Part shown: positions 1 through 64,000 of the stretch, piece by piece
How positions within the stretch are numbered: position 1 is the first letter of the stretch
Layout: each line of letters opens with the position of its first letter
Source of the DNA: Sellimonas caecigallum
GTDB lineage: Bacteria; Bacillota; Clostridia; Lachnospirales; Lachnospiraceae
Length of the DNA stretch: 64,000 nt
NCBI RefSeq assembly: GCF_019754295.1
Contig: NZ_VIRV01000002.1
Location: forward strand, 124,001 to 188,000
Direction of reading: 5' to 3'
Made by a program: the position numbers and the translations under genes
The notes under the pieces: model-generated
The model's database searches: none
Told to the model about the DNA's origin: nothing
What the model saw: only the letters and a program-made list of their open reading frames with translations

Positions 1-281
1 TTATTCTTGATGTTCTTTGTGAGATCCTGATCAAGTTCAGAAGAAATCTGCAGTTCTACTTTAACTCCTTCGTTTTCTTTTTCGAATGCTGCAGCGATAT
101 CTTTCCAGATCTGTTCTCCGTTACCACCATTGAAAGCAGCTACTTTCAGGACATTTTCGTCTCCGCTCTTGTCTGATCCGCCTTCATCATTAGACTTGCT
201 TCCACATCCAGCCAGCGCTGTCACTGTCATGGCAGAAACAAGAGATAAAGCAACCAGTTTCTTTACCTTTTTCATTTTCAT
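1..281 (-). CDS. Extracellular solute-binding lipoprotein of a sugar ABC transporter (partial)
   Basis: Only the first 93 codons are inside the window; the gene runs off the left edge. The start ATG at 281 follows GGAG at good spacing. A lysine-rich n-region, a hydrophobic stretch and a lipobox ending LAGC put the lipidated cysteine at residue 26. After a Ser/Gly/Asp-rich linker comes a beta-strand (VLKVAAFNGG) and a segment about an ATPase-independent ligand lobe (EQIWKDIAAAFEKENEGVKVEL), typical of family 1 carbohydrate-binding proteins. The protein would sit outside the membrane and hand sugar to permeases encoded further left. It is divergent from the AraC regulator at 558 and has an operator-like repeat just upstream. 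Family is firm, substrate is inferred from the neighbours (mucin or milk disaccharide). Confidence 0.85.
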   Translation of the reverse strand, partial: MKMKKVKKLVALSLVSAMTVTALAGCGSKSNDEGGSDKSGDENVLKVAAFNGGNGEQIWKDIAAAFEKENEGVKVELQISSELDQDLTKNIKN

Positions 282-375
282 AATTAATCTCCTCTCTGCT
301 GTCGATGCCCCCAGCTTAACTCCTTGGCACGTACGGCTGCATCACTTGCCGTACCCTTTCGTTTTATATGTCTAA

Positions 376-404
376 ATTATAGCTCGAATGCCGGGACGTT
401 TCTA
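376..404 (-). promoter_or_regulatory. Likely promoter of the solute-binding protein gene
   Basis: On the minus strand a perfect -10 box TATAAT lies at 381-376, with a weak -35 (TAGAAA, four of six) 17 bp upstream. A poor -35 next to a regulator site is the usual layout of an activated promoter. Confidence 0.4.
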
Positions 405-410
405 TCTTTC

Positions 411-438
411 TATTGCTCTCTTTTTTATAAATCTTGCT
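411..438. promoter_or_regulatory. Putative AraC operator, site 1 (direct repeat, 21-bp period)
   Basis: On the plus strand TATTGCT at 411-417 is followed exactly 21 bp later by TCTTGCT at 432-438; the 14 bp between are T-rich and end in TTTTTTATAAA. The same arrangement occurs at 2269 and 7402. The site ends 30 bp from the -10 box of the binding-protein gene, i.e. just behind its weak -35, where AraC activators usually bind. Binding by the adjacent AraC protein is inference. Confidence 0.55.
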
Positions 439-557
439 TTTTTTGTGCATTTTATGTATTATATTGTTAAATCATTGCCGCTTACACAAACATTTTGAAC
501 AATATAGTTATCTGTATATTTCAGGAACTTTAAAGAAATAAAGGAGAAATTGTATCT

Positions 558-1400
558 ATGAGCAACAGACATTACCCTGTAAAAGAAACCGATATACGTA
601 AACTGAACTCAAAACTGCTTTCCATTTCTTACGCAAAAGACGAAGGCGACTGGACTAATATCCTTCACACCCACCATTTTACCGAGCTTCTTCTCGTGGT
701 AGACGGAAAAGGGTCTTTCCTTTTTGGCACGGAAAACCACCCCATCAAGCCGGGCGATCTGGTCATCATTCCACCTTACACGGAACACACGGAGCAGTCT
801 TCCAAAGATACGCCCCTTGAGTACTATGTCCTTGGAATCGACGGAATCTCATTTATGGACTCTGCCAACCCGACCGGGCAGATTCTCTGTAACTTCAAGA
901 ACGATCCAAGTATCCTGGAGCTGTTTCGCCAGATGCTCTTTGAGATCCGAACTTTACAATATGGGTCTGAAGCAATCTGCCAGCATCTTCTGGAAATCCT
1001 GATCCTCAAGATCATACGCACGTGGAAACTCGTTCCTGTTCCGATCAGTTCCATAAAAATGACAAAAGAATGTATGCAGATCAAGGAATATCTGGACACT
1101 AATTATGCACAGCATATTACCTTAGATACGCTTACCGCCCTGACACATATGAATAAATATTATATGGTGCATTCTTTTACGAAATATACCGGGCTCTCCC
1201 CGATCCAGTATCTGAATCAGCAGAGGCTTAAGACAGCCTGCCGGCTCCTGGAATCCTTCAACTATTCCATCGCACAGATTTCTTCGCTGACAGGCTTTTC
1301 GTCCCAGTCTTATTTTACACAGACATTCCGGAAAGCTTATGGTATGACTCCCATCAAATACCGACAGACACGCAGCCTTCCGAAAAAAGAAAAAGATTGA
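558..1400 (+). CDS. AraC family transcriptional regulator with cupin sensor domain
   Basis: A 280-residue protein. Residues about 20-100 form a cupin-type sugar-sensing domain (HTHHFTELLLVVDGKGSF, then a PGDLVIIPPYTEH turn). Residues about 180-275 carry the paired helix-turn-helix motifs of AraC/XylS proteins, with the hallmark end GFSSQSYFTQTFRKAYGMTP. AAGGAG precedes the ATG. It is divergent from a sugar-binding lipoprotein gene and convergent with the TauE gene (2 bp gap). AraC proteins with this architecture activate local sugar-use genes when ligand binds; the three repeats at 411, 2269 and 7402 are its probable targets. Family assignment is secure; the inducer is unknown. Confidence 0.93.
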   Translation: MSNRHYPVKETDIRKLNSKLLSISYAKDEGDWTNILHTHHFTELLLVVDGKGSFLFGTENHPIKPGDLVIIPPYTEHTEQSSKDTPLEYYVLGIDGISFMDSANPTGQILCNFKNDPSILELFRQMLFEIRTLQYGSEAICQHLLEILILKIIRTWKLVPVPISSIKMTKECMQIKEYLDTNYAQHITLDTLTALTHMNKYYMVHSFTKYTGLSPIQYLNQQRLKTACRLLESFNYSIAQISSLTGFSSQSYFTQTFRKAYGMTPIKYRQTRSLPKKEKD

Positions 1401-1402
1401 CC

Positions 1403-2197
1403 CTACGCCATGCCGAACTTCACAGCATTGTAGATATTGATGCAGATGATGACTGCCATCAGAAAAATGAAAAGTTTATTGACATTTTCTTCGCTGATCT
1501 TTTTGTTGATCCTGCTGCCGATAGTTCCGCCAAGGATCCCTCCAACGACCATAACGATGAAGTAAACAGCCTTCACATCCGGCACGGTCCCGGTAACGAT
1601 CGTCTGTATCAGGCTTGTAATCTGCGAAAACATGATAATGTAAAGGGAACTAAGGGCCGCCTCCTTCGTGGACATGGAAAAGAAATATGCCAACACCACA
1701 AGATTGATCGGTCCTCCGCCGATTCCAAGGAAGCTGGACATGATGCCGAGGATAATACCTATGATGACACACACCCATATCTGTCGGCATTGTCTTGTCC
1801 GGATTTTGTTCTTATATATCGTGTATACAAGTGTCCCAAGTGTAATGAGGATCAATACAATGGCCTGAGTCATCCCTACAAGATTCTCATTTCCCACCGT
1901 CTTCTTCAAGGCCTGGAACATACTTTTCCCAAGGACACCTCCTACAGCAGCCCCTATGGCCAGAGCTGTGGCAATCTTCACATTGAGCTTTGTGGACTTA
2001 GCCTTGATATTTTTGTACACAGAGACCACAGACATGGCCAGCACTGTACATCCCGACAGGAAACTGATGCAGCTCACGCTCATGATCCCCGCTGCATCCA
2101 GCACCGGCTTGATGATCACGCCCCCTCCGATCCCACAGATCGATCCCACGATGGATGACAGTATACTGACCGCAAAAAATGCAAATACCATAACCAT
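1403..2197 (-). CDS. TauE/SafE family membrane anion exporter
   Basis: A 264-residue polytopic membrane protein made of two similar halves, each opening with a glycine-rich signature (SICGIGGGVIIKP near residue 18 and SSFLGIGGGPINLVV near 160). This is the TauE/SafE (DUF81) family, whose studied members move sulfite, sulfonates or sulfoacetate across the cytoplasmic membrane. GGAGGAG sits six bases before the ATG. It is divergent from the sulfatase gene at 2400 and carries AraC-like site 2 about 75 bp upstream, with a TATAGT -10 box between. Because the neighbouring sulfatase appears cytoplasmic, a plausible role is export of released sulfate or a related anion; that substrate is inference. 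Confidence 0.9.
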   Translation of the reverse strand: MVMVFAFFAVSILSSIVGSICGIGGGVIIKPVLDAAGIMSVSCISFLSGCTVLAMSVVSVYKNIKAKSTKLNVKIATALAIGAAVGGVLGKSMFQALKKTVGNENLVGMTQAIVLILITLGTLVYTIYKNKIRTRQCRQIWVCVIIGIILGIMSSFLGIGGGPINLVVLAYFFSMSTKEAALSSLYIIMFSQITSLIQTIVTGTVPDVKAVYFIVMVVGGILGGTIGSRINKKISEENVNKLFIFLMAVIICINIYNAVKFGMA

Positions 2198-2268
2198 TTT
2201 TTTCTCCTCCTTCTTTGGGCACAGTTAATTTTACTATACCTCTTTCTTCTGTTTTCTTCTACCTCTTT

Positions 2269-2296
2269 TCTTGTCCACTTTTTTATAAATCTTGCT
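2269..2296. promoter_or_regulatory. Putative AraC operator, site 2
   Basis: TCTTGTC at 2269-2275 and TCTTGCT at 2290-2296, start-to-start 21 bp, with a spacer ending CTTTTTTATAAA that is nearly identical to site 1. A TATAGT -10 box for the TauE gene lies at 2238-2233 on the minus strand, 31 bp from the repeat, matching the 30 bp seen at site 1. Orientation relative to the minus-strand gene is also the same. Confidence 0.55.
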
Positions 2297-2399
2297 GTTT
2301 GTTTTTTATTTCCTGTCCTTCCTTGCTTTTCCAACCGATGTGTATTATTGTGTAGTCAGAACACACGACAGACCAAAATGAAAAAGGAGTACCAGAAAA

Positions 2400-3860
2400 A
2401 TGAAACAGCCTAATATCATATTGATCATGACTGATCAGCTTCGCGGCGACTGTCTTGGCTATGCCGGACACCCGGATGTAAAGACTCCATACCTGGACAC
2501 ACTTGCATCCAAAGGAGTCTGTTTTGACCGCGCTTACAGCGCTTGTCCGAGCTGCATCGCGGCCCGCGCGGCACTCCACACCGGAATGGAGCAGAGCCAC
2601 CACGGGCGGCTTGGATACGAAGACAATGTACCGTGGAATTACGCTAACACAATGGCCGGCGAACTCTCCAAAGCCGGGTACTATACCCAGTGTGTAGGAA
2701 AGATGCATGTCCATCCTCTCAGGAATTATCTCGGTTTCCACAATGTGGATCTGCACGACGGGTATCTCCACGCCGCACGCTACGGAAGTGTCCCATACCG
2801 GGAATCCCAGTTTGTTGCCGACGACTATTTTTACTGGCTGAAGCAGGAGCTTGGTGTGACAGCAGATGTGACTGACACCGGTATCGACTGCAACAGCTAC
2901 CTTGCACGTCCTTGGATGCACGAAGAGAAGTATCATCCGACCAACTGGGTCACAGACCGAAGTCTCGACTTCCTGCGGCGTCGGGATCCAAACCGGCCAT
3001 TCTTCCTTATGGCCTCCTACCTGCGCCCGCACCCGCCATTTGACGCCCCGCAGTATTACTTTGACCTTTATAAGGATAAACCGCTCCGCGAACCTTTCGT
3101 AGGCAGTTGGGAGACAGAAGAATACCTGAGAAAAGACGGCCGGATCTTTGACTCCAAAACCGGACCGATCGACAAAGAACTGGCTCGCCAGGCAATGATC
3201 GGATACTACGCCTGCATTACCCACCTGGACCACCAGATCGGACGTCTGATCATGGCCCTCATCGAACAGGAAGTGTACGATGATTCCGTGATCCTTTTTA
3301 CTTCCGACCACGGGGAAGAGCTGTGCGACCATCATATGTTCCGGAAATCCCGCCCATATGAAGGAAGCTGCCATATCCCATTTCTTATCGCAGCCGGGAA
3401 AAATGTACTGCCGGATCTGAAATCCTCTTCCACATGCCACGCGGTCGTGGAACTCAGGGATGTCATGCCGACACTCCTTTCTATCGCCGGCGCCCAGATT
3501 CCGGACAGTGTGGACGGTTCCTGCCTTCTGCCTCTCACGGCCGATCCAAGCGCATCCGTCCGCCCTTGGCTCCACGGGGAACATTCCTACGGGGAATTTT
3601 CCAACCACTGGATCGTGACGGAGACAGACAAATATATCTGGCATTCAGCAACCGGTCAGGAGCAGTATTTTGACCTGAAAGAAGATCCACACGAACTTTG
3701 CGACCGTATCGATGATCCGGACAGACAGAATCGGATCCACGAACTTCGAGGGCATCTGATCGACTGCCTGAAGGATCGGACGGAAGGCATGAGCGACGGC
3801 TCCCGCCTGATTCCGGGGCGCCCATATCCTGTGACACTTCCACATGCTACCGCCCGCTGA
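2400..3860 (+). CDS. Sulfatase (Cys-type, alkaline phosphatase fold), apparently cytoplasmic
   Basis: 486 residues of the type I sulfatase family, which hydrolyses sulfate esters using a formylglycine made from Cys or Ser. The N-terminus enters the catalytic fold directly (NIILIMTDQLRGD; metal-binding Asp12), so there is no signal peptide. The modification site reads S-C52-I-A-A-R with LHTG following, i.e. C-X-A-X-R instead of the common C-X-P-X-R. A second metal site appears as TSDHGEELCDH near residue 305. AAGGAG precedes the ATG. A radical-SAM maturase lies convergently downstream and a GH112 phosphorylase beyond it, pointing to desulfation of an imported host glycan. Family is certain; the substrate (6-sulfo-GlcNAc or galactose) is inferred. 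Confidence 0.92.
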   Translation: MKQPNIILIMTDQLRGDCLGYAGHPDVKTPYLDTLASKGVCFDRAYSACPSCIAARAALHTGMEQSHHGRLGYEDNVPWNYANTMAGELSKAGYYTQCVGKMHVHPLRNYLGFHNVDLHDGYLHAARYGSVPYRESQFVADDYFYWLKQELGVTADVTDTGIDCNSYLARPWMHEEKYHPTNWVTDRSLDFLRRRDPNRPFFLMASYLRPHPPFDAPQYYFDLYKDKPLREPFVGSWETEEYLRKDGRIFDSKTGPIDKELARQAMIGYYACITHLDHQIGRLIMALIEQEVYDDSVILFTSDHGEELCDHHMFRKSRPYEGSCHIPFLIAAGKNVLPDLKSSSTCHAVVELRDVMPTLLSIAGAQIPDSVDGSCLLPLTADPSASVRPWLHGEHSYGEFSNHWIVTETDKYIWHSATGQEQYFDLKEDPHELCDRIDDPDRQNRIHELRGHLIDCLKDRTEGMSDGSRLIPGRPYPVTLPHATAR

Positions 3861-3885
3861 TAAAAAATGAAATGACAGAACACCT

Positions 3886-3926
3886 TAAAAAGTACCGAAA
3901 AGCATCTGCTTTACGGTACTCTTTTT
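3886..3926. terminator. Bidirectional terminator between sulfatase and maturase genes
   Basis: AGTACCG at 3891-3897 pairs with CGGTACT at 3914-3920, with an inner AAAGCA/TGCTTT extension. An A-run on the left and T-run on the right let it stop both convergent genes. Confidence 0.8.
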
Positions 3927-3948
3927 GTGGCGAATCGGTTTTGTCTTT

Positions 3949-5067
3949 TTACATATATCTATTTTCCGCCAGCCATTCCAGCCTTCCGATGGCATACTCA
4001 AAAAATTCTGTGTACACTTCACAATAATAATTCCTGACAGTTCCCGCCTGCTCCTCACAATCCCGCTTGCATCCACCTCTGCAAAGGGGGTACCACCGAC
4101 AGGATGGACACCTGTCGTCTCTCCTGGCAGGATTTTCAAAGAATGTCCCTTCCTCTTCGCGCGATGCCTGCTCCTGAAGCGCCGCAAAATCCGTCTCTTT
4201 GATATTGCCCATTCTGTATGTATCCAGCGCATAAAAATCACATGGATACACACTTCCGTCCGCTTCTACTACATTTTGCATACTGCATTTTCCATACATC
4301 GTGCACGCCTCCGGTGTCCCGCCGCGAAGCACATGCAGATAATTGTCAAACTGTCTGATATATACCAGATTCCCTGCTCTTTTATCTTCAAACCAAAGGT
4401 CAAACAATCTCTTCAGGGCATCTGCATACAACTTCGGGGGCAGAGAGTAATTTTCTTTTCCCCGTTCTCTATCCAAAGGATCCAGACAAGGGATATACTG
4501 CTGATAATATAGCCCTTTTCTCATAAAAAACCGGTAGATCGCCTCGATCTTTTCTGCCGTCTGGCGGTTGAGCACACAGAGAACATTCATATCTACCTGC
4601 TGCTTTTGCATCTTTTTTATGTTCTCAAAGACTTTTTCGAACGTACCGCTGCCATCTGAGGACAATCTGTTCTCATCATGTGTTTTCCGTACGCCGTCCA
4701 AAGATACTCCTACAAGAAAACGATTTTTTCGAAAAAAAGAAATCCATTCATCATCGATCCCATATCCGTTTGTTTGAATCGTATAAGAAACTTTTTGCCC
4801 GTTCTTTCTCTTTTCTTCCACAGTTTTTGCAAAGGTACGAAAAAATTCCAATCCGGCAAGCGTCGGTTCTCCTCCCTGAAATGCGAACACAACGTTTTGC
4901 GCACATGACAGCCCTTTTTCAATGATTGCTTCCATCACTTGCGGTTCCATTTTCCCGAGATTCCCTTCTTTCCGGTGTGATGCCTCATCTCTGTAAAAGC
5001 AATAGCGGCACCGGAGATCACATGCAGAGGATGCCGGCTTTATCAAAATCTGAATCTGCTCCATCAT
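3949..5067 (-). CDS. Anaerobic sulfatase-maturating enzyme (radical SAM, SPASM)
   Basis: A 372-residue radical SAM protein that converts the active-site Cys or Ser of sulfatases to formylglycine under anoxic conditions. The 4Fe-4S motif C16-DLR-C20-RY-C23 is followed by the GGEPTLAG motif and NGYGID. The C-terminal third holds the extra cysteines of a SPASM domain (from CTMYGKCSMQN to CPSCRWYPLCRGGC), which carry two auxiliary clusters. It sits convergent to the sulfatase, whose site is of the Cys type this family accepts. Start is ATGATG at 5067 behind AAAGGAC. The GH112 gene ends 86 bp upstream, so the two may share a transcript. Alternatives such as other SPASM maturases are unlikely given the neighbour. 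Confidence 0.92.
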   Translation of the reverse strand: MMEQIQILIKPASSACDLRCRYCFYRDEASHRKEGNLGKMEPQVMEAIIEKGLSCAQNVVFAFQGGEPTLAGLEFFRTFAKTVEEKRKNGQKVSYTIQTNGYGIDDEWISFFRKNRFLVGVSLDGVRKTHDENRLSSDGSGTFEKVFENIKKMQKQQVDMNVLCVLNRQTAEKIEAIYRFFMRKGLYYQQYIPCLDPLDRERGKENYSLPPKLYADALKRLFDLWFEDKRAGNLVYIRQFDNYLHVLRGGTPEACTMYGKCSMQNVVEADGSVYPCDFYALDTYRMGNIKETDFAALQEQASREEEGTFFENPARRDDRCPSCRWYPLCRGGCKRDCEEQAGTVRNYYCEVYTEFFEYAIGRLEWLAENRYM

Positions 5068-5093
5068 TTTTTCTGTCCTTTCCGTTTATAAGC

Positions 5094-5136
5094 CAAACCC
5101 CTGCTCTGCATCCTTGAATGACAGCGCAGGGGTTTG
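5094..5136 (-). terminator. Hairpin between phosphorylase and maturase genes
   Basis: An 11-bp perfect stem (CAAACCCCTGC / GCAGGGGTTTG) lies just after the phosphorylase stop codon. It lacks a good T-run on the minus strand, so it may stabilise the upstream message or terminate only partly rather than fully separating the two genes. Confidence 0.5.
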
Positions 5137-5153
5137 ACCCTCTTTTATGCTAT

Positions 5154-7322
5154 TTAAATTTCATACCAAACGATTTCATTTGCATCCAGATCCAGATCAA
5201 AACTTGTGCCGTCTCCTTTGTACACCGTTGTGCTCTGCGGTTCATACGTATTGTTTACAACACAGTATTTTCCGTTTTTCACATAAGCGTGAACTTCCAC
5301 GTTGAAGTTTGTGCTGAACCATTTGTGCAGGTTTTCCTCATCGTGTGAAGACCAAATGATGGAACGGTACAGAATACGGCTGTTTTCAAAACTGTACGGG
5401 AGACCGCTGATATATACACAGCGTCCTTTTCCGAACTCGTTGACAGCCAGCTGTACTTCCTGATCTCTTTGAACAAGGATCTGAGCTCCGTCAAGGGCAT
5501 AGATATTTTTCTTTCCTTCGCCAAAATCAATGTCCTTTGTACAGTCTTCTTTGATAAAGTGATCGTGTTCATCCCAGTTGTATTTGTCCACATTTAATGT
5601 GAATCCAGTCTCTTTTTCCACACCCATGATGGTCGCAAGCTGGAAGAAATGTCCTTCGTACTGATGAGCTGCCGGTTCGCCTACTCCGATAAAACCGCCG
5701 CCATTGTACACGAACTTCTTGATGGCTGTGACAATCTTCTCGTCTGTCCAGTTGTCTCCGCCTGTGTATGCTGTGTCCGCATCCCCCACATTCAGGATCA
5801 CATCGATGTCATCCAGAATCGCCGGATTTTCGCGGATATCGTCAAAGCTTATAAATTTCACATCAAACGGAGCACCGCTGAGTGCCTCGATGACACCTGC
5901 GTAAGAGTAGTTCTGTTTGTAGTAGATCGCATGGTGTACCATATGATTTCCCCACGCGCGCATTTTACCCCAGCAGTTGAGCACTGCGACTTTTTTGATG
6001 CAGTACGGTGTGGTTCCTTTGATATTGTCGTATAACGTACGGAACTCTTTACATACACTTTCCACATAATCGATAAATTCCGGGAATTCCATTGCAAGTT
6101 TCAGGTAACCGCCGTATCCGATACGGTCGATCGGTTTTCTTAAGATGGCACGTCTTGCCGTTACCCAGTTGACCTTTGCCTCCTTGACCGGATCCCCGCC
6201 TTCGTGGAACGTATCCGGGAAGAAATACGGAAGGAATCTTCCCTCTGTGTATTTTACGCCTTCAATGTCGCTGATCAGCCTGAGTGTGCAGCCGTTGCCC
6301 ACACTTCCAACTACCGCGTCAAGTCCGATGCTCTTGAATTCATCCATGAACGGCTCCATTCCGATCCAGTGATCGCCAAGGAACATCATGGCTTCTTTAC
6401 CGCACTCATGCGTGATATCCACCATCTCTTTTGCAAGCTTGGCCACTTCTCTTCTCTGGAAAGCCTGGAAATCCTGGAATTCCTTAGATGGGATACGGTA
6501 TGTATTGTTCATATACCCCTGATCGATAATATATTCCGGACGGAACTTGTACCCCACTTCTTCCTCAAACTGCTCCAGGATATATGGACTTACAGATGCA
6601 GAATATCCGTACCAGTCTACATATTTTTCTCTTGCCAACTCATCAAAAATCAGTGTGAACTGGTGGAAAAATGTCGTATAACGGATCACGTCGATATGCG
6701 GATTGTCTGCAATATATTTGCGCAGACGCTCCATAGAATATTTGTGCGTCTTCGGCTGGCGCACATCGAAAGTGATCTGCTTTTCAAAATTTGTCCATCC
6801 GTTTGTCACTGCATTATACATATGCACCGGATCCCACATGATATATGCAAGAAAACTTACCGTATAATCGTGAAATTCCTTCGCATTGTGGATCGTCACA
6901 TCGCCTGTTTCAGCATTATAGCTCCACTTACCGACAGGAACAACTTCCCCTGTCGTACGATCGATCACTTCCCACCATCTTTTAATATCATCATGATCAT
7001 TTACCTTCAGCATATCCGGATACAGATGGTTCATCAGATGGATAGACAGCTCGCTCTCCACCGCAGTGTAGAAAGGAGTCATGATATACATCTGCTGGAT
7101 CTCATCCGGATTCGCTTTCGCCCAGGCATTATCCTTCCTCGTCGTATAATATGTAGAATAAACCTTGGCATCTACGTCCCTCAACTCTTCCGGATAATCA
7201 GTACCGTCACAGTCACGGATCGCATCCGCCCCCCAACGCTTAACCAATTCCAATGTCTCAGGAACAACATCGACATCTGTAGGTATTGTAACTCTTCCGC
7301 TCGTACACTCTTTCACGGTCAT
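5154..7322 (-). CDS. GH112 1,3-beta-galactosyl-N-acetylhexosamine phosphorylase
   Basis: 722 residues, the usual length for GH112 lacto-N-biose/galacto-N-biose phosphorylases. The N-terminal segment GRVTIPTDVDVVPETLELV followed by RDCDGTDYPEELRD is characteristic of the family; the partly open TIM barrel, a glutamine-amidotransferase-like middle domain and a C-terminal beta domain follow. The enzyme acts in the cytoplasm (no signal peptide) and cleaves Gal-beta-1,3-GlcNAc or -GalNAc with phosphate to alpha-galactose-1-phosphate and the N-acetylhexosamine. The operator-like repeat at 7402 lies 80 bp upstream. Members acting on galactosyl-rhamnose exist, so the exact acceptor is not proven from sequence, but the sulfatase context favours mucin or milk sugars. 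Confidence 0.93.
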   Translation of the reverse strand: MTVKECTSGRVTIPTDVDVVPETLELVKRWGADAIRDCDGTDYPEELRDVDAKVYSTYYTTRKDNAWAKANPDEIQQMYIMTPFYTAVESELSIHLMNHLYPDMLKVNDHDDIKRWWEVIDRTTGEVVPVGKWSYNAETGDVTIHNAKEFHDYTVSFLAYIMWDPVHMYNAVTNGWTNFEKQITFDVRQPKTHKYSMERLRKYIADNPHIDVIRYTTFFHQFTLIFDELAREKYVDWYGYSASVSPYILEQFEEEVGYKFRPEYIIDQGYMNNTYRIPSKEFQDFQAFQRREVAKLAKEMVDITHECGKEAMMFLGDHWIGMEPFMDEFKSIGLDAVVGSVGNGCTLRLISDIEGVKYTEGRFLPYFFPDTFHEGGDPVKEAKVNWVTARRAILRKPIDRIGYGGYLKLAMEFPEFIDYVESVCKEFRTLYDNIKGTTPYCIKKVAVLNCWGKMRAWGNHMVHHAIYYKQNYSYAGVIEALSGAPFDVKFISFDDIRENPAILDDIDVILNVGDADTAYTGGDNWTDEKIVTAIKKFVYNGGGFIGVGEPAAHQYEGHFFQLATIMGVEKETGFTLNVDKYNWDEHDHFIKEDCTKDIDFGEGKKNIYALDGAQILVQRDQEVQLAVNEFGKGRCVYISGLPYSFENSRILYRSIIWSSHDEENLHKWFSTNFNVEVHAYVKNGKYCVVNNTYEPQSTTVYKGDGTSFDLDLDANEIVWYEI

Positions 7323-7401
7323 TCTCCTCTCTTTACATGTTCAACATCACTAAAATTGCTATACCAAGCTTACAAAAAAATATACAAACAGTCAATTTGC
7401 A

Positions 7402-7429
7402 TATTGCTTTCATTTTTAGAAATCTTGCT
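7402..7429. promoter_or_regulatory. Putative AraC operator, site 3
   Basis: TATTGCT at 7402-7408 and TCTTGCT at 7423-7429, again 21 bp apart; the spacer ends ATTTTTAGAAA, two changes from sites 1 and 2. It lies 80-107 bp upstream of the GH112 start with the same orientation. A possible -10 (TATAGC) is 39 bp away, about one helical turn further than at the other two sites. Confidence 0.5.
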
Positions 7430-7474
7430 ATTTTTTGAAAACCAGTGAAAGAATCATATAAAAGATTCGTAAAA

Positions 7475-7518
7475 GATTCGGGGACGTGTTCCGATGCATC
7501 GGAACACGTCCCCGAATC
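7475..7518. repeat. Perfect 44-bp palindrome (terminator or REP-like element)
   Basis: Two 22-base arms meet at GATG|CATC without any loop or mismatch; outer bases are GATTCGGGGACG and CGTCCCCGAATC. A-runs lie to the left and T6 to the right. It separates the flavodiiron gene stop (7546) from the GH112 promoter region, so it could end the flavodiiron transcript. Such a long perfect GC-rich stem is unlike the other terminators here and resembles the GGGGACG-type small palindromic repeats dispersed in some clostridial genomes. Confidence 0.75.
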
Positions 7519-7545
7519 AATTTTTTGTACCACTAACCTGTTCTG

Positions 7546-10074
7546 CTATTTGATTACATCTTTATACAGCTTGTGTTTTTCCAGTGCTTCTGTCATTTCT
7601 GCCATTCTGCTTGTATCGCCGATGAGGATGACTCCGCACAGTCTGTTGTTGAGGAAGTAATATTTTTGGTATTGTTTTTTCCCGGAATCTTTGAATTCGG
7701 CTGTTTTGTATATGAGATTTGGATTTTTTCCTGTATCTCCGGCCGCAAAGAGTGCGGTGTTCATGCCGTGGAAGCTGAGTGCTGCCGGCACGTGTTCATA
7801 TGTGATATTTTCTCCTGCAGCCTGTGCTCCTGCGGTTTTTCCTTCTTCTACTGCCTGTGGCCAGATAGCGTAATTGATTTCCTGATATTCTGCGCAGTCG
7901 CCGCATGCGTAGATGTCTGTAATATTTGTCTGCATTTTTTCATTGACAATGACAGCCCGGTTAGTCTCAATTCCTGCCGCTTTTGCAAGTGCCGTATTTG
8001 CCCTTACTCCACAGGAAATGATGACCAGCTCTGCCGGGATTACTGTCCCGTCTCCAAGTCTTACTGCCGTAGCCGTTCCATCTCCTTCGATGGCTTCGAT
8101 CTGTACTCCGGTCTGGATCTGAATTCCTTGTGCCTCGCTGATCATTTTCAGCATTTCTCCTGCTTCTTTGTCCAGCTGTCTGCCCATCAGTACCGGGGCC
8201 AATTCGAGAACGGTCACTTCACATTTTGCTTTTTTGAGTTCCCACGCTGCTTCCAGTCCCAGCACTCCGCCTCCGATAACGACGGCGTGTTTCGTATGTT
8301 TGAGACGTTCGGATACTTTTTTCGTATCTTCCAGTCTGCGGATTGCGATTACACCTTCTTGTGCGGCTCCTTCAATTGGAGGGATGAAGCATTCTGCTCC
8401 AAGTGCATAGATCAGTTTTGTATAATGGTACTTGGTTCCATCATCCAGAACAACTTCTTTTGCTTCTGTATCAATTTTGGTTACTTCATGCCCCAGAATC
8501 TGGTATACTCGGTTTTCTTCATACCAGGATGCACTTTCTACCGCAATCTGTTCTTCGTTCAGATCTGCCATAATTGATTTTGTAAGCATCGGCCTGTTGT
8601 ATGTCCGGTACGGCTCATTGGAAATCATGACAATAGTTCCTGTCTTGTCCCTTTCCCGGATCGCCTGCGCCGCGTTATGACCGGCCGCCCCGTTTCCTAA
8701 GATCACATAGAAATGGTTGGTATCGTTGGAGAAATTTGTTTCTTCTGCCTCCACTTCCACAAAGTTTTCTCTTCCGACGCCGCATACCGGGCAGATATCG
8801 ATAGAAGAGTCAAAGATTTCTCCGCACACAAGACATTTCACGAGCTTGCGGCTTCCTGTTGTTTTCTTCGGATTTTCCTTTTCCTGAAGAAGACAGCCAA
8901 AATTAAATCCATAATCGAAGGCATCCTGAAGCTGATTTTCATTGGGTTTAAATCGTACGCGGAATCCTTCTGTCACTTTCATGCGCAGCTGTTTGAGCCG
9001 TGTGATCAGGTGCGGCACAGCCTCGCCGCTCCATCCGTAGCTTCCGAAGGCGCTTGCCAGCTTTCCGCCGTGAGTCCCCGCAAAAATGGATGTTGTCAGA
9101 TCCCAGATCGGTTTTAGTGCTTCGCCTACGATGGTCGGAGATCCGAAGAGAATGCCGTCTGCAAATCCAAGCTCCTCCAGCACCTTTGCCTGATCAGCCT
9201 CTACCATATCATAGGAACGCACATCAATATCTCCGCTTGCACGGATTCCTTCTGCGATCTTCTCAGACAGCATTTTCGTGTATCCATAGGCGCTTACATA
9301 CGGGATGATAACCGTCTTGCGCGGATTTGGATTCACAACCGTGGACCATTCCTCATACGTATTCATGATAAAATCAATTTTATCATCAATTACCGGGCCA
9401 TGTCCCGTGCAGATCATCGTAATGTCAAGAGGTCTTATCTTCTCCAGAGCCTTCAGCATAAACGGCTTAAACGGACCGATGATATTGTCAAAGTAGTATT
9501 TTGTGGCGCGCATATATCCTTCATGATCTGTGACCTTGCTTAAAAGTACATCTTCAAATCCGTAGTGGGAACCGAAAGAATCGCATGTCACGAGGATCTG
9601 CTCTTCCTCGATATACGTATACATCGTATCCGGCCAGTGAAGATTCGGTACAAAGAGGAAACGGAGTGTCTTATCCCCGATCTGCATCCTCATGTTGTCT
9701 TTTGCCGGAATTCCCGTAAAATCTCTGTTGACGATCTCTTTTAGAAATCCCAGGGCGCATCCTGTTCCGATGATCTTCATCCCCGGATTCAGATCCAGAA
9801 GCCGCTCCACGCTTCCCGCATGGTCTGGCTCCGTGTGCTCTACTATCAGATAATCAATCTTTTCAACATCCGTTACTTCTTTTACTTTTTCCAGATATTC
9901 ATCAAACCACTTCTCTTTGGCCGTCTCAAACAAGATGGTCTTGTCCCCTGCTTTCATGACGTAGGAATTGTACGTTGTCCCAAATTCCGTGTACATGATA
10001 ATGTCAAACACACGCAGGTCAGCGTCGACAATTCCAGTCCAGTAAAAATTCTTCCTTAGTTCCAGCGCTTTCAT
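7546..10074 (-). CDS. Flavodiiron protein fused to rubredoxin and NADH:rubredoxin oxidoreductase
   Basis: 842 residues in four modules. Residues 1-240 are a metallo-beta-lactamase-like diiron domain with ligands H80-x-E82-x-D84-H85, H146 and D165. Residues about 250-395 are flavodoxin-like (IIPYVSAYGYTKMLSEKI; GSPTIVGEALKPIWD). A rubredoxin follows (CLVCGEIF...CPVCGVG). The last 370 residues are a two-dinucleotide-fold FAD/NADH oxidoreductase (ILGNGAAGHNAAQAIRERD; VIGGGVLGLEAAWEL; YACGDCAEY). The chain can pass electrons from NAD(P)H through FAD, rubredoxin and FMN to the diiron site, reducing O2 to water or NO to N2O in the cytoplasm. The start at 10074 is set by AGGAGG; an upstream in-frame start lacks one. 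A Fur-type box sits in its leader. Confidence 0.95.
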   Translation of the reverse strand: MKALELRKNFYWTGIVDADLRVFDIIMYTEFGTTYNSYVMKAGDKTILFETAKEKWFDEYLEKVKEVTDVEKIDYLIVEHTEPDHAGSVERLLDLNPGMKIIGTGCALGFLKEIVNRDFTGIPAKDNMRMQIGDKTLRFLFVPNLHWPDTMYTYIEEEQILVTCDSFGSHYGFEDVLLSKVTDHEGYMRATKYYFDNIIGPFKPFMLKALEKIRPLDITMICTGHGPVIDDKIDFIMNTYEEWSTVVNPNPRKTVIIPYVSAYGYTKMLSEKIAEGIRASGDIDVRSYDMVEADQAKVLEELGFADGILFGSPTIVGEALKPIWDLTTSIFAGTHGGKLASAFGSYGWSGEAVPHLITRLKQLRMKVTEGFRVRFKPNENQLQDAFDYGFNFGCLLQEKENPKKTTGSRKLVKCLVCGEIFDSSIDICPVCGVGRENFVEVEAEETNFSNDTNHFYVILGNGAAGHNAAQAIRERDKTGTIVMISNEPYRTYNRPMLTKSIMADLNEEQIAVESASWYEENRVYQILGHEVTKIDTEAKEVVLDDGTKYHYTKLIYALGAECFIPPIEGAAQEGVIAIRRLEDTKKVSERLKHTKHAVVIGGGVLGLEAAWELKKAKCEVTVLELAPVLMGRQLDKEAGEMLKMISEAQGIQIQTGVQIEAIEGDGTATAVRLGDGTVIPAELVIISCGVRANTALAKAAGIETNRAVIVNEKMQTNITDIYACGDCAEYQEINYAIWPQAVEEGKTAGAQAAGENITYEHVPAALSFHGMNTALFAAGDTGKNPNLIYKTAEFKDSGKKQYQKYYFLNNRLCGVILIGDTSRMAEMTEALEKHKLYKDVIK

Positions 10075-10094
10075 ACACGCACCTCCTGTAATTT

Positions 10095-10109
10095 TGATAA
10101 AAATTATCA
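10095..10109. promoter_or_regulatory. Fur/PerR-family operator upstream of the flavodiiron gene
   Basis: TGATAAAAATTATCA (15 bp) fits the 7-1-7 Fur-family box TGATAATNATTATCA with one mismatch. It lies 20 bp behind the gene start and just downstream of a TATAAT -10 box (10127-10122, minus strand), a repressor position. Which Fur-family protein (PerR or Fur) binds cannot be told from sequence. Confidence 0.55.
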
Positions 10110-10154
10110 TTATTGTTTTAAATTATACATTATTTTTTTGGAAAAATCTACTGT

Positions 10155-13100
10155 TTATTCTATCCTGTTTTCTGTTTTTAATTGTCCAAACTCCACTTTT
10201 TCAAACCCCTGTATGGAGATATGCTTTTTATCCGGGTTTGCGTAGACAAACGTCTTGTCCACATTTTCCAGGTAGTTTTGTATTTTATCGTTTGTGGCGC
10301 TTATGATAGCCTGGAATCCAAGTCCCCGGATCAGCGCAATACAGCTTGCAACTTTTTCCGCATCCATTTTGGAAAACGCTTCGTCAAGAACGACAAGACG
10401 CAAAGTGGATGGCCTTCTTACCTTCGTCTTTACATTAACTCGGTAAATCTGGGCAAAACTTGCAAGAAGGGCAATGTAGAGCGGGTTTTGTCCTTCTCCT
10501 CCGGAGTTTTTCCGGATCATTTTCCCAAGTCCGATCTTCTCCCCTTTGACGATCTGCTGCATATCAAAAGACAGATACGTGCGGTAATCCGCATATTTTT
10601 CCATATTCCTTCTCGCTTCCTCAAGTTCTTCCCTTGTTGCGTGTTCCGGTGGAATAAAAATGGAAATCAGTTCGTTCATGAGATCCCCATACTCTTCCTC
10701 GTGTTCCATCGTAAAGAGATCCATCTGATGTTCCATCGTATCTGACAGCTTCATCGGATTGATGTCCAGTGTATCTGACATGAACATATCATAAAATCTG
10801 CCGTCCGCCCCTTTATTTTTTGTGATCACAAACCGATACTTGTCTTTTCCGAAATCCAGTTTGCTGATAATACGGTTCAGCTCTTCCTGATTCTGGTAAG
10901 CCTCCTTGATGGCGCTCCGGATTTTATAGACAAAATCTTCTTTGAAATGCATGATGGCCATTCTGGCCTGCTCGTTTGCAAGGGTTTCATATTCTTCCAG
11001 ATTTCCGCATCTGAGTTTGTCGAGCAGCTGATCGTAATCTGTATTTTCTCTATCCCCCGTGGAAAATGTGCGGTTCGGGTAACGGCGGATATAAGCGCTT
11101 CGCACGTCAATGAGTGCCGTGTATTCTTCCTCTTTTTTTCTCTGAATACCGGAAATCTCACGGTAGCACTGGCTTTTCAGATATTCATAGTTGGTGCTCG
11201 TCCTTCCGGACATAAACTGGGCGTAGGCTTCCTCCCCATCTTTGCTCTTGGAAAGGGTATTCTCTTTTTCGAGAAGTTCTGCGTGGAGAGACAGAAGCAT
11301 TTCCTGATATTTTCGTATACTTTCTTCTTTTGCCCAGATGGCTTTCTCGACAGTTTTTTCCTGCTCCTTCTTTCTTGCCTCTTCCTCCTGAAGTCTGCGC
11401 TTTTCTTCTTCCATACCGGAGAGATTTTGTTCTTTCAGTTGTCTCATCTGTTCCTGAAGCGCTTTCTTTCGTTCTTCTTTCTCGTTGATCCCATGGATGT
11501 CCCGGATCATAGAGAGATATTCTTCCAGCGGACGTTCCAGTTCCGGATTTTTTATCGTTTCGCTGATGGTTTTCAGCTCTTGTGAGAGAGGAATCTGCTG
11601 CTCCTCCAGTTCCATCCGCATCTGTTCCAGTTCTTTCCTGCGTTTTTTCAGGCTTCCCTCTCCAATATATGCCTTCTTTGTGTACTGATCCGGATGGATC
11701 CGTCCAAGGCAGTATCTCTGGTAAACCATACAGTCTGGGGTAATCCCGATCCGGCATGCCTTCAATTCCTCGATGCTCTCACATTTCATGACATTTCCCA
11801 GCAGAAAATTCAAATACTGCTGCACATAGTTTTCTTCCGCCTTTGTCTCCTCCGCAAGGGAACCTTTTCTTATCGGATGTTCTTCTCCCAGAATCTTTCC
11901 CGTATCCAGGACAGATACCCGGCAATACCTCTTCTGATCCATGTTTCCATAAATTTCCATGGCATCCTTTACATATTCCGGCGGGACGACGATAAGCTGT
12001 TTCGTGTTTCCAAGATACCCTTCTATGGCATTGTGCCATCGCTCATCTTTTACGGTAATAAGATCTGCCAGAATCCGTACCGGGATGATCTTCCCTGTCC
12101 GCTTCATAAGTTCATTCCTGATCTCATACCGTGCCTCCTCAAGCTCCCTCGGATACATCTTCTTTCCCTGCCGGATCTGCAAAAGATCTTCGTGGACCTT
12201 CTCCAGGTTTTGTCTGTACTCCCGCATCCTTGCTGAAAGATCCTGTCTTTCTCCTTCCAATTCTTCTTTGAAAACGACAAACCGTTCTTTCAGTTCCAGG
12301 ATCTGTTCTTCCTTATCTTCCCCTTTTTCAAGACAAAGTATCCCTCTGCGAATGGCGTCCGGAGTCCTCTCAAAATCTTTCCACTCTTTCAGCGCATGCA
12401 TGGTCCGCTCCCACTGTTCTTTTCCTGCATAGAGACGTCCCAGCATCTCGTCCAGACTTTCTTCCTCCTTTTTCAGCGCATCGTACCCTGTCCCGGCAAT
12501 CCGTTTTACAACGTCTTCCACCTGTCCGGCGATCTCTTCGATTTCCTGATCCATCCTGCTTTTCTGCTGTCTCAGCTTCTCAGCCTCCTCTTCACAGGAT
12601 GCATTTTTATCCTGATACTCCCGTATCTTCTGCCGGAGTTCCTCAATCTCCAATTTTCCAGCACAGTAGAGCGCCCGCTTTTCCTCCTTGTACGCTTCCT
12701 GGAACGTGCCATACTGTTTCTTGATCTTCTCAAGCTCCCGGATTTCCTCCATCGTCTCCTCGATCTTGTCGCGCATCCTCCCATACTGCATCACGCTTTC
12801 CTGCATATCCTCGATCTCGATCTTCTTCTCCGTGCAGATATATTCTTTCACAAAATCTTCCAGCCGAATATTCATCCGAAATGGAATCGCTCTCCGGAAA
12901 AGCCTTGGAAATTTTTCGATATCCAGCCCTCCCAGATAAATATCATACAGCTGTCTGCGGAACCGCTCGTTGCTTGGACCGCAGTAATACGAATCCGGCC
13001 GGAAGTTTCGGTGCAGGTATTCCCGGACTTCCCCTGTCGTCAGACATCTTGCGTCTCCTCGGTATCCATTCTCGAGAAGTCCCCCTCGGTGCCAGAAGAA

Positions 13101-13505
13101 TAATCTCCCGATTGTGTTGGTAGAAGTCTCTACATCGAAAACGACACCGACGCACTGTTTTTCTTTCGTATCCGTCTCCGTAAGTTCCAGTACGATGGTA
13201 CTGGAAAAATTCTGGTTTCGGAGATACTGGGACTCATTGTTGTCACTGATATTGACCATCCCCCGCAGATATTCGATCAGGCTTCGGTCAGAATCATCGG
13301 ACGCCGCCTTATTGAAAAAGCCCCTCCCATCGGTATTTGCATAGAGAACGATCTGCATGGCGTCGATGACTGTGGATTTCCCGCTTCCGGAATGTCCTGT
13401 AAAAAAATTGATTCCTTCACTGAAAGTCAGAATTTTTTTGTCGATATAATGCCAGTTATTCAGACAAATCCTCGATAGTGCTTTGAATGGCTGCTTCTTC
13501 TCCAC
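10155..13505 (-). CDS. jetC: JetC / MksB-like SMC ATPase of a Wadjet-type system
   Basis: A 1116-residue SMC-like ATPase. The Walker A motif GHSGSGKST (K43) opens the head; long heptad-rich coiled coils fill residues about 230-560 and 650-850 with a hinge-like globular part between; the signature SGGEG (from 1001) and Walker B VVLDE (1038-1042) close the head. This is the MukB/MksB/JetC layout. I place the start at GTG 13505 because AGGAGG lies six bases before it; an ATG at 13523 has no good site. The gene overlaps jetB by 50 bp, so the three genes are translationally coupled. The partner nuclease JetD is absent; the next gene is the flavodiiron protein. Confidence 0.88.
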   Translation of the reverse strand: MEKKQPFKALSRICLNNWHYIDKKILTFSEGINFFTGHSGSGKSTVIDAMQIVLYANTDGRGFFNKAASDDSDRSLIEYLRGMVNISDNNESQYLRNQNFSSTIVLELTETDTKEKQCVGVVFDVETSTNTIGRLFFWHRGGLLENGYRGDARCLTTGEVREYLHRNFRPDSYYCGPSNERFRRQLYDIYLGGLDIEKFPRLFRRAIPFRMNIRLEDFVKEYICTEKKIEIEDMQESVMQYGRMRDKIEETMEEIRELEKIKKQYGTFQEAYKEEKRALYCAGKLEIEELRQKIREYQDKNASCEEEAEKLRQQKSRMDQEIEEIAGQVEDVVKRIAGTGYDALKKEEESLDEMLGRLYAGKEQWERTMHALKEWKDFERTPDAIRRGILCLEKGEDKEEQILELKERFVVFKEELEGERQDLSARMREYRQNLEKVHEDLLQIRQGKKMYPRELEEARYEIRNELMKRTGKIIPVRILADLITVKDERWHNAIEGYLGNTKQLIVVPPEYVKDAMEIYGNMDQKRYCRVSVLDTGKILGEEHPIRKGSLAEETKAEENYVQQYLNFLLGNVMKCESIEELKACRIGITPDCMVYQRYCLGRIHPDQYTKKAYIGEGSLKKRRKELEQMRMELEEQQIPLSQELKTISETIKNPELERPLEEYLSMIRDIHGINEKEERKKALQEQMRQLKEQNLSGMEEEKRRLQEEEARKKEQEKTVEKAIWAKEESIRKYQEMLLSLHAELLEKENTLSKSKDGEEAYAQFMSGRTSTNYEYLKSQCYREISGIQRKKEEEYTALIDVRSAYIRRYPNRTFSTGDRENTDYDQLLDKLRCGNLEEYETLANEQARMAIMHFKEDFVYKIRSAIKEAYQNQEELNRIISKLDFGKDKYRFVITKNKGADGRFYDMFMSDTLDINPMKLSDTMEHQMDLFTMEHEEEYGDLMNELISIFIPPEHATREELEEARRNMEKYADYRTYLSFDMQQIVKGEKIGLGKMIRKNSGGEGQNPLYIALLASFAQIYRVNVKTKVRRPSTLRLVVLDEAFSKMDAEKVASCIALIRGLGFQAIISATNDKIQNYLENVDKTFVYANPDKKHISIQGFEKVEFGQLKTENRIE

Positions 13506-14100
13506 GTTCTTCCTCCTCATCAAATGTTTTCAGTAGTTCCCGTATATCATCCCCCATCAGCACCACATTGACTGACGGATAGATGATCATTCTTGTATCT
13601 TCGTTCAATTCTTCCAGAACGTCCATCGGCTCGATGACCTGATATTTTTTCAGAAATGCGACAGCACGGCGCATCTCCGTCGGGGACGGCATGGACCGGA
13701 GAACATGGAAGCTTCCCGCCCTGGCATTGACCGCTCCGAGAGTCGTGACAATCTGCATACTGCTGGACGCTTCCTCCATCTGTTCGTCGTACAGAAGCTT
13801 CAGCACAAGCATATAGATGGTGGCAAGTCTGGGAAGTTTTTCTCCCCAAAGTGTCTCTCCCTGAATGTAGAGAATTCCCATGTGGACATTCTCTGAAAGC
13901 TCTATCCCTGCGATACCAAAATATTCCTTCAGAAATTCTTTGTGTTTGAGGGCTGTCCGATACTCTTTGCTGTACTGATACCGCTCCGTCTTTTTATCAT
14001 ACTTATGTTCCAAAAGAAACGTCTGCCGGTAAAAAAGCTGAATGATTTCTGTCAAATCTGCCTGTTCCCCTTCCGACAGAAGGTCAAAATATTCTATCAT
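13456..14100 (-). CDS. jetB: JetB / MksE-like kleisin-associated subunit (DUF4194)
   Basis: 214 residues, mostly alpha-helical with winged-helix character, matching the DUF4194 subunit that bridges the kleisin and the SMC heads in Wadjet/MksBEF complexes. Recognisable parts are the N-terminal YRQTFLLEHKYDKKTERYQY region and the central ETLWGEKLPRLATIYMLVLKLLY. The C-terminus is acidic (DEEEERGEE), and the same DNA provides the jetC ribosome-binding site. ATGA overlap with jetA indicates coupled translation. Assigned by family likeness and by operon order A-B-C. Confidence 0.85.
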   Translation of the reverse strand: MIEYFDLLSEGEQADLTEIIQLFYRQTFLLEHKYDKKTERYQYSKEYRTALKHKEFLKEYFGIAGIELSENVHMGILYIQGETLWGEKLPRLATIYMLVLKLLYDEQMEEASSSMQIVTTLGAVNARAGSFHVLRSMPSPTEMRRAVAFLKKYQVIEPMDVLEELNEDTRMIIYPSVNVVLMGDDIRELLKTFDEEEERGEEAAIQSTIEDLSE

Positions 14101-15431
14101 GGTTTCCTCCTTACGATTACCAGCTCCGGATAACGGTAATTCCCGTCTTCCCGGATGCCTTCGTTCTCTGTGATGACTTGGTATTTACTATTCTTTCTTG
14201 TACACAGGTCATATGCCAGGATCAGTTTTTCAAACTCTCCTTCACTCTGGATGGAGACATCCCGAAGATCCATCTTTTCATCTTCCATATGATCCTCTAT
14301 AAACGTCTCGATCTCCTGTTTGGTATACCGCGTCTGAATTCGATTCAAAAGCAGTACATCCTCTCTGGAGAGTTCCTTCTCTTCTTCCTCTTCTCTTGCC
14401 ATCTGGCTTATGAAATCTTTCTTTCCTTTTCTCCTTTTGTACAGAGACTTCTCAGACAGGATGTCAAACTTTGAAAAATTCATCTTCGCGGCGGCCTTTT
14501 TAAGCAGCGGTCCCGTATCGTCCTCCTGCCCAATCCGGTTTAAAACCTTTGCCACAAGTCCTTTCGTGTCGGATTCTCCCCTGAGAAGGTATGTAAGCCG
14601 CATAACGGTAGCCCGCACATATTTGATGTGTTCCTTGTCCATATTGAAAATCCGGTGCTCAATGTCATCAAATCCCCGTTCTATCTGATCCAGGATCTCC
14701 ATCCCCTCCGTTCCGAGAGTTTCGACCCACTCGTCCTCCTCCCTCATCTTCCTGAGAAAGGCCTTGATATCGCTCTTATACAAATAGAAATTGTCGCTTG
14801 TCTTCAGGATATGGTACTTCTTTTTTACAATCTCTTCCACATATCCTTCCAGATGTTCCCTAAGAAGATCTGCGTACGACTGCTGGTTTAAAAGCCGCCC
14901 GAAAAAGCGATCCATGTTGTGAAGCATATCCTGAAGCGCTTTGTTTAGCTTCTTCGTATTCACAAGAGCTGTCCTCAGCATGGCAATACTGTTCCTTTTG
15001 TCATTTTGAAACGAAAACAATGCCGCATACACATTTTGGATATAAATTTCTGTCTCCTCCCCTTCGTCACTGTTCAGACGCTCAAAGGCCTCGATGAAAA
15101 CAGATGCATAATCGGGAATCACAATATTCGTAACCATACTTCCGAAATCTTCCAGTTTCTTCAGCCATTGTGCCCGCAAAAGCCAGGTCAGCACACGAGA
15201 AGCCGTCGTGTCAAAAATTTCCGGCTCCTCGTCCGCCTCCTCCTTTTCAAAATCAATCTTCTTTCCTGCATACATGTCATTTAATATTTCCAGGCAAAGT
15301 TCCCGGCTGAGAAAATAGTTATTATACTGGTACTCGTCATTGATTCTCAGAAGCGCTTCTATGTAGATATCCCGGTTTGGCGACCGGAACAACGTCCAGA
15401 ATGTCTCCGGTATTTCATATATCAATCCCAT
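14097..15431 (-). CDS. jetA: JetA / MksF-like kleisin subunit (DUF5716)
   Basis: 444 residues opening with GLIYEIPETFWTLFRSPNRDIYIEALLRI, the recognisable start of JetA-family kleisins (the run shown is split here into MGLIYEIPETFWTLF and RSPNRDIYIEALL). Helical N-terminal dimerisation region, a middle segment rich in heptads (VNTKKLNKALQDMLHNM) and a winged-helix C-terminus are consistent with MukF/MksF. It is the first gene of the jetABC operon, with AAGGAAGG before its ATG and a good promoter upstream (TTGGCA-17-TATACT). In Wadjet systems JetABC extrude DNA loops and JetD cuts small circular plasmids; here only the motor part is encoded. Confidence 0.85.
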   Translation of the reverse strand: MGLIYEIPETFWTLFRSPNRDIYIEALLRINDEYQYNNYFLSRELCLEILNDMYAGKKIDFEKEEADEEPEIFDTTASRVLTWLLRAQWLKKLEDFGSMVTNIVIPDYASVFIEAFERLNSDEGEETEIYIQNVYAALFSFQNDKRNSIAMLRTALVNTKKLNKALQDMLHNMDRFFGRLLNQQSYADLLREHLEGYVEEIVKKKYHILKTSDNFYLYKSDIKAFLRKMREEDEWVETLGTEGMEILDQIERGFDDIEHRIFNMDKEHIKYVRATVMRLTYLLRGESDTKGLVAKVLNRIGQEDDTGPLLKKAAAKMNFSKFDILSEKSLYKRRKGKKDFISQMAREEEEEKELSREDVLLLNRIQTRYTKQEIETFIEDHMEDEKMDLRDVSIQSEGEFEKLILAYDLCTRKNSKYQVITENEGIREDGNYRYPELVIVRRKP

Positions 15432-15468
15432 ACTACCTTCCTTTTATTTTCTTTTTTTCTTATTTCTT

Positions 15469-15539
15469 AGTATACCACATAAAATTCCCCCTGCCAAAGC
15501 AGCTTCCTCTTGACCTCTATTTTCCGAATATTATATAAT
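15469..15539. promoter_or_regulatory. Divergent promoters of jetABC and the zinc-ribbon/kinase pair
   Basis: Minus strand: TTGGCA (15497-15492), 17 bp, TATACT (15474-15469) with an upstream TG, driving jetA. Plus strand: TTGACC (15510-15515), 18 bp, TATAAT (15534-15539), driving the gene at 15586. The two -35 boxes are only 12 bp apart, so both directions may be controlled together. Confidence 0.65.
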
Positions 15540-15585
15540 AAGAGCAACTTTCCATTAACAATTCAGGCTAAAGGAGGTCTTATTT

Positions 15586-15993
15586 ATGTTCAATTTCTTT
15601 TCGCATTCCAGCAGCAGCGGACGCAAACCAAATCCAAATCAAGCTGTTGATTTCTTTCAAAACGGAGGACTGTTCGGTGTGTTCCGAGGCTCCTCCAGTT
15701 CTGACCGTCGCCGCAGAAAGGGGCAGTATCAGAGAGGATACCATCCAAATATCCCACCGCAGGTAGGCTATCCGAACGTGCCTCCTCAGCAAGGCTACCC
15801 TCAGAATATGCAGCAGCCGAATTCAGCATCTTCCGCCGTCTGTCCGAAGTGCGGCGCTTCTGTCCCGGCAGGCTCCAAATTCTGTCTGTCCTGCGGGGCC
15901 CCGATCAACACTGCGGCCTTCTGTCAAAACTGCGGCAAACCGCTTCCGCCTAACGCAAAATTCTGCCCTGAGTGCGGTACGCCAAGACGGTAA
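15586..15993 (+). CDS. Double zinc-ribbon protein with Pro/Gln/Tyr-rich linker
   Basis: 135 residues. The N-terminal half is basic and low-complexity, with repeated PxxGYPN/PQQGYP units that resemble disordered linkers. The C-terminal half holds two zinc ribbons: CPKC...CLSC and CQNC...CPEC. AAAGGAGG precedes the ATG. The stop codon overlaps the start of the kinase gene (TAATG), so the two proteins are made in a coupled fashion and may work together. Zinc ribbons of this kind often pair with kinases or membrane domains as adaptor or sensor parts; the exact role is unknown. Confidence 0.85.
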   Translation: MFNFFSHSSSSGRKPNPNQAVDFFQNGGLFGVFRGSSSSDRRRRKGQYQRGYHPNIPPQVGYPNVPPQQGYPQNMQQPNSASSAVCPKCGASVPAGSKFCLSCGAPINTAAFCQNCGKPLPPNAKFCPECGTPRR

Positions 15994-16721
15994 TGTGGTT
16001 TCGTCATGATCCGGCCGGATACCACATCCTTTCCCGGCTTGGAGGAGGACGGTACGGCGTCTGTTATCTGGCAGAAAACACAGAGGGACAGCAGTTTGTC
16101 CTGAAACGCTTCCGCCCCCGTCAGCAAAAAAAGTATCCGGATGACCATCGGCATGAGGCCGTGATCCTGTCCGGTCTTTCTCACCCTGCGGTTCCTGCCT
16201 TGTGCGGAATCATCAACAGCCCCAGCGGATATTTCTTTGTTCTGGAATACAAAAAGGGAAAGACACTGAAACACTGGCTTTTCAGGGACCACAAGGTGTT
16301 TTCAGACTCTGAAATCTTCCGGATCGGCTCCCAGCTTTTCGATATCCTGATCTATATTCACAGCCGAAGCGTCGTGCACCGTGATATCAGCATCGCCAAT
16401 ATCACGGATGACGGCGAACATATCAGTCTGCTGGATTTCGGGCTGGCGCGCTACACAGATCGTGACGGAGGTATTCTCCCTTCCTTGGACTTCCCATATG
16501 TTGGGAATGTGCTTTTGTATCTTCTGTGTTCAGGGTACAAGGGGGATCGAAAAAAACCATGGCACGAAGTGCTGCCGCTCACGTCTGCGCAGAAACACTG
16601 TCTTTTGCACATGGTGGAACTGGAAGAGCCTTTTCACGATACTAAAGAAGCAGCAGAGGCATTCCACTCCTCCTTTTTTCCGCACGAAGGCAATTTTCCA
16701 AAAGAACATTTTCTTTTCTGA
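15993..16721 (+). CDS. Small serine/threonine protein kinase-like protein
   Basis: 242 residues from the TAATG-coupled start. All key kinase residues are present: glycine loop LGGGRYGVCYLAE, Lys38, Glu55, catalytic H129-R130-D131 with Asn136, and D148-F149-G150. The part after DFG is short and lacks a normal APE segment, so this is a compact kinase fold made almost only of the catalytic core. There is no membrane segment or sensor domain; the zinc-ribbon protein may supply targeting. It probably phosphorylates Ser/Thr of unknown partners. An alternative start seven codons upstream (15972) exists but lacks the coupling. Confidence 0.85.
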   Translation: MWFRHDPAGYHILSRLGGGRYGVCYLAENTEGQQFVLKRFRPRQQKKYPDDHRHEAVILSGLSHPAVPALCGIINSPSGYFFVLEYKKGKTLKHWLFRDHKVFSDSEIFRIGSQLFDILIYIHSRSVVHRDISIANITDDGEHISLLDFGLARYTDRDGGILPSLDFPYVGNVLLYLLCSGYKGDRKKPWHEVLPLTSAQKHCLLHMVELEEPFHDTKEAAEAFHSSFFPHEGNFPKEHFLF

Positions 16722-16724
16722 CAT

Positions 16725-16781
16725 CAAAGAAGCAGACAAAGGGTTCGAAAACAATCACTGCCCTCTGCCTGCTTCTTTTAT
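16725..16781. terminator. Bidirectional terminator after the kinase gene
   Basis: AAAGAAGCAG (16726-16735) pairs with CTGCTTCTTT (16769-16778), with an inner GGG/CCC continuation. It separates the convergent kinase and methyltransferase genes and overlaps the end of the latter. Confidence 0.75.
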
Positions 16782-17563
16782 TTTCTTCTCTGTCTGCACG
16801 CCTCATACATCAAAATCCCTGCCGCCATTGCTGCATTCAGCGACTCTACCTGTCCATACATCGGAATCTTGATCTTTCTGTCAGCCGCCGCGCTGATTTC
16901 TTCCCGCAAGCCGTTCCCTTCATTTCCGATCAGAAATGCGGTTCCTTCCGTATAATCTTCTTCATCATAGTATCTGCTGTCATCGAGGTGTGCTGCATAC
17001 ACATGAATGCCGCAGCCTTTCATCTTTTTAATGGTCTCCTCCAGATCCTCAACGTAGAGAACCGGCATCCGGTAGACGGATCCCATCGTAGAACGGATCG
17101 TCTTTGGCTGATAGAAATCTACACTCTCCCTGCTCAGGATAATGCCGGTCACTCCTGCCCCTTCTGCTGTCCGCACAATAGTCCCAAGATTTCCCGGATC
17201 CTGCAGATTGTCAAGGACGATGAGAAAGGGCTTTTTCCCTTCCTTCTCTTTGAGCATTTCTTCAAGAAGGTACTCTTGTCTTTTCACAACCGCCAACACC
17301 CCCTGCGGCGTCTTCGTATCAGACATATGCTCAAAGACTTTGTCGCTTACGACCTCCGTGATGCGCTTTAGCCCCTCCAGGATATCTCCATGTCTCTCGA
17401 AAAACGACTCGGAGGCATAGACTTCTATTACTCTTTTTCTCGGCACTTCGCGTACCATGCGCAGCCCCTCCACGAGAAAAACCCCTTCCTGGGCTCTGGC
17501 CTTTGCCTTTTTCTGGAGCTTCAAAATCCGTTTTACTTTCTGATTTGATGTGCTTGTTATCAT
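16778..17563 (-). CDS. TrmH/SpoU family RNA 2'-O-methyltransferase
   Basis: 261 residues: a small N-terminal substrate-binding domain (SpoU_sub_bind, residues 1-100) and a C-terminal SPOUT trefoil-knot domain. The three family motifs are visible: LQDPGNLGTIVRTAEG, FLIGNEGNGL and VESLNAAMAAGILMYE. These enzymes use SAM to methylate ribose 2'-OH in 23S rRNA or tRNA. AGGAG lies nine bases before the ATG. The precise target base cannot be read from sequence; in Firmicutes this type is often annotated RlmB-like or YsgA. GH3 hexosaminidase lies 33 bp upstream on the same strand. Confidence 0.9.
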   Translation of the reverse strand: MITSTSNQKVKRILKLQKKAKARAQEGVFLVEGLRMVREVPRKRVIEVYASESFFERHGDILEGLKRITEVVSDKVFEHMSDTKTPQGVLAVVKRQEYLLEEMLKEKEGKKPFLIVLDNLQDPGNLGTIVRTAEGAGVTGIILSRESVDFYQPKTIRSTMGSVYRMPVLYVEDLEETIKKMKGCGIHVYAAHLDDSRYYDEEDYTEGTAFLIGNEGNGLREEISAAADRKIKIPMYGQVESLNAAMAAGILMYEACRQRRK

Positions 17564-17596
17564 AAAATATTCTCCTGTGTCTTCTCAATAAAAACT

Positions 17597-18832
17597 CTAC
17601 TTGGCCATCTTCACTTCCAGTATCCTCTCCACCGACTCATCAATCCGATCTTCCGGAAGCGTCCCGTTGCTTACCGCGGACAGGATCCCCTGATATGCTT
17701 CTTCAAAATCTTCCGGCATGAGGATGACATCTGCTCCGGCCTGCACTGCCTTGACTGCCGCTTCTGCGGAAGTATAGCTCCTGGTAATTGCCCCCATATC
17801 CATGGCGTCCGTGATGACAATGCCATCATAGCCAAGTTTTTCCCTCAGCATCTCCGTGATGATCTCTTTCGACAATGATGCAGGGGTATCGTCATCCAGT
17901 ACGTTTGGCAAGGAAATATGTCCTGCCATAATAAATTCCGTTCCTTCTTCGATAGCAGCTTTAAACGGAAGGAACTCGCATTTCTCCAGCTCTTCTTCTG
18001 TACTCTCAGAATAAGCAGCACCTTCATGGGAATCTTCCGATGTGCCTCCATGTCCCGGAAAGTGCTTTGTTACTGTGTAGATGTCCTGGCTGTGAAGCCC
18101 TTTGATTTCTTCCGCCGCCATTTTGGCCACAAGCTTCGGGTCTGAACCAAAGGAACGCTCCCTCACAATGGTATTTTCCGGGTTCGTCCACACATCGGCC
18201 AAAGGCGCAAAGTCCATATTAAATCCCAGCTCTTTTAGATAGCTCCCAATGGTTTTACCCGCATCGTATGTCTTCTGTTTGTCTTCCGTCCTACCGATCT
18301 CGGACATATCTCCTACATCTTCTACTCCAAACGCATCGTTCCCTGAGATCCGGGACACCGTCCCTCCTTCTTCATCCACGGACAGAAAAAGCGGAAGTCC
18401 TGTCTTCTCCTGGCTAAGCTCCATCATGGAAGCATTCCATTCCTTTGTCTGCTCCGGCGTTTCAAGATTATTTCCCATCATGATAAGGCCGCCTACTGGC
18501 CTGTCCTCATAGGCCTCTTTTGTAATATCTCCAACCTGTATCGTCCCCGTCACTCCTGTCAGGGCATCCGGCGCGACCATAAACATCTGTGCCACTTTTT
18601 CTTCCAGAGTCATATCTTCCAGCTTTTCCTGGATTTTGTTATTACTTTCATCTTCTCCCTGCTTTTCGGATATCTGGCTTTCTTCTTCTTGACTGTTACC
18701 TGGCACCATCTCGTCTCTCCCCGCTTTGCTGAAAAAAATGATGCCGCCCATGACCGCCGCAGATATCGCCATACAGCTGATGCCAAAAATCCATTTTGCC
18801 CTCGCGCTTCTGCTTTTCTTTCTTCTTTTCAT
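17597..18832 (-). CDS. GH3 beta-N-acetylhexosaminidase (NagZ-like), membrane-anchored
   Basis: 411 residues. A basic N-terminus and one hydrophobic segment (about residues 14-34) anchor or export the protein. The catalytic domain is GH3 with the NagZ-type loop KHFPGHGGTSEDSHEG, whose Asp-His pair acts as general acid/base, and ITDAMDMGAI carrying the nucleophile Asp. Family members remove terminal GlcNAc from muropeptides or host glycans. AAGGGG precedes the ATG. A TATAAT -10 with TTGCGC 17 bp upstream lies at 18881-18909. Cell-wall recycling is the default role; in this genome mucin GlcNAc release is also possible. Confidence 0.9.
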   Translation of the reverse strand: MKRRKKSRSARAKWIFGISCMAISAAVMGGIIFFSKAGRDEMVPGNSQEEESQISEKQGEDESNNKIQEKLEDMTLEEKVAQMFMVAPDALTGVTGTIQVGDITKEAYEDRPVGGLIMMGNNLETPEQTKEWNASMMELSQEKTGLPLFLSVDEEGGTVSRISGNDAFGVEDVGDMSEIGRTEDKQKTYDAGKTIGSYLKELGFNMDFAPLADVWTNPENTIVRERSFGSDPKLVAKMAAEEIKGLHSQDIYTVTKHFPGHGGTSEDSHEGAAYSESTEEELEKCEFLPFKAAIEEGTEFIMAGHISLPNVLDDDTPASLSKEIITEMLREKLGYDGIVITDAMDMGAITRSYTSAEAAVKAVQAGADVILMPEDFEEAYQGILSAVSNGTLPEDRIDESVERILEVKMAK

Positions 18833-18880
18833 TTCATAAAACCCCTTACTTTTCTTGCCCTTTTACTTTTGGCTATTAGT

Positions 18881-18909
18881 ATTATACCCACGACTCTTCT
18901 TTTGCGCAA
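18881..18909 (-). promoter_or_regulatory. Promoter of the GH3 gene
   Basis: Minus strand TTGCGC, 17 bp, TATAAT; 48 bp from the -10 to the GH3 start codon. Confidence 0.45.
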
Positions 18910-18920
18910 GAACATGTCCG

Positions 18921-18962
18921 AAAAAAGACACTGCGCAGTTCTTTCCTTGCACAGTGTCTTGA
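18921..18962 (-). terminator. Terminator of the two-component operon
   Basis: AAGACACTG/CAGTGTCTT stem with an inner GCA/TGC extension, followed on the minus strand by T6, right after the response-regulator stop. Confidence 0.8.
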
Positions 18963-18966
18963 TTTG

Positions 18967-19656
18967 CTACATTTTAAACCGGTATCCGACTCCCCAGATG
19001 GTTTCGATATATTGTGGTTTCGATGTGTCGTACTCGATCTTTTCCCGGATTTTTTTGATATGCACTGTCACGGTAGCGATATCGCCGATGGACTCCATAT
19101 CCCATATCTCACTGAAAAGCTCATCCTTTGTGTACACATGGTTTGGATGACTCGCCAGAAATGCCAGCAGGTCAAATTCCTTTGTGGTAAATGCCTTCTC
19201 CTCCCCGTTGATCCATACTCGTCTCGCTGTCGTATCGATCTTCAGCCCTCGGATCTCAATTGTCTTATTCTCCTCTGCATGGCTTCCGATGAGGCGTTCA
19301 TACCTTGCCAGATGGGCCTTTACCCTGGCTACCAGCTCGCTCGGGCTGAATGGTTTTGTCATATAGTCGTCCGCCCCAAGGCCAAGTCCACGGATTTTAT
19401 CGATATCATCCTTTTTTGCGGAAACCATGATGATCGGCATGTTCTTTGCGTCCCGCACTTTCCGGCAAATCTCAAATCCGTCGACTCCTGGAAGCATCAG
19501 ATCAAGGATAAGCAAGTCAAAATCTTCCTCCAGCGCTTTTTTCAGTCCCGCATTTCCGTCGTTTGATACCTCCACTTCGAAGCCGCTCAGCTCCAAGTAA
19601 TCCCGCTCCAGTTCCGCGATCGCTTCTTCGTCTTCTACTATAAAAATCTTACTCAT
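18967..19656 (-). CDS. OmpR/PhoB family response regulator
   Basis: 229 residues: receiver domain 1-120 with acidic pocket E8-D9, phospho-acceptor Asp52 (LLILDLMLPG), Thr/Ser at VSAKKDD and a conserved Lys; winged-helix DNA-binding domain from about 135 to the end (AFTTKEFDLLAFLASHPN ... GVGYRF). AGGAGG lies inside the end of the kinase gene and the two overlap by 8 bp, so kinase and regulator are coupled. The target genes are not apparent from the window. Confidence 0.95.
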   Translation of the reverse strand: MSKIFIVEDEEAIAELERDYLELSGFEVEVSNDGNAGLKKALEEDFDLLILDLMLPGVDGFEICRKVRDAKNMPIIMVSAKKDDIDKIRGLGLGADDYMTKPFSPSELVARVKAHLARYERLIGSHAEENKTIEIRGLKIDTTARRVWINGEEKAFTTKEFDLLAFLASHPNHVYTKDELFSEIWDMESIGDIATVTVHIKKIREKIEYDTSKPQYIETIWGVGYRFKM

Positions 19657-20806
19657 AAATAGGTACCTCCTGATATTTGCGGATTACAAAATACATGACC
19701 GTTCCGGTGCCCGGCTTGCTTGTGGCCCATATTTTTCCTCCGTGTTCTTCTATGATCTTCTTCACGATGGAAAGTCCGATCCCGCTTCCTCCTTTTGAAG
19801 AATTCCGTGAAGCATCCGTCCGGTAAAAGCGGTCAAAAATATACGGCAGATCTCTCGCGTCGATCCCCTTTCCGTTATCCTCAAGTTCCACCTGGATAAA
19901 GTCGCCTACATCTTTTACCCTGAGATTGATGCGCGGCCGCACTTTATCCATATATTTCAGAGAGTTGCTGATAATATTGTTGACTACCCTCATGAGCTGC
20001 TCTGCATCTCCGATAATCTTTACGTCGCCCTCCACGTAATTAAAGTAACCAAATTCCACTCCCTGGCTTTCCAGTTCAGACGCCAGGTTGTCCGCGCAGT
20101 CATTAAAATAATCGTTTACCGACAAGGGACTGAAATTGTACGGAATACGGTTTGTATCGATCTTTGTGTAAAGTGTAAGTTCATTGATCAGCGTGTTCAT
20201 CTCATTTGCTTTATTGTAGATGGTTTTGATATAGCGTTCCATCTTCTCCGGCGTATCTGCCACACCGTCCATGATTCCTTCCACATATCCTTTGATAGCA
20301 GTAATCGGTGTCTTAAGATCATGGGAAATATTGCTGATCAGTTCTTTGTTCTCCTTATCATTTTTCAGCTTTTCTTCTGCATTTTCCTTCAGCCGTCTGC
20401 GCATCGTCTCGATATCCTGGCAGAGCTGCCCGATCTCGTCGTCTTTTTCCGGATGAAGCTCAAAATCCAGTTCTCCCTCCGTAATGCTTTTAACGGCAAT
20501 CTCCATCTTCTCAATAGGCCGAAGCAGGCTTCCATAAATCCATAAAATCATAAGCATTGCCGTAAGTGCCAGGATAAGGACCACACCGATAAACATACTG
20601 ATAATGAAATCATGCACTTCCGGAATCTGATTCAGCGTACTTAAGGATTGCTCAAACTTCTGATACTGAGCACCGGTAAGCCCGTATGTCTGCTCGATCA
20701 CATGGATCTGATATCTTGCCACTCCCCATACGACAAGCCCTGCCAGCACTGCAGGCAGGATCGTGATGACGACAAATGAAATGATCAGTCTTGTCTTTAG
20801 CTTCAA
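19649..20806 (-). CDS. Membrane sensor histidine kinase
   Basis: 385 residues from a TTG start with GAGGAAG seven bases upstream. Two membrane helices (about 8-30 and 68-92) bracket a short extracytoplasmic loop of some 40 residues. A HAMP domain (to about 150), a HisKA domain with phospho-acceptor ISHDLKTPITAIKGY, and an HATPase domain (DNGKGID, FDRFYR, GGSGIGLSIVKKI) follow. The small outside loop suggests that the signal is sensed in or near the membrane. An extended -10 (TGTTATACT) lies at 20851-20846. Partner is the response regulator at 18967. Confidence 0.95.
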   Translation of the reverse strand: MKLKTRLIISFVVITILPAVLAGLVVWGVARYQIHVIEQTYGLTGAQYQKFEQSLSTLNQIPEVHDFIISMFIGVVLILALTAMLMILWIYGSLLRPIEKMEIAVKSITEGELDFELHPEKDDEIGQLCQDIETMRRRLKENAEEKLKNDKENKELISNISHDLKTPITAIKGYVEGIMDGVADTPEKMERYIKTIYNKANEMNTLINELTLYTKIDTNRIPYNFSPLSVNDYFNDCADNLASELESQGVEFGYFNYVEGDVKIIGDAEQLMRVVNNIISNSLKYMDKVRPRINLRVKDVGDFIQVELEDNGKGIDARDLPYIFDRFYRTDASRNSSKGGSGIGLSIVKKIIEEHGGKIWATSKPGTGTVMYFVIRKYQEVPIYE

Positions 20807-20856
20807 ACTCTTACTTCCTCTCTGCCAACGTCAATTCATAGATACAGTATAACATG

Positions 20857-20887
20857 AAAAGGGAGCGCTTACATCCCAAGCGCCCCC
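20857..20887. terminator. metK terminator
   Basis: GGGGGCGCTT pairs with AAGCGCTCCC (10 bp, one G-U) just past the metK stop; T4 follows on the minus strand and T6 on the plus strand. Confidence 0.8.
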
Positions 20888-20904
20888 AATTTTTTCTAAA
20901 CTTT

Positions 20905-22092
20905 TTATAAATAACTGCGCAGTGTTTCCACCTTGTCCAATCTTTCCCAAGGAAGATCCAGGTCGTTGCGTCCGAAGTGTCCGTACGCTGCTGTCTGTTT
21001 GTAGATCGGACGTCTGAGGTCCAGCATCTTGATGATTCCGGCCGGTCTCAGGTCAAAGTTTTCGCGGATGACTTCCACCAGTTTTTCGTCGGAAAGCTTT
21101 CCTGTACCGAACGTATCTACCCATACAGATGTCGGCTGTGCCACGCCGATAGCGTAAGAAAGCTGGATCTCACACTTGTCTGCAAGCCCTGCCGCCACAA
21201 TATTTTTTGCAACGTAACGTGCGGCATACGCGCCGGAGCGGTCTACTTTCGTACAGTCTTTTCCTGAGAATGCTCCGCCGCCGTGACGTGCCATTCCGCC
21301 GTAACTGTCCACGATGATCTTTCTTCCTGTCAGGCCGCTGTCCCCGTGTGGTCCGCCAATGACAAACCGCCCTGTCGGGTTGATAAAGAATTTCGTGTCC
21401 GCATCGATCATCTTTTCATCCAGAACCGGACCGAATACATATTTGCGAATATCTTCATGAATCTGCTCCTGTGTGACAGCCGGGTCATGCTGCGTAGAGA
21501 GTACTACCGCTTCCAGTCTGGACGGCTTTCCATTCTCATCGTACTCTACCGTTACCTGAGATTTTCCGTCCGGTCTGAGATACGGAAGTGTTCCATCTTT
21601 TCTGACTTTCGCAAGCTGTTTTGTCAGCTTATGTGCCAGCGCGATCGTGTAAGGCATATATTCTTCTGTCTCATTTGTAGCGTAGCCAAACATCATTCCC
21701 TGATCCCCGGCTCCGATAGCTTCGATCTCTTCGTCTGACATTTTATGTTCTTTCGCTTCCAGAGCCTTATCCACGCCCATAGCGATATCGGAAGACTGCT
21801 CATCAATTGCCACGAGAACGCCGCATGTGTCAGCGTCAAATCCAAATTTTCCTCTTGTGTATCCGATCTCTCTTACCGTATCACGGACAATTTTCTGAAT
21901 ATCAACATACGCGCTTGTCGTGATCTCTCCCATAACCATCACAAGTCCGGTCGTCGTACATGTCTCACAGGCCACACGGCTCATCGGGTCCTGTTCCATC
22001 AGTGCGTCAAGGATCGCATCGGAAATAGCATCGCACACTTTGTCCGGATGTCCTTCCGTTACGGATTCAGAAGTAAACAATAATTTTTCCAT
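20905..22092 (-). CDS. metK: S-adenosylmethionine synthetase
   Basis: 395 residues, the normal MetK length, making SAM from methionine and ATP. Motifs seen: [19 protein letters not shown] at the N-terminus, [12 protein letters not shown] in the middle (ATP and Mg2+/K+ site), and [16 protein letters not shown] (P-loop-like). I start it at ATG 22092 because AGGAAAAG precedes it; a longer frame adds 29 residues with no family likeness. The leader contains a SAM-I riboswitch and terminator, so the enzyme is shut off by its own product. Confidence 0.97.
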
Positions 22093-22177
22093 CTTTTCCT
22101 GCCTTTCTTTTTTCTCTTTTAATCCATTCCATGTTTCCCTGGCGGTCTTTTTTTGATTCAAAAAAATTGTCCGAAGC

Positions 22178-22204
22178 AAAAAAAGAAGCCCACCATAAGC
22201 GGAC
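22178..22204 (-). terminator. Attenuator terminator of the metK SAM riboswitch
   Basis: AGTCCGC and GTGGGCT pair around TTATG, followed by TCTTTTTTT on the minus strand. It lies between the aptamer and the metK start, as needed for SAM-dependent premature termination. Confidence 0.8.
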
Positions 22205-22228
22205 TGTTATATTACATCATATATCAAT

Positions 22229-22329
22229 CCTCTTATTGTTCGATTACTCGCTCAGGCTGGCACCTTCCGTCTCCGGGGTTGCCGTGGCTTCTCAGATCCT
22301 ATGTATCTCCACCACTCTGAATAAGAGAA
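22229..22329 (-). promoter_or_regulatory. SAM-I riboswitch (S box) aptamer
   Basis: Read on the minus strand, the element starts with CTCTTATTCAGAGTGGTGGAG and ends with GGTGCCAGCC...AATAAGAG. The conserved AGAGTGGTGGAG block, AAGCCACGGCAACC and GGTGCCA all appear in S-box order, and the first and last segments pair as helix P1. SAM binding favours the terminator at 22178 and lowers metK expression. Confidence 0.92.
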
Positions 22330-22402
22330 AATATAAAATATTTGTTTGTTACACTACGGAATCATAACACTTGAAGGAATGTCTGTCAAGTGATTTCTAT
22401 AC

Positions 22403-22475
22403 AAAAAGAAACCCGGATTTCCTGATGCACAAGAACTGTTTCATGTTCTCCAGTGCATCAGAGGTGTTCCGGATA
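22403..22475 (-). terminator. Structured 3' end / terminator of murA
   Basis: CTGATGCAC (22422-22430) pairs with GTGCATCAG (22453-22461) and encloses a smaller AGAAC/GTTCT stem; a CCGGGTTTCTTTTTG stretch follows on the minus strand. Confidence 0.55.
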
Positions 22476-22500
22476 GTCTTTCCATATTTTTCAATTCCTT

Positions 22501-23793
22501 CTAGCCGACTTTCAGCTTAAATTTCTGAATTTCCTTTTCGCTTGATACCTTCTCGATTTCTGCCCCAAGCTCACGGAGTTTTTCTTCAAACCGCTCATAT
22601 CCTCTCTGGATATAGACGATATCATCCACGATCGTGATGCCGTCCGCGGCAAGACCTGCAAGAACAAGCGCTGCTCCTGCTCTTAAATCCGGCGCGCTCA
22701 CTCTTGCGCCTGAAAATCCTTTTACTCCTTCGATAGTGGCAGAATTCCCTTCGATCTTGGATACGGCTCCCATCCTTGCGAGCTCATCGAGATATTTGAA
22801 CCGATTTTCAAAAATGCTTTCCGTGATCGTACTTGTTCCCTCGCACAGTGCAAGTGCCACGCCCATCTGCGGCTGCATATCAGTCGGGAATCCCGGATAA
22901 GGCAGTGTCTTAACCTGTGTGTGATGAAGTTTCCCTTTGGATACCACGCGCACGGCATCGTCGAACTCCTCCACTTCACATCCGATTTCCACCAGTTTGG
23001 CGATCGTTGCTTCCAAATGCTTCGGGATGACGTTTAATACCGTCACGTCCCCTTTCGTTACCGCTGCCCCAAACATGAATGTCCCGGCTTCGATCTGGTC
23101 CGGAATAATAGAATACTCAGCGCCATGCAGCCTGGTCACACCTTTTATTTTGATGACATCTGTCCCTGCACCGCGGATATTCGCTCCCATGCTGTTCAGG
23201 AAGTTGGCAACATCAACTACATGCGGCTCTTTTGCCACGTTCTCCAGGATCGTCGTCCCTTCCGCCATAGCTGCTGCCATCATGACGTTGATAGTCGCTC
23301 CCACGCTCACTACGTCAAAATAAATATGGCTTCCTGTCAGATGCTGAGCATCAGCGATGATCTTTCCGTGCTCGATGTCCACCTCTGCCCCAAGGGCCCG
23401 GAATCCTTTCAAATGCTGGTCGATCGGACGGCTTCCGATATTGCAGCCGCCCGGAAGCGCCACCTCTGCATGTCTGTATTTTCCAAGCAGTGCGCCTAAC
23501 AGGTAATAGGACGCCCTTATCTTCTTGATATAATCGTAGTCTATATTAAAATCATGGACAGATCCCCCGTTGATGTGGACCGTATGGCGGTCCACTCTGT
23601 TGATCTGTGCGCCGATTCCTTCCATCGCTTCCAGTAAAACATTGATATCATTGACATCCGGAAGATTATCAATGTGAACAGTCTCATCCGTCATGATCGC
23701 TGCGGCGAGAATAGCCAATGCAGCATTTTTAGCTCCGCCAATCACAACTTCTCCCACAAGCGGAGTTCCTCCCTTAATAATATATTGCTCCAT
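22501..23793 (-). CDS. murA: UDP-N-acetylglucosamine 1-carboxyvinyltransferase
   Basis: 430 residues. The enzyme transfers enolpyruvate from PEP to UDP-GlcNAc, the first committed step of peptidoglycan synthesis, in the cytoplasm. The catalytic loop reads PGGCNIGSRPIDQH with Cys117, the residue hit by fosfomycin. The N-terminal GGxxLxGxVxxGGAKNAAL pattern (GGTPLVGEVVIGGAKNAAL) is clear. I chose ATG 23793 (GAGGTG upstream) over an ATG four codons earlier. Firmicutes often hold two MurA copies; whether this is the MurA1 or MurZ type cannot be settled here. A promoter lies at 23904-23931. Confidence 0.96.
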   Translation of the reverse strand: MEQYIIKGGTPLVGEVVIGGAKNAALAILAAAIMTDETVHIDNLPDVNDINVLLEAMEGIGAQINRVDRHTVHINGGSVHDFNIDYDYIKKIRASYYLLGALLGKYRHAEVALPGGCNIGSRPIDQHLKGFRALGAEVDIEHGKIIADAQHLTGSHIYFDVVSVGATINVMMAAAMAEGTTILENVAKEPHVVDVANFLNSMGANIRGAGTDVIKIKGVTRLHGAEYSIIPDQIEAGTFMFGAAVTKGDVTVLNVIPKHLEATIAKLVEIGCEVEEFDDAVRVVSKGKLHHTQVKTLPYPGFPTDMQPQMGVALALCEGTSTITESIFENRFKYLDELARMGAVSKIEGNSATIEGVKGFSGARVSAPDLRAGAALVLAGLAADGITIVDDIVYIQRGYERFEEKLRELGAEIEKVSSEKEIQKFKLKVG

Positions 23794-23903
23794 AATACAC
23801 CTCAACTAATTCCAATGGTATCTGTAATCGAATCATTACATATCTATATTTACAAAACGCTTCTTTTGTTAATCATTCGTCAAAGGCTATACCTTACCGG
23901 ATT

Positions 23904-23931
23904 AGTATAACACAAAATCGCGGTTTGTAAA
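23904..23931 (-). promoter_or_regulatory. Promoter of murA
   Basis: Minus strand TTTACA, 16 bp, TATACT, with an extended TGn in front of the -10 box. It is about 110 bp upstream of the murA start codon. Confidence 0.55.
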
Positions 23932-23973
23932 ACTTTTTTTCTTGTTCTTTGCGGTCTGTGTGCCCTTTCTCCC

Positions 23974-24474
23974 CTAATTTCCAATGATATCCAGCACCTT
24001 TTGAACCGTCTCATCCATCGTAAGTCCATCTTCGCTGATACGAATATCCGCATATTTTTCAAACAGCTGCGTCCTCTCGTTATAGAGATCCCGGAGCGTC
24101 TGCCCATCCCTCAGGACTACTCCCCTGTTTCTGGCATTTTGGATTCGTTGTTCAATCTCTGTATACGAGACATGCAGATAGATCACAGTTCCAATCTTCC
24201 TGAAATGCTCCATAGCTTTTTCGCAGTATACAACACTTCCTCCCGGCGCAATGACCGCCTTCTGAGGGTTGACTGATAAGTTCACGCGCTCTTCCACTTC
24301 CAAAAAACCGTCTGGTCCTCTCTCCTCGATGATCTCTTTCAAAAGTTTTCCTTCCGTTTCCTGGATCAGAAGATCTGTATCAATAAACTGATAACCGAGT
24401 CGCTTCGCTGTCACGACACCAACTGTGCTTTTTCCAACAGCCGGCATTCCGATAAAAATCAGATTTTTCTTCAT
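23974..24474 (-). CDS. aroK: Shikimate kinase
   Basis: 166 residues. The protein phosphorylates shikimate with ATP in aromatic amino-acid synthesis. Walker A is GMPAVGKST (residues 9-17); DTD follows at 34-36 (FIDTDLLIQ), the shikimate-binding Arg lies in FLEVEERV, and GGSVVY matches the family GGG/GGS loop. The LID region with RNRGVV is present. AGAGGA precedes ATG 24474; a longer frame adds 24 unrelated residues. It stands alone rather than in an aro cluster. Confidence 0.93.
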   Translation of the reverse strand: MKKNLIFIGMPAVGKSTVGVVTAKRLGYQFIDTDLLIQETEGKLLKEIIEERGPDGFLEVEERVNLSVNPQKAVIAPGGSVVYCEKAMEHFRKIGTVIYLHVSYTEIEQRIQNARNRGVVLRDGQTLRDLYNERTQLFEKYADIRISEDGLTMDETVQKVLDIIGN

Positions 24475-24582
24475 GCATTTTCCTCTTTTCCGTTTATTTC
24501 TCTCTATCTTGTATTTTATCACGCTTTTATTTGTGCGTAAAGACATACCTTTGCGCAGATCCCGGCAATCCTATCCTTTTTC

Positions 24583-25038
24583 TTAATAATATCGGCGGCA
24601 GTTCCTCCTGTGTGTACATCTTCTGCGCAGGATTTCATGATATAAAAGCACGTCGATCATATCTCTCAAAGGATCTTCCTTTCTTCCTCTCCTGTTCCTT
24701 CTCATTTGAGCCGTCATCTGCTCCTCTTCCTCCGCTTCCTGGCTCATCTCCTGTTCTATCTCTTCTCTTACCTCCTGCTTTTCCTCCGCCTTCATCCGGT
24801 CATAGATCCTTCCGGACATCATGTAAAGCTGGAGTCGATCCGGGTACTCGTCGTAGATCATACTTCCTTCATATTCCATCCGGTCGCACTCCTCTTCCAC
24901 ATAAGGGAGGAGCCTCTTTGCCGTGACAGGGTACATACTTTTCATGTAATCTACATCCCGCTGTTCTCTTCTCTCCTCATCGAAATCTCTCAGGTCTGTC
25001 GGATACGCCATATAATAAGGTAGTTTATGTTCCATCAT
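24583..25038 (-). CDS. Conserved-looking hypothetical protein
   Basis: 151 residues that I do not recognise. The first half is acidic and aromatic (HKLPYYMAYPTDLRDFDEE; YEGSMIYDEYPDRLQLYMM), then comes a strongly charged helix rich in Glu (residues 85-110) and an Arg/Cys-rich end. There is no signal peptide or membrane helix. The well-behaved codon use and the GGGAAG before ATGATG argue that it is a real gene. It follows the V-ATPase terminator region and precedes aroK by 109 bp. The YxxYP pattern recalls sporulation-associated small proteins of clostridia, but that is only an impression. Confidence 0.6.
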   Translation of the reverse strand: MMEHKLPYYMAYPTDLRDFDEERREQRDVDYMKSMYPVTAKRLLPYVEEECDRMEYEGSMIYDEYPDRLQLYMMSGRIYDRMKAEEKQEVREEIEQEMSQEAEEEEQMTAQMRRNRRGRKEDPLRDMIDVLLYHEILRRRCTHRRNCRRYY

Positions 25039-25115
25039 CTATACACTTCCCGTCATATATCATCTACTTTACCATATGCGAAAGCACGGATTGTGTGAAG
25101 CAGAAGAGAGAGTAC

Positions 25116-25150
25116 AAAATTCCCCGGGACTTGCTGACCCCGGGGAATTT
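25116..25150 (-). terminator. Terminator of the V-ATPase operon
   Basis: A 12-bp perfect stem, AAATTCCCCGGG with CCCGGGGAATTT, ends in TTTT on the minus strand 20 bp past the subunit D stop. Confidence 0.8.
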
Positions 25151-25170
25151 GATCTTACCATATTTCATTT

Positions 25171-25836
25171 TTAGTAAGCTTCTCGTTCTTTGTAATGATG
25201 CGCTTCCTCCAACATCATATCTTTCACTTTCATCAGACGAATCTGAGAACTCCGTTCATTCTCATCCAGTTTCATCGTGATGTACTTGATATTTTCCTGT
25301 GTCTCCGGAATAATGACGTGCTCCAGCGCATTTACACGGCGCCTGGTCTTCTCGATCTCTGCTGCCATAAGCTGGCATGCTTTTTCTGTCTCTGCAAGCT
25401 TCAGCATATCCGGCAGGATATCTGCCAGAGACTTTACTGCGCCGTCCAGGTCACTGGACGTAAATGCAAATCCATAGGAATAAATATCGTTCGCGTCCGC
25501 CGTCCTTGTCTTCGTATCAAAGACAGGGATATCTACACTCATGACATTCTTCTGTGTCATCGAAAGATCTACAGCCTGCTTTGGCGCCATCAGAGCCGTC
25601 CTTAAAGCAGCCTGTGACATGCCGGCTTTTGCGATGACAAAGTTTCTGTTTGCCGCCTTAATGCCGGCTTCGACCTTTTCTCTGAGTGCCATATTCTCCC
25701 TTACAAGATCAAGGAACTGGCGCATCAGTTCGTCTCGCTTATCTTTCAAAAGCTTATGGCCTCTGGTCGCAGTGACCAATTTCTTTTTCAGCCTTGTGAG
25801 CTCCATACGGGTAGGTGTTACCTGTTTAGATGCCAA
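25171..25836 (-). CDS. ntpD: V-type ATPase subunit D
   Basis: 221 residues forming the central rotor shaft of the V1 motor. Starts with the family pattern QVTPTRMELTRLKKKL, and both ends are long antiparallel helices. The start is TTG at 25836, with GGGGGTG seven bases before it; the first ATG lies within the conserved motif and has no ribosome site. Last gene of the operon, 18 bp after ntpB. Confidence 0.95.
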   Translation of the reverse strand: MASKQVTPTRMELTRLKKKLVTATRGHKLLKDKRDELMRQFLDLVRENMALREKVEAGIKAANRNFVIAKAGMSQAALRTALMAPKQAVDLSMTQKNVMSVDIPVFDTKTRTADANDIYSYGFAFTSSDLDGAVKSLADILPDMLKLAETEKACQLMAAEIEKTRRRVNALEHVIIPETQENIKYITMKLDENERSSQIRLMKVKDMMLEEAHHYKEREAY

Positions 25837-25854
25837 GCCAGTTCACCCCCATTT

Positions 25855-27225
25855 CTATTTGCCATAGTACATATCCAGATATTTATCATCGATACGTTTC
25901 AGCTCACTTCTCGGAAGAATGGAGAGCAGTTTCCATCCAATCTCCAGCGTCTCCTCGATAGAGCGATCTGTCTCATATCCCTGAGATACATATTCTTTTT
26001 CAAATGCATCCGCAAATTTTGCGTAGATCAGGTCGATCTCTGTGAGTGCTGCTTCTCCCAGGATGACCATGAGTTCTTTCGCTTCTTTTCCTCGCGCATA
26101 TGCTGCGAAAAGCTGGTTCATCGTATTGGAATGGTCCGCCCTTGTCTTTCCTTCTCCGATACCTTTGTCTTTCAGACGGGACAGAGAAGGCAGTACGTCG
26201 ATCGGTGGCTGCACTCCTTTTCTGTAGAGATCACGGCTTAAGATGATCTGTCCTTCTGTGATATATCCTGTCAAGTCCGGAATTGGATGTGTCTTGTCTT
26301 CTTCCGGCATAGTTAAGATTGGGATCATCGTGATACTTCCGCTCTTTCCGTTCTGTCGCCCTGCTCTTTCATACATAGATGCAAGGTCTGTGTACATATA
26401 TCCAGGATATCCGCGGCGTCCAGGGACTTCCTTACGTGCTGCTGACACTTCACGGAGCGCATCCGCGTAGTTCGTGATATCTGTCAGAATGACAAGTACG
26501 TGCATATTCTTTTCAAATGCCAGATACTCTGCTGCGGTCAGAGCCATCTTCGGCGTGGAAATACGTTCGATGGCCGGGTCATTTGCCAGGTTGATGAAAA
26601 GTACGGTACGGTCGATGGCTCCTGTTTCACGGAAACTTTCTATGAAATAGTTGGATTCCTCGAATGTGATACCCATTGCTGCAAACACAACGGCAAACGG
26701 TTCATCTGTACCTCTTACCTTTGCCTGTCTTGCAATCTGCGCTGCAAGCTGCGCATGCGGAAGACCGGATGCGGAGAAAATCGGAAGTTTCTGTCCACGA
26801 ACCAGAGTATTCAATCCGTCGATAGCGGAAACACCTGTCTGAATGAATTCTTCCGGATAACTTCTTGCCGCCGGATTCATCGGAAGTCCGTTTACATCCA
26901 GCCTTTCCTCCGGAAGGATTTCCGGTCCGTCATCAATCGGGCGGCCCAGGCCATCAAATACACGGCCCAACATATCTTCGGACACTCCAAGCTCCATACT
27001 CCGTCCGAGGAATCTTACTTTACTGTTGGAAAGGTTGATACCCGTCGCGCTTTCAAACAGCTGAACAAGGGCATCTTTCCCGTTGATCTCCAGTACCTTG
27101 CATCGGCGTGTCTCCCCGTTTGCAAGTTCGATCTCTCCAAGTTCGTCATACGCTACATCTTCTACGCCGCGGACCAGCATCAACGGTCCGGCAACTTCCT
27201 GTATGGTTCTATATTCTTTTGGCAT
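25855..27225 (-). CDS. ntpB: V-type ATPase subunit B
   Basis: 456 residues, the non-catalytic nucleotide-binding homologue in the V1 hexamer. It shares the alpha/beta ATPase fold but lacks a functional P-loop; the sequence [18 protein letters not shown] stands where the catalytic subunit has GxxGxGKT. The start at 27225 (AGGAGG upstream) follows the ntpA stop by one base, so expression is tightly coupled. With three copies each of A and B it forms the head of the rotary pump. Confidence 0.96.
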
Positions 27226-27226
27226 T

Positions 27227-28996
27227 CTAGAAGTCCTCCTTTCCAAATGTGTCCGCTATCTCTGCGCGAAGTTCCTCGGTTACTTTCTTGTATTCTTCAT
27301 CCAGATTTTCTTCTAATGTATATTTGAAACGTCCGATCTTTTCACGAACTGCCATATTGATAAGCTTGTTCATAGATGCTCCCTCAGACAGTGCCTTTGC
27401 GGAATCTTCATAAAAGGCAATTACCAATTTCATGAGGAGGTACTGTTTCTTCAGAGAAGAGTACGTATCTACTTCATGGAAGGAGTTCTGATGCAGGAAG
27501 TCTTCACGGATAGAACGTGCCGCTTCCATCTTCAGACGGTCTGACGGGGACAGTGCGTCCATACCTACCATCTTTACGATCTCGTCAAGTTCTGCCTCAT
27601 CCTGAAGAAGTCCCATCATCTTCTGACGGTTTTCCATCCAGTCTTCTGCCACTTCTTCATTGAACCATTTTTCCATATCCTGCAGATACAGAGAATAACT
27701 TGTCAGCCAGTTGATAGCCGGGAAGTGTCTCTTGTATGCAAGGTTGGAGTCCAGTCCCCAGAATACTTTTACGATACGGAGTGTTGCCTGGGATACCGGT
27801 TCAGAAATATCTCCGCCCGGAGGGGATACCGCACCGATTACAGACAGAGCTCCCTGTCTTTGATCTTTTCCAAGTGACACAACCTGTCCGGCACGTTCGT
27901 AGAACTGTGCAAGACGGCTTCCAAGGTATGCAGGATATCCTTCTTCTCCTGGCATTTCTTCCAGACGTCCGGACATCTCACGGAGTGCTTCGGCCCAGCG
28001 GGATGTTGAGTCTGCCATGAGCGCTACGGAATATCCCATATCGCGGAAATACTCTGCGATGGTAATACCTGTGTAGATTGACGCCTCACGGGCAGCAACC
28101 GGCATATCTGACGTATTCGCGATCAATACGGTACGCTCCATCAGAGACTCGCCAGTCTTCGGGTCTTTCAGTTCCGGGAATTCGTTCAGAACGTCTGTCA
28201 TCTCATTTCCACGTTCTCCGCATCCAATGTAGACTACGATGTCCGCTTCCGCCCATTTTGCCAGCTGGTGCTGGATAACGGTCTTACCGCTTCCAAATGG
28301 TCCCGGTACGGCTGCCACGCCGCCTCTTGCGATCGGGAAGAATGTGTCGATTACACGCTGTCCTGTAATAAGCGGCATTTTCGGAGGAAGTTTTTTCAGA
28401 TACGGACGTCCTTTACGAACCGGCCATTTCTGCATCATTGTAAGCTCTTTGTCGCCCTCTGGTGTAGACAAGACTGCCACAACTTCCTCTACCGTAAATT
28501 CCCCTTCTCTGATCTCTTTGATCGTACCTTTCATATTCGGAGGTACCATGATCTTCTGCTGTACGACGATGGTCTCCTGTACTGTTCCCAGCACATCTCC
28601 TCCGCTTACTTCTTCTCCAACTTTTGCTGTCGGAACAAACTTCCACTTTTTATCTCTCTTTAAGGACGGTACTTCTACACCTCTCTTCAGGCTGTTTCCC
28701 CCCGTCACTTTCATAATATCGTCCAGTGGTCTCTGGATACCGTCATAGATACTTGCGATAAGGCCAGGCCCCAGTTCTACAGACATCGGCACTTCCATGG
28801 ATTCGACCGGTTCGCCCGGTTTCAGTCCGGATGTCTCCTCGTATACCTGAACAGAGGCTTCATCGCCATGGATCTCGATGATCTCGCCGATAAGTCGCTG
28901 ATCGCTTACACGAACCACGTCGAACATGTTGGCGTCACGCATTCCTTCAGCGATAACCAGCGGCCCTGCCACCTTCTTTATCATTCCCTTACTCAT
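27227..28996 (-). CDS. ntpA: V-type ATPase catalytic subunit A
   Basis: 589 residues. The catalytic P-loop reads GPFGSGKTV near residue 240, with the bulge (non-homologous) region typical of V/A-type A subunits between the N-terminal barrel and the ATPase domain, and the GERGNEMT catalytic glutamate motif after it. It hydrolyses ATP in the V1 head. ATG 28996 is preferred over an in-frame GTG at 29008 on ribosome-site spacing. It lies 20 bp after ntpF. Confidence 0.97.
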
Positions 28997-29016
28997 TTCG
29001 ACAATCACCTGCTTTC

Positions 29017-29337
29017 CTAATTATCACCAAACAGAATATCGGAGCCGACTGCCTGTTCCACAGACTTCTTTACGCCATCGATACCTGCACCCGTATTCCC
29101 ATTCACTCCAGGAATCTGAATTACAGCCGGGACAAGTTGCTCTTTATATCTGTCTATCTCATGTTTCAGAACGGCTGCGCAGGCCTCGGTAATGTAGATA
29201 ATACCTGCCTTTTCCTCCGCAAGCCTTAAAAAAGTCTCTTTCGCCTCCTCCGGGTTCTTTACAGGATACGTATCAAGCCCCAGGGCGGCAAAACCATAGA
29301 TACTGTCATAATCGCCCAAAACTGCTATCTTATACAT
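29017..29337 (-). CDS. ntpF: V-type ATPase subunit F
   Basis: 106 residues with a Rossmann-like start ([20 protein letters not shown]) found in subunit F, which sits on the central stalk with subunit D. It overlaps ntpC by 8 bp. Confidence 0.93.
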
Positions 29338-30301
29338 ACATCTCCCTTACCCTTTCCCGGATAGAGTCATCCGGAAACGCATTCTGCTTTCCGGTGAGAA
29401 TGATTCTTACCGTCTTGATTTCATTTTCCCGTGCGAGCACATAGGCCACAATCGGCCCGATCGTAAACGGATTGTAAAGCTGCGGCTTGATGGTTTCAAT
29501 GATCCGGTTGTCACACCAACACTCAAATGCCGATGTGGATTCTCTGAGCGCTTCTGCCCCGCCTTTGTAAGCTGTCCCTTCCAGGTACTCCTGGATGGCA
29601 TCCATCCCGTTCAAAGCCGCTTTGCAAAGTGCATCCACGCTGATGCTGTCGCACTCTGCCATCGCTCTTTTCATAAATTCCAAACTCTTTGCGGTCTTCT
29701 GTGAACGTACCGCGATTTTAATATCTGCGACTGCCACCGTGGACTCCGCGTAGTCGCGGATGATCGCATCTTTCGCCTTCCTGCCGGCCGCATAGATTGC
29801 GAGAAGCGCAGCCCTGTCGATGATGATGTCGCAAAGTTGTCCATCGTGTGTGTGGAGCAGTGCTTCATATGCTTCTTCCGCCGCGTTTGCCATATAGTCC
29901 GGAAGTCTTGAGAACTCTTTATTCTTCACGATCTCCAACATTTCCTCCGCCGGGATCTTTGTGTCGCTTATAAAGATGTCCGAACTTTCTTCCCCCGTGG
30001 CGGCCACCTTGATCGCAGCCTTCAGATTGTGGAAAAGGTCCGGGTAAGACACCACATCAAAAACCGACATATCATCCACAAGTCCTTTGACTTCCTTCCA
30101 CGTCTTTTCCCGTTCACATGTCAATATTGCTTCTGCATCAGCCGGAGTATCCGCATTTCCCCATCCTTTTTCCTGCAGAAGAGAAATGCACTGCTTCTCA
30201 TCTTTGCAGGCGAGAAGCTGATCGATCACTGCCTGGGAAAACAGGGATACCTCCATTGCTCTGATCCGCGCAACCGCATAGGTATATTGATTTTTTGCCA
30301 T
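29330..30301 (-). CDS. ntpC: V-type ATPase subunit C (d-type, rotor-stalk connector)
   Basis: 323 mostly helical residues beginning YTYAVARIRAMEVSLFSQ, the usual start of NtpC/AtpC (archaeal subunit C). This funnel-shaped subunit links the membrane K ring to the central stalk. AGGAGG lies before the ATG; ntpE ends 35 bp upstream. Confidence 0.93.
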   Translation of the reverse strand: MAKNQYTYAVARIRAMEVSLFSQAVIDQLLACKDEKQCISLLQEKGWGNADTPADAEAILTCEREKTWKEVKGLVDDMSVFDVVSYPDLFHNLKAAIKVAATGEESSDIFISDTKIPAEEMLEIVKNKEFSRLPDYMANAAEEAYEALLHTHDGQLCDIIIDRAALLAIYAAGRKAKDAIIRDYAESTVAVADIKIAVRSQKTAKSLEFMKRAMAECDSISVDALCKAALNGMDAIQEYLEGTAYKGGAEALRESTSAFECWCDNRIIETIKPQLYNPFTIGPIVAYVLARENEIKTVRIILTGKQNAFPDDSIRERVREMYV

Positions 30302-30336
30302 TGGTTAAATCCTCCTTTTCGCGGAATTGCGCCGTT

Positions 30337-30930
30337 TTATAAAAATAATAATCTGTGTACCTGATCCTGCAGATCGTCCTTTCTGGAATCAAAGATTGCC
30401 TTGAATGTACAGTTCTCCTCGATTCCTCCGTATACAAGAACAAATCCGCCGTCCATCTCTCTCGTCTCTTTGGAGATGGAAAGATTTCCGCCTCTGTCTT
30501 TCGCAGCGCGGGTAATCCTTGCCGGAACATCCTCCGGCATCCGTTCCAGATCTTTCGGAGAAAACAGTATCTCTCCTTCTTCCGGAAGTGCGAACTTCTC
30601 AACCATTTTTACGATCGTTTCAAAATAGATATCCGGCTCCATAGAGCAGAATTTTTCATACGCCGTATCGATCATACCCGAAATGATTTCCTGTTTAGCC
30701 AGAAGGAGGGCTGTGCGCCGTTTTTGTTCGTCGGAAGATTTTGCCCGGCTTTTATATGCCGTCACTTCTTTCTCCGACTTTTCTTCCATTGCGGCTTTCA
30801 GTCCATCTGCCTCTTTCTTTGCTTCCGCAAGGATTGCTTCCGCGTTTGCCTTTGCATCCGCCTCTTTCTTTGATGCTGCGGCGTTCGCTTCTTCCAGAAT
30901 CTGGCTGATCATTTTATCCAATCCAGTCAT
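30337..30930 (-). CDS. ntpE: V-type ATPase subunit E (peripheral stalk)
   Basis: 197 residues. The first 90 are one long charged helix rich in Ala, Lys and Glu (EEANAAASKKEADAKANAEA), followed by a small globular C-terminal domain, the standard subunit E design. It pairs with the G/H subunit encoded by the first gene of the operon to make the stator stalks. Confidence 0.92.
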   Translation of the reverse strand: MTGLDKMISQILEEANAAASKKEADAKANAEAILAEAKKEADGLKAAMEEKSEKEVTAYKSRAKSSDEQKRRTALLLAKQEIISGMIDTAYEKFCSMEPDIYFETIVKMVEKFALPEEGEILFSPKDLERMPEDVPARITRAAKDRGGNLSISKETREMDGGFVLVYGGIEENCTFKAIFDSRKDDLQDQVHRLLFL

Positions 30931-30981
30931 TCTTAAGCTCTCCTTTACTTTTTAGATTTTCGTTCTTTTTCCAGATTCCCA

Positions 30982-33476
<2,495 letters not shown>

Positions 33477-33506
33477 ATGGAAATTCCTCCTTTCTTTTCC
33501 GAAACA

Positions 33507-33815
33507 CTAGAACAGCTCTTTGAGTATCAACTCTACCGCCTGTGTCTCTTTTTGTTTTGCTGCTTCTTTCAAGGCCTCTACCTGCCTCGTTGTCTCGGCA
33601 TCAAAGGCGTCCTCCCCCTCTTTTGCCTCTGTTTTCGCAGCTTCGAGTTGCTGAAGTGCTTTTAGCTTCGCTTCATCGGCAGCATCCTGTTTCAATTCAT
33701 CAGCCTTCCGATTTGCTTCTGCGAGCACCTCTGCCGCCTTTTCATCGGCCTGTCTTAAGATATCATCCGCTTTCGCCTCAGCATCTTTTACAGCCTGAAT
33801 GGTTTTTTCTATCAC
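33507..33815 (-). CDS. V-type ATPase subunit G/H (peripheral stalk)
   Basis: 102 residues, almost entirely one Ala/Lys/Glu-rich helix (AEAKADDILRQADEKAAEVL) as in the small stator subunit that pairs with subunit E. Start is GTG 33815 with AAGGTGG upstream. First gene of the nine-gene operon. Naming differs between species (NtpG/H, AtpH), so no symbol is given. Confidence 0.85.
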   Translation of the reverse strand: MIEKTIQAVKDAEAKADDILRQADEKAAEVLAEANRKADELKQDAADEAKLKALQQLEAAKTEAKEGEDAFDAETTRQVEALKEAAKQKETQAVELILKELF

Positions 33816-34095
33816 TTCCTCACCACCTTTTACTCTTTATCTCAGCCTAAGATAAGTTCATCTTAGCATAAAGATTGACAAACCGCAAACACTTTATAGG
33901 CACTTTCTATAATGTTGTCTTTCTATTACTTCTTATTATAATATATTTTGCACAACAAATATACCTTTTGTAACTTTTTGAAACTTTTCCTTTCTGTCTC
34001 TTCCTATTAATATTATCAGCTGAAACAGCGTATTTTCTTCACTTTTTCACTTTATCTGAGCATCTTGCGAAAAATGATAAAAAAAAGACAAATTT
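33816..34095 (-). promoter_or_regulatory. Leader and promoter region of the V-ATPase operon
   Basis: A 280-bp AT-rich gap. A TATAAT box occurs near 33940 on the minus strand but no good -35 pairs with it. An inverted repeat CTAAGAT-N6-ATCTTAG at 33847-33866 lies in the transcribed leader and may be an operator or a small RNA hairpin. I see no reading frame. Confidence 0.35.
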
Positions 34096-34593
34096 TTATT
34101 CTTTCCATTCCAGTCTGTGGAGATGACCTTCCAGATTCATTCCGCGGAACTGATTCTGGCGCAGAGCTTCATACAATATAATGGCCGCAGAATTTCCAAG
34201 ATTCAGCGAACGAATATCGCCGATCATCGGGATCCGGATACAGGTTTCTTCATAATCCACAAGGATTTCCTCCGGGATGCCTGCGCTTTCTTTTCCGAAC
34301 ATGATATAGCAGTCCGGCTCGAATTCCACTTCTGTGTAAATGCGGTGCGCCTTTGTAGTGGCCATGTAAATCTTCGCCCCCGGGTTCTGTTCCAGGAAGT
34401 CTTCAAAATCGATATAGACGCGCACATCAAGCTGATCCCAGTAATCCATTCCCGCTCTTTTCAGATTTTTTTCTGTCAGTCGGAAACCTAGCGGCTCAAT
34501 GAGATGGAGCCTTGCCCCGGCAGCCACGCATGTCCTCCCTATATTTCCAGTATTAGCCGGAATCTCCGGCTCATGCAAAACAATGTTCAGCAT
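34096..34593 (-). CDS. trmL: tRNA (cytidine/uridine-2'-O)-methyltransferase
   Basis: 165 residues, the minimal SPOUT knot without extra domains, as in TrmL. Motifs: PEIPANTGNIGRTC, MFGKESAGIPEEIL and SLNLGNSAAIILYEALRQ. The enzyme methylates the wobble-base ribose of tRNA-Leu isoacceptors using SAM. The start at 34593 has AGAGGAG before it; a longer frame adds 17 residues of no likeness. It follows the aminotransferase by 58 bp. Confidence 0.95.
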   Translation of the reverse strand: MLNIVLHEPEIPANTGNIGRTCVAAGARLHLIEPLGFRLTEKNLKRAGMDYWDQLDVRVYIDFEDFLEQNPGAKIYMATTKAHRIYTEVEFEPDCYIMFGKESAGIPEEILVDYEETCIRIPMIGDIRSLNLGNSAAIILYEALRQNQFRGMNLEGHLHRLEWKE

Positions 34594-34651
34594 TTTCTTT
34601 CTCCTCTCTTTTGTCAGCAATGCCCTCCCGGCTTGGGAGGGCATCTCACAT

Positions 34652-35821
34652 CTATTTTTCTTTTCTCAGCCCATCGATGAACTGTTCCAGTCTTCCAAGC
34701 GCCGTCTTCAAATCCTCCAGTGAGTAAGCATAGGAGATTCTCAGGAAGCCTTCCCCGCAATCTCCAAATGCAGTTCCCGGCACGACAGCCACCTTGTATT
34801 GTTCCAGAAAACGAGTCGCAAATTCTTCCGATGTCATGCCAAATTCTTTGATGCACGGGAAGATATAAAAAGCCCCTTCCGGCTCAAAGCACTGAAGTCC
34901 CATCCTCTCAAATTCTTTGATGAGAAATCTTCTGCGCTGATTGTACGCTCTGCGCATCTCCTGTACTTCGTTCTCGCAATTGCGAAGCCCCTCGATAGCT
35001 GCATACTGGCTGTTGGTCGGCGCACACATGATGGCAAACTGATGGATCTTCAGCATTTGTTCGATGATCACACTCGGGCCGCACGCATAGCCCAGTCTCC
35101 ATCCCGTCATGGCAAAGCCTTTCGAGAACCCGTTGATGACGATCGTCCGCTCTTTCATCCCCGGGAATGAGGCGATAGAAACATGATCTGTTCCATATGT
35201 AAGCTCAGAGTAGATCTCATCCGATATCACAAAAAGATCATGTTTGACAACAAGCTCCGCGATCGGAGCCAGATCTTCTTTCGTCATGATAGATCCTGTC
35301 GGGTTATTCGGAAACGGAAGTACAAGGATCTTTGTCTTGTCCGTAATCTTCTCTTCCAGCTCTTCCTTTGTGAGCTTGAATTTATTCTCTTCTTTCAGAG
35401 GAATAACTACCGGGATCCCATCCGCCAGCACCGTACACGGAAGGTAGGAGACATAACTTGGCTGCGGGATCAGCACCTCGTCCCCCGGATCCAGCATAGC
35501 TCTGAGCGCGATATCAATCCCTTCGCTTCCTCCTACAGTTACAATAATATTTTCCTTTGGATGATAGGATACCCCGATTTTTCTTTCCAGATACTTTGCA
35601 ATTTCTTCTTTCAGCTCTAAAAGCCCTGCATTGGACGTATAGAACGTGCGTCCGCGCTCCAGAGAGTAAATTCCTTCTTCCCGGATCCTCCACGGCGTGT
35701 CAAAGTCCGGTTCCCCTACCCCCAGAGAGATCGCGTCCTTCATCTCGTTTACCACATCAAAGAATTTGCGGATACCGGACGGCTGTATCTCCACGATTTT
35801 TTTTGACAATGGATTTCTCAT
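34652..35821 (-). CDS. Pyridoxal-phosphate aminotransferase, class I/II
   Basis: 389 residues of fold-type I aminotransferase. Seen: GVGEPDFDTP near the N-terminus, FPNNPTGSIMTKEDL, the ISDEIYSELTY Asp that binds the PLP ring, and GFSKGFAMTGWRLGY with the Schiff-base Lys. It resembles PatA/aspartate-aromatic type enzymes. Its ATG overlaps the stop of the Lrp regulator (TAATG), so the pair is coupled and the regulator probably senses the amino acid handled by this enzyme. Substrate not fixed by sequence. Confidence 0.92.
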   Translation of the reverse strand: MRNPLSKKIVEIQPSGIRKFFDVVNEMKDAISLGVGEPDFDTPWRIREEGIYSLERGRTFYTSNAGLLELKEEIAKYLERKIGVSYHPKENIIVTVGGSEGIDIALRAMLDPGDEVLIPQPSYVSYLPCTVLADGIPVVIPLKEENKFKLTKEELEEKITDKTKILVLPFPNNPTGSIMTKEDLAPIAELVVKHDLFVISDEIYSELTYGTDHVSIASFPGMKERTIVINGFSKGFAMTGWRLGYACGPSVIIEQMLKIHQFAIMCAPTNSQYAAIEGLRNCENEVQEMRRAYNQRRRFLIKEFERMGLQCFEPEGAFYIFPCIKEFGMTSEEFATRFLEQYKVAVVPGTAFGDCGEGFLRISYAYSLEDLKTALGRLEQFIDGLRKEK

Positions 35822-36309
35822 TACGGCATCACCAGCACCCTTTCTGCCTTTGCTTTCGGCGTGAGAATTGTTCCGTGGTCCTTATATTTTTTCAGAATGA
35901 AGTGGGTGGCTGTCGTCATGACAGAATCAATCGGAGCCAGCTTCTCGGAGACAAATCTGGAAATCTCTTTCAATGTCTTGCCTTCCAGGATGATCAAAAA
36001 ATCGTACGCTCCGGAAATCAGATAAACAGAATTTACTTCCGGGAAATTGTAAATGCGCTCCGCAATCCGGTCAAATCCCTGATCTCTCTGAGGCGTCACA
36101 CGTACTTCGATCAGGGCAGTGACAGATTCTTCTCCCGTCTTATCCCAATCGATCAGTGTGTGATATCCGCAAATAATCTTTTCTTTCTCCATCTGCGCGA
36201 TCTCGTTTGCGATCGTCACTTCGTCCGTTCCCAGCAGGACTGCAAGCTCCTCCAGATTTACCCTGCTGTTTTTTTCCATGTAGCGCAAAATCTCAGTTCT
36301 CATGTTCAT
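35821..36309 (-). CDS. Lrp/AsnC family transcriptional regulator
   Basis: 162 residues: N-terminal winged helix (VNLEELAVLLGTDEVTIANEIAQM) and a C-terminal RAM amino-acid-binding domain (FPEVNSVYLISGAYDFLIILEG). Such proteins respond to amino acids and form octamers. The start at 36309 has AGGAGG nine bases before; another Met lies two codons on. The gene overlaps the AIR-synthase-like gene upstream by 17 bp and the aminotransferase downstream by one base, so three genes form one coupled unit. Confidence 0.93.
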   Translation of the reverse strand: MNMRTEILRYMEKNSRVNLEELAVLLGTDEVTIANEIAQMEKEKIICGYHTLIDWDKTGEESVTALIEVRVTPQRDQGFDRIAERIYNFPEVNSVYLISGAYDFLIILEGKTLKEISRFVSEKLAPIDSVMTTATHFILKKYKDHGTILTPKAKAERVLVMP

Positions 36310-37309
36310 CGTGTACTCCTCCTTTATACATACGGAACAGTTCATCTTCAGCCGGCCTGTCTGTGCAGCGGCTCTCCTCCCCATTTACGATGATCTTGTT
36401 CCTTCCCGCTTTCATTTTTCCAGCAACAGCTGCCTCTGCGCCTTTCTCTTGGCACAGTCTGACAAATCCCTCCCCGTTATCCATCACGAGAAGGATACAA
36501 CCTCCCGATGCCATCTGATATGGATTCAGGCGGAAATGTTCGCATATCTCCACTGTTTCTTGTCGGATCGGAAATTTTTTCATATCTGCCTCATAACCGG
36601 TGCCGGACGTCTCTGAAAGTTCCCACAATGCACCGAACACACCTCCGTCCGTGACCGGTTTGATGTACGCCGGCTGAAAGCTTTCTGCCAGCTTTACGAT
36701 ATCTAAGGCAAACAGTCTGTGTTTTTCTTCCAGGAGACGATCCAGAAAGACCGGAATAAATCGCTCTTCCAGTTCCTCCCGTCTCTCTTCCAGAATCCTT
36801 AAACTCCCTTCCAGGGCGATCGGATTTACTATGACTATATCTTTCCCTCTGTAGTCTGCCGCCTTCCCTTCTTCCTTTCCTTTTCCGTATCCGCAGCTCT
36901 TCCCATATGCGGTCACATGGACAATATTCTCTCTACATCCCGGCTGTACGTTCACACAAACGTTCAGCACCTCAAATCCCTGCTCCATGGCCACAATATC
37001 CAGACTCTTTACCATTCGTTCCAGATACGGCTCATCGGCAGTTTCCGGCACGAGGACGGACACCCTTACCCCAAACGGGCATCCGCCCTCTGCGGCGACT
37101 GCATTCAGCGCCCTGGCCGCGGCATATACGCAGATATCTTCTCTTACTCCTGTGAGCATGATTTCGGAAGAGACCAGTTCCGTATTGTCCTCCGCCGGAA
37201 AACGGACGCACTTTTCCCACACATGATACGGAAACTGCGAACTCTTCTGATTGAGTTTTTTGTAAATAAACCGCTGATAAGCAGTATCTGTCAGAATTCC
37301 TTTTCTCAT
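36293..37309 (-). CDS. AIR-synthase-like (PurM/HypE/SelD fold) protein
   Basis: 338 residues. The C-terminal half (LNPYQMASGGCILLVMDNGE; AAVAGKMKAGRNKIIVNGEE) looks like the C-terminal domain of HypE/PurM/ThiL enzymes, and the N-terminal half holds GGCPFGVRVSVLVP where these have the ATP-binding glycine loop. The family couples ATP to carbamoyl, phosphate or amine chemistry. The usual DxxDP metal motif is not apparent, so activity may differ from HypE. It is coupled to an Lrp regulator and an aminotransferase, a hint of an amino-acid or amine pathway. GGAGAAG precedes the ATG. Confidence 0.7.
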   Translation of the reverse strand: MRKGILTDTAYQRFIYKKLNQKSSQFPYHVWEKCVRFPAEDNTELVSSEIMLTGVREDICVYAAARALNAVAAEGGCPFGVRVSVLVPETADEPYLERMVKSLDIVAMEQGFEVLNVCVNVQPGCRENIVHVTAYGKSCGYGKGKEEGKAADYRGKDIVIVNPIALEGSLRILEERREELEERFIPVFLDRLLEEKHRLFALDIVKLAESFQPAYIKPVTDGGVFGALWELSETSGTGYEADMKKFPIRQETVEICEHFRLNPYQMASGGCILLVMDNGEGFVRLCQEKGAEAAVAGKMKAGRNKIIVNGEESRCTDRPAEDELFRMYKGGVHDEHEN

Positions 37310-37312
37310 ACG

Positions 37313-38812
37313 CTATTCTTCTCCATTGATTTCCTTTATCGTTTCTTCGATCTCTTTTTCATCCTGGGATTCTACTGCTTTCTCAAGCTTTTCCACTGTC
37401 TCCTCATCGTCGGATTTTGTACCTACAAGAATCTTTTGGTTCTCTCCTTTGTACGTCGTCTCGTTGATTTCATCTCTTGAAACTTCTTTCCCTTCTTCTT
37501 CCACGATCTTCCACAGCTTGGCTCTGATCATCCTGCTGCCGTCGGACTCTTTTTTCATCTTTCCTGCATCTATTTCTTCGTCCGCCACATATTCCGTCTC
37601 CGGATCGTGCTCTTCCAGGATCTCGCTTTCGAAAGAAATCTCCGTCGTCTTTTCCCTTGTCCTTGTTCCGTATATACGACACACAAACTGCTCGTTTTGA
37701 TCGATAAAGACTTCTATATAGACCGGAGAGTCCAGCGTATTTTTGATCTGCAGATCTCTCTGAGTATCAAGGGCCGCATCCATTGCAGGCTTTGTGTACG
37801 CCGCCTCATGATCAAGGGGTTCTCTCTTTGTCACTTCAAGCTCCGCATCCAGTACAGCCATATAAAGGGTAGACGCCGCCTGTGAAAATGCTTCCGGACA
37901 GTCTATGTCTGTTTCTGCCTTCTCCTCCTGGTTCTCCTCTTCATACATCTCCAAAAGGGGCGCTAAGATCTTCTGGACAGAAATTTCTTTTTCTGTAAGA
38001 ATGACTTGCCCGTTCAAAAGCTCTGCTGTCCTGGAAAGAAGCGATCTGTCCTCTTCCTGTGTCTCTGTGGCAAACTCTCCTATCCTGTCCTCTATGCTCT
38101 CCAGATCTGTCTTCGTCACTTTTGGCTCATCTTTTTTTGCCGATACGTTGATCCTTGTCTCTTCTCCCAGAAGGAGCGAAGGAAGTTTATCCTCAAGCTC
38201 TTTCATGACTGCATCTATATCGATCGTCTCTCCGCTTTTCTCTTCCGTAATCTGGAACACGCCTCCCACTCTTGTGATCCCGGCATCCTCGGCCTCCTCA
38301 TAAAAGTCCTTTGTCTTCTCTTCGAGAAGATCTTCTATCTGCTCTTCATCAATCTTATAGCTGACATCGTACTCCACTTTCTCTTTCTTTGCTGCCCGGA
38401 TCTTTCGGTACCTGTGGAAAAGCCCGCCTCTTTTTGCGTACCCGGCAGCTTTCTCGATGGCCTCATCGACATCTCCCTGCCGGATCCCCATCTGTTTTAC
38501 TGTGACAGAGGCCTCTTTTTCCCCGTCATGCAGAATCAGATGAGTGTTCTGCACCGCTTCCCAATTCTGCTTCAGTTTCTTCTTTGCCTGTGCCTTCGTC
38601 AGACCAGACATGTCCACACCCTGGACATAGACATTCTCCTCTATCTGTCCCGGCCGCATCTTATGTACATACCGGTATACAGACGAATAGAAGATCCCGA
38701 CTACAAAAAGAGCGCATACAAAGACAAGCCCTGTCAACAACATGAGCTTCCTTTTCTGCGCTGCAGTCATTCTCCTTTGTGTCTTTCTCTTCTTTTTGCC
38801 TGTAAAACCCAT
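37313..38812 (-). CDS. VanW/YoaR-like protein with peptidoglycan-binding region, membrane-anchored
   Basis: 499 residues. A basic N-terminus and one membrane helix (about 23-46) place the rest outside the cell. Residues about 55-240 repeat a PG_binding_4/YoaR-type segment (ENVYVQGVDMSGLTKAQAKK). Residues about 270-410 form a divergent VanW domain (YTKPAMDAALDTQ ... QIKNTLDSPVYIEVFID). The tail is very acidic. VanW proteins occur in glycopeptide-resistance clusters and in many clostridial surface proteins; biochemical role is unknown. GGGGAGG precedes the ATG. Three bases separate its stop from the AIR-synthase-like gene. Confidence 0.8.
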   Translation of the reverse strand: MGFTGKKKRKTQRRMTAAQKRKLMLLTGLVFVCALFVVGIFYSSVYRYVHKMRPGQIEENVYVQGVDMSGLTKAQAKKKLKQNWEAVQNTHLILHDGEKEASVTVKQMGIRQGDVDEAIEKAAGYAKRGGLFHRYRKIRAAKKEKVEYDVSYKIDEEQIEDLLEEKTKDFYEEAEDAGITRVGGVFQITEEKSGETIDIDAVMKELEDKLPSLLLGEETRINVSAKKDEPKVTKTDLESIEDRIGEFATETQEEDRSLLSRTAELLNGQVILTEKEISVQKILAPLLEMYEEENQEEKAETDIDCPEAFSQAASTLYMAVLDAELEVTKREPLDHEAAYTKPAMDAALDTQRDLQIKNTLDSPVYIEVFIDQNEQFVCRIYGTRTREKTTEISFESEILEEHDPETEYVADEEIDAGKMKKESDGSRMIRAKLWKIVEEEGKEVSRDEINETTYKGENQKILVGTKSDDEETVEKLEKAVESQDEKEIEETIKEINGEE

Positions 38813-38833
38813 ACTATTCCTCCCCGTACTTTT

Positions 38834-38935
38834 CTATATCAGGTAAGGGATTACGGATGTCATCACCATTGCGATGATGACCAGAAGGACAACGATCGCT
38901 ATGATTCTTTTTGACTTTTTGCTATGCAGATTCAT
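38834..38935 (-). CDS. 33-residue single-pass membrane microprotein
   Basis: MNLHSKKSKR followed by a hydrophobic segment (residues 11-30) and a short end. A positively charged N-terminus keeps that side in the cytoplasm. AGAGAGG lies eight bases before the ATG. The layout (basic start, one helix, about 30 residues) resembles the Prli42/DUF4044 group of tiny Firmicute membrane proteins, of which Prli42 tethers the stressosome in Listeria. It lies 21 bp upstream of the VanW gene on the same strand and could be co-transcribed. Small size limits certainty, but the ribosome site and helix both support translation. Confidence 0.65.
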   Translation of the reverse strand: MNLHSKKSKRIIAIVVLLVIIAMVMTSVIPYLI

Positions 38936-39033
38936 CTCTTAACCTCTCTTTACCGAAACTTTGCCTTTTATTTTATACTCTTTACCCGGATTTTGCAAGA
39001 AACATTCCTCGTCTTCGCAGAACCTTCCTTATT

Positions 39034-40758
39034 TCACAGGATGATCTCGTACACAGATGCTTCATAATTCAGCGGATTTCTGTTCTGGTAATCAAAAAGG
39101 AGGACTGTCTCCCCCGCTTTGCCATCTTCCGCTACATGGAAGGAAAAGCGCTCCACATGAGTCAGCTTCCTCATCTTTCGGCTGTCGTACCCTCTGTAGG
39201 CAGTCAGATACTTCGGTTCTTTCTCCTCTCTGTCATAAAAATCCTTTTTCTCTTCCTTCGAGACCGTTTCTTCCCCGGCAAATCCAGGTCTGCTCTTTAC
39301 ATTCTCTCTCAGGTACAAGTCGTAGATCAAAAGCTCACGAAAATATGTTTCTTTTTGTATCCTTTGCTTTTGCATAAACTCCAAAAGCAGTTCATATCTG
39401 GCGATTCTTGTATAGTTTCGGCCGAACAGCCCTTCTGCATCGTAAAATCCGGCCAGGTCTTCGAAAAAGGCAAACGGCGTCTCCCACTCCCTTGCGAGAG
39501 AGCGTATCGTATGGGCAAACTGCCCGCTGTTATAATAAACCTCCACCATCTCCTCGATCTTCTTGAGCCGGATCACATCCCCGTACGGAAGCCACTTGGT
39601 AGCCAGAACTTCATACGGCGGCCTGCTCTGGTATAAAAGCCCGTATTCCAGACGATGCTCATACATATAAGAACCTTTCAGCACTTTCAGAAATCCAAGC
39701 TGAAGCTGTTCTGGGAAAAGGCTGTACACATCATTGAATGATTTCCCGAAACTCTCGTAATCTTCGCACGGAAGCCCGGCGATCAGATCCAGATGCTGGT
39801 GGACATTTCCCCCCGCCTCGATCTTCATTACCTTCTCTTTCAGCTTGCCAAAATCCATTGTCCTTTTTATCTCCCGTATCGTATTCGGGTTTGTCGACTG
39901 TACTCCGATTTCCAGCTGGATCAAACCTGGACGCATCTTTCCGATAAGTTCGATTTCCTCATCGCTTAAAAGGTCTGCCGATATTTCAAAGTGAAAATTT
40001 GTAATCTGATTGTCATGCTCCAATATATAGCGCCAGATAGCCACCGCGTGATCGTGGCGGCAGTTAAACGTCCGATCCACAAATTTAACCTGTTCCACTT
40101 TCTGGTCCAGGAAAAACTGAAGCTCTTTTTTTACAAGGTCCAAATCTCGGAAACGAAGGCACTTGTCTATCGAAGACAGACAGTAACTGCAGCGAAACGG
40201 GCAGCCCCTGCTTGTCTCATAATAGATGATCTTGTGCGCAAAGAGACTCATATCTCCGTAGACGAACGGAACCTTGCTCAGATCCATGATTTCCCGCCAC
40301 GGATTTTCATGGATATCCCCATTCTTTGTCCGCACAGTCACTCCATTGATTTCCTCCACGTCTGCTGTCCCTTTATAATAGCAGTCCAGAAGTTCACGGA
40401 ACGTCTCCTCTCCTTCTCCTTTCATAACACCGCTTACTTCCGGCAGACGGATTAAAACTTCCTCTGCATCATACGAAACTTCCGGTCCCCCAAGCCATAA
40501 GATCGTATCCGGAAGAACCTTATGAATCTCCCTTACAATTCTTTCCACATAGTCCAGATTCCAGATATAGCAGGAAAAACAGAGAATATCCGGATTTCTC
40601 TCATACAGATCCATGAGGATTTCTCCAATCTCCTGGTTGATTGTATATTCTGCAATTTCCGTCTGGCTTAAGTATTCTTCTGCGTAAGCTCTCAGAGAAT
40701 AGACAGCAAGGTTGGAGTGGATATATTTTGCATTAATGGCCGCAAGAATGGTTTTCAT
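39034..40758 (-). CDS. B12-binding-domain radical SAM protein (DUF4080 type)
   Basis: 574 residues. N-terminal cobalamin-binding-like Rossmann domain (to about 150; ILWLGGPEVSYD), radical SAM domain with CPFRCSYCLSS (CxxxCxxC), and a long C-terminal DUF4080-type region. The B12 domain lacks an obvious DxHxxG, which is common in this subgroup. These proteins modify unknown substrates by radical chemistry, often methylation. AAGGAG sits before ATG 40758; an upstream frame adds a Lys/Arg-rich piece and is not preferred. Confidence 0.88.
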   Translation of the reverse strand: MKTILAAINAKYIHSNLAVYSLRAYAEEYLSQTEIAEYTINQEIGEILMDLYERNPDILCFSCYIWNLDYVERIVREIHKVLPDTILWLGGPEVSYDAEEVLIRLPEVSGVMKGEGEETFRELLDCYYKGTADVEEINGVTVRTKNGDIHENPWREIMDLSKVPFVYGDMSLFAHKIIYYETSRGCPFRCSYCLSSIDKCLRFRDLDLVKKELQFFLDQKVEQVKFVDRTFNCRHDHAVAIWRYILEHDNQITNFHFEISADLLSDEEIELIGKMRPGLIQLEIGVQSTNPNTIREIKRTMDFGKLKEKVMKIEAGGNVHQHLDLIAGLPCEDYESFGKSFNDVYSLFPEQLQLGFLKVLKGSYMYEHRLEYGLLYQSRPPYEVLATKWLPYGDVIRLKKIEEMVEVYYNSGQFAHTIRSLAREWETPFAFFEDLAGFYDAEGLFGRNYTRIARYELLLEFMQKQRIQKETYFRELLIYDLYLRENVKSRPGFAGEETVSKEEKKDFYDREEKEPKYLTAYRGYDSRKMRKLTHVERFSFHVAEDGKAGETVLLFDYQNRNPLNYEASVYEIIL

Positions 40759-40809
40759 AAGTGTTTCTCCTTTTCTTTTTCGTTTCTTTCTCGATTTTCC
40801 CAAAATTCA

Positions 40810-40838
40810 TTGACATTTTCCCGAAAACACGCTAAACT
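40810..40838 (+). promoter_or_regulatory. Promoter of the SRP RNA gene
   Basis: TTGACA at 40810-40815, 17 bp, TAAACT at 40833-40838; expected start is near 40845, matching the first base of the RNA. Confidence 0.75.
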
Positions 40839-40844
40839 TATGAA

Positions 40845-41105
40845 TCGTGCAGCCGGGGTGTTAGCGGTACCCTGTACCTACAATCCGCTACAGTAGGGGT
40901 GATGTTGTGCCGAGGGCGTATTCTTGTGAGGCTGCCTTTGGTAAGTGGCGTTGATATTTGGGTCTCACGCAACTGGACTCCGTGAACCGTGTCAGGTCGG
41001 GAACGAAGCAGCACTAAGCGGAATCTCCCGTGTGCCGTGAGGGTGCCTGGGTTGAGTTTACTGCCAAAGTAACGCTTGGGAGATGCGTTCGACGCACAAC
41101 GCACA
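40845..41105 (+). ncRNA. ffs: Signal recognition particle RNA, large bacterial type
   Basis: The 5' end folds into the Alu domain (GCCGGGGTGTTAGCGGTACC...). The S domain has the invariant apical hairpin GTCAGGTCGGGAACGAAGCAGC with GGAA tetraloop and the internal AG/CAGG loop that binds Ffh. First and last segments pair to form the long rod. About 260 nt, the length of Bacillus scRNA. As in B. subtilis it neighbours tadA, although here tadA is convergent. Confidence 0.93.
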
Positions 41106-41110
41106 AAAAA

Positions 41111-41138
41111 GAGCAGATGACTGCTCTATTTTTTTTGC
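41111..41138 (+). terminator. SRP RNA terminator
   Basis: GAGCAG-ATGA-CTGCTC followed by TATTTTTTTT. The stem also overlaps the end of tadA and can act in both directions. Confidence 0.85.
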
Positions 41139-41647
41139 CTTAATTCTCTAAAAAATTGTTTCAACATGGAGCTGCATTGTTCTTCCAAAACGCCGGTTGT
41201 AAGCTCTACCTGATGGTTAAACTCAGGCACCTGAAGAAGATTCATGACAGATCCTGCACACCCCGCTTTCGGATTCATGCATCCTACTACGACTCTCTTT
41301 ATGCGGGACTGCACAAGAGCGCCGGAACACATCTGGCAAGGTTCCAGCGTCACATACATCGTGCAGTCCTCAAGCCTCCAGTCATCCATTTTTTTGCTGG
41401 CCTTCCGGATAGCCTGAAGCTCCGCGTGGGCCAGCGTATTTTTGTCAATGGTTCTCCTGTTATACCCCCGGCCGATGATCTTTCCGTCGTACACGATCAC
41501 GCATCCGATTGGAACTTCTCGGATCGCATAGGCTTTCTTTGCCTGGCGGATGGCTTCTTTCATGTATTTTTCATCCAGTTTTCTCTGGGCTTCTTCCTGT
41601 TTTCTTTGTAATTCTTCTTTTTCTTCTTTTGAAAGTTTTCTTCCCAT
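41126..41647 (-). CDS. tadA: tRNA-specific adenosine deaminase
   Basis: 173 residues, zinc cytidine-deaminase fold. HAELQAI supplies the zinc His and catalytic Glu; PCQMCSGA supplies the two zinc cysteines. It converts A34 to inosine in tRNA-Arg(ACG). An extra N-terminal 30-residue highly charged helix (KEEKEELQRKQEEAQRKLD) is not part of the core. AGGT lies about ten bases before the ATG, so a downstream Met at YMKEAIRQAKKAY is a possible alternative start. Confidence 0.93.
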   Translation of the reverse strand: MGRKLSKEEKEELQRKQEEAQRKLDEKYMKEAIRQAKKAYAIREVPIGCVIVYDGKIIGRGYNRRTIDKNTLAHAELQAIRKASKKMDDWRLEDCTMYVTLEPCQMCSGALVQSRIKRVVVGCMNPKAGCAGSVMNLLQVPEFNHQVELTTGVLEEQCSSMLKQFFRELRQKK

Positions 41648-41679
41648 TTTTCTTTACCTGCCTCTTTTCTCCAGACTGA

Positions 41680-42561
41680 TTATACCCTAATTTGATGTAC
41701 CTGTCGACACCAATACCCGAAATCCGGGCATTCTTCTTTCTCGGCATCGGAAAGTGTCATCATATCGTCTTCGTATCTGACAAACCTCGGAAATCCGAAT
41801 GCCTGCGCCGCCCTCCTTTCCTTTTCACAGTACATGCCGGGTACGCCGAGATACAGATCTACATCCTCCTGGATAAAAGCAAGATGATGATAATTATAAT
41901 ATCCGTGGAGGAGAAAGCTGTTGTTGGCCAAATGCCATTCCCTCCGCACCAGTTTGGAGATGTCCTGCCTTTTGATTTTTTGACACTGAAATCGGCCCGT
42001 CTCTATAAAATCCTCCTCTCTGCCGGCAGCCTCCACCTGGTCTCCCTTCAGTTCTATGAGCTCTGCTTCTCTCCCCGTCTTTTCTTCTATTTCCTCTGTT
42101 TCTTCCTCCGCCTTCTCCAGTGTCACATTCTCTTGGGGAAGACCATCCCGGTTTCTCTCCTGCTTTTCATCCTCTCCCCTGGGCGGTTCTTCCATACGGC
42201 TGATGTCCACCGGTGTGTCCGACCATATGGCAGCGTATCTCGGCGTGCGCCCATGACAGAGAATGAATCCCCCCACTTTTTGAAAACGCTCCTTTCCACC
42301 GGTATCTTCCGGCCGGTAGATGAGCCGGTAATTAAGCGCCGGGCTGATATTTCCCAGCATCCCCTGGTACATTCCGTAGCAGTGTCCATCTTCTTCATAA
42401 AAGAGATACAGCCCCAGTTCTTTCGGTGTATCGGCTCCCCATCCTTTTCCGTGTATGCTTACTGCACACGTCTCTTCTTCTGCCTCCACTTTTGAAAACC
42501 CCACATTTCTTACCGGTTTTCCATTCTGATATTCATAAAGATAACAGATAAAACGTTTCAA
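41680..42561 (-). CDS. Lachnospiraceae-type hypothetical protein (DUF6128-like)
   Basis: 293 residues from a TTG start. The N-terminal part (GKGWGADTPKELGLYLFYEE) and the C-terminal part (REWHLANNSFLLHGYYNYHHLAF ... CPDFGYWCRQVH) look folded and conserved; between them is a Glu-rich spacer (residues about 130-185). No signal peptide or membrane helix. I associate it with DUF6128 from memory of such ends in Lachnospiraceae, but with low certainty; function unknown. Confidence 0.7.
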   Translation of the reverse strand: MKRFICYLYEYQNGKPVRNVGFSKVEAEEETCAVSIHGKGWGADTPKELGLYLFYEEDGHCYGMYQGMLGNISPALNYRLIYRPEDTGGKERFQKVGGFILCHGRTPRYAAIWSDTPVDISRMEEPPRGEDEKQERNRDGLPQENVTLEKAEEETEEIEEKTGREAELIELKGDQVEAAGREEDFIETGRFQCQKIKRQDISKLVRREWHLANNSFLLHGYYNYHHLAFIQEDVDLYLGVPGMYCEKERRAAQAFGFPRFVRYEDDMMTLSDAEKEECPDFGYWCRQVHQIRV

Positions 42562-42607
42562 CTCTTACCGCCTGTTTCTTTTTACCTCAATCTATGCCCG
42601 TCCCTAC

Positions 42608-42654
42608 AAAAAAAGAACCTGTACACGGAAATTCCATTTCCCGGTACAGGCTCC
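42608..42654 (-). terminator. dGTPase terminator
   Basis: AGCCTGTAC...GTACAGGTT stem with an inner GGAAA/TTTCC pair, followed by T7 on the minus strand. Confidence 0.8.
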
Positions 42655-42661
42655 GCCTCTT

Positions 42662-44068
42662 TTATATTCTTGCTGTCAGCTCCTGGTACAGCCGTTTTGC
42701 ATAGCTGTCTGTCATGCCGCAGATATAATCCGTGACAAGCAAAAGCCTGAGATAAAGTTTCTCCGCCTCACTCTTGCCTTCCGCCTGTCTGTGATATGCT
42801 TTTCTGTAATTTTCCGAGACAAAAGCGATCATCCGCCTGTCAATGGAATCCATCTTCTGTTTCGGATCATCATACTTGATCGCCGCTGCGATAAACTTCT
42901 CCATCAAAAATGTCAGGATACGGGATTCCGCCACCTCCATCTTGTAGATCGTGTCTGTCGTAAAAACATATTTTTCTGCAAGATATCCAAGCACTTCCAT
43001 CAGTTCCTGGGCATTTGTTCCGGCAAACAGATCCTTTTGGTAAGTGCCCTGCATAATAGACTCATAGTTTTCCGTAAATCCTTCTGTCGCACATGCGATC
43101 AGAAATGACTGAATACGCACGATCCAGTTTTTTAAAGCGTACGTCTCCGGCTCCTCCTCGCCTCTGCTTACAGCCTTTTCATACAGACTTTCCAGCTTTT
43201 CAAAGGCCTGGAACACTTCCCCTGTATCAATCTTTTTTATCTCCCCGAGAATGGCACTGAATGGAAGAAATCCTTTGATGAACGCATCTTCAATATCCGC
43301 AGTCCGATAGGCAATATCATCCGCCGCTTCGAGAATAAACGTGAGTGGATGGCGATACTCTCCCGCTCCCGTCTCCTGGCTGATCTCCCTGAACAGCTTT
43401 TCATCGGCATAGTAAAACCCAATCTTTTTCCGCCGGATATCTGCTCCCTCTGGTTCTATGGCCAAAGAGTTTACCGGGTACTTTACAATAGTATTTAAAA
43501 GGGCATATGTCAGATTCATCCCTTTCTCATCTACCAGATAATGAAGTTTGGTCACAAGTCGAAATGCCTGGGCATTTCCCTCAAAATGACATAAATCAGC
43601 AAGCATCTGCCGATTGAGCACCTTTTCGATAGGATCGCCATGAAAAGTAAGCTTCCCAAGATTTTCCTCAAACCATTCCCGGATGGCAGTCTCCCCGAAA
43701 TGTCCAAATGGCGGATTCCCGATGTCGTGGATCAATCCTGCACAGAGGAGGATATTGCAGATATCTTCCTTCATCTGCAAGGTAAACGCCGGATCCTTGT
43801 GAAAGGTCAAAATATATTCTCCGATATTCTGTCCCAGAGATTTCCCGAAGGATGATACCTCCAAAGAATGGGTAAGCCGTGTCCTGACAAAATCACTTTT
43901 ATCCAGCGGAAATACCTGCGTCTTGTCCTGAAGTCTCCGAAACGATGCACTTCCGATGATCCTGTGATAATCCTTTTCAAAACTGCTCCGCAGATCTGTC
44001 TTTTTCTTCTCCCTATGTACCTGATCTGTTCTTACCCTTTTTGGCGATAACAACTGACTCCATTCCAT
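42662..44068 (-). CDS. dgt: dGTP triphosphohydrolase-like HD-domain protein
   Basis: 468 residues of the dNTP triphosphohydrolase group. HD residues: FVRTRLTHSLEVS, then CAGLIHDIGNPPFGHFGE (the HD pair), and a late Asp in EAADDIAYRTADIEDAF. The enzyme hydrolyses dGTP (or other dNTPs) to deoxynucleoside and triphosphate. AGGAGG precedes the ATG. Long form with the Dgt-type C-terminus. Besides pool control, such enzymes can starve phages of dNTPs. Confidence 0.92.
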   Translation of the reverse strand: MEWSQLLSPKRVRTDQVHREKKKTDLRSSFEKDYHRIIGSASFRRLQDKTQVFPLDKSDFVRTRLTHSLEVSSFGKSLGQNIGEYILTFHKDPAFTLQMKEDICNILLCAGLIHDIGNPPFGHFGETAIREWFEENLGKLTFHGDPIEKVLNRQMLADLCHFEGNAQAFRLVTKLHYLVDEKGMNLTYALLNTIVKYPVNSLAIEPEGADIRRKKIGFYYADEKLFREISQETGAGEYRHPLTFILEAADDIAYRTADIEDAFIKGFLPFSAILGEIKKIDTGEVFQAFEKLESLYEKAVSRGEEEPETYALKNWIVRIQSFLIACATEGFTENYESIMQGTYQKDLFAGTNAQELMEVLGYLAEKYVFTTDTIYKMEVAESRILTFLMEKFIAAAIKYDDPKQKMDSIDRRMIAFVSENYRKAYHRQAEGKSEAEKLYLRLLLVTDYICGMTDSYAKRLYQELTARI

Positions 44069-44099
44069 ACTCGCACACCTCCTGCATCCCTGACATTAT

Positions 44100-44780
44100 C
44101 TAATCCAGATAGATCGGCGGCTCATACTCCTTGCCAAGCAGCGCCTTCTTCCGCTCCTGGAAGCCGAGAAATGCCCATTCTGTCATATCTGTCCAGCCGT
44201 GTTCGCTCCGGTCATACACCTGAACAAACCCGATGCGGGACGGATGTTTGCGCACCATGTTGGATTCATACTCATGTCCCGTGGCTGGGTTGAGTTCCCC
44301 TCTTTCGAGATCTTCCGGTTCGCTGTAATCGATCTGCGGGACTGTTTCCTTTTGCCTTCTGTCAGCCGCGTATTTTCTTTGTGCCGACTGCGGTATCTTT
44401 TCCATCATGTCCATGATCTCGCCTACCGTGATATCCCGTTCTTTCTCTTCTTCGCTTTTTACGCACACTGTCTCCTTTGGCGTACGTGCCGGACTCTCCC
44501 GGCGTACCTGTCTGGTTTCCTCCTCAGGCCGGCGTCTCTCCTTTGCGGCCGTTTTCGCACGGTTGTCATCCAGGATGTTCAGCCGGAAGCGGCATCCGAG
44601 TATCTTTGCAATGATGCGCATATCCTTCTCCTGAAAATTATCTCGTCCAAGACGCTGCGTCATATTCTGTCTGGACATCTTTTTTCCCGTCTCTTCCTCA
44701 AACAGCTCAGCCAGCTCCTTGATTGTCATATTTTTACGGCTCAAAATGATTTTTACCTGTTCCCCGAACGTCAGATCCAA
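44100..44780 (-). CDS. HTH-domain hypothetical protein
   Basis: 226 residues from a TTG start with GGGAGG eight bases before. The first 75 residues are a helix-turn-helix of XRE-like type (MTIKELAELFEEETGKKMSR...), then an Arg/Glu-rich spacer and a C-terminal domain rich in aromatic residues (ESNMVRKHPSRIGFVQVYDRS; WTDMTEWAFLGFQERK). No membrane segment. Probably DNA-binding; its targets are unknown. It lies 32 bp from the dGTPase start on the same strand and probably shares its operon. Confidence 0.72.
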   Translation of the reverse strand: MDLTFGEQVKIILSRKNMTIKELAELFEEETGKKMSRQNMTQRLGRDNFQEKDMRIIAKILGCRFRLNILDDNRAKTAAKERRRPEEETRQVRRESPARTPKETVCVKSEEEKERDITVGEIMDMMEKIPQSAQRKYAADRRQKETVPQIDYSEPEDLERGELNPATGHEYESNMVRKHPSRIGFVQVYDRSEHGWTDMTEWAFLGFQERKKALLGKEYEPPIYLD

Positions 44781-44845
44781 ATTCTCAGCCTCCCTTTCCC
44801 TCGCCCGGCAAAATCCCTGCCGTGCCGGGATTTTCCCTACTTGTT

Positions 44846-45676
44846 TTAATATTCTTCATTCAGATATTCTTCCAGAGTCACTCCCATCTCCTGTATCTTC
44901 TTTGCATCCTCTACGCCGACATAGCGGTAATGCCATGGTTCGTAAATAATCCCCGTATTTTCCATCTTATCTTTCGGATAACGCAAAATGAATCCATAAT
45001 CATAACAGTGTTCCATCAGCCACTGCTGCTCTTTTGTTTCTCCCTGCTTCTCATCCAGCATTGCATAGTTGGCAGAGACAATGTCCATCGCAAGCCCTGT
45101 CGCATGCTCACTCTCCCCGGGCCATGCAATGGATTTAGCTGTCTCGACGGCTGCCTCATAATATGACATCCCCTGGTTTACGTAGTCCACCATGGATTCA
45201 TTGAAAAGTTCCTTCTGCCGTTCCACAGAACGGTAAGCTGAACATACATACAGTTTATGACCTGCCTTCTCCGCATCGGAAAGCATCTTCTGAAGCGGTT
45301 CCAGAATCCGCGCATCTACCTGATGGCTGGAATCGATATCCGCAAGCTCCGGCACATATCCTTCCTCCATGGGGTGGGACTGATTTACGAGCATGAGATA
45401 CCACGGACGTGTGTCCTCATCGTGTGCTTCCAGCTGCCCTTTGGCTGCATCCAGCTCTTCTTGTATCTTCTCTTTGCTCTTTACTTCTTTTTGTATTGTC
45501 TCCTGTGCCTTTTTTCTTTCGTTCATACGCCCAAGTGCCGCACCGCTAAACAGTCCTGTCAGCAAAGCGACCGCACACATGACCGCTATTGTCTTGATGG
45601 GACTTTTCATTCTCCTTATTTTTCGGAGAATAAGCAAATGCATCATCCGGATCGTATCCTTTGTCTCTTTCTTCAT
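44846..45676 (-). CDS. D-alanyl-D-alanine carboxypeptidase, VanY/M15B family
   Basis: 276 residues. One N-terminal membrane helix (about 26-48), a coiled segment, then an M15B zinc peptidase domain: SAYRSVERQKELF, ESEHATGLAMDIVS (zinc His and Asp) and EPWHYRYVG (catalytic Glu and third zinc His). The enzyme trims the terminal D-Ala from peptidoglycan stems outside the cell. AAGGGG precedes the ATG. VanY can lower vancomycin binding, but in isolation it is an ordinary cell-wall enzyme. Confidence 0.93.
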   Translation of the reverse strand: MKKETKDTIRMMHLLILRKIRRMKSPIKTIAVMCAVALLTGLFSGAALGRMNERKKAQETIQKEVKSKEKIQEELDAAKGQLEAHDEDTRPWYLMLVNQSHPMEEGYVPELADIDSSHQVDARILEPLQKMLSDAEKAGHKLYVCSAYRSVERQKELFNESMVDYVNQGMSYYEAAVETAKSIAWPGESEHATGLAMDIVSANYAMLDEKQGETKEQQWLMEHCYDYGFILRYPKDKMENTGIIYEPWHYRYVGVEDAKKIQEMGVTLEEYLNEEY

Positions 45677-45703
45677 TCTACCCCTTCTCTTCTGTCATCT
45701 GGT

Positions 45704-46330
45704 TTACAGTGTAATCCAACCAAGTTCCACAGCAATATCCTGATCCTCCGAACATACCGCAGCCTGAAATCCCTGTTCTCTCATATCGTATTCTCGGAAA
45801 TGAAAGATTCCCCCGATTTCTTCCGGCTGCCTTATAAGCCTTGGCTCTCCCCCCTGCCAGACCGCGATCTCAAACGCGTTCATCGCAAGCCTCATTCCCA
45901 GTCTTGTGGCTTTCATAAAGCTTTCTTTTAAGACCCAATAACGAAAAAAAGCATCTCTCTTCTCCTCTTCGCTCTCCCGGCCATCGATATATTCCCACTC
46001 ACTTGGGCAAAAAAAACGCCTGGCCACATTCGGGCGGAACACCCCGGTCATCTCCACATCACACCCTGTTTTCCGGGATGCATCTTCCCCTATGGAGCAC
46101 AAGACAAAATGCCCGGAATGGGAAAGATTGAAGATATTTTCCCCGGAAAGTCCGCTCTCCTTTTTTGCTTTTTCATACAGCATCCACGCACCGATACTAA
46201 GTGCCCGGTCTTCCGGGAAGCGCATCTTCTTTGCCTTCTCCTGTCTCCAGGAGGGCGCCTGTTCAAAATATGCGCGGTATCTGTTCTCATCAAGAAGCGG
46301 AGCAGTATCCGCAGCCCACGTATAAATCAT
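45704..46330 (-). CDS. 4'-phosphopantetheinyl transferase, Sfp type
   Basis: 208 residues. The Mg/CoA motifs GCDVEM and RYWVLKESFMKATRLG are those of Sfp/HetI-type enzymes (double domain), which load phosphopantetheine on carrier proteins of fatty-acid, NRPS or PKS systems. GGGAGG precedes the ATG. No carrier-protein or synthase genes are in the window, so the partner may be the acyl carrier protein or a distant cluster. Confidence 0.9.
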   Translation of the reverse strand: MIYTWAADTAPLLDENRYRAYFEQAPSWRQEKAKKMRFPEDRALSIGAWMLYEKAKKESGLSGENIFNLSHSGHFVLCSIGEDASRKTGCDVEMTGVFRPNVARRFFCPSEWEYIDGRESEEEKRDAFFRYWVLKESFMKATRLGMRLAMNAFEIAVWQGGEPRLIRQPEEIGGIFHFREYDMREQGFQAAVCSEDQDIAVELGWITL

Positions 46331-46413
46331 ATTATTTCCCTCCCAGTTATCCGTTTAGACGGCGTCGCTTATCTTCATTATAGCATAGGAAAAAAATGCG
46401 TCAAAGAAAATGT

Positions 46414-46911
46414 CTAAAAGTAAAGCTTCATATCATTCCACTCGGCTCCCCCGTGTGTGGAATCTGCCTTTCCATAATGCACAAATCCGAACTTTTCGTA
46501 ATAATGGATTAAATGGTCTTTGCAGGTAAGCACAACCCCTTTTTTCCCTTCTTCCTTAGCAGCTGCAATCATCTTTTCCAGGAGCATTCCTGCAATTCCT
46601 CTGCACCGGTACTCAGGCAGCACATCCAGCCCAAACACTGTCTGGTACGCTCCTTGCGGACTGTGCAGGCTGATATCATGGTACATCTCATCCGGCAAGC
46701 ACGGCTCATCTGTGACTGCTCCGTCGATAAATCCCACCAGTTTCCCTTCTTCTTCCGCCACAAAAAACTTTTCCGGAAAAGCACTGAGTCTTTCCAGAAT
46801 ATCTTTTTCTTTTGCAGCTTCCCCTGTCGGGAAACATGCAGTCTCGATCTGCGCAAGCTCCTCCCCTTCCTCTTGTCTTGCATTTCTTATTGTGATCTTT
46901 GTATTTTCCAT
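46414..46911 (-). CDS. GNAT family N-acetyltransferase
   Basis: 165 residues. The acetyl-CoA pyrophosphate loop reads LPEYRCRGIAGMLLEKMI; HYYEKFGFVHYG is the usual end of the fold. Target unknown (amine, amino acid or protein N-terminus). AGGAG precedes the ATG. Confidence 0.88.
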   Translation of the reverse strand: MENTKITIRNARQEEGEELAQIETACFPTGEAAKEKDILERLSAFPEKFFVAEEEGKLVGFIDGAVTDEPCLPDEMYHDISLHSPQGAYQTVFGLDVLPEYRCRGIAGMLLEKMIAAAKEEGKKGVVLTCKDHLIHYYEKFGFVHYGKADSTHGGAEWNDMKLYF

Positions 46912-47214
46912 GTCTCATATCTCCTATCATATTAAATTTTTTACAACAAAAGAAAAAAACGAACCCCTGCAGATTCGTTTTTCATCATACCACAAATTTC
47001 TCAACTTGTGTCGTTTGATGTGATATTTCTTCAATTATCACTATCTCCCACTCTCATTCCCTTGACGAAATATATTTTATCATTTCTTCCCCTATTTATC
47101 TATAGCTTTTCTCATGTGGACATAAAAGTGGACAAAAAATTTTCATAATTATTCAATAGCTTTTTGGTCAGCCTTTCATTATAATGGAGAATATCATTTA
47201 CAAAGGAGAATCTT
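46912..47214. promoter_or_regulatory. Divergent intergenic region with a leader hairpin
   Basis: 303 bp without a gene. AAAACGAA (46956-46963) pairs with TTCGTTTT (46974-46981); on the minus strand the stem ends in T7, forty bases before the acetyltransferase start, and an extended -10 (TGGTATGAT) lies just before it. It looks like an attenuator at the very 5' end of that transcript. A TATAAT box at 47180-47185 serves the plus-strand regulator gene. Confidence 0.4.
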
Positions 47215-48666
47215 ATGAGCATTTTTTCAGATATACTCAGTCGGCATATTGCCGCAAAATCCGTAAAACCAAACGATATGGCGCAATATTGCGGTCTGGA
47301 ACGTTCCTTTATGTACAAGATCATCAAAGGCTCCCGTATCCCTGCTTCCGCGGAGCCTGTTCTTGGCATGGCAGAATACTTGCGTCTGACCCCACAGGAA
47401 AAAGAGGACTTTGTAGAGGCCTACAAAATTTCTACCGAAGGATATGACAATTATTTTCGGCGAAAAGCAGTGCTGGAGCTTTTCGAAAATTTTGAAAAGT
47501 ACTCCGAACCAGAGCATCTGCTGCCACCGCAGCCGCTCCCTTGTCTTTCGGACTCCACAGACACGATAGCCGTGACCGGGAAGAATGAGATCCGCCACCT
47601 GCTCTTTCACATTCTTTTTCTGGAGTCTCGTCGGCAGGATGCACATATCCGTCTTCTGATTCAGCCGGATTCCCCGTTTTTGACGGAACTTCTGGCTTCC
47701 ATAGCTTACAGAAATCCGACGCTTAAGATGGATCACATCATCTGCTTTAACAATAGTGAGAAAATCGGTCCAGACAAGCAGAACTATAATCTTTTTTGTC
47801 TAAAACAGATTCTTCCTCTCTACTCCTGCGCCTGTCTTTATAATGTTTACTACTATTACGGCACATTGCTGGACAGTACGGGGGAGCTGCTTTTATTCCC
47901 TTACCTGATCCTTACGTCCACACACGTTTTCTTGCTGGCAAGAGACATGCAGTCAGGTATCATAATTAAGACGCCGGAAATGCTTTCTTTCTTCAGAGAA
48001 CTCTATGAAGGGTATCTGAAAAAGGTCTCCTCTCTGGCTGTCCGGATGGAAGATGTCGCCTCTCAGATACAGTACTTCCGCAATCTCACACCGGTACCTG
48101 ACCATACCTTCAGCCTGCAGATGATTCCGTGCCTTACATACAGTATTCCAGATCATTTTCTGGAGCGTTACATCCTGAAGGAGCTCCCGAATCGGGATGC
48201 GACCATCGATTTAGTCACTTCCCACATCCACAGGATCCGAAAAACGTTGGAGGAATCGCCTCTTTACTTCATCTTTTCTTTGGATGGGATACGACGCTTT
48301 CTGAAAACAGGCCGTATACCGGAATACCCGGAAAGTATTTACCGGGCCATCGAACCTTCCGACCGCATCCTTCTCGTGAAACGGTTTCTGCGGCTCTGTC
48401 CGGGAAAATATTTGAAACTCCTGAGAAAAAATATCGGCAACATCGACAACGAGCTGTTCATGTACATCAACCAGCGCTGTGGTTACCTGATGTTCCCGTC
48501 CGCCGAATCTGGTCAGCTCATCTGCCTGGATATCACAGAACCGAGCCTTCTCTTCGCCTTTTCCGATTTCTGCGAGAATCTGGATGACGATCTGTTCTAC
48601 CCAGAAGATGAAGTCTTTGGGATCCTGTCTAAATTCTTGACAGAAGAGGTCTCCCGCATCGAATAA
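47215..48666 (+). CDS. Large HTH-domain regulator of unknown family
   Basis: 483 residues. The first 60 are a helix-turn-helix of XRE type (NDMAQYCGLERSFMYKIIKG). The remaining 420 residues show no motif I know; they are hydrophobic-aromatic in places (YSCACLYNVYYYYGTLLDSTG) but lack a convincing membrane helix, and look like a large sensor or multimerisation domain. AAAGGAG precedes the ATG. It faces the pyruvate formate-lyase activase gene convergently and is the only plus-strand gene for 25 kb either way. Perhaps a stand-alone transcription regulator. Confidence 0.7.
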   Translation: MSIFSDILSRHIAAKSVKPNDMAQYCGLERSFMYKIIKGSRIPASAEPVLGMAEYLRLTPQEKEDFVEAYKISTEGYDNYFRRKAVLELFENFEKYSEPEHLLPPQPLPCLSDSTDTIAVTGKNEIRHLLFHILFLESRRQDAHIRLLIQPDSPFLTELLASIAYRNPTLKMDHIICFNNSEKIGPDKQNYNLFCLKQILPLYSCACLYNVYYYYGTLLDSTGELLLFPYLILTSTHVFLLARDMQSGIIIKTPEMLSFFRELYEGYLKKVSSLAVRMEDVASQIQYFRNLTPVPDHTFSLQMIPCLTYSIPDHFLERYILKELPNRDATIDLVTSHIHRIRKTLEESPLYFIFSLDGIRRFLKTGRIPEYPESIYRAIEPSDRILLVKRFLRLCPGKYLKLLRKNIGNIDNELFMYINQRCGYLMFPSAESGQLICLDITEPSLLFAFSDFCENLDDDLFYPEDEVFGILSKFLTEEVSRIE

Positions 48667-48693
48667 GGAGCATCTTTTCATATAGAGTATATG

Positions 48694-48724
48694 GAAAAAG
48701 CAGGAGATTCGTTCCTGCTTTTTC
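48694..48724. terminator. Bidirectional terminator between regulator and pflA
   Basis: AAAAAGCAGGA pairs with TCCTGCTTTTT around a short loop. Confidence 0.85.
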
Positions 48725-48745
48725 TTATTGCTTCCTGTTCTATTT

Positions 48746-49522
48746 CTATTTTTTGTTCATCATGTTTTTCCGTTCTTCCATGATGATCTTCAGCAAAAGT
48801 TCTCTGGCTTTGCCCGCCTCTTTTTTGTCCATGGCTTCCACTCCGCGAAGTGGATACGGAATGCCGAGCTGTTCGTATTTCTTCTCTCCCATGGTGTGAT
48901 ACGGAAGCACTTCCAGTCCTTTCAAATTACGGAATTTTCCGATCAAATGTCCAAGGGCCGCAAGCTCTTCTTTCCCGTCCGTGATTCCCGGAACGATGAC
49001 ATGCCTTACGATCATCGGAACCCTGGCCTCTTCCAGCGCTTTTGCAAACGCAAGCACCGGCTCCTGATCCTGCCCGGTTAACTCCTTATGACCTTTTGGA
49101 TCACTGTGCTTTACATCCAAGAGCACCAGATCTGTCACTGCGAACAGTTTTTCAAACTCTTCCCTTTTTGATTTCGTATATACAATACCGGAAGTGTCAA
49201 GACATGTATGGATCCCTCGCTTCTTTGCTTCTGTAAAAAGTGCAGTGAGAAACGCAAGCTGCATGAGCGGTTCTCCACCGGTAGCGGTAATCCCGCCTTT
49301 TTGATAGAACCGTTCGTTGTGTTGATACAATTCCAAAAGCTCGCCCACTGTCATCTTATTTCCCTGGTTCGGCTGCCAGGTATCCGGATTGTGGCAGTAT
49401 TTGCACCGCAGCGGACAGCCCTGAAAAAATATGACAAAACGAATTCCGGGACCGTCCACGGTCCCGAAACTCTCTGTCGAATGGATATATCCCTTTTGTT
49501 CTTCTGGATTACATTTCATCAT
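48746..49522 (-). CDS. pflA: Pyruvate formate-lyase activating enzyme
   Basis: 258 residues, radical SAM. The cluster motif [14 protein letters not shown] (CxxxCxxC) is diagnostic of PFL activases, and [17 protein letters not shown] precedes it. It makes the glycyl radical on the small protein encoded just upstream (49509-49751), which it overlaps by 14 bp. The start ATGATG at 49522 has only a weak ribosome site, in keeping with translational coupling. Confidence 0.95.
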
Positions 49523-49751
49523 GGAATGTTCTGGAAATAACCTCGTCCTGCTGCTCTTTTGTCAGCTTATTGAAGTTTACTGCATATCCGGATACACGTA
49601 CAGTAAGCTGCGGATATTTTTCCGGATGAGCCTGAGCATCCAGAAGCGTTTCTTTTGTAAACACATTGACATTTAAATGGTGTCCGCCCTTTTCAGCGTA
49701 TCCATCCAGCAATCCTACAAGGTTATCAATCTGAGCTTCACTGATTTTCAT
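49509..49751 (-). CDS. Stand-alone glycyl-radical domain of pyruvate formate-lyase
   Basis: 80 residues equal to the C-terminal end of [21 protein letters not shown] then [18 protein letters not shown], with radical Gly55 in RVSGYA. In E. coli this is part of the single PFL chain; a separate version is known as GrcA/YfiD, which repairs PFL. Here the main PFL gene lacks this part, so the small protein is needed for activity. AAAGGAGG eight bases before its ATG shows it is a real, independent gene rather than the product of a recent stop codon. It lies 23 bp after the large subunit. Confidence 0.9.
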
Positions 49752-49774
49752 ATTGTCGTCCTCCTTTAATCGAT

Positions 49775-51859
49775 CTATTCTTCACTATCTAAAGACGCAT
49801 TCGGTTCACAGCATGCGCAGTCCGGTTCCAGTTCAAATGCGATGTCGTCAAAAAGAATTGCATCATCTTTTCCAAGTGCTCCCGGAATGATGGAGAATGT
49901 ATTGGAAATACCATCCTGTGCATCTTTGAATGGCAGTTTGGACACAGAGCTTAAAGATGCTACTGCACCATGGCTGTCTCTGTGGTGCATCGGGTTTGCT
50001 CCCGGTGCGAACGGTTCTCCACCCTTTCTTCCATCCGGTGTAGAACCTGTATTCTTACCATACACAACGTTTGATGTGATTGTAAGAATAGATGTTGTCG
50101 GGATACCTCCACGGTATGTGTGGTTTCCTTTTACATAAGCCATGAACTGATGAACGATATCGTAAGCGATCTCATCTGCACGGTCATCATCGTTTCCGTA
50201 TTTCGGGAAATCTCCTTCTACCTGATAATCCACAACAATTCCGTTTTCATCGCGGACCGTCTTTACCTTTGCGTACTTGATCGCGGACAGGGAGTCTGCC
50301 ACTACGGAAAGTCCTGCGATACCTGTCGCGAACCAGCGTGTTACCTTCTTATCATGAAGCGCCATCTGGATTCTTTCGTAGCAGTACTTGTCATGCATGT
50401 AGTGAATGATATTCAGAGCATTTACATATACCTGAGCAAGCCACTTCATCATATCTTTGAACTTGTCCATAACTTCATCGTAATCAAGGTATTCGGATGT
50501 GATCGGACGGTACTTCGGTCCAACCTGTTTCTTGGAGATTTCATCCACACCGCCGTTGATCGCATAAAGGAGACACTTTGCAAGGTTTGCACGTGCTCCG
50601 AAGAACTGCATCTCCTTACCTACACGCATGGAGGATACGCAGCATGCGATCGCATAGTCATCTCCGTGTGTCACTCTCATCAGGTCGTCATTCTCATACT
50701 GAATGGATGAAGACTCGATAGATGTCTTTGCACAGAAACGCTTGAAGTTTTCCGGAAGTCTTGTGGACCAGAGAACTGTCAGGTTCGGTTCCGGCGCTGT
50801 GCCGAGGTTCTGCAGTGTGTGCAGGTAACGATAAGACATCTTTGTTACCATCGGACGCCCGTCGATTCCCATACCACCGATGGATTCTGTTACCCATGTC
50901 GGGTCTCCGGAGAACAGCGCATTGTATTCCGGAGTTCTTGCAAATTTCACAAGACGAAGCTTCATGATGAAATGGTCAACGAATTCCTGAATCTGTTCTT
51001 CTGTGAATGTACCATTCTTCAGGTCACGTTCTGCATAGATATCGATAAATGTGGAAGTACGTCCAAGAGACATTGCCGCACCGTTCTGTTCTTTGATAGC
51101 AGCGAGATATCCGAAATACAGCCACTGGATCGCTTCCTGTACGTTTTCGGCCGGTCTGGAAATATCAAATCCGTAAATCTGACCAAGTTCTTTTAATTCT
51201 TTTAACGCTTTGATCTGTTCAGAAAGTTCTTCCCTTTCTCTTGTAACATCAGAGTACATGATCGTTCTCGTTGAATCTTTCTGATGCTGCTTGTCTTCGA
51301 TCAGTCTGTCTACACCATACAGCGCAACTCTTCTGTAGTCGCCGATGATACGTCCGCGTCCGTATGCATCCGGAAGCCCTGTGATGATATGGCTGGAACG
51401 GCATGCGCGCATTTCCGGAGTATAAGCATCAAACACACCGTCGTTATGTGTTTTTCTGTGTTTTGTGAAGAATTCCACGATTGCCGGATCCACATGATAT
51501 CCGTTTTCTTCACATGCTTTCATTGCCATACGGATACCTCCGTAAGGCTGCAGGGAACGCTTAAACGGCTTGTCCGTCTGGAACCCTACGATTTTTTCCT
51601 TAGCTTTGTCAAGATATCCCGGTCCATGGGAAGTGATAGTGGAAATAATCTTTGTGTCCATATCCAGGACTCCGCCTTTTGCGCGTTCCTGTTCAGATAA
51701 ATCCATTACCTGCGCCCACAAAGCTTTTGTATCTTCTGTCGGCCCTACGAGGAAACTGTCGTCTCCTTCATACGGCGTATAGTTTTTTTGGATGAAATCT
51801 CTTACATTGATTTCTTTTTCCCAGATTCCTCCTCGAAAAGATTCCCATTCTTTTCTCAT
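49775..51859 (-). CDS. pflB: Pyruvate formate-lyase body lacking the glycyl-radical domain
   Basis: 694 residues covering the PFL barrel. The Cys pair A-C406-C407 (E. coli C418-C419) is present in [14 protein letters not shown]. The chain follows the PFL pattern until ALGKDD, then ends in an unusual tail with DCACCEP instead of continuing into the glycyl-radical domain. The enzyme splits pyruvate and CoA into acetyl-CoA and formate during fermentation. ATG 51859 has AAGGAGG eight bases before it. The -35/-10 pair at 51950-51921 is a perfect consensus and overlaps a Rex-like operator. Confidence 0.92.
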
Positions 51860-51920
51860 GCGATAATCCTCCTTCAAAATTAAACCCTATAGCGTAAAAC
51901 GATAACCGTTTCTTGGAGCT

Positions 51921-51950
51921 ATTATAGCTGATTTGTGAAAACCGTGTCAA
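51921..51950 (-). promoter_or_regulatory. pfl promoter overlapped by a Rex-like operator
   Basis: TTGACA (51950-51945), 18 bp, TATAAT (51926-51921). Within it, plus-strand TTGTGAA-AACC-GTGTCAA (51933-51950) has one perfect Rex half site and a four-of-seven second half. Rex is the NADH-sensing repressor of fermentative genes in Firmicutes. Between 51951 and 52142 I see no gene. Confidence 0.5.
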
Positions 51951-52142
51951 TGCGGTTTCCTGTACTATTTTACGAACAATACTGCGCTTTGCCAAAATCC
52001 CTACCGATTGTATAGGAAAAAATACAAAACCCGCTTTTTCCTCTATTCTCCCTTATCTATTTTATTTCCTTTTAAACAGATATCCATACTAGACACTGGC
52101 TATTATCCAGAGATCATTTCTCTCCAAAATTTTCCGGACATC

Positions 52143-52189
52143 AAAAAAACCACCGCCCCCGGAGCTTTATAGTCTCCAAAAACAGTGAT
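52143..52189 (-). terminator. tRNA-Lys terminator
   Basis: ATCACTG pairs with CGGTGGT, enclosing GGAG/CTCC, followed by T7 on the minus strand. Confidence 0.75.
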
Positions 52190-52196
52190 TTCTAAA

Positions 52197-52269
52197 TGCG
52201 CGATCAGGGGCTCGAACCCTGGACACCCTGATTAAGAGTCAGGTGCTCTACCAACTGAGCTAATCGCGC
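52197..52269 (-). tRNA. tRNA-Lys (anticodon CTT)
   Basis: Complete cloverleaf of 73 nt: acceptor GCGCGAT/ATCGCGC, D-arm GCTCAGTTGGTAGAGC, anticodon loop CTCTTAA giving CTT (reads AAG), T-arm GGTTCGAGCC. The discriminator base is A; CCA is not encoded. A single-gene transcription unit. Confidence 0.97.
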
Positions 52270-52309
52270 GTGCGCTGTGAAGTTTTAATTATTGCTTAAC
52301 GCAAGAAGT

Positions 52310-52338
52310 ATTATATTACATATTTTTCAAAAATGCAA
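52310..52338 (-). promoter_or_regulatory. tRNA-Lys promoter
   Basis: TTGCAT (52338-52333), 17 bp, TATAAT (52315-52310), 41 bp from the mature 5' end. Confidence 0.7.
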
Positions 52339-52419
52339 GCAAATTTTTATATTTTTTTATTTTTTTCATTTGGCATGGCAGATGCCCCATACCGCGTTCT
52401 CTCGGTACAGGGCTGTCTC

Positions 52420-52590
52420 CTATTTCCCGCAGTCCTTTTCTTTTCTGCAGGAATTGCAGTGGGGATTCAAAATCCGGTGCAATTCTTCGCAGGATCCCAC
52501 AATAATCCTGATCTTCTGATTCCACCATCGGTTGTCATAGCAGAAACATCCACATTTCCAACAGATTTTTTTCCTGCCCCTTCTCCCCAT
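52420..52590 (-). CDS. Possible cysteine-rich microprotein
   Basis: 56 residues with eight cysteines (CWKCGCFC; HCNSC) and two tryptophans, starting at ATG 52590 with AAGGG nearby. The spacing suggests two metal-binding knuckles. It is followed by a GC-rich hairpin without T-run. The 381-bp gap between tRNA-Lys and trmB has no other candidate. The weak ribosome site and small size keep confidence low; a longer version from 52623 is possible. Confidence 0.3.
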   Translation of the reverse strand: MGRRGRKKICWKCGCFCYDNRWWNQKIRIIVGSCEELHRILNPHCNSCRKEKDCGK

Positions 52591-52650
52591 GCCATCCCTT
52601 CTTTCAGAGTGTCTCTTTAACATTCTATGCAGAAGCCCTCTTTCATGTCA

Positions 52651-53298
52651 CTACTCTCTGGAAGCGATCAGTTTGCAGATTGGATTGCCTTTTTGCGAAA
52701 ATTTCTCTTCGTACTCTGTCATGACGTTGCCTTTATTCATCTCTTCATTGTTGTGCAGGTCAAATGTACTGGATAAAATTTTCCATCCGGCCTCCTCTGC
52801 CTGTTCCAATGAAAAGGAAAACAATCCCTGATTGTCCGTTTTGAATTCCACAACGCCGTCCTTTTTCAGTATCTTGTCATATCTTGGCCAGTAGGCTGTG
52901 GAGGTCAGTCTGCGCTTGGCGTGCCGCGCCTTCGGCCACGGGTCAGAAAAATTGAGATAAATACGGTCCACTTCTTCCGGCCCAAATACCTCCTCGATCT
53001 CAGCCGCATCCATACAGATGAATCGGATGTTATCCGGTTGCTCCTCCATAGCGTCCAGGCGTTCTACTGCACGAAGAAGAACACTGGAATACCGCTCTAT
53101 CCCGATATAGTTGATCTCTGGATTCTGTAAAGCCAGCGTCATCAGAAACTGCCCCTTCCCCATGCCGATTTCGATACGCACAGGATAGTCATTTCCAAAC
53201 ACCTCTTTCCAACAGCCTTTCCATTTTCTTTCTTCTTTTATCACATAATCATGGGAGGCCAGTGTCTCCCCTGCTCTTGGTATGTTTCGAAGTCTCAT
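52651..53298 (-). CDS. trmB: tRNA (guanine-N7-)-methyltransferase
   Basis: 215 residues. VRIEIGMGKGQFLMTLA is the SAM-binding loop, YLNFSDPWPKARHAKRRL the TrmB-specific motif. It makes m7G46 in the tRNA variable loop. AAAGGAG precedes the ATG. Confidence 0.96.
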   Translation of the reverse strand: MRLRNIPRAGETLASHDYVIKEERKWKGCWKEVFGNDYPVRIEIGMGKGQFLMTLALQNPEINYIGIERYSSVLLRAVERLDAMEEQPDNIRFICMDAAEIEEVFGPEEVDRIYLNFSDPWPKARHAKRRLTSTAYWPRYDKILKKDGVVEFKTDNQGLFSFSLEQAEEAGWKILSSTFDLHNNEEMNKGNVMTEYEEKFSQKGNPICKLIASRE

Positions 53299-53325
53299 TT
53301 CTCTCTCCTTTATCTCTTTTCCGCT

Positions 53326-54102
53326 TTATCCCAGCGCCACGTCAAGTATCATCATCAAGACAAATCCGGCTGCAAAGCCGATTGTTCCGATATTGCTGTG
53401 TTCTCCTTCGCTTGCCTCCGGGATCAGTTCTTCCACAACCACATAAATCATCGCCCCCGCCGCGAACGCAAGCAGATAAGGCAGCACCGGTGTAATAAAA
53501 CGCGCAAGCATGATCGTAACAAATGCGCTGACCGGCTCCACCGCCCCGGAGAGCATTCCGTAGAAAAAGGCTTTCCCCTTCCCTGTTCCTTCACTTTTCA
53601 GCGGAAGGGAGATGATCGCTCCTTCCGGAAAGTTTTGTATCGCGATACCAAGCGCCAGCGCAAAAGCTCCTGCCGCCGTCATCGTCTCCGTACCAGACAG
53701 CATTCCTGCGAACACTACCCCTACTGCCATCCCTTCCGGAATGTTATGTAACGTGACTGCGAGCACCAGCATCGTCGTCTTCTTCAGAGCACACTTCGGC
53801 CCCTCCGCTTTCTCTGCGCCTATGTGAAGATGTGGAATGGCCCTGTCAAGCAAAAGCAGAAACGCAACCCCTAAAAGCAGTCCCACAGCCGCAGGAATGA
53901 AGGCCAGTTTCCCCATACCCTCCGACATATCCATAGCCGGAATGAGAAGGGACCATACCGAAGCTGCCACCATAACTCCAGATGCAAATCCAAGCAGTGT
54001 CTTCTGTACCAAAGGCTTGATCTGTCCCTTCAAAAAGAACACACACCCCGCCCCAAGTGCTGTGCCGAGAAAAGGGAGCAGCAGTCCCACAAAAATCTCC
54101 AT
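53326..54102 (-). CDS. ZIP family metal transporter
   Basis: 258 residues with eight membrane helices and a short His-containing loop (PHLHIGAEKAEGP). Helices 4 and 5 carry HNIPEGMAVG and QNFPEGAIIS, the metal-binding motifs of ZupT-type zinc/iron/manganese importers. In helix 5 Gln replaces the first His of the ZupT pattern, which may alter metal choice. AGGAGG precedes the ATG. Confidence 0.92.
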   Translation of the reverse strand: MEIFVGLLLPFLGTALGAGCVFFLKGQIKPLVQKTLLGFASGVMVAASVWSLLIPAMDMSEGMGKLAFIPAAVGLLLGVAFLLLLDRAIPHLHIGAEKAEGPKCALKKTTMLVLAVTLHNIPEGMAVGVVFAGMLSGTETMTAAGAFALALGIAIQNFPEGAIISLPLKSEGTGKGKAFFYGMLSGAVEPVSAFVTIMLARFITPVLPYLLAFAAGAMIYVVVEELIPEASEGEHSNIGTIGFAAGFVLMMILDVALG

Positions 54103-54141
54103 GTCTATTATCCTCCTGTCTTAATCCCCTTCTCCGCCATC

Positions 54142-54750
54142 TCAAAGCCGAATGATCATCGCCGGGATCGGCGGGTTATTTGGACGATTGTAATATGAAC
54201 TCATTATAACGAGATATTTCCTGCTGTCAAGCCCTTTCAGATAGGCCAAAATCCGATCCCGCTCCTCAAATCCGCTGTCTCCTCCGCTGTAAATGCAAAG
54301 ACTCATCATGCCGTTTTTCTCAAGAAGAGTAAGCCCCTGGCGGATTGCTTCCACGCTGCTCTCCGCCTTTGTGGCAATCTTGTGGTCGCCTCCCGGCAGA
54401 TAACCGAAATTAAAAACAATACACGATACTTTCCCATATCCGTCTTCTGCTCGTTCCGTCATCTTGGCGCAGTCCGGATCTGATCTCAGGCATTCTTCCA
54501 TCCGTTCATGCCCGCAGCAGAAAAGTTTGGCTCCTGAATCCAGCCCCCTCTCTTTTAACCTTGTCCTCGTCTCCTCAACAGCTTTTTCCTGTATATCGAA
54601 ACCGGCTACTTTCCCTTTACTTCCTGCCAGTTCGCACAACAGCACCGTGTCGTTTCCATTCCCGACTGTGGCGTCAATACAGAAATCCCCTTCTTTTACC
54701 TGCTGTCTGATAAAATGGCTGCACCACTCTGTGATTTGGTAGTTCTTCAT
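54142..54750 (-). CDS. mnmM: YtqB/MnmM-like tRNA 2-thiouridine methyltransferase
   Basis: 202 residues of class I methyltransferase. DATVGNGNDTVLLCEL is the SAM loop; FNFGYLPGGDHKIATK and YNRPNNPPIPAMIIRL are typical of YtqB. Homologues finish the mnm5s2U34 modification in Gram-positive bacteria. AAGGAG sits six bases before ATG 54750; another Met five codons upstream is less well placed. Confidence 0.85.
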   Translation of the reverse strand: MKNYQITEWCSHFIRQQVKEGDFCIDATVGNGNDTVLLCELAGSKGKVAGFDIQEKAVEETRTRLKERGLDSGAKLFCCGHERMEECLRSDPDCAKMTERAEDGYGKVSCIVFNFGYLPGGDHKIATKAESSVEAIRQGLTLLEKNGMMSLCIYSGGDSGFEERDRILAYLKGLDSRKYLVIMSSYYNRPNNPPIPAMIIRL

Positions 54751-54782
54751 CGTCTTCTCCTTCATTATTATTGCAAAATCAT

Positions 54783-54815
54783 AAAAAGAAGGAGCACACT
54801 TTTCTGTGCGCTCCC
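54783..54815 (-). terminator. glgB terminator
   Basis: GGAGCGCAC with GTGTGCTCC around a six-base loop, followed by TTCTTTTT on the minus strand. Confidence 0.8.
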
Positions 54816-54822
54816 TGCACTT

Positions 54823-56736
54823 TTAAAATTCAAATACAGCTACTCCGTACGGAGGCAGTTTGTACGCGAAAGAATATGGTCTTCCATCACATTCCTGCTT
54901 GATCGCTTTATAGACAAGAGGTCTCTCTTCTCCTTTTCCTCCATACTGCTTATCATCACTGTTCAGAATCAGTTTATACTGCTTCCTTCTCGGAACTCCT
55001 ACCCGGTAGTCCGCCCACTCCATCGGTGTAAAATTGCAGACGAAAAGCAGATTCTTTTTATTATATTTGGAATGACGTATAAAACTGAAAATACTTCTGT
55101 ATCCGTCGTTTGCATTGACCCACTCAAATCCATATCCATTCGTATCCTGTTCATACATCGCCTTATTTTTCCGGTATAATTTCAAAAGATCCCGCATAAA
55201 AGCCTGAACCGCCTGGTGCTCCGGTTCCGCAAGGAGATACCAGTCAAGCTCCCTTTCCTCGCTCCACTCCCGAAGCTGAGCGAAATCCTGACCCATAAAC
55301 AAAAGCTTCTTTCCCGGATGGCCCATCATAAATGCATAACCAACCTTCAGATTTGCATATTTATCAAATCCAAGTCCTGGCATCTTGTTGAGCATAGAAC
55401 ACTTCAAATGGACCACTTCATCGTGAGAAAGAACAAGTATGTATTTTTCACTGTACGCATAAGTCATGGCAAATGTCATCTGATTGTGGTGCTCTTTCCG
55501 GAAATATGGATCCAGTTTCATATATTCCAGGAAATCATGCATCCAGCCCATATTCCATTTCAAGCTGAATCCAAGCCCGTCGTCCTCCGGATTTCCGGTT
55601 ACTTTCGGCCAGGCTGTAGACTCTTCTGCAATCATAAGGGTGCCAGGGTTTCTGCCCAATACTACAGAATTGAGGTGCTTAAAGAATTCGATGGCCTCCA
55701 GATTCTGATTTCCTCCGTATTTATTCGGCACCCACTGTCCATTCTGCTTGCCGTAATCCAGGTACAGCATCGATGCCACTGCATCCACACGAAGCCCGTC
55801 CACATGGAAGGTTTCCATCCAGAACAATGCATTGCTGATAAGGAAGTTCTTCACTTCCGCCTTACCATAGTCAAAAATCTTTGTTCCCCAATCCGGGTGT
55901 TCTCCTTTCCTCGGATCCGCGTATTCGTATACTGCTGTACCGTCAAAATCTGCAAGCCCATGTGCATCTCTTGGAAAATGCGCCGGTACCCAGTCCAAAA
56001 TAACACCGATCTTATTGCGGTGGAAATAGTTGATCATGTACGCAAAATCTTCCGGTGTACCGTATCTGGATGTCGGAGCAAAATATCCGGTTACCTGATA
56101 GCCCCAGGATCCGTCAAACGGGTGTTCCGCGATCCCGATCAGCTCGATATGGGTATATCCCATCTCTTTCATATATTTTACCGCTTCCCTCGCAAACTCC
56201 CGGTAATTGTAGAAACGTTCTTCCTCTTCGCCCGGATGCTGCTTCCAGGAACCGATATGAGCCTCATATATAGACATCGGAGACTCGTCTATATTCCAAT
56301 TCTTGCGCGCTTCCATCCACACGCTGTCCGTCCACTTGATCCCGGATATATCATGCACTCTGGACGCCGTACCCGGACGCACTTCCGCATAATTTGCAAA
56401 AGGATCTGCTTTGTAGAGAAGCTCTCCCTTCTGCGTCTCTATGCAGTACTTGTACAGCTCTCCTTCCTTCATGTCTTTGATAAAACATGTATAGATACCG
56501 AGAGGTTCTTCCCGCTCCATTGGGTGCTTGTCTCTGTCCCATCCATTAAAATCTCCCACGACAGAAACTGCCTTTGCATTCGGGGCCCACACCGCAAAAT
56601 AAACTCCCTTTTTCTTTCCATCCACAACCAGATGAGAGCCCATTTTTTTATATAAATCATAATGCGTTCCCTGACCGAACAAGTACTGATCCAATTCGCC
56701 TATTTCATATACTTTTTTCTTTTTTGTCCTCGCCAT
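54823..56736 (-). CDS. glgB: 1,4-alpha-glucan branching enzyme
   Basis: 637 residues: CBM48 near the N-terminus (VYFAVWAPNAKAVSVVGDFN), GH13 barrel with DWVPAHFP, GLRVDAVASMLY (nucleophile Asp), AEESTAWP (acid/base Glu) and LSHDEVVHLK, and a beta C-terminal domain. It makes alpha-1,6 branches in glycogen. No other glg genes are nearby. AAGGTG lies before the ATG; a TATAAT box at 56776-56771 is its likely -10. Confidence 0.96.
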   Translation of the reverse strand: MARTKKKKVYEIGELDQYLFGQGTHYDLYKKMGSHLVVDGKKKGVYFAVWAPNAKAVSVVGDFNGWDRDKHPMEREEPLGIYTCFIKDMKEGELYKYCIETQKGELLYKADPFANYAEVRPGTASRVHDISGIKWTDSVWMEARKNWNIDESPMSIYEAHIGSWKQHPGEEEERFYNYREFAREAVKYMKEMGYTHIELIGIAEHPFDGSWGYQVTGYFAPTSRYGTPEDFAYMINYFHRNKIGVILDWVPAHFPRDAHGLADFDGTAVYEYADPRKGEHPDWGTKIFDYGKAEVKNFLISNALFWMETFHVDGLRVDAVASMLYLDYGKQNGQWVPNKYGGNQNLEAIEFFKHLNSVVLGRNPGTLMIAEESTAWPKVTGNPEDDGLGFSLKWNMGWMHDFLEYMKLDPYFRKEHHNQMTFAMTYAYSEKYILVLSHDEVVHLKCSMLNKMPGLGFDKYANLKVGYAFMMGHPGKKLLFMGQDFAQLREWSEERELDWYLLAEPEHQAVQAFMRDLLKLYRKNKAMYEQDTNGYGFEWVNANDGYRSIFSFIRHSKYNKKNLLFVCNFTPMEWADYRVGVPRRKQYKLILNSDDKQYGGKGEERPLVYKAIKQECDGRPYSFAYKLPPYGVAVFEF

Positions 56737-56790
56737 GATTTCACCTTCTCATATCTAAAGTCATACGTTTATTATACTTGAGGCTTTATC

Positions 56791-56838
56791 AAAAAGAAAG
56801 AGTTTTAACAAAGTTTTTCATTTTGTTAAAACTCTTTT
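56791..56838 (-). terminator. Terminator of the TPR/P-loop gene
   Basis: A 15-bp perfect stem AAGAGTTTTAACAAA / TTTGTTAAAACTCTT ending in TCTTTTT on the minus strand. Confidence 0.85.
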
Positions 56839-56868
56839 CGTCATTTTTCACAAGTTTTGTCGATTATC

Positions 56869-59226
56869 TTATTTGAAATCATCTTCTTTCAGAATGATCC
56901 GATCTGATTCATCCGTACTCTTTCTGAACACTCTCTTCATCAGGTGTTTCACATTTGCCTTCTGAGAATGTGCAATGGCTTCATCCATGATTTCCTTAAC
57001 TTCCGCAACTGTAACGAAATGATCCTCCTTCTGCATCACGTCAATCCTGCTGTACAATGCCAGAATTCCCATCTCGTCGATAGTATAACCGTTTTCTTTG
57101 GCGTAGGTCTGTCCAAATGTAACAAGTTCATCGTTGATGAAAATAGGAAGTTCTACACGGGATGTAAATTTCCGTTTAAAGTCCGGATTTGCAGAAAGCA
57201 TTTTTTCAAGAGGACGTCTCTCTTCTTCCAGTATAAAAAGCATTTCTCCAGTCTGTTCTTCCATAAGACTGCTCAGATGGGACAGCGTCTTCTTATTCAT
57301 CTTACATGCTTTCTCAATGATCAGAGCTCCGCCCTGAAGTTTCTGGATGATGGCTTCCAGATTTTTCTGGTTCAGCGCATCTCCTGTAATGATCGCAACC
57401 TTTCCCTGTTTCATTTTTCTCTGCTTTTGTATCGCTTTGACAAGATCCACTGCAAGCACCGTTTTTCCGGATCCTTTATGTCCTATCACAAGGATATTGC
57501 CGGTACGTGATGTCCCATATCTCTTTTTACATGTCTTATCCTGTTCCAGTACATGCACGATCTGCTCACTCATTCCCCTGATCGGTACAAAGTAGGAAAA
57601 CAATTTTTTCTGTTCTTCTGTAAGCCCTGCTTTGAGCCCGATCTCACTTGTGGCGCTCAGATCATATCTTCCCTGCACGACAAATCCGGTATCGAAAGAC
57701 ACACCGCCCGGAGATGAAGATGTAGCATCTTCCTCATCTGGCTCTTCAATTTCAAGCACTTCCTCTGTCTCCGGCACTTTCGCGAAGATATCTTCCTCTT
57801 CATTCTGCTCTTCGTCGTACTCCTCTTCTGGATATTCTTCTTCGTCGTATTCCTCTTCCGAATACTCTTCTTCGTCGTACTCCTCTTCTGGATATTCTTC
57901 TTCGTCGTACTCTTCTTCCGGATATTCTTCTTCGTCGTATTCCTCTTCCGGATACTCTTCTTCGTCGTACTCCTCTTCCGGATACTCTTCTTCGTCGTAC
58001 TCCTCTTCCGGATATTCTTCGTCGTCGTATTCCTCTTCCGGATACTCTTCTTCGTCGTACTCTTCTTCTGAATACTCTTCTTCGGACTCTTCCTCTTCCT
58101 CCGCAGTTTCCCCTGATTCTTCAGCCGTTTCCTCTACCTTCGCTTGTTCTTCAGCCATTTCATCTTCGTCTGACTCTTCTTTCAACACTTCAGACAACTG
58201 AGAAACTTCATCCTCCGGTTCTGCTGTGACACCGTTTTTCTCGTCTTCGCTTTCCATTTCTGCGAGCAGTTTCTGAATGTCATCTGAAAGAATCTTTTCT
58301 GTATTACCAGAAACTTTCTGCTTCTCTTCTGCAGCTTTCTGCTCTGCCTCTCTTCTTTTCTCTTCAATTATCTCTGCATTTCTGCGCTGTTTTTCTTCCC
58401 ATTGCTGAAGAATCTCTTCAATTTTCAGCCGACCTGTCTCGTACACGTCCTCTTCTCCTTTTCCCGCCAATTTCTTCACTTCATCTATTGGCTTTTTGCT
58501 GGCAACTGCCATACCAAGCCAAAAAGCATCTTCCAGCGTTTCTGTCGTATCTGCTGCTTTCAAAATGGTTTCCGTCCAGTCTTCCTTCTGCTCCTGCACG
58601 CTTTCTTCCCGCTTTTCTTCTGCCCTGTCATATTTCCCCTGCTGCTGCGGTGTGAGCGGCTTGTGTTTCATCTTCAGCTCCATCGCTTTCTGAACGTAAA
58701 CGCCTTCGCTGAACCACAATATCAGGTCATCGCACTCTTCCATACATTCTTCCGCCATACCTGCGCGGTCATACAGCTCAGCCAGCTCATACGCCCATTT
58801 TTCAATATACTCAGCTTTCTTAAATTCTTCAAGGGTCTTGATCTGCTCCTCTATCGGAGCCCCCTGTTCTTTCTGAATTTTATATTTTAGTATGTACTGA
58901 TTCGGATCCTTCGGTGCAATCCGCACAAACTCTTCATAACAGTCCATCGCTTCATCTGTCTCCCCAAGACGAAGCGCGAGAGTCCCGAGCCGATATACGA
59001 TTTTTCTGCTCCCCGGACTTCTGTCGTAGGCAATAAACAGAATCTCTCTGCTCTTTTCAAAGTCTGCGTTACACTCATAAATCTCACTTACCGTACACAG
59101 AGTGGGAGCATTCTTCACTCTTCTCCAATCAATCGTGTCTGCGATCTCTTTCGCTTCCCTATAAGACTTTGCTTCGACGTATTTCATCATCTGTTCCGTC
59201 TTTTCACGGTATTCGTATTTATCCAA
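56869..59226 (-). CDS. TPR, acidic-repeat and P-loop ATPase protein of unknown function
   Basis: 785 residues. The first 190 are TPR-like helical repeats (YRLGTLALRLGETDEAMDCY). A charged coiled segment follows. Residues about 382-472 are nine tandem copies of EEYPEEEYDE. From about 525 comes an ATPase-like domain with P-loop GHKGSGKT near 580 and an Asp/Glu-rich Walker B region (MLFILEEERR), resembling AAA proteins of the CbxX/SpoVK type. There is no signal peptide or membrane helix. I favour TTG 59226 (AGAGGTGA at good distance) over GTG 59232. It is a single-gene unit; function unknown. The acidic spacer likely is disordered and binds basic or metal partners. Confidence 0.8.
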   Translation of the reverse strand: MDKYEYREKTEQMMKYVEAKSYREAKEIADTIDWRRVKNAPTLCTVSEIYECNADFEKSREILFIAYDRSPGSRKIVYRLGTLALRLGETDEAMDCYEEFVRIAPKDPNQYILKYKIQKEQGAPIEEQIKTLEEFKKAEYIEKWAYELAELYDRAGMAEECMEECDDLILWFSEGVYVQKAMELKMKHKPLTPQQQGKYDRAEEKREESVQEQKEDWTETILKAADTTETLEDAFWLGMAVASKKPIDEVKKLAGKGEEDVYETGRLKIEEILQQWEEKQRRNAEIIEEKRREAEQKAAEEKQKVSGNTEKILSDDIQKLLAEMESEDEKNGVTAEPEDEVSQLSEVLKEESDEDEMAEEQAKVEETAEESGETAEEEEESEEEYSEEEYDEEEYPEEEYDDEEYPEEEYDEEEYPEEEYDEEEYPEEEYDEEEYPEEEYDEEEYPEEEYDEEEYSEEEYDEEEYPEEEYDEEQNEEEDIFAKVPETEEVLEIEEPDEEDATSSSPGGVSFDTGFVVQGRYDLSATSEIGLKAGLTEEQKKLFSYFVPIRGMSEQIVHVLEQDKTCKKRYGTSRTGNILVIGHKGSGKTVLAVDLVKAIQKQRKMKQGKVAIITGDALNQKNLEAIIQKLQGGALIIEKACKMNKKTLSHLSSLMEEQTGEMLFILEEERRPLEKMLSANPDFKRKFTSRVELPIFINDELVTFGQTYAKENGYTIDEMGILALYSRIDVMQKEDHFVTVAEVKEIMDEAIAHSQKANVKHLMKRVFRKSTDESDRIILKEDDFK
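57811..58080. repeat. Tandem 30-bp repeat (nine units) in the coding region
   Basis: Period of exactly 30 bp, reading EEYPEEEYDE on the minus strand, with a few silent and Ser/Pro or Asp/Glu changes between units. In-frame copies could change in number by slippage. Confidence 0.92.
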
Positions 59227-59398
59227 CGTCACTCACCTCTATTAATTATTTACATTTCCTTCTGGCCAAAAAGGCATACTTTTTATTTTCTTAGTGTACC
59301 ATACCAGACTTTCAATGTCAAAATAATGGCCTCGTTTTTTTTCTCAAATATTACAAATTTATTAAATTTTTATATTTACAGCGTCGTTTTGAAAACAG

Positions 59399-59440
59399 AA
59401 AAAATCTGCATGCCAGCTCCCGTCAAGCAGCACACAGATT
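59399..59440 (-). terminator. Terminator of the ABC transporter operon
   Basis: AATCTGTGTGC with GCATGCAGATT (11 bp, two G-U) followed by T6 on the minus strand. Confidence 0.8.
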
Positions 59441-59468
59441 CTTTCTCCTTTTATCGTTTTTTGATTGT

Positions 59469-60620
59469 CTATTCTCCTTTTTGTTTGATCGGAAGAACTG
59501 GATTTTCCGGTTCTACCGGATCACCTACTGTAAGACCTTCCATCTCTGCATCCGGACACACCTCTGTCCATGCCATATCCATAATTTCTTCTACTGTCAG
59601 ATCTTTTTTCTCAATAATTCCAAGACGCAGATAATCTTCTGCAATTTCATGGAGCGCCTGTTCAGTGAAGGCATCAGACAACCCGAAATGAAGAGAATCC
59701 CAGAATTCCTGCTGTACTTCTTTTTCGCCTGTCATTTTATCTGTATCATACATGAGCTGTACCGCCTCTTCTGACTGAAGTCGCGCATATTCTCCAGCGC
59801 GTTTGATCGCTTTTACTATATATTTGGCATGAACCGGGTTCTTTTTGAGGAATTCAGTGTTCATGGCTGTCACGCAACATGCTTCATCCTGAAACTCTGG
59901 GCTATATGTGATGGAACAGATGCTTCTCATCTTATCTTTGTAATTTGCCATCACAAAATAATCTGAGAAGATAGATGCATCCACTTCACCATTTTCCATC
60001 GCTGCCACTGTCGCAGCATTGTCCTCGATATTCGGAAATTCCACCTCTGTAGTCGGATCAATACCGTACTCATCCAGCAGCCGATAACTGATGTTCTGAT
60101 CAGAATTTCCCGGACCATCGTGAATAGCGATCCTTTTTCCTTTCAGATCTTGTACTGTCTTAATGTCACTGTCTGCCGGGACATAAATAGATTTACATCC
60201 AATATGTGCTCCGCAGACGAATGTCATTTTTACCCCGTTCGTTACAGGAACGAGCATTGTTGCAATATGATCAGTTCCCCACATACACTTTCCTGTTCCT
60301 ACTGTCTCCACAACAGATCCACCTTGAACATAAGTCGCATTGATTCCGTACTCTTCATAATATCCAAGCTGTTCTGCCAGATATTTTGCAGATACACATG
60401 CTCCCCCATTAAACAGATATTGAAGCTCTGTGCCGAAAGCTGGTTCTTTTTTCATAGCTTCCCAATCTTCCTCCGGCACTGCTTCCGGACGCTCCACATT
60501 TTTGCTCTCTGTTGTTTTCCCGGATGCAGCCTTGTCTTTGCTGTCATTCTGTCCACATGCAGCCATGGAAAATGCTAACACAGCAACCATCGCAACTGCC
60601 GCAACTTTTTTCAGTTTCAT
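59469..60620 (-). CDS. NMT1/SsuA-type substrate-binding lipoprotein
   Basis: 383 residues. Signal peptide with lipobox FSMAAC (Cys22). The body is of the NMT1/THI5-SsuA group: GGACVSAKYLAEQLGYYEEYGI, then DLKGKRIAIHDGPGNSDQ and NGEVDASIFSDYFV. These bind sulfonates, nitrate, taurine, bicarbonate or pyrimidine precursors. AAAGGAG precedes the ATG. Last gene of a permease-ATPase-SBP operon, 83 bp after the ATPase. Ligand not predictable. Confidence 0.9.
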   Translation of the reverse strand: MKLKKVAAVAMVAVLAFSMAACGQNDSKDKAASGKTTESKNVERPEAVPEEDWEAMKKEPAFGTELQYLFNGGACVSAKYLAEQLGYYEEYGINATYVQGGSVVETVGTGKCMWGTDHIATMLVPVTNGVKMTFVCGAHIGCKSIYVPADSDIKTVQDLKGKRIAIHDGPGNSDQNISYRLLDEYGIDPTTEVEFPNIEDNAATVAAMENGEVDASIFSDYFVMANYKDKMRSICSITYSPEFQDEACCVTAMNTEFLKKNPVHAKYIVKAIKRAGEYARLQSEEAVQLMYDTDKMTGEKEVQQEFWDSLHFGLSDAFTEQALHEIAEDYLRLGIIEKKDLTVEEIMDMAWTEVCPDAEMEGLTVGDPVEPENPVLPIKQKGE

Positions 60621-60703
60621 TTTCTTTTCTCCTTTATTTTCCTAAAATATTTATTCCAAAACCGGAATATATTTCATTCCTGGTTTCCAGAAACGTCATG
60701 AAA

Positions 60704-61483
60704 TCAGTCTGCCCTGTTCCCTCCAAAGTGCAGCCTGTTCAATATTTCATTTCGATATCGAACAAATGTCTCCGATGACCGATCTCTCGGATACTTTTCC
60801 GATATTTTGATATTCGCTACAACACGCCCCGGATTGGCATCCATGACAATCACACGGGTTCCCATATAGATAGCTTCGTCCACATCGTGTGTGACCATGA
60901 TGGCAAGCTGCCCCTTTTCCTGCCAGATTTTCAGAATCTCATCCTGCATATTCATACGTGTAAAGGCATCTAGTGCTCCCAAAGGCTCATCCAGCAGGAG
61001 GATATCTGGTTCATTAATCAAAGAGCGGACAAGAGCCACTCTCTGCGCCATTCCCCCTGATAACTGTCCCGGATAATCATCCCGGAAATTCTCAAGTCCG
61101 ATAACTTTGAGCATTGTCTCTACTTTCTCCTCATTTCCCCTCAGTTTCCCCTGCATTTTCAGGCTAAAAGCAATGTTATCCTTTACTGTAAGCCACGGAA
61201 AAAGCGTTGGCTTTTGAAAAACCATCCCTCTTTCCGGAGATGGTTCCACGATTTCCTTGCCATCCACAGTAACCTTTCCGGTAGTCGGTGCGATCAGTCC
61301 CGCTACAAGGCGCAAAATTGTAGATTTTCCGCAGCCAGATGGCCCTACAAGACTGATAAACTCTCCGCTTTCCATTGTAAGATCGATTTCATTAAGCGCA
61401 TGCGTAACTTCATCATTTTCTATTTTTGCAAAACTTTTGGACACATGATCCAGTTTTAATGTAACTTTCTTTTTTTTTGCCAT
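60704..61483 (-). CDS. ABC transporter ATP-binding protein (SsuB/TauB type)
   Basis: 259 residues. Walker A GPSGCGKST, Q-loop FQKPTLFPW, signature QLSGGMAQRVALVRSL, Walker B LLLDEPLGALD, H-loop VTHDVDEAIYMG. The ATG at 61483 overlaps the permease stop (TAATG). Energises the importer in the membrane. Confidence 0.94.
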   Translation of the reverse strand: MAKKKKVTLKLDHVSKSFAKIENDEVTHALNEIDLTMESGEFISLVGPSGCGKSTILRLVAGLIAPTTGKVTVDGKEIVEPSPERGMVFQKPTLFPWLTVKDNIAFSLKMQGKLRGNEEKVETMLKVIGLENFRDDYPGQLSGGMAQRVALVRSLINEPDILLLDEPLGALDAFTRMNMQDEILKIWQEKGQLAIMVTHDVDEAIYMGTRVIVMDANPGRVVANIKISEKYPRDRSSETFVRYRNEILNRLHFGGNRAD

Positions 61484-62556
61484 TATTTTACAACTCCATT
61501 CTGCCAACGTAATACACGGCGTTTGATTAAATCAAGAATCTTTGTCACAACTGTGAAAATGATACAGATCACAAACAGAGCCGCAAACATCTTATCATAG
61601 CTTGACCACGATTTTGCCCATGTCATATACCATCCGAGCCCAGCCTTTACTCCCATCATTTCCGCGATCATGATCGCAGTACAAGCTGAACTCATGGCCT
61701 GTGTACATCCCTGCAGGATGGAAGGCATCGCATGCGGGATTGCAACGCGAAACACGAGCTGCCTCTCCTTTGCCCCCAGCGTCCTAGCCGCTTCAAAAAA
61801 ATCTTTATCCACATTAGAAATTCCAGTCATAGAAGCTACCGTTACTGCAAACCAGGAGCCCAAAGCGATAATAAACACTGCACCGCCAAAAAGAGATGTC
61901 GCGATAACCATAATAATCGGAATCCATGTTGACGTTGGGATCGGACCGAGAAATTTGATGATCGGATCTATCCAATAACGCACTTTCCTGGAATATCCGC
62001 ATGTTATCCCGGTAATAAGACCAAGAAAAACCCCTATAAAATATCCCAGGAATAAAAGTCGCAATGTGTGAAGTGTGGATTCTATCAGATATGCACGGTC
62101 GATCCAGGCAATATTAAGAATTGCGTTCATACACGGAACAAAAGGTTGAGTAAATATCCCTGTCTTTAATGTCAAATAATCGTACCCTGCCAACAGCAGA
62201 AACAATGCTGAAAACAGCGGCGCTCTGTAACGGAACTTTTCTAGAACAAGTTTACTTCCTCTGAGCTTATTTATCAGTGCAATAAGCCCATAGCAAATGT
62301 ACGCACAGAGAAATACTATCAATGCTCCCAAGTAAGTATTGGGATTGTCATTGCTGCTTCCATTTGGGACTATTAGATACTCAAGAATCGCAATTATACC
62401 GCAGACTACTGGAAATACCATGATGATCCCATCCAGCACTTTTTGTCCGACTGTCTTTTCTTTTGTTTCTAGATCCCGAAGCTGCTGTCGTGTCAACTGC
62501 GCAAGGTTTGTGGTGCCCGCACTTTTCTTTTTGTTTGAATCTTTGTTAATTCCCAT
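61483..62556 (-). CDS. ABC transporter permease (SsuC/TauC type)
   Basis: 357 residues. An unusual N-terminal part of about 150 residues carries three or four extra helices before the standard BPD_transp_1 domain (SSWTMG-like coupling region EAARTLGAKERQLVFRVAIPHA). ATG 62556 has AAGGAG eight bases before; an in-frame GTG one codon earlier is too close. Promoter TTGATG-17-CATAAT at 62649-62621. Confidence 0.92.
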   Translation of the reverse strand: MGINKDSNKKKSAGTTNLAQLTRQQLRDLETKEKTVGQKVLDGIIMVFPVVCGIIAILEYLIVPNGSSNDNPNTYLGALIVFLCAYICYGLIALINKLRGSKLVLEKFRYRAPLFSALFLLLAGYDYLTLKTGIFTQPFVPCMNAILNIAWIDRAYLIESTLHTLRLLFLGYFIGVFLGLITGITCGYSRKVRYWIDPIIKFLGPIPTSTWIPIIMVIATSLFGGAVFIIALGSWFAVTVASMTGISNVDKDFFEAARTLGAKERQLVFRVAIPHAMPSILQGCTQAMSSACTAIMIAEMMGVKAGLGWYMTWAKSWSSYDKMFAALFVICIIFTVVTKILDLIKRRVLRWQNGVVK

Positions 62557-62620
62557 CACATGTACTCCTTATTTCACACATTCCATCTTAATTACAGGAA
62601 AACTGGTCATTTGCAAAAGT

Positions 62621-62649
62621 ATTATGCCATAGGAATTTCCGTGCATCAA
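62621..62649 (-). promoter_or_regulatory. Promoter of the ABC transporter operon
   Basis: TTGATG, 17 bp, CATAAT with an extended TGn before the -10 box. Confidence 0.55.
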
Positions 62650-62691
62650 ATTGATAATTTTTGTAATTCGGAAAATTTATAAAATTTGTCA

Positions 62692-62736
62692 ATAAAAAAA
62701 CAGCCATTACAATTTTTATAAATTATAATGGCTGTT
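62692..62736 (-). terminator. Terminator at the end of the pseudogene
   Basis: AACAGCCATTA pairs with TAATGGCTGTT (11 bp), then T7 on the minus strand. It begins three bases past the remnant stop codon at 62739. Confidence 0.85.
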
Positions 62737-62738
62737 AC

Positions 62739-63330
62739 CTATTCAATTTTAATATCATATTTTTTCCCTTTACCGGAGGAATCTTTCTTTTCGATTTCCG
62801 GTTCCCAAAAGCCTTTTTCTTTTTATATACGAACTATAACTCAAAGTCTCCGATTCATTTTCCGATAATGTAATCTTTGATATCAAAATTCTTATATTCC
62901 CTTTTATATATAGATAATCTAATTAACTTCCGGATATTCTGCCGATATATTATTTACTAAAAGAAATATTCTTTTTCGTTTCTATGGGTTCTGCCTTTCG
63001 CTTCCTCCCCTAAATGATATCCGCGTACTCAATCTTTCTTGTTTTTTCAATTAAATATATTATAATCGGCCAATATAGATTTTGATCTTAGGCGATGTTT
63101 CTTTACACATCTTCTAAATTCTTTGAACTACTGACTGCTGTGGTATCTTCCTCAATATGCTTTACAGATTTTGTAAAATCTAATTTCCAGTTTAAACTAC
63201 ATCTCCGATATTTTCTTTCTATAAACTCAACTATTTACTGGATTCCGATTTATTGATAAAGGCTTTCATCATGGGAACCTTCATCTGTAATACCACTTAC
63301 ATATTGAGTTTTAAGTTCTGCTGTGTCCAA
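62739..63330 (-). pseudogene. Frameshifted remnant of a protein of about 190 residues
   Basis: On the minus strand a possible TTG start at 63330 follows GAGGAGGG. Protein-like segments then alternate between frames: DTAELKTQYVSGITDEGSHD; RRCSLNWKLDFTKSVKHIEE; RRCVKKHRLRSKSILADYN; RKIEYADII; AEPIETKKNISFS; NNISAEYPEVN; RLSIYKREYKNFDIKDYIIG; NESETLSYSSYIK; EKGFWEPEIEKKDSSGKG, ending IKIE-stop at 62741-62739. Removing one base in each of several short A or T runs (for example at 62820-62824 and 62858-62861) joins the last pieces. I do not recognise the family. Promoter and terminator are intact, so decay may be recent. Confidence 0.6.
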
Positions 63331-63441
63331 TGGTTCAAGCCCTCCTCATCCTGATATTTCCAATTTGCTTATAAGAGAAACAACTTATAAGTTTTTGAAA
63401 GAACTCTTTCTCGTCAAGTTCTTTTCTTTTTGGATAGCTAT

Positions 63442-63470
63442 ACTATAGCATTCTCTCTTCTATTTGTCAA
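63442..63470 (-). promoter_or_regulatory. Strong promoter upstream of the pseudogene
   Basis: TTGACA (63470-63465), exactly 17 bp, TATAGT (63447-63442). Behind it is 120 bp of very AT-rich DNA that could act as an UP element. The roughly 100-nt leader contains an AAAGAACT/AGTTCTTT hairpin. Confidence 0.7.
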
Positions 63471-63666
63471 TACTATTCTTCGATATTTTTTATTTTTATT
63501 TAAATTTTTATTTTTAATTGTTTTATTTTTCTGAATTATTCTTTTTAATTATTCAATTTTCTATTTTTAATTTCTATCTTCATTTACAGGCACATCCGTG
63601 CTAAACTTAATAAGTATCATTTATATATTGACATACTGTATAGTTGTGAAAGGAGATTTACACATT

Positions 63667-64000
63667 ATGGGCGGATTTTTTGGCGTTGCTTCTAAAAATG
63701 AATGTATCATCGATTTATTTTATGGAGTAGACTACCACTCACATCTTGGTACTAGAAGAGGCGGAATGGCGACACATGGGGAGAACGGTTTCAGCCGATC
63801 CATCCACAATATCGAAAATTCCCCGTTCCGTACCAAATTTGACAAGGATCTGGAAGAATTAAAAGGAAATCTGGGAATCGGCTGTATATCCGATTATGAA
63901 CCGCAGCCACTTCTGATCCAGTCTCATCTTGGAAGTTTTGCCATCACGACAGTCGGAAAAATCAATAATCAGGATGCACTGCTTAAAACGATCTACAAGG
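63667..64000 (+). CDS. PurF-like amidophosphoribosyltransferase homologue lacking the glutaminase site (partial)
   Basis: 111 codons, cut by the window edge. The N-terminal nucleophile-hydrolase fold of PurF is recognisable (GGFFGVASK ... DYHSHLGTRRGGMAT), but residue 2 is Gly where the catalytic Cys must be, the HxRYST loop reads GIGCISDYEPQP and the HNG motif reads TVGKINN. The glutaminase reaction should thus be impossible. AAAGGAG precedes the ATG. Whether the phosphoribosyl domain follows lies outside the window. Such proteins occur beside normal PurF in clostridia; their role is unclear. Confidence 0.8.
   Translation, partial: MGGFFGVASKNECIIDLFYGVDYHSHLGTRRGGMATHGENGFSRSIHNIENSPFRTKFDKDLEELKGNLGIGCISDYEPQPLLIQSHLGSFAITTVGKINNQDALLKTIYK

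Follow-up and report, generated by a model that had tools for sequence, protein, structure and literature searches.

The window, a 64,000-nucleotide stretch of the Sellimonas caecigallum genome, carries on its reverse strand an operon of three intact, overlapping genes, jetABC (15431..10155, -). The first, jetA (14097-15431, -), encodes a 444-aa protein that corresponds to the kleisin subunit of type I Wadjet and is MksF-like. It is followed, with a 4-bp overlap, by jetB (13456-14100, -), whose 214-aa product is an MksE-like KITE subunit, and then by jetC (10155-13523, -), which encodes an MksB-like SMC ATPase of 1122 aa when read from a TTG codon. Translation of jetC would begin at this TTG (13523) or at a nearby downstream start, and the overlap with jetB (up to 68 bp) depends on that choice. 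An earlier note on this DNA had described three intact subunits coupled by overlaps; the description holds, with coordinates that are exact and Pfam and PADLOC scores that are very high.

Several lines of evidence identify the subunits. JetA matches Pfam PF18982 (430 bits), JetB also matches DUF4194, and the PADLOC type I models score 701 (JetA1), 350 (JetB1) and 1541 bits (JetC1). JetC retains an intact SMC hinge (Pfam) together with its Walker A (GHSGSGKST), signature (SGGE) and Walker B motifs, the last with the catalytic Glu (LDEAF), and these ATPase motifs are invariant across 19 members of the clade. Single sequences found no match in the PDB and profiles were needed: the JetC profile matches the solved JetC 8as8 at 8e-56. 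The predicted structure of JetB (pLDDT 84) most resembles JetB of P. aeruginosa PA14 and E. coli, then MukE, and matches structures 8dk1/8as8; the AlphaFold model of JetA is modest (pLDDT 72), with Wadjet-II JetA and MukF as its best structural matches. The IFDR motif of JetB contacts JetD (PMC10586767); in mapping this motif from E. coli JetB onto the window's protein, the aligned part of the E. coli protein starts about 30 residues further in. With a kleisin JetA, a KITE JetB and an SMC ATPase JetC in one operon, the locus is, judging from its predicted products, a complete type I Wadjet SMC core. Identity as Lamassu (LmuABC) was considered and rejected: the LmuB model scores 42 bits against 1541 for JetC1, and no LmuA occurs among the neighbouring proteins scanned.

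Upstream of jetA lies a candidate sigma-70-type promoter for the operon (15469..15497, -; TTGGCA-17-TATACT), recognised by its consensus match alone (10/12). Divergent from jetA, at 15586-16721 (+), are genes for a protein with a double zinc ribbon and for a short protein (249 aa) that resembles Ser/Thr kinases; neither product has a homologue encoded close to any other jetA in the loci examined.

The junction downstream of jetC

Where jetD would be expected, the jetC stop is separated from the likely start of the next gene by 80 bp (10074..10154, -), which is too short for jetD. The next gene (7546-10110, -) had been called a flavodiiron protein and proves to encode a flavodiiron-rubredoxin-NADH:rubredoxin reductase fusion of 854 aa in one chain, a neighbour that lies outside the jet system. 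Its likelier start, by comparison with sister species, is 10074, and its orthologue in a sister species without jetABC is 87% identical. The suggestion that it has its own promoter is also supported: the junction aligns with its equivalent in two sister species that have no jetABC and carries the gene's conserved promoter region, which a consensus scan by itself detects weakly. Downstream of the fusion gene, a 40-bp element (7477-7516) matches its counterpart in a sister genome and a second site there, on both strands, as one would expect if it were a palindromic repeat or terminator.

JetA and jetABC are missing from both sister species in the genus, which makes the operon an accessory one in this lineage, as is typical of defence genes. 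In both, other cargo occupies the interval from TrmH to the flavodiiron gene, which places jetABC in a variable slot; the TrmH-flavodiiron interval thus reads as a variable insertion site in which the window's jetABC ends just before its neighbour's promoter. The sister cargo (L205 9117-11788; L206 1703-5182), as identified by reading the sequences, includes Fic-like, acetyltransferase-like and short-chain dehydrogenase genes. Carriage of JetABC by plasmids or phages was limited to three plasmids and a single contig labelled as phage, each of them distant (25-31% identity).

Absence of JetD in the genome and its loss across the clade

JetD, the Toprim nuclease of type I Wadjet, is absent both from the operon and from the genome. 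In the assembly, which is 99.7% complete in 53 contigs, neither Pfam PF09983 (JetD_C) nor a profile built from four clade JetDs of the first survey (at E<=10) finds a match, and PF09983 detects JetD in 5/5 JetD-bearing relatives used as a positive control. A tblastn search of the window for a JetD remnant returned a single match inside jetC, an artefact of a query ORF over-extended into jetC; among the regions downstream of jetC in relatives the same approach gave one true remnant (L175), and two short matches, including the one in the window, were artefacts. The operon is therefore jetABC without an adjoining JetD, as the note had proposed, with no room after jetC and no remnant.

Is this a peculiarity of one genome? 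A family survey of 200 members, nearly all from different genera, found JetA in 56; operons from the survey were examined for gene order and a tree was built from 55 JetABC sets. In the clade that contains the window, JetD is missing near jetC in 15/19, compared with 6/36 of the other JetABC (Fisher p=2e-5). A further 80 named loci divided into 58 that lack JetD, 21 with a match to it, which in L175 is no more than a truncated gene, and 1 cut by a contig end. Joined in one tree, the clade amounts to 88 distinct loci, mostly from Lachnospiraceae, with an intact JetD near jetC in 22 (counting L070, where it lies about 7 kb from jetC) and without one in 66. The window operon sits on a long branch of its own. 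When 29 JetD-less genomes were searched with PF09983, 20 had no match, 5 had weak matches only and 4 had a strong JetD elsewhere, which in one of those 4, Hungatella hathewayi DSM 13479, belongs to a second JetABCD copy.

The JetDs that the clade retains keep their catalytic motifs and are monophyletic, with low node support (0.375), and their distances track those of JetABC (Mantel r=0.71; the highest of 2000 permutations reached 0.34). Since these JetDs make up a single group whose divergence parallels that of JetABC, JetD was ancestral and has been lost repeatedly. On the FastTree topology, Fitch parsimony counts 18 changes and Dollo parsimony, with JetD ancestral, 30 losses, both to be read as estimates. 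In 300 label shuffles the mean was 24.4 and the lowest value matched the Fitch count, so that loss is structured along the tree only weakly.

Loss in place can be seen in four conserved gene neighbourhoods. Beside uvrA, one locus (L063) keeps JetABCD-uvrA and about a dozen Hungatella and Lacrimispora loci read JetABC-uvrA. In Mediterraneibacter relatives, jetC is followed by genes for a YfcE-type phosphoesterase and then an NYN/OST-HTH-like protein: L117 has JetABC-JetD-yfcE-NYN with an interval, and six relatives (L119, L120, L125, L127, L129 and L133) have JetABC-yfcE-NYN, and in three of these jetC and yfcE overlap by 4 bp. Claveliimonas bilis, in a complete genome, lacks jetD, which is present in two relatives whose flanks are the same; these three belong to the closest relatives of the window in the tree. 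Beside the citrate synthase gene of Enterocloster, G238 has JetABCD and jetD is gone from G236, G241 and G245. The comparison of G237 with G238 resolves a single event: a 6.1-kb segment holding jetABC is 99.7% identical, and jetD of G237 has an in-frame 837-bp deletion that removes codons 14-292 exactly. The remnant itself (L217, 7983-8324) is a 113-aa frame that keeps the DxD motif. JetD is thus shown to have been lost repeatedly in the clade, in place, by clean deletions. The comparison of synteny that the note had proposed as a check for its single case leads further, to loss in place repeated clade-wide.

Selection on JetABC and its possible roles without JetD

Median dN/dS for JetD-less pairs is 0.051 (JetA), 0.066 (JetB) and 0.060 (JetC), and for JetD-bearing pairs 0.054, 0.040 and 0.056; species recur among the pairs, which therefore lack independence, and the ratios are rough owing to synonymous saturation. 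JetB alone leans toward a higher ratio without JetD (p=0.07). JetABC is under the same purifying selection with and without JetD, as computed in relatives of the window's species. No convincing sites of relaxation after JetD loss were found in JetABC, and hence no positive signature of a new role.

These results bear on the idea that the operon is a decaying remnant, with JetD recently lost and JetABC drifting toward loss. Truncated jetD genes in two relatives (L175, L217), the lack of the operon in the sister species and one MAG (L219) in which jetC lies in two reading frames would all suit such decay. However, the JetABC frames are open in nearly all of the 66 JetD-less loci. A neutral remnant would not keep three large genes open, at dN/dS of about 0.05, through many speciations, and JetABC therefore very likely does something without JetD; decay is an improbable account.

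On balance we lean toward a Wadjet complex that persists after losing its nuclease, as an SMC complex like MksBEF whose probable target is the chromosome. Loss of the Toprim nuclease from an ancestor with all four JetABCD genes would leave the JetABC core, which would still load on DNA, extrude loops in cycles of ATP hydrolysis and release the DNA uncut. Its work may be that of an MksBEF-type accessory condensin on the chromosome of the host, alongside the canonical SMC; JetD would then be an add-on effector, and the motor would have, or would have gained, a benefit independent of it. The genome is consistent with this picture: a Muk-like SMC, a kleisin and a KITE occur without a nuclease subunit, the ATPase is intact, purifying selection acts (in relatives) where the nuclease is missing, and a canonical SMC is encoded elsewhere (1093 bits). 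Also elsewhere in the genome (G000:C1:515155-516462) is a 1235-aa open frame with weak coiled-coil similarity to SMC. Among nuclease-free relatives the role known best is that of MksBEF in P. aeruginosa, in organising and segregating the chromosome (PMC7485682). On the other side, MksBEFG of C. glutamicum, in which the nuclease is retained, has no chromosome-organising role (PMC7083940), and the accessory, patchy distribution of JetABC also counts against a chromosomal role and would fit a nuclease-free defence as well. Among the three readings that the note had offered, the MksBEF-like organiser is the best supported, as strong purifying selection still maintains JetABC in many lineages without JetD; its chromosomal part is the more conjectural.

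Another of those readings, a new defence variant, may hold in one form. JetABC could sense small circular DNA by extruding it totally into loops and then restrain it by compaction, silencing or mis-segregation, much as eukaryotic Smc5/6 does. Plasmid recognition resides in JetABC (PMC10586767), the motor is intact and under selection, and the distribution is patchy and accessory. Yet the block to plasmid transformation in B. subtilis required all four Jet genes (PMC10586767). Among the genes that follow jetC in JetD-less relatives, moreover, no replacement effector is conserved. The yfcE-NYN pair was considered and rejected for this part, as of the JetD-bearing loci L117 has both genes downstream and L142 has yfcE; the NYN gene is also found in one genome that has no JetA, and the pair probably reflects local synteny. 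Nuclease-free defence is, on this evidence, unlikely, if less so than decay.

The remaining reading, that JetD or another nuclease acts in trans, draws on the 4/29 JetD-less relatives with a strong JetD elsewhere (at least one of them, L099, in a second JetABCD copy) and on the surfaces of JetABC, where constraint shows no drop once JetD is gone. For JetD itself it is already refuted in this assembly, where two profiles find none, and it is contradicted in 20/29 JetD-less relatives. The same counts answer the objection that the note had raised against itself, a jetD located elsewhere and always present with jetABC. An in-trans nuclease accordingly ranks marginally below decay, as a rather poor prospect. 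Least credible is mobility of jetABC as a three-gene unit, some copies of which gained JetD: the variable slot and an end at the neighbour's promoter would suit it, but the clade JetDs are monophyletic and co-diverged with JetABC, and the syntenic blocks and the in-frame deletion mark losses, so that for the clade a gain is already disfavoured; the scenario is very improbable overall, if less plainly so for the window's own acquisition.

Returning to the nuclease-free condensin, a broader and more tentative proposal is that in gut Lachnospiraceae deletion of jetD repeatedly converts Wadjet systems into nuclease-free chromosomal condensins, leaving a live Wadjet-to-MksBEF series in which jetD is intact, deleted in frame or gone; this could be so, but we hold it with less confidence than the condensin reading itself. 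An origin of MukBEF and MksBEF from Wadjet has been put forward as a speculation in a 2023 review (PMC10586767). If the proposal is true, the conversion series is the Wadjet-to-MksBEF transition, until now a matter of speculation only. In a search of open-licence papers, no report turned up in which JetD was lost in place time and again while JetABC stayed under selection. Here the nuclease was lost and the motor kept many times within one clade, in cultured species and at the resolution of single deletions, which makes testable the role of a Wadjet motor once it is unable to cut. To call a JetD-less jetABC a Wadjet defence, or dead, is probably wrong either way.

Comparison with known systems

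Type I Wadjet (JetABCD) is exemplified by the systems of E. coli GF4-3 and P. aeruginosa PA14, by MksBEFG of C. glutamicum and by EptABCD of M. smegmatis. The window shares with them the order and families of JetA, JetB and JetC, the matches to the PADLOC type I models and those to 8as8/8dk1; it differs in having no JetD, the defining nuclease, in operon or genome. A jetABC without jetD is already known from Stenotrophomonas maltophilia, as described in one report (PMC11680222): that Wadjet I, in another phylum, is conserved with more than 95% protein identity across strains, and the authors' verdict is that it is probably inactive. The passages concerned contain no analysis of selection or of loss history.

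The window also has likenesses to the Muk and Mks complexes. The modelled folds suggest that JetB is related to MukE and JetA to MukF. However, MukBEF is confined to enterobacteria and their relatives, where it replaced Smc-ScpAB (PMC10586767), and the window's genome keeps its canonical SMC. Closer in composition is MksBEF of P. aeruginosa PAO1, an SMC-kleisin-KITE complex that is discussed without a nuclease subunit and occurs beside a canonical SMC (PMC7485682). Its reported role is in chromosome organisation and segregation (PMC7485682), and it is by this description that the window's complex is likened to it.

Follow-up and report, generated by a model that had tools for sequence, protein, structure and literature searches.

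RNAIII of Staphylococcus aureus is a dual-function RNA that encodes delta-haemolysin. Like RNAIII, the RNA described here belongs to a Gram-positive bacterium, is long, structured and of regulatory type, and has a short open reading frame (sORF) in its 5′ portion, together with a C-rich element in another place. It differs in that the sORF lies inside a pseudoknotted core, in that no Rfam match to RNAIII was found, and in that our searches recovered it from Lachnospiraceae only. With OLE, ROOL, GOLLD and raiA RNAs it shares large size, intricate architecture, conserved pairing and a role that is unknown or partly known; here, however, there is no Rfam match beyond chance level and the core contains an sORF.

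Two further RNAs invite comparison. The smtA motif, or 'Soda Lake RNA', exceeds 350 nt, shows covariation, has been assigned no role and is described as exclusive to Thioalkalivibrio (PMC11109978); ours is likewise a large covarying motif, but of Lachnospiraceae. VcdRP of Vibrio cholerae combines a base-pairing role and a 29-residue protein in one RNA (PMC8672173), comparable to the dual function that we propose below; its lineage is unrelated, and the comparison is one of descriptions. In an incomplete coverage of the literature, the names Lachnospiraceae, Blautia and Dorea were not found in the main text of PMC11109978, PMC8632094 and PMC8040213. The last of these gives 3161 candidates of 27-219 bp in its supplementary tables, and a fragment of the Lachnospiraceae RNA may therefore be among them.

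Large RNAs with a conserved fold are rare, and the present one comes from Lachnospiraceae, which abound as commensals of the gut. Below we present what is, on good support from sequence comparison, an intact minus-strand gene for a large structured RNA, with a promoter and a terminator of its own. The account we find most probable, though by no means certain, is that it encodes a stand-alone structured RNA of Lachnospiraceae with a dual function, in which translation of the sORF and folding of the core would be mutually exclusive.

Results and discussion

A minus-strand gene with its own promoter and terminator

The window analysed is a 64,000-nt stretch of Sellimonas caecigallum DNA, to which all coordinates refer. 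An ABC permease gene (61483-62559, minus strand) and a gene starting at 63667 (plus strand), which from its sequence we take to be purF-like, leave a 1.1 kb gap, and the RNA gene lies within it. Its outer features are:

63442..63470, minus strand: promoter TTGACA-17-TATAGT with TG before the −10 hexamer, identified by sequence match and by conservation in homologues
62694..63435, minus strand: predicted transcript of ~742 nt, its start estimated 7 nt after the −10 hexamer
63398..63425, minus strand: 5′ hairpin with loop UGACGAGAAAG; loop-like sequence is found in other copies
62694..62735, minus strand: intrinsic terminator, a 17-bp stem followed by T7

Both ends had been noticed in a first-pass annotation of this DNA, and both held up. 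The promoter is present at 63470-63442 and conserved in homologues. Its hexamers match at 11 of 12 positions, with TG upstream, and it is the top site among 7 promoter-like sites; since 7.3 such sites were expected, the match by itself is not evidence, and it is the conservation that counts. In 53 of 68 homologous loci TTGACA is found no more than 260 nt upstream of the core, usually with TGNTATTAT-type sequence after it. The terminator hairpin, at 62736-62699, is the single strong one found, against 0.2 expected, and of the 65 loci long enough for the test (three others were too short), 50 have a hairpin followed by a T-run within 560 nt after the core, with wide variation in the core-to-terminator spacing. 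Two sister genomes of the same genus have the element in the same position upstream of the purF-like gene; measured from promoter through terminator, it is 77% identical. The UGACGAGAAAG loop of the 5′ hairpin, or a near variant of it, was found in 44 of 140 copies; the arms vary between copies, and arms of at least four pairs are formed in 26 of 31 distinct copies with a UGACGAGAAAG-like loop.

A conserved pseudoknotted core

Comparison of homologous loci establishes a conserved core, predicted to consist of helix P1, a pseudoknot (PK1), helix P2 and hairpins P4 and P5:

63300..63307, minus strand: 5′ strand of P1, UCAAUAUG, holding the QY codons of the sORF; partner 63152-63159
63152..63159, minus strand: 3′ strand of P1, CAUAUUGA; partner 63300-63307
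63291..63296, minus strand: 5′ strand of PK1, GUGGUA; partner UACCAC at 63140-63145
63140..63145, minus strand: 3′ strand of PK1, UACCAC; partner GUGGUA at 63291-63296
63283..63289, minus strand: 5′ strand of P2; partner 63163-63169
63163..63169, minus strand: 3′ strand of P2; partner 63283-63289
63187..63241, minus strand: hairpin P4 (CCAGU/ACUGG), 93.6% paired, its loop with UAUCGGAG at 63203-63210
63088..63117, minus strand: hairpin P5 around the conserved GUGUAAAGAAACAU, identified by covariation and pairing counts

Pairing was counted in a set of 66 sequences, from which the two weakest matches of the sequence-only model R1 (L119 and L120) had been left out, and in a 62-sequence alignment (A3) from which L092, L100, L115 and L117 had been left out as well. 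In the latter P1 is 98.7% paired and PK1 98.1%, with five of the six PK1 pairs changed on both sides; P2 is 77.2% paired and has both-side changes in all seven of its pairs. The strands of P1 and PK1 interleave (5′ P1, 5′ PK1, 3′ P1, 3′ PK1), which makes the core a true pseudoknot. P4 is a hairpin of the CCGGU/ACCGG type, in which one pair is G-C 25 times and A-U 18 times, with gaps in 18 of 62 rows.

Taken together, the 27 pairs of four helices are 92.1% paired in the 62 sequences, versus 83.8% when sequences are shuffled and 30-40% when strands are slid, and the double-changed cells number 138 versus 41.4 in shuffles, with kinship ignored. With P5 added, the 66 sequences are 89.9% paired versus 79.0% shuffled and have 218 versus 70.4 double-changed cells, again with kinship ignored; the helices counted in both cases had been named on these same alignments. 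Mutual information calculated without a given structure placed a P1 pair first (z=16.9; UA 33, AU 20, GC 7 and CG 2 of 64), and its top list also contains P2 and P5 pairs, plus several pairs of unpaired columns. The fold energy has z=−3.2 (20 shuffles).

Two further pairings are supported, but more weakly: P0, which would mask the Shine-Dalgarno sequence of the sORF, and P6, a putative long-range helix in which the P4 loop pairs with a 3′ element adjacent to the terminator:

63340..63347, minus strand: Shine-Dalgarno sequence GAGGAGGG, whose 3′ part pairs with the sORF tail (P0)
63258..63265, minus strand: 3′ strand of P0, AAGCCUUU, within the sORF; 5′ strand at 63337-63344
62771..62778, minus strand: 3′ element CUCCGGUA, proposed P6 partner of the P4 loop (63203-63210) through CGGAG/CUCCG pairing

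For P0, the Shine-Dalgarno region and the AAGCCUU segment of the same molecule have a mean pairing score of 14.6, versus 12.7 with the segments of other copies (65 of 66 rows, one being too short; none of 100 permutations scored as high). For P6, AUCGGAG of the P4 loop faces CUCCGAU near the terminator, 35 of 62 copies have CGGAG/CUCCG as their best downstream match, and compensatory variants occur in L128, L091 and L105; single-copy shuffle values are weak, often 0.05-0.2, and copies near Blautia are without the 3′ CUCCG element.

In six loci (L011, L013, L014, L017, L021 and L030) a conserved UUUCAUAUGUNGGUGAGAUA in the upstream part resembles the 5′ strand of P1/PK1 (UCAAUAUGUUAGUGGUAU) and might compete with it for the same partners.

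A short frame made of helix strands

The core contains one conserved frame:

63250..63330, minus strand: sORF of 26 codons with a TTG start, (M)DTAELKTQYVSGITDEGSHDESLYQ, with its own Shine-Dalgarno sequence and a conserved frame

Several properties suggest that an sORF of about 15-36 codons is likely translated in most copies. A Shine-Dalgarno sequence is kept about 9 nt before the start codon, at which ATG (64), TTG (60) and GTG (10 of 134 copies) interchange. In 132 of 134 resolved copies the start and the QY codons are separated by a multiple of three nucleotides (24, 27, 30 or 33 nt, and once 57 nt), the frame being broken in the other two, and the frame is open through QY in 125 of the 134. 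These counts leave aside five unresolved copies and seven more that gave no start, and include some genomes present under two names. Among 98 distinct copies, frame 0 is open through QYxxGxA in 89, versus 38 and 15 for the other two frames. Typical peptides end in QYESGKA (15 aa) or are 26-36 aa long. Around the start codon (~63327-63333, minus strand, and homologues), CC, two bases and UGG are nearly invariant in the 66-sequence alignment, a conservation that exceeds what a start codon needs.

The alternative that survives best is that this is a purely structural non-coding RNA whose short frame is an untranslated by-product of conserved sequence. We regard it as possible but on the unlikely side. 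It is consistent with the in-frame stop before QY in 9 of 134 copies, with the coincidence of the conserved residues with paired bases, and with the absence of any Pfam or NCBIfam match for the three sORF peptides tried. The codon-substitution signal is weak too: the variable part has only a slight tendency towards conservative substitution, and frame 2 has an excess of similar size. Against it stand a retained Shine-Dalgarno sequence, interchangeable start codons, spacing in steps of three with two exceptions and a preference for one frame.

The converse alternative, a small-protein gene whose mRNA is incidentally structured and whose peptide is the sole product, accommodates the same frame conservation and is nevertheless improbable. 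The transcript runs hundreds of nucleotides beyond the frame, and the downstream pairing is conserved. Moreover, some changes (in L113, L095 and L099) preserve a helix yet alter the peptide, so that constraint on the RNA can override that on the peptide.

The reading we prefer, an RNA that is both translated and folded, follows the layout of the frame. Its Shine-Dalgarno sequence, its QY codons and the codons that follow also serve as strands of P0, P1 and PK1, and P2 starts just after. A ribosome on the frame would have to open these helices, and the folded core would have to hide the start. Because the Shine-Dalgarno sequence, middle and tail of the frame are strands of P0, P1, PK1 and P2, translation and folding would exclude each other; this follows from the anatomy if both states occur, and is speculative. 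The RNA may thus alternate between two forms, one translated, the other folded and acting as RNA. The folded RNA might make contact through its CCUCC-type 3′ element or its 5′ loop, the CUCCG element and the UGACGAGAAAG loop being the only candidates that we can name.

We tentatively go one step further, with rather less confidence than in dual function as such, and suggest an undescribed Lachnospiraceae RNA family in which codons double as helix strands, forming a ribosome-operated switch between a peptide mRNA and an active structured RNA. If this is true, translating the frame of about 15-36 codons within the pseudoknotted core opens up the fold, and the folded core in turn silences that frame. 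The overlap of codons with pseudoknot strands would make it a case in which control of RNA folding by translation can be tested directly.

Occurrence in Lachnospiraceae and neighbouring genes

A DNA search of 250 genomes of the family gave matches in 22, some of them by chance. A sequence-only model (R1) matched 67 of 397 family genomes, and a covariance model including the structure (R2) matched 81 of the same 397 at E≤0.01, mostly with one copy each. R2 matches below 1e-5 came from at least 10 genomes that were absent from the R1 list and unused in building R2; two weak R1 matches (G301 and G408) were not recovered by R2. Beyond the family, under a stricter filter that loses weak matches, R1 found only the window's own copy among 96 genomes at order level, and R2 found two matches, both within the family, among 291 genomes at class level. 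An exact pattern occurred in 89 stretches of GTDB contigs; the 80 listed include Lachnospiraceae genera such as Dorea, Blautia, Sellimonas, Faecalicatena and Robinsoniella, together with less exact titles (Eubacterium, Ruminococcus, Clostridiales and Firmicutes). Presence in about a fifth of the sampled Lachnospiraceae genomes, together with absence from Rfam, points to a conserved function. The pattern was found in no viral contig and matched no plasmid or phage, and we rejected a mobile or viral element. One genome (G099) carries two diverged copies of the RNA, L105 and L108, at different places.

On the far side of the permease gene, the window contains:

59469..62559, minus strand: ABC transporter genes (NMT1-type binding protein, ATPase, permease), between the RNA and the TPR/AAA gene
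56869..59232, minus strand: gene for a TPR and AAA-like ATPase protein with weak matches to CbbX and EccA models, which often adjoins the RNA

The TPR/AAA protein carries a long acidic repeat of the DEEEYPEEEY type. The two sister genomes lack the ABC transporter operon at that place, a difference due to lineage-specific insertion or loss.

In 32 of 68 loci the next gene on the same strand is that of the TPR/AAA protein, so the element could be a cis-acting leader (a riboswitch or attenuator) of its next gene, usually this one. We consider this very unlikely. Cis-regulatory leaders would have a constant same-strand gene downstream; in 10 of the 68 loci, instead, the nearest following gene of 200 aa or more is convergent, so that there the RNA is not a leader. 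In the window the ABC transporter operon separates the RNA from the TPR/AAA gene, and a terminator stands before the next gene. The protein occurs in 357 of 397 family genomes, versus 81 for the RNA, and its co-occurrence with the RNA is uninformative because it is nearly universal. With its own promoter and terminator and varying neighbours, the element is therefore a stand-alone transcription unit.

Protein-coding potential outside the short frame

The first-pass annotation had read the element as a recently decayed protein gene that keeps an intact promoter and terminator, its protein-like segments lying in alternating frames and joinable by single-base changes; short open segments do alternate between frames, but we give this reading next to no weight, since the sister genomes contradict it, no homologue inspected has an intact protein gene at the element, pairing is conserved and indels do not come in threes.

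The longest sense-strand ORF is no longer than in random sequence (median 37.5 aa in 66 loci versus 37 after Markov resampling). For six of the supposedly protein-like segments, Pfam had nothing better than E=0.18. Nor do the segments appear joinable: indels between the window and the two sister genomes are multiples of three in 2 of 22 and 1 of 19 cases (3 of 41 together), and a long ORF at the element is absent from both sister genomes. Recent gene loss is not supported, since neither the sister species nor any family locus inspected has an intact protein gene at this element; nor is slippage between frames, no frame being maintained outside the one sORF. The remaining suggestion, that the transcript now works as RNA, was right in substance, except that the sequence and base pairing of the element are conserved across many genera, as befits an old RNA gene and not a recent conversion. 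This case is a warning that AT-rich 'decayed genes' may be RNA genes.

On the antisense strand, the longest ORF has a median of 61 aa versus 52 in random sequence (95th percentile 94), and the promoter and terminator point the opposite way; an antisense-strand ORF was rejected.

Comparison with known RNA families

No Rfam family matches the RNA, with OLE, ROOL, GOLLD, raiA and RNase P among those covered. Searching the stretch of the window against Rfam at E≤1 gave three matches, all far below the gathering cut-off, and eight of the loci at E≤0.5 gave two miRNA matches, also far below it. Two known RNAs were considered and rejected: the genome's 6S RNA scores over the cut-off on another contig (C34), and ARAGORN found no tmRNA gene in 62500-63700. 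At gathering, 20 homologous loci returned only a T-box, located elsewhere in L128; this T-box leader lies near the RNA locus, at L128:562-765.
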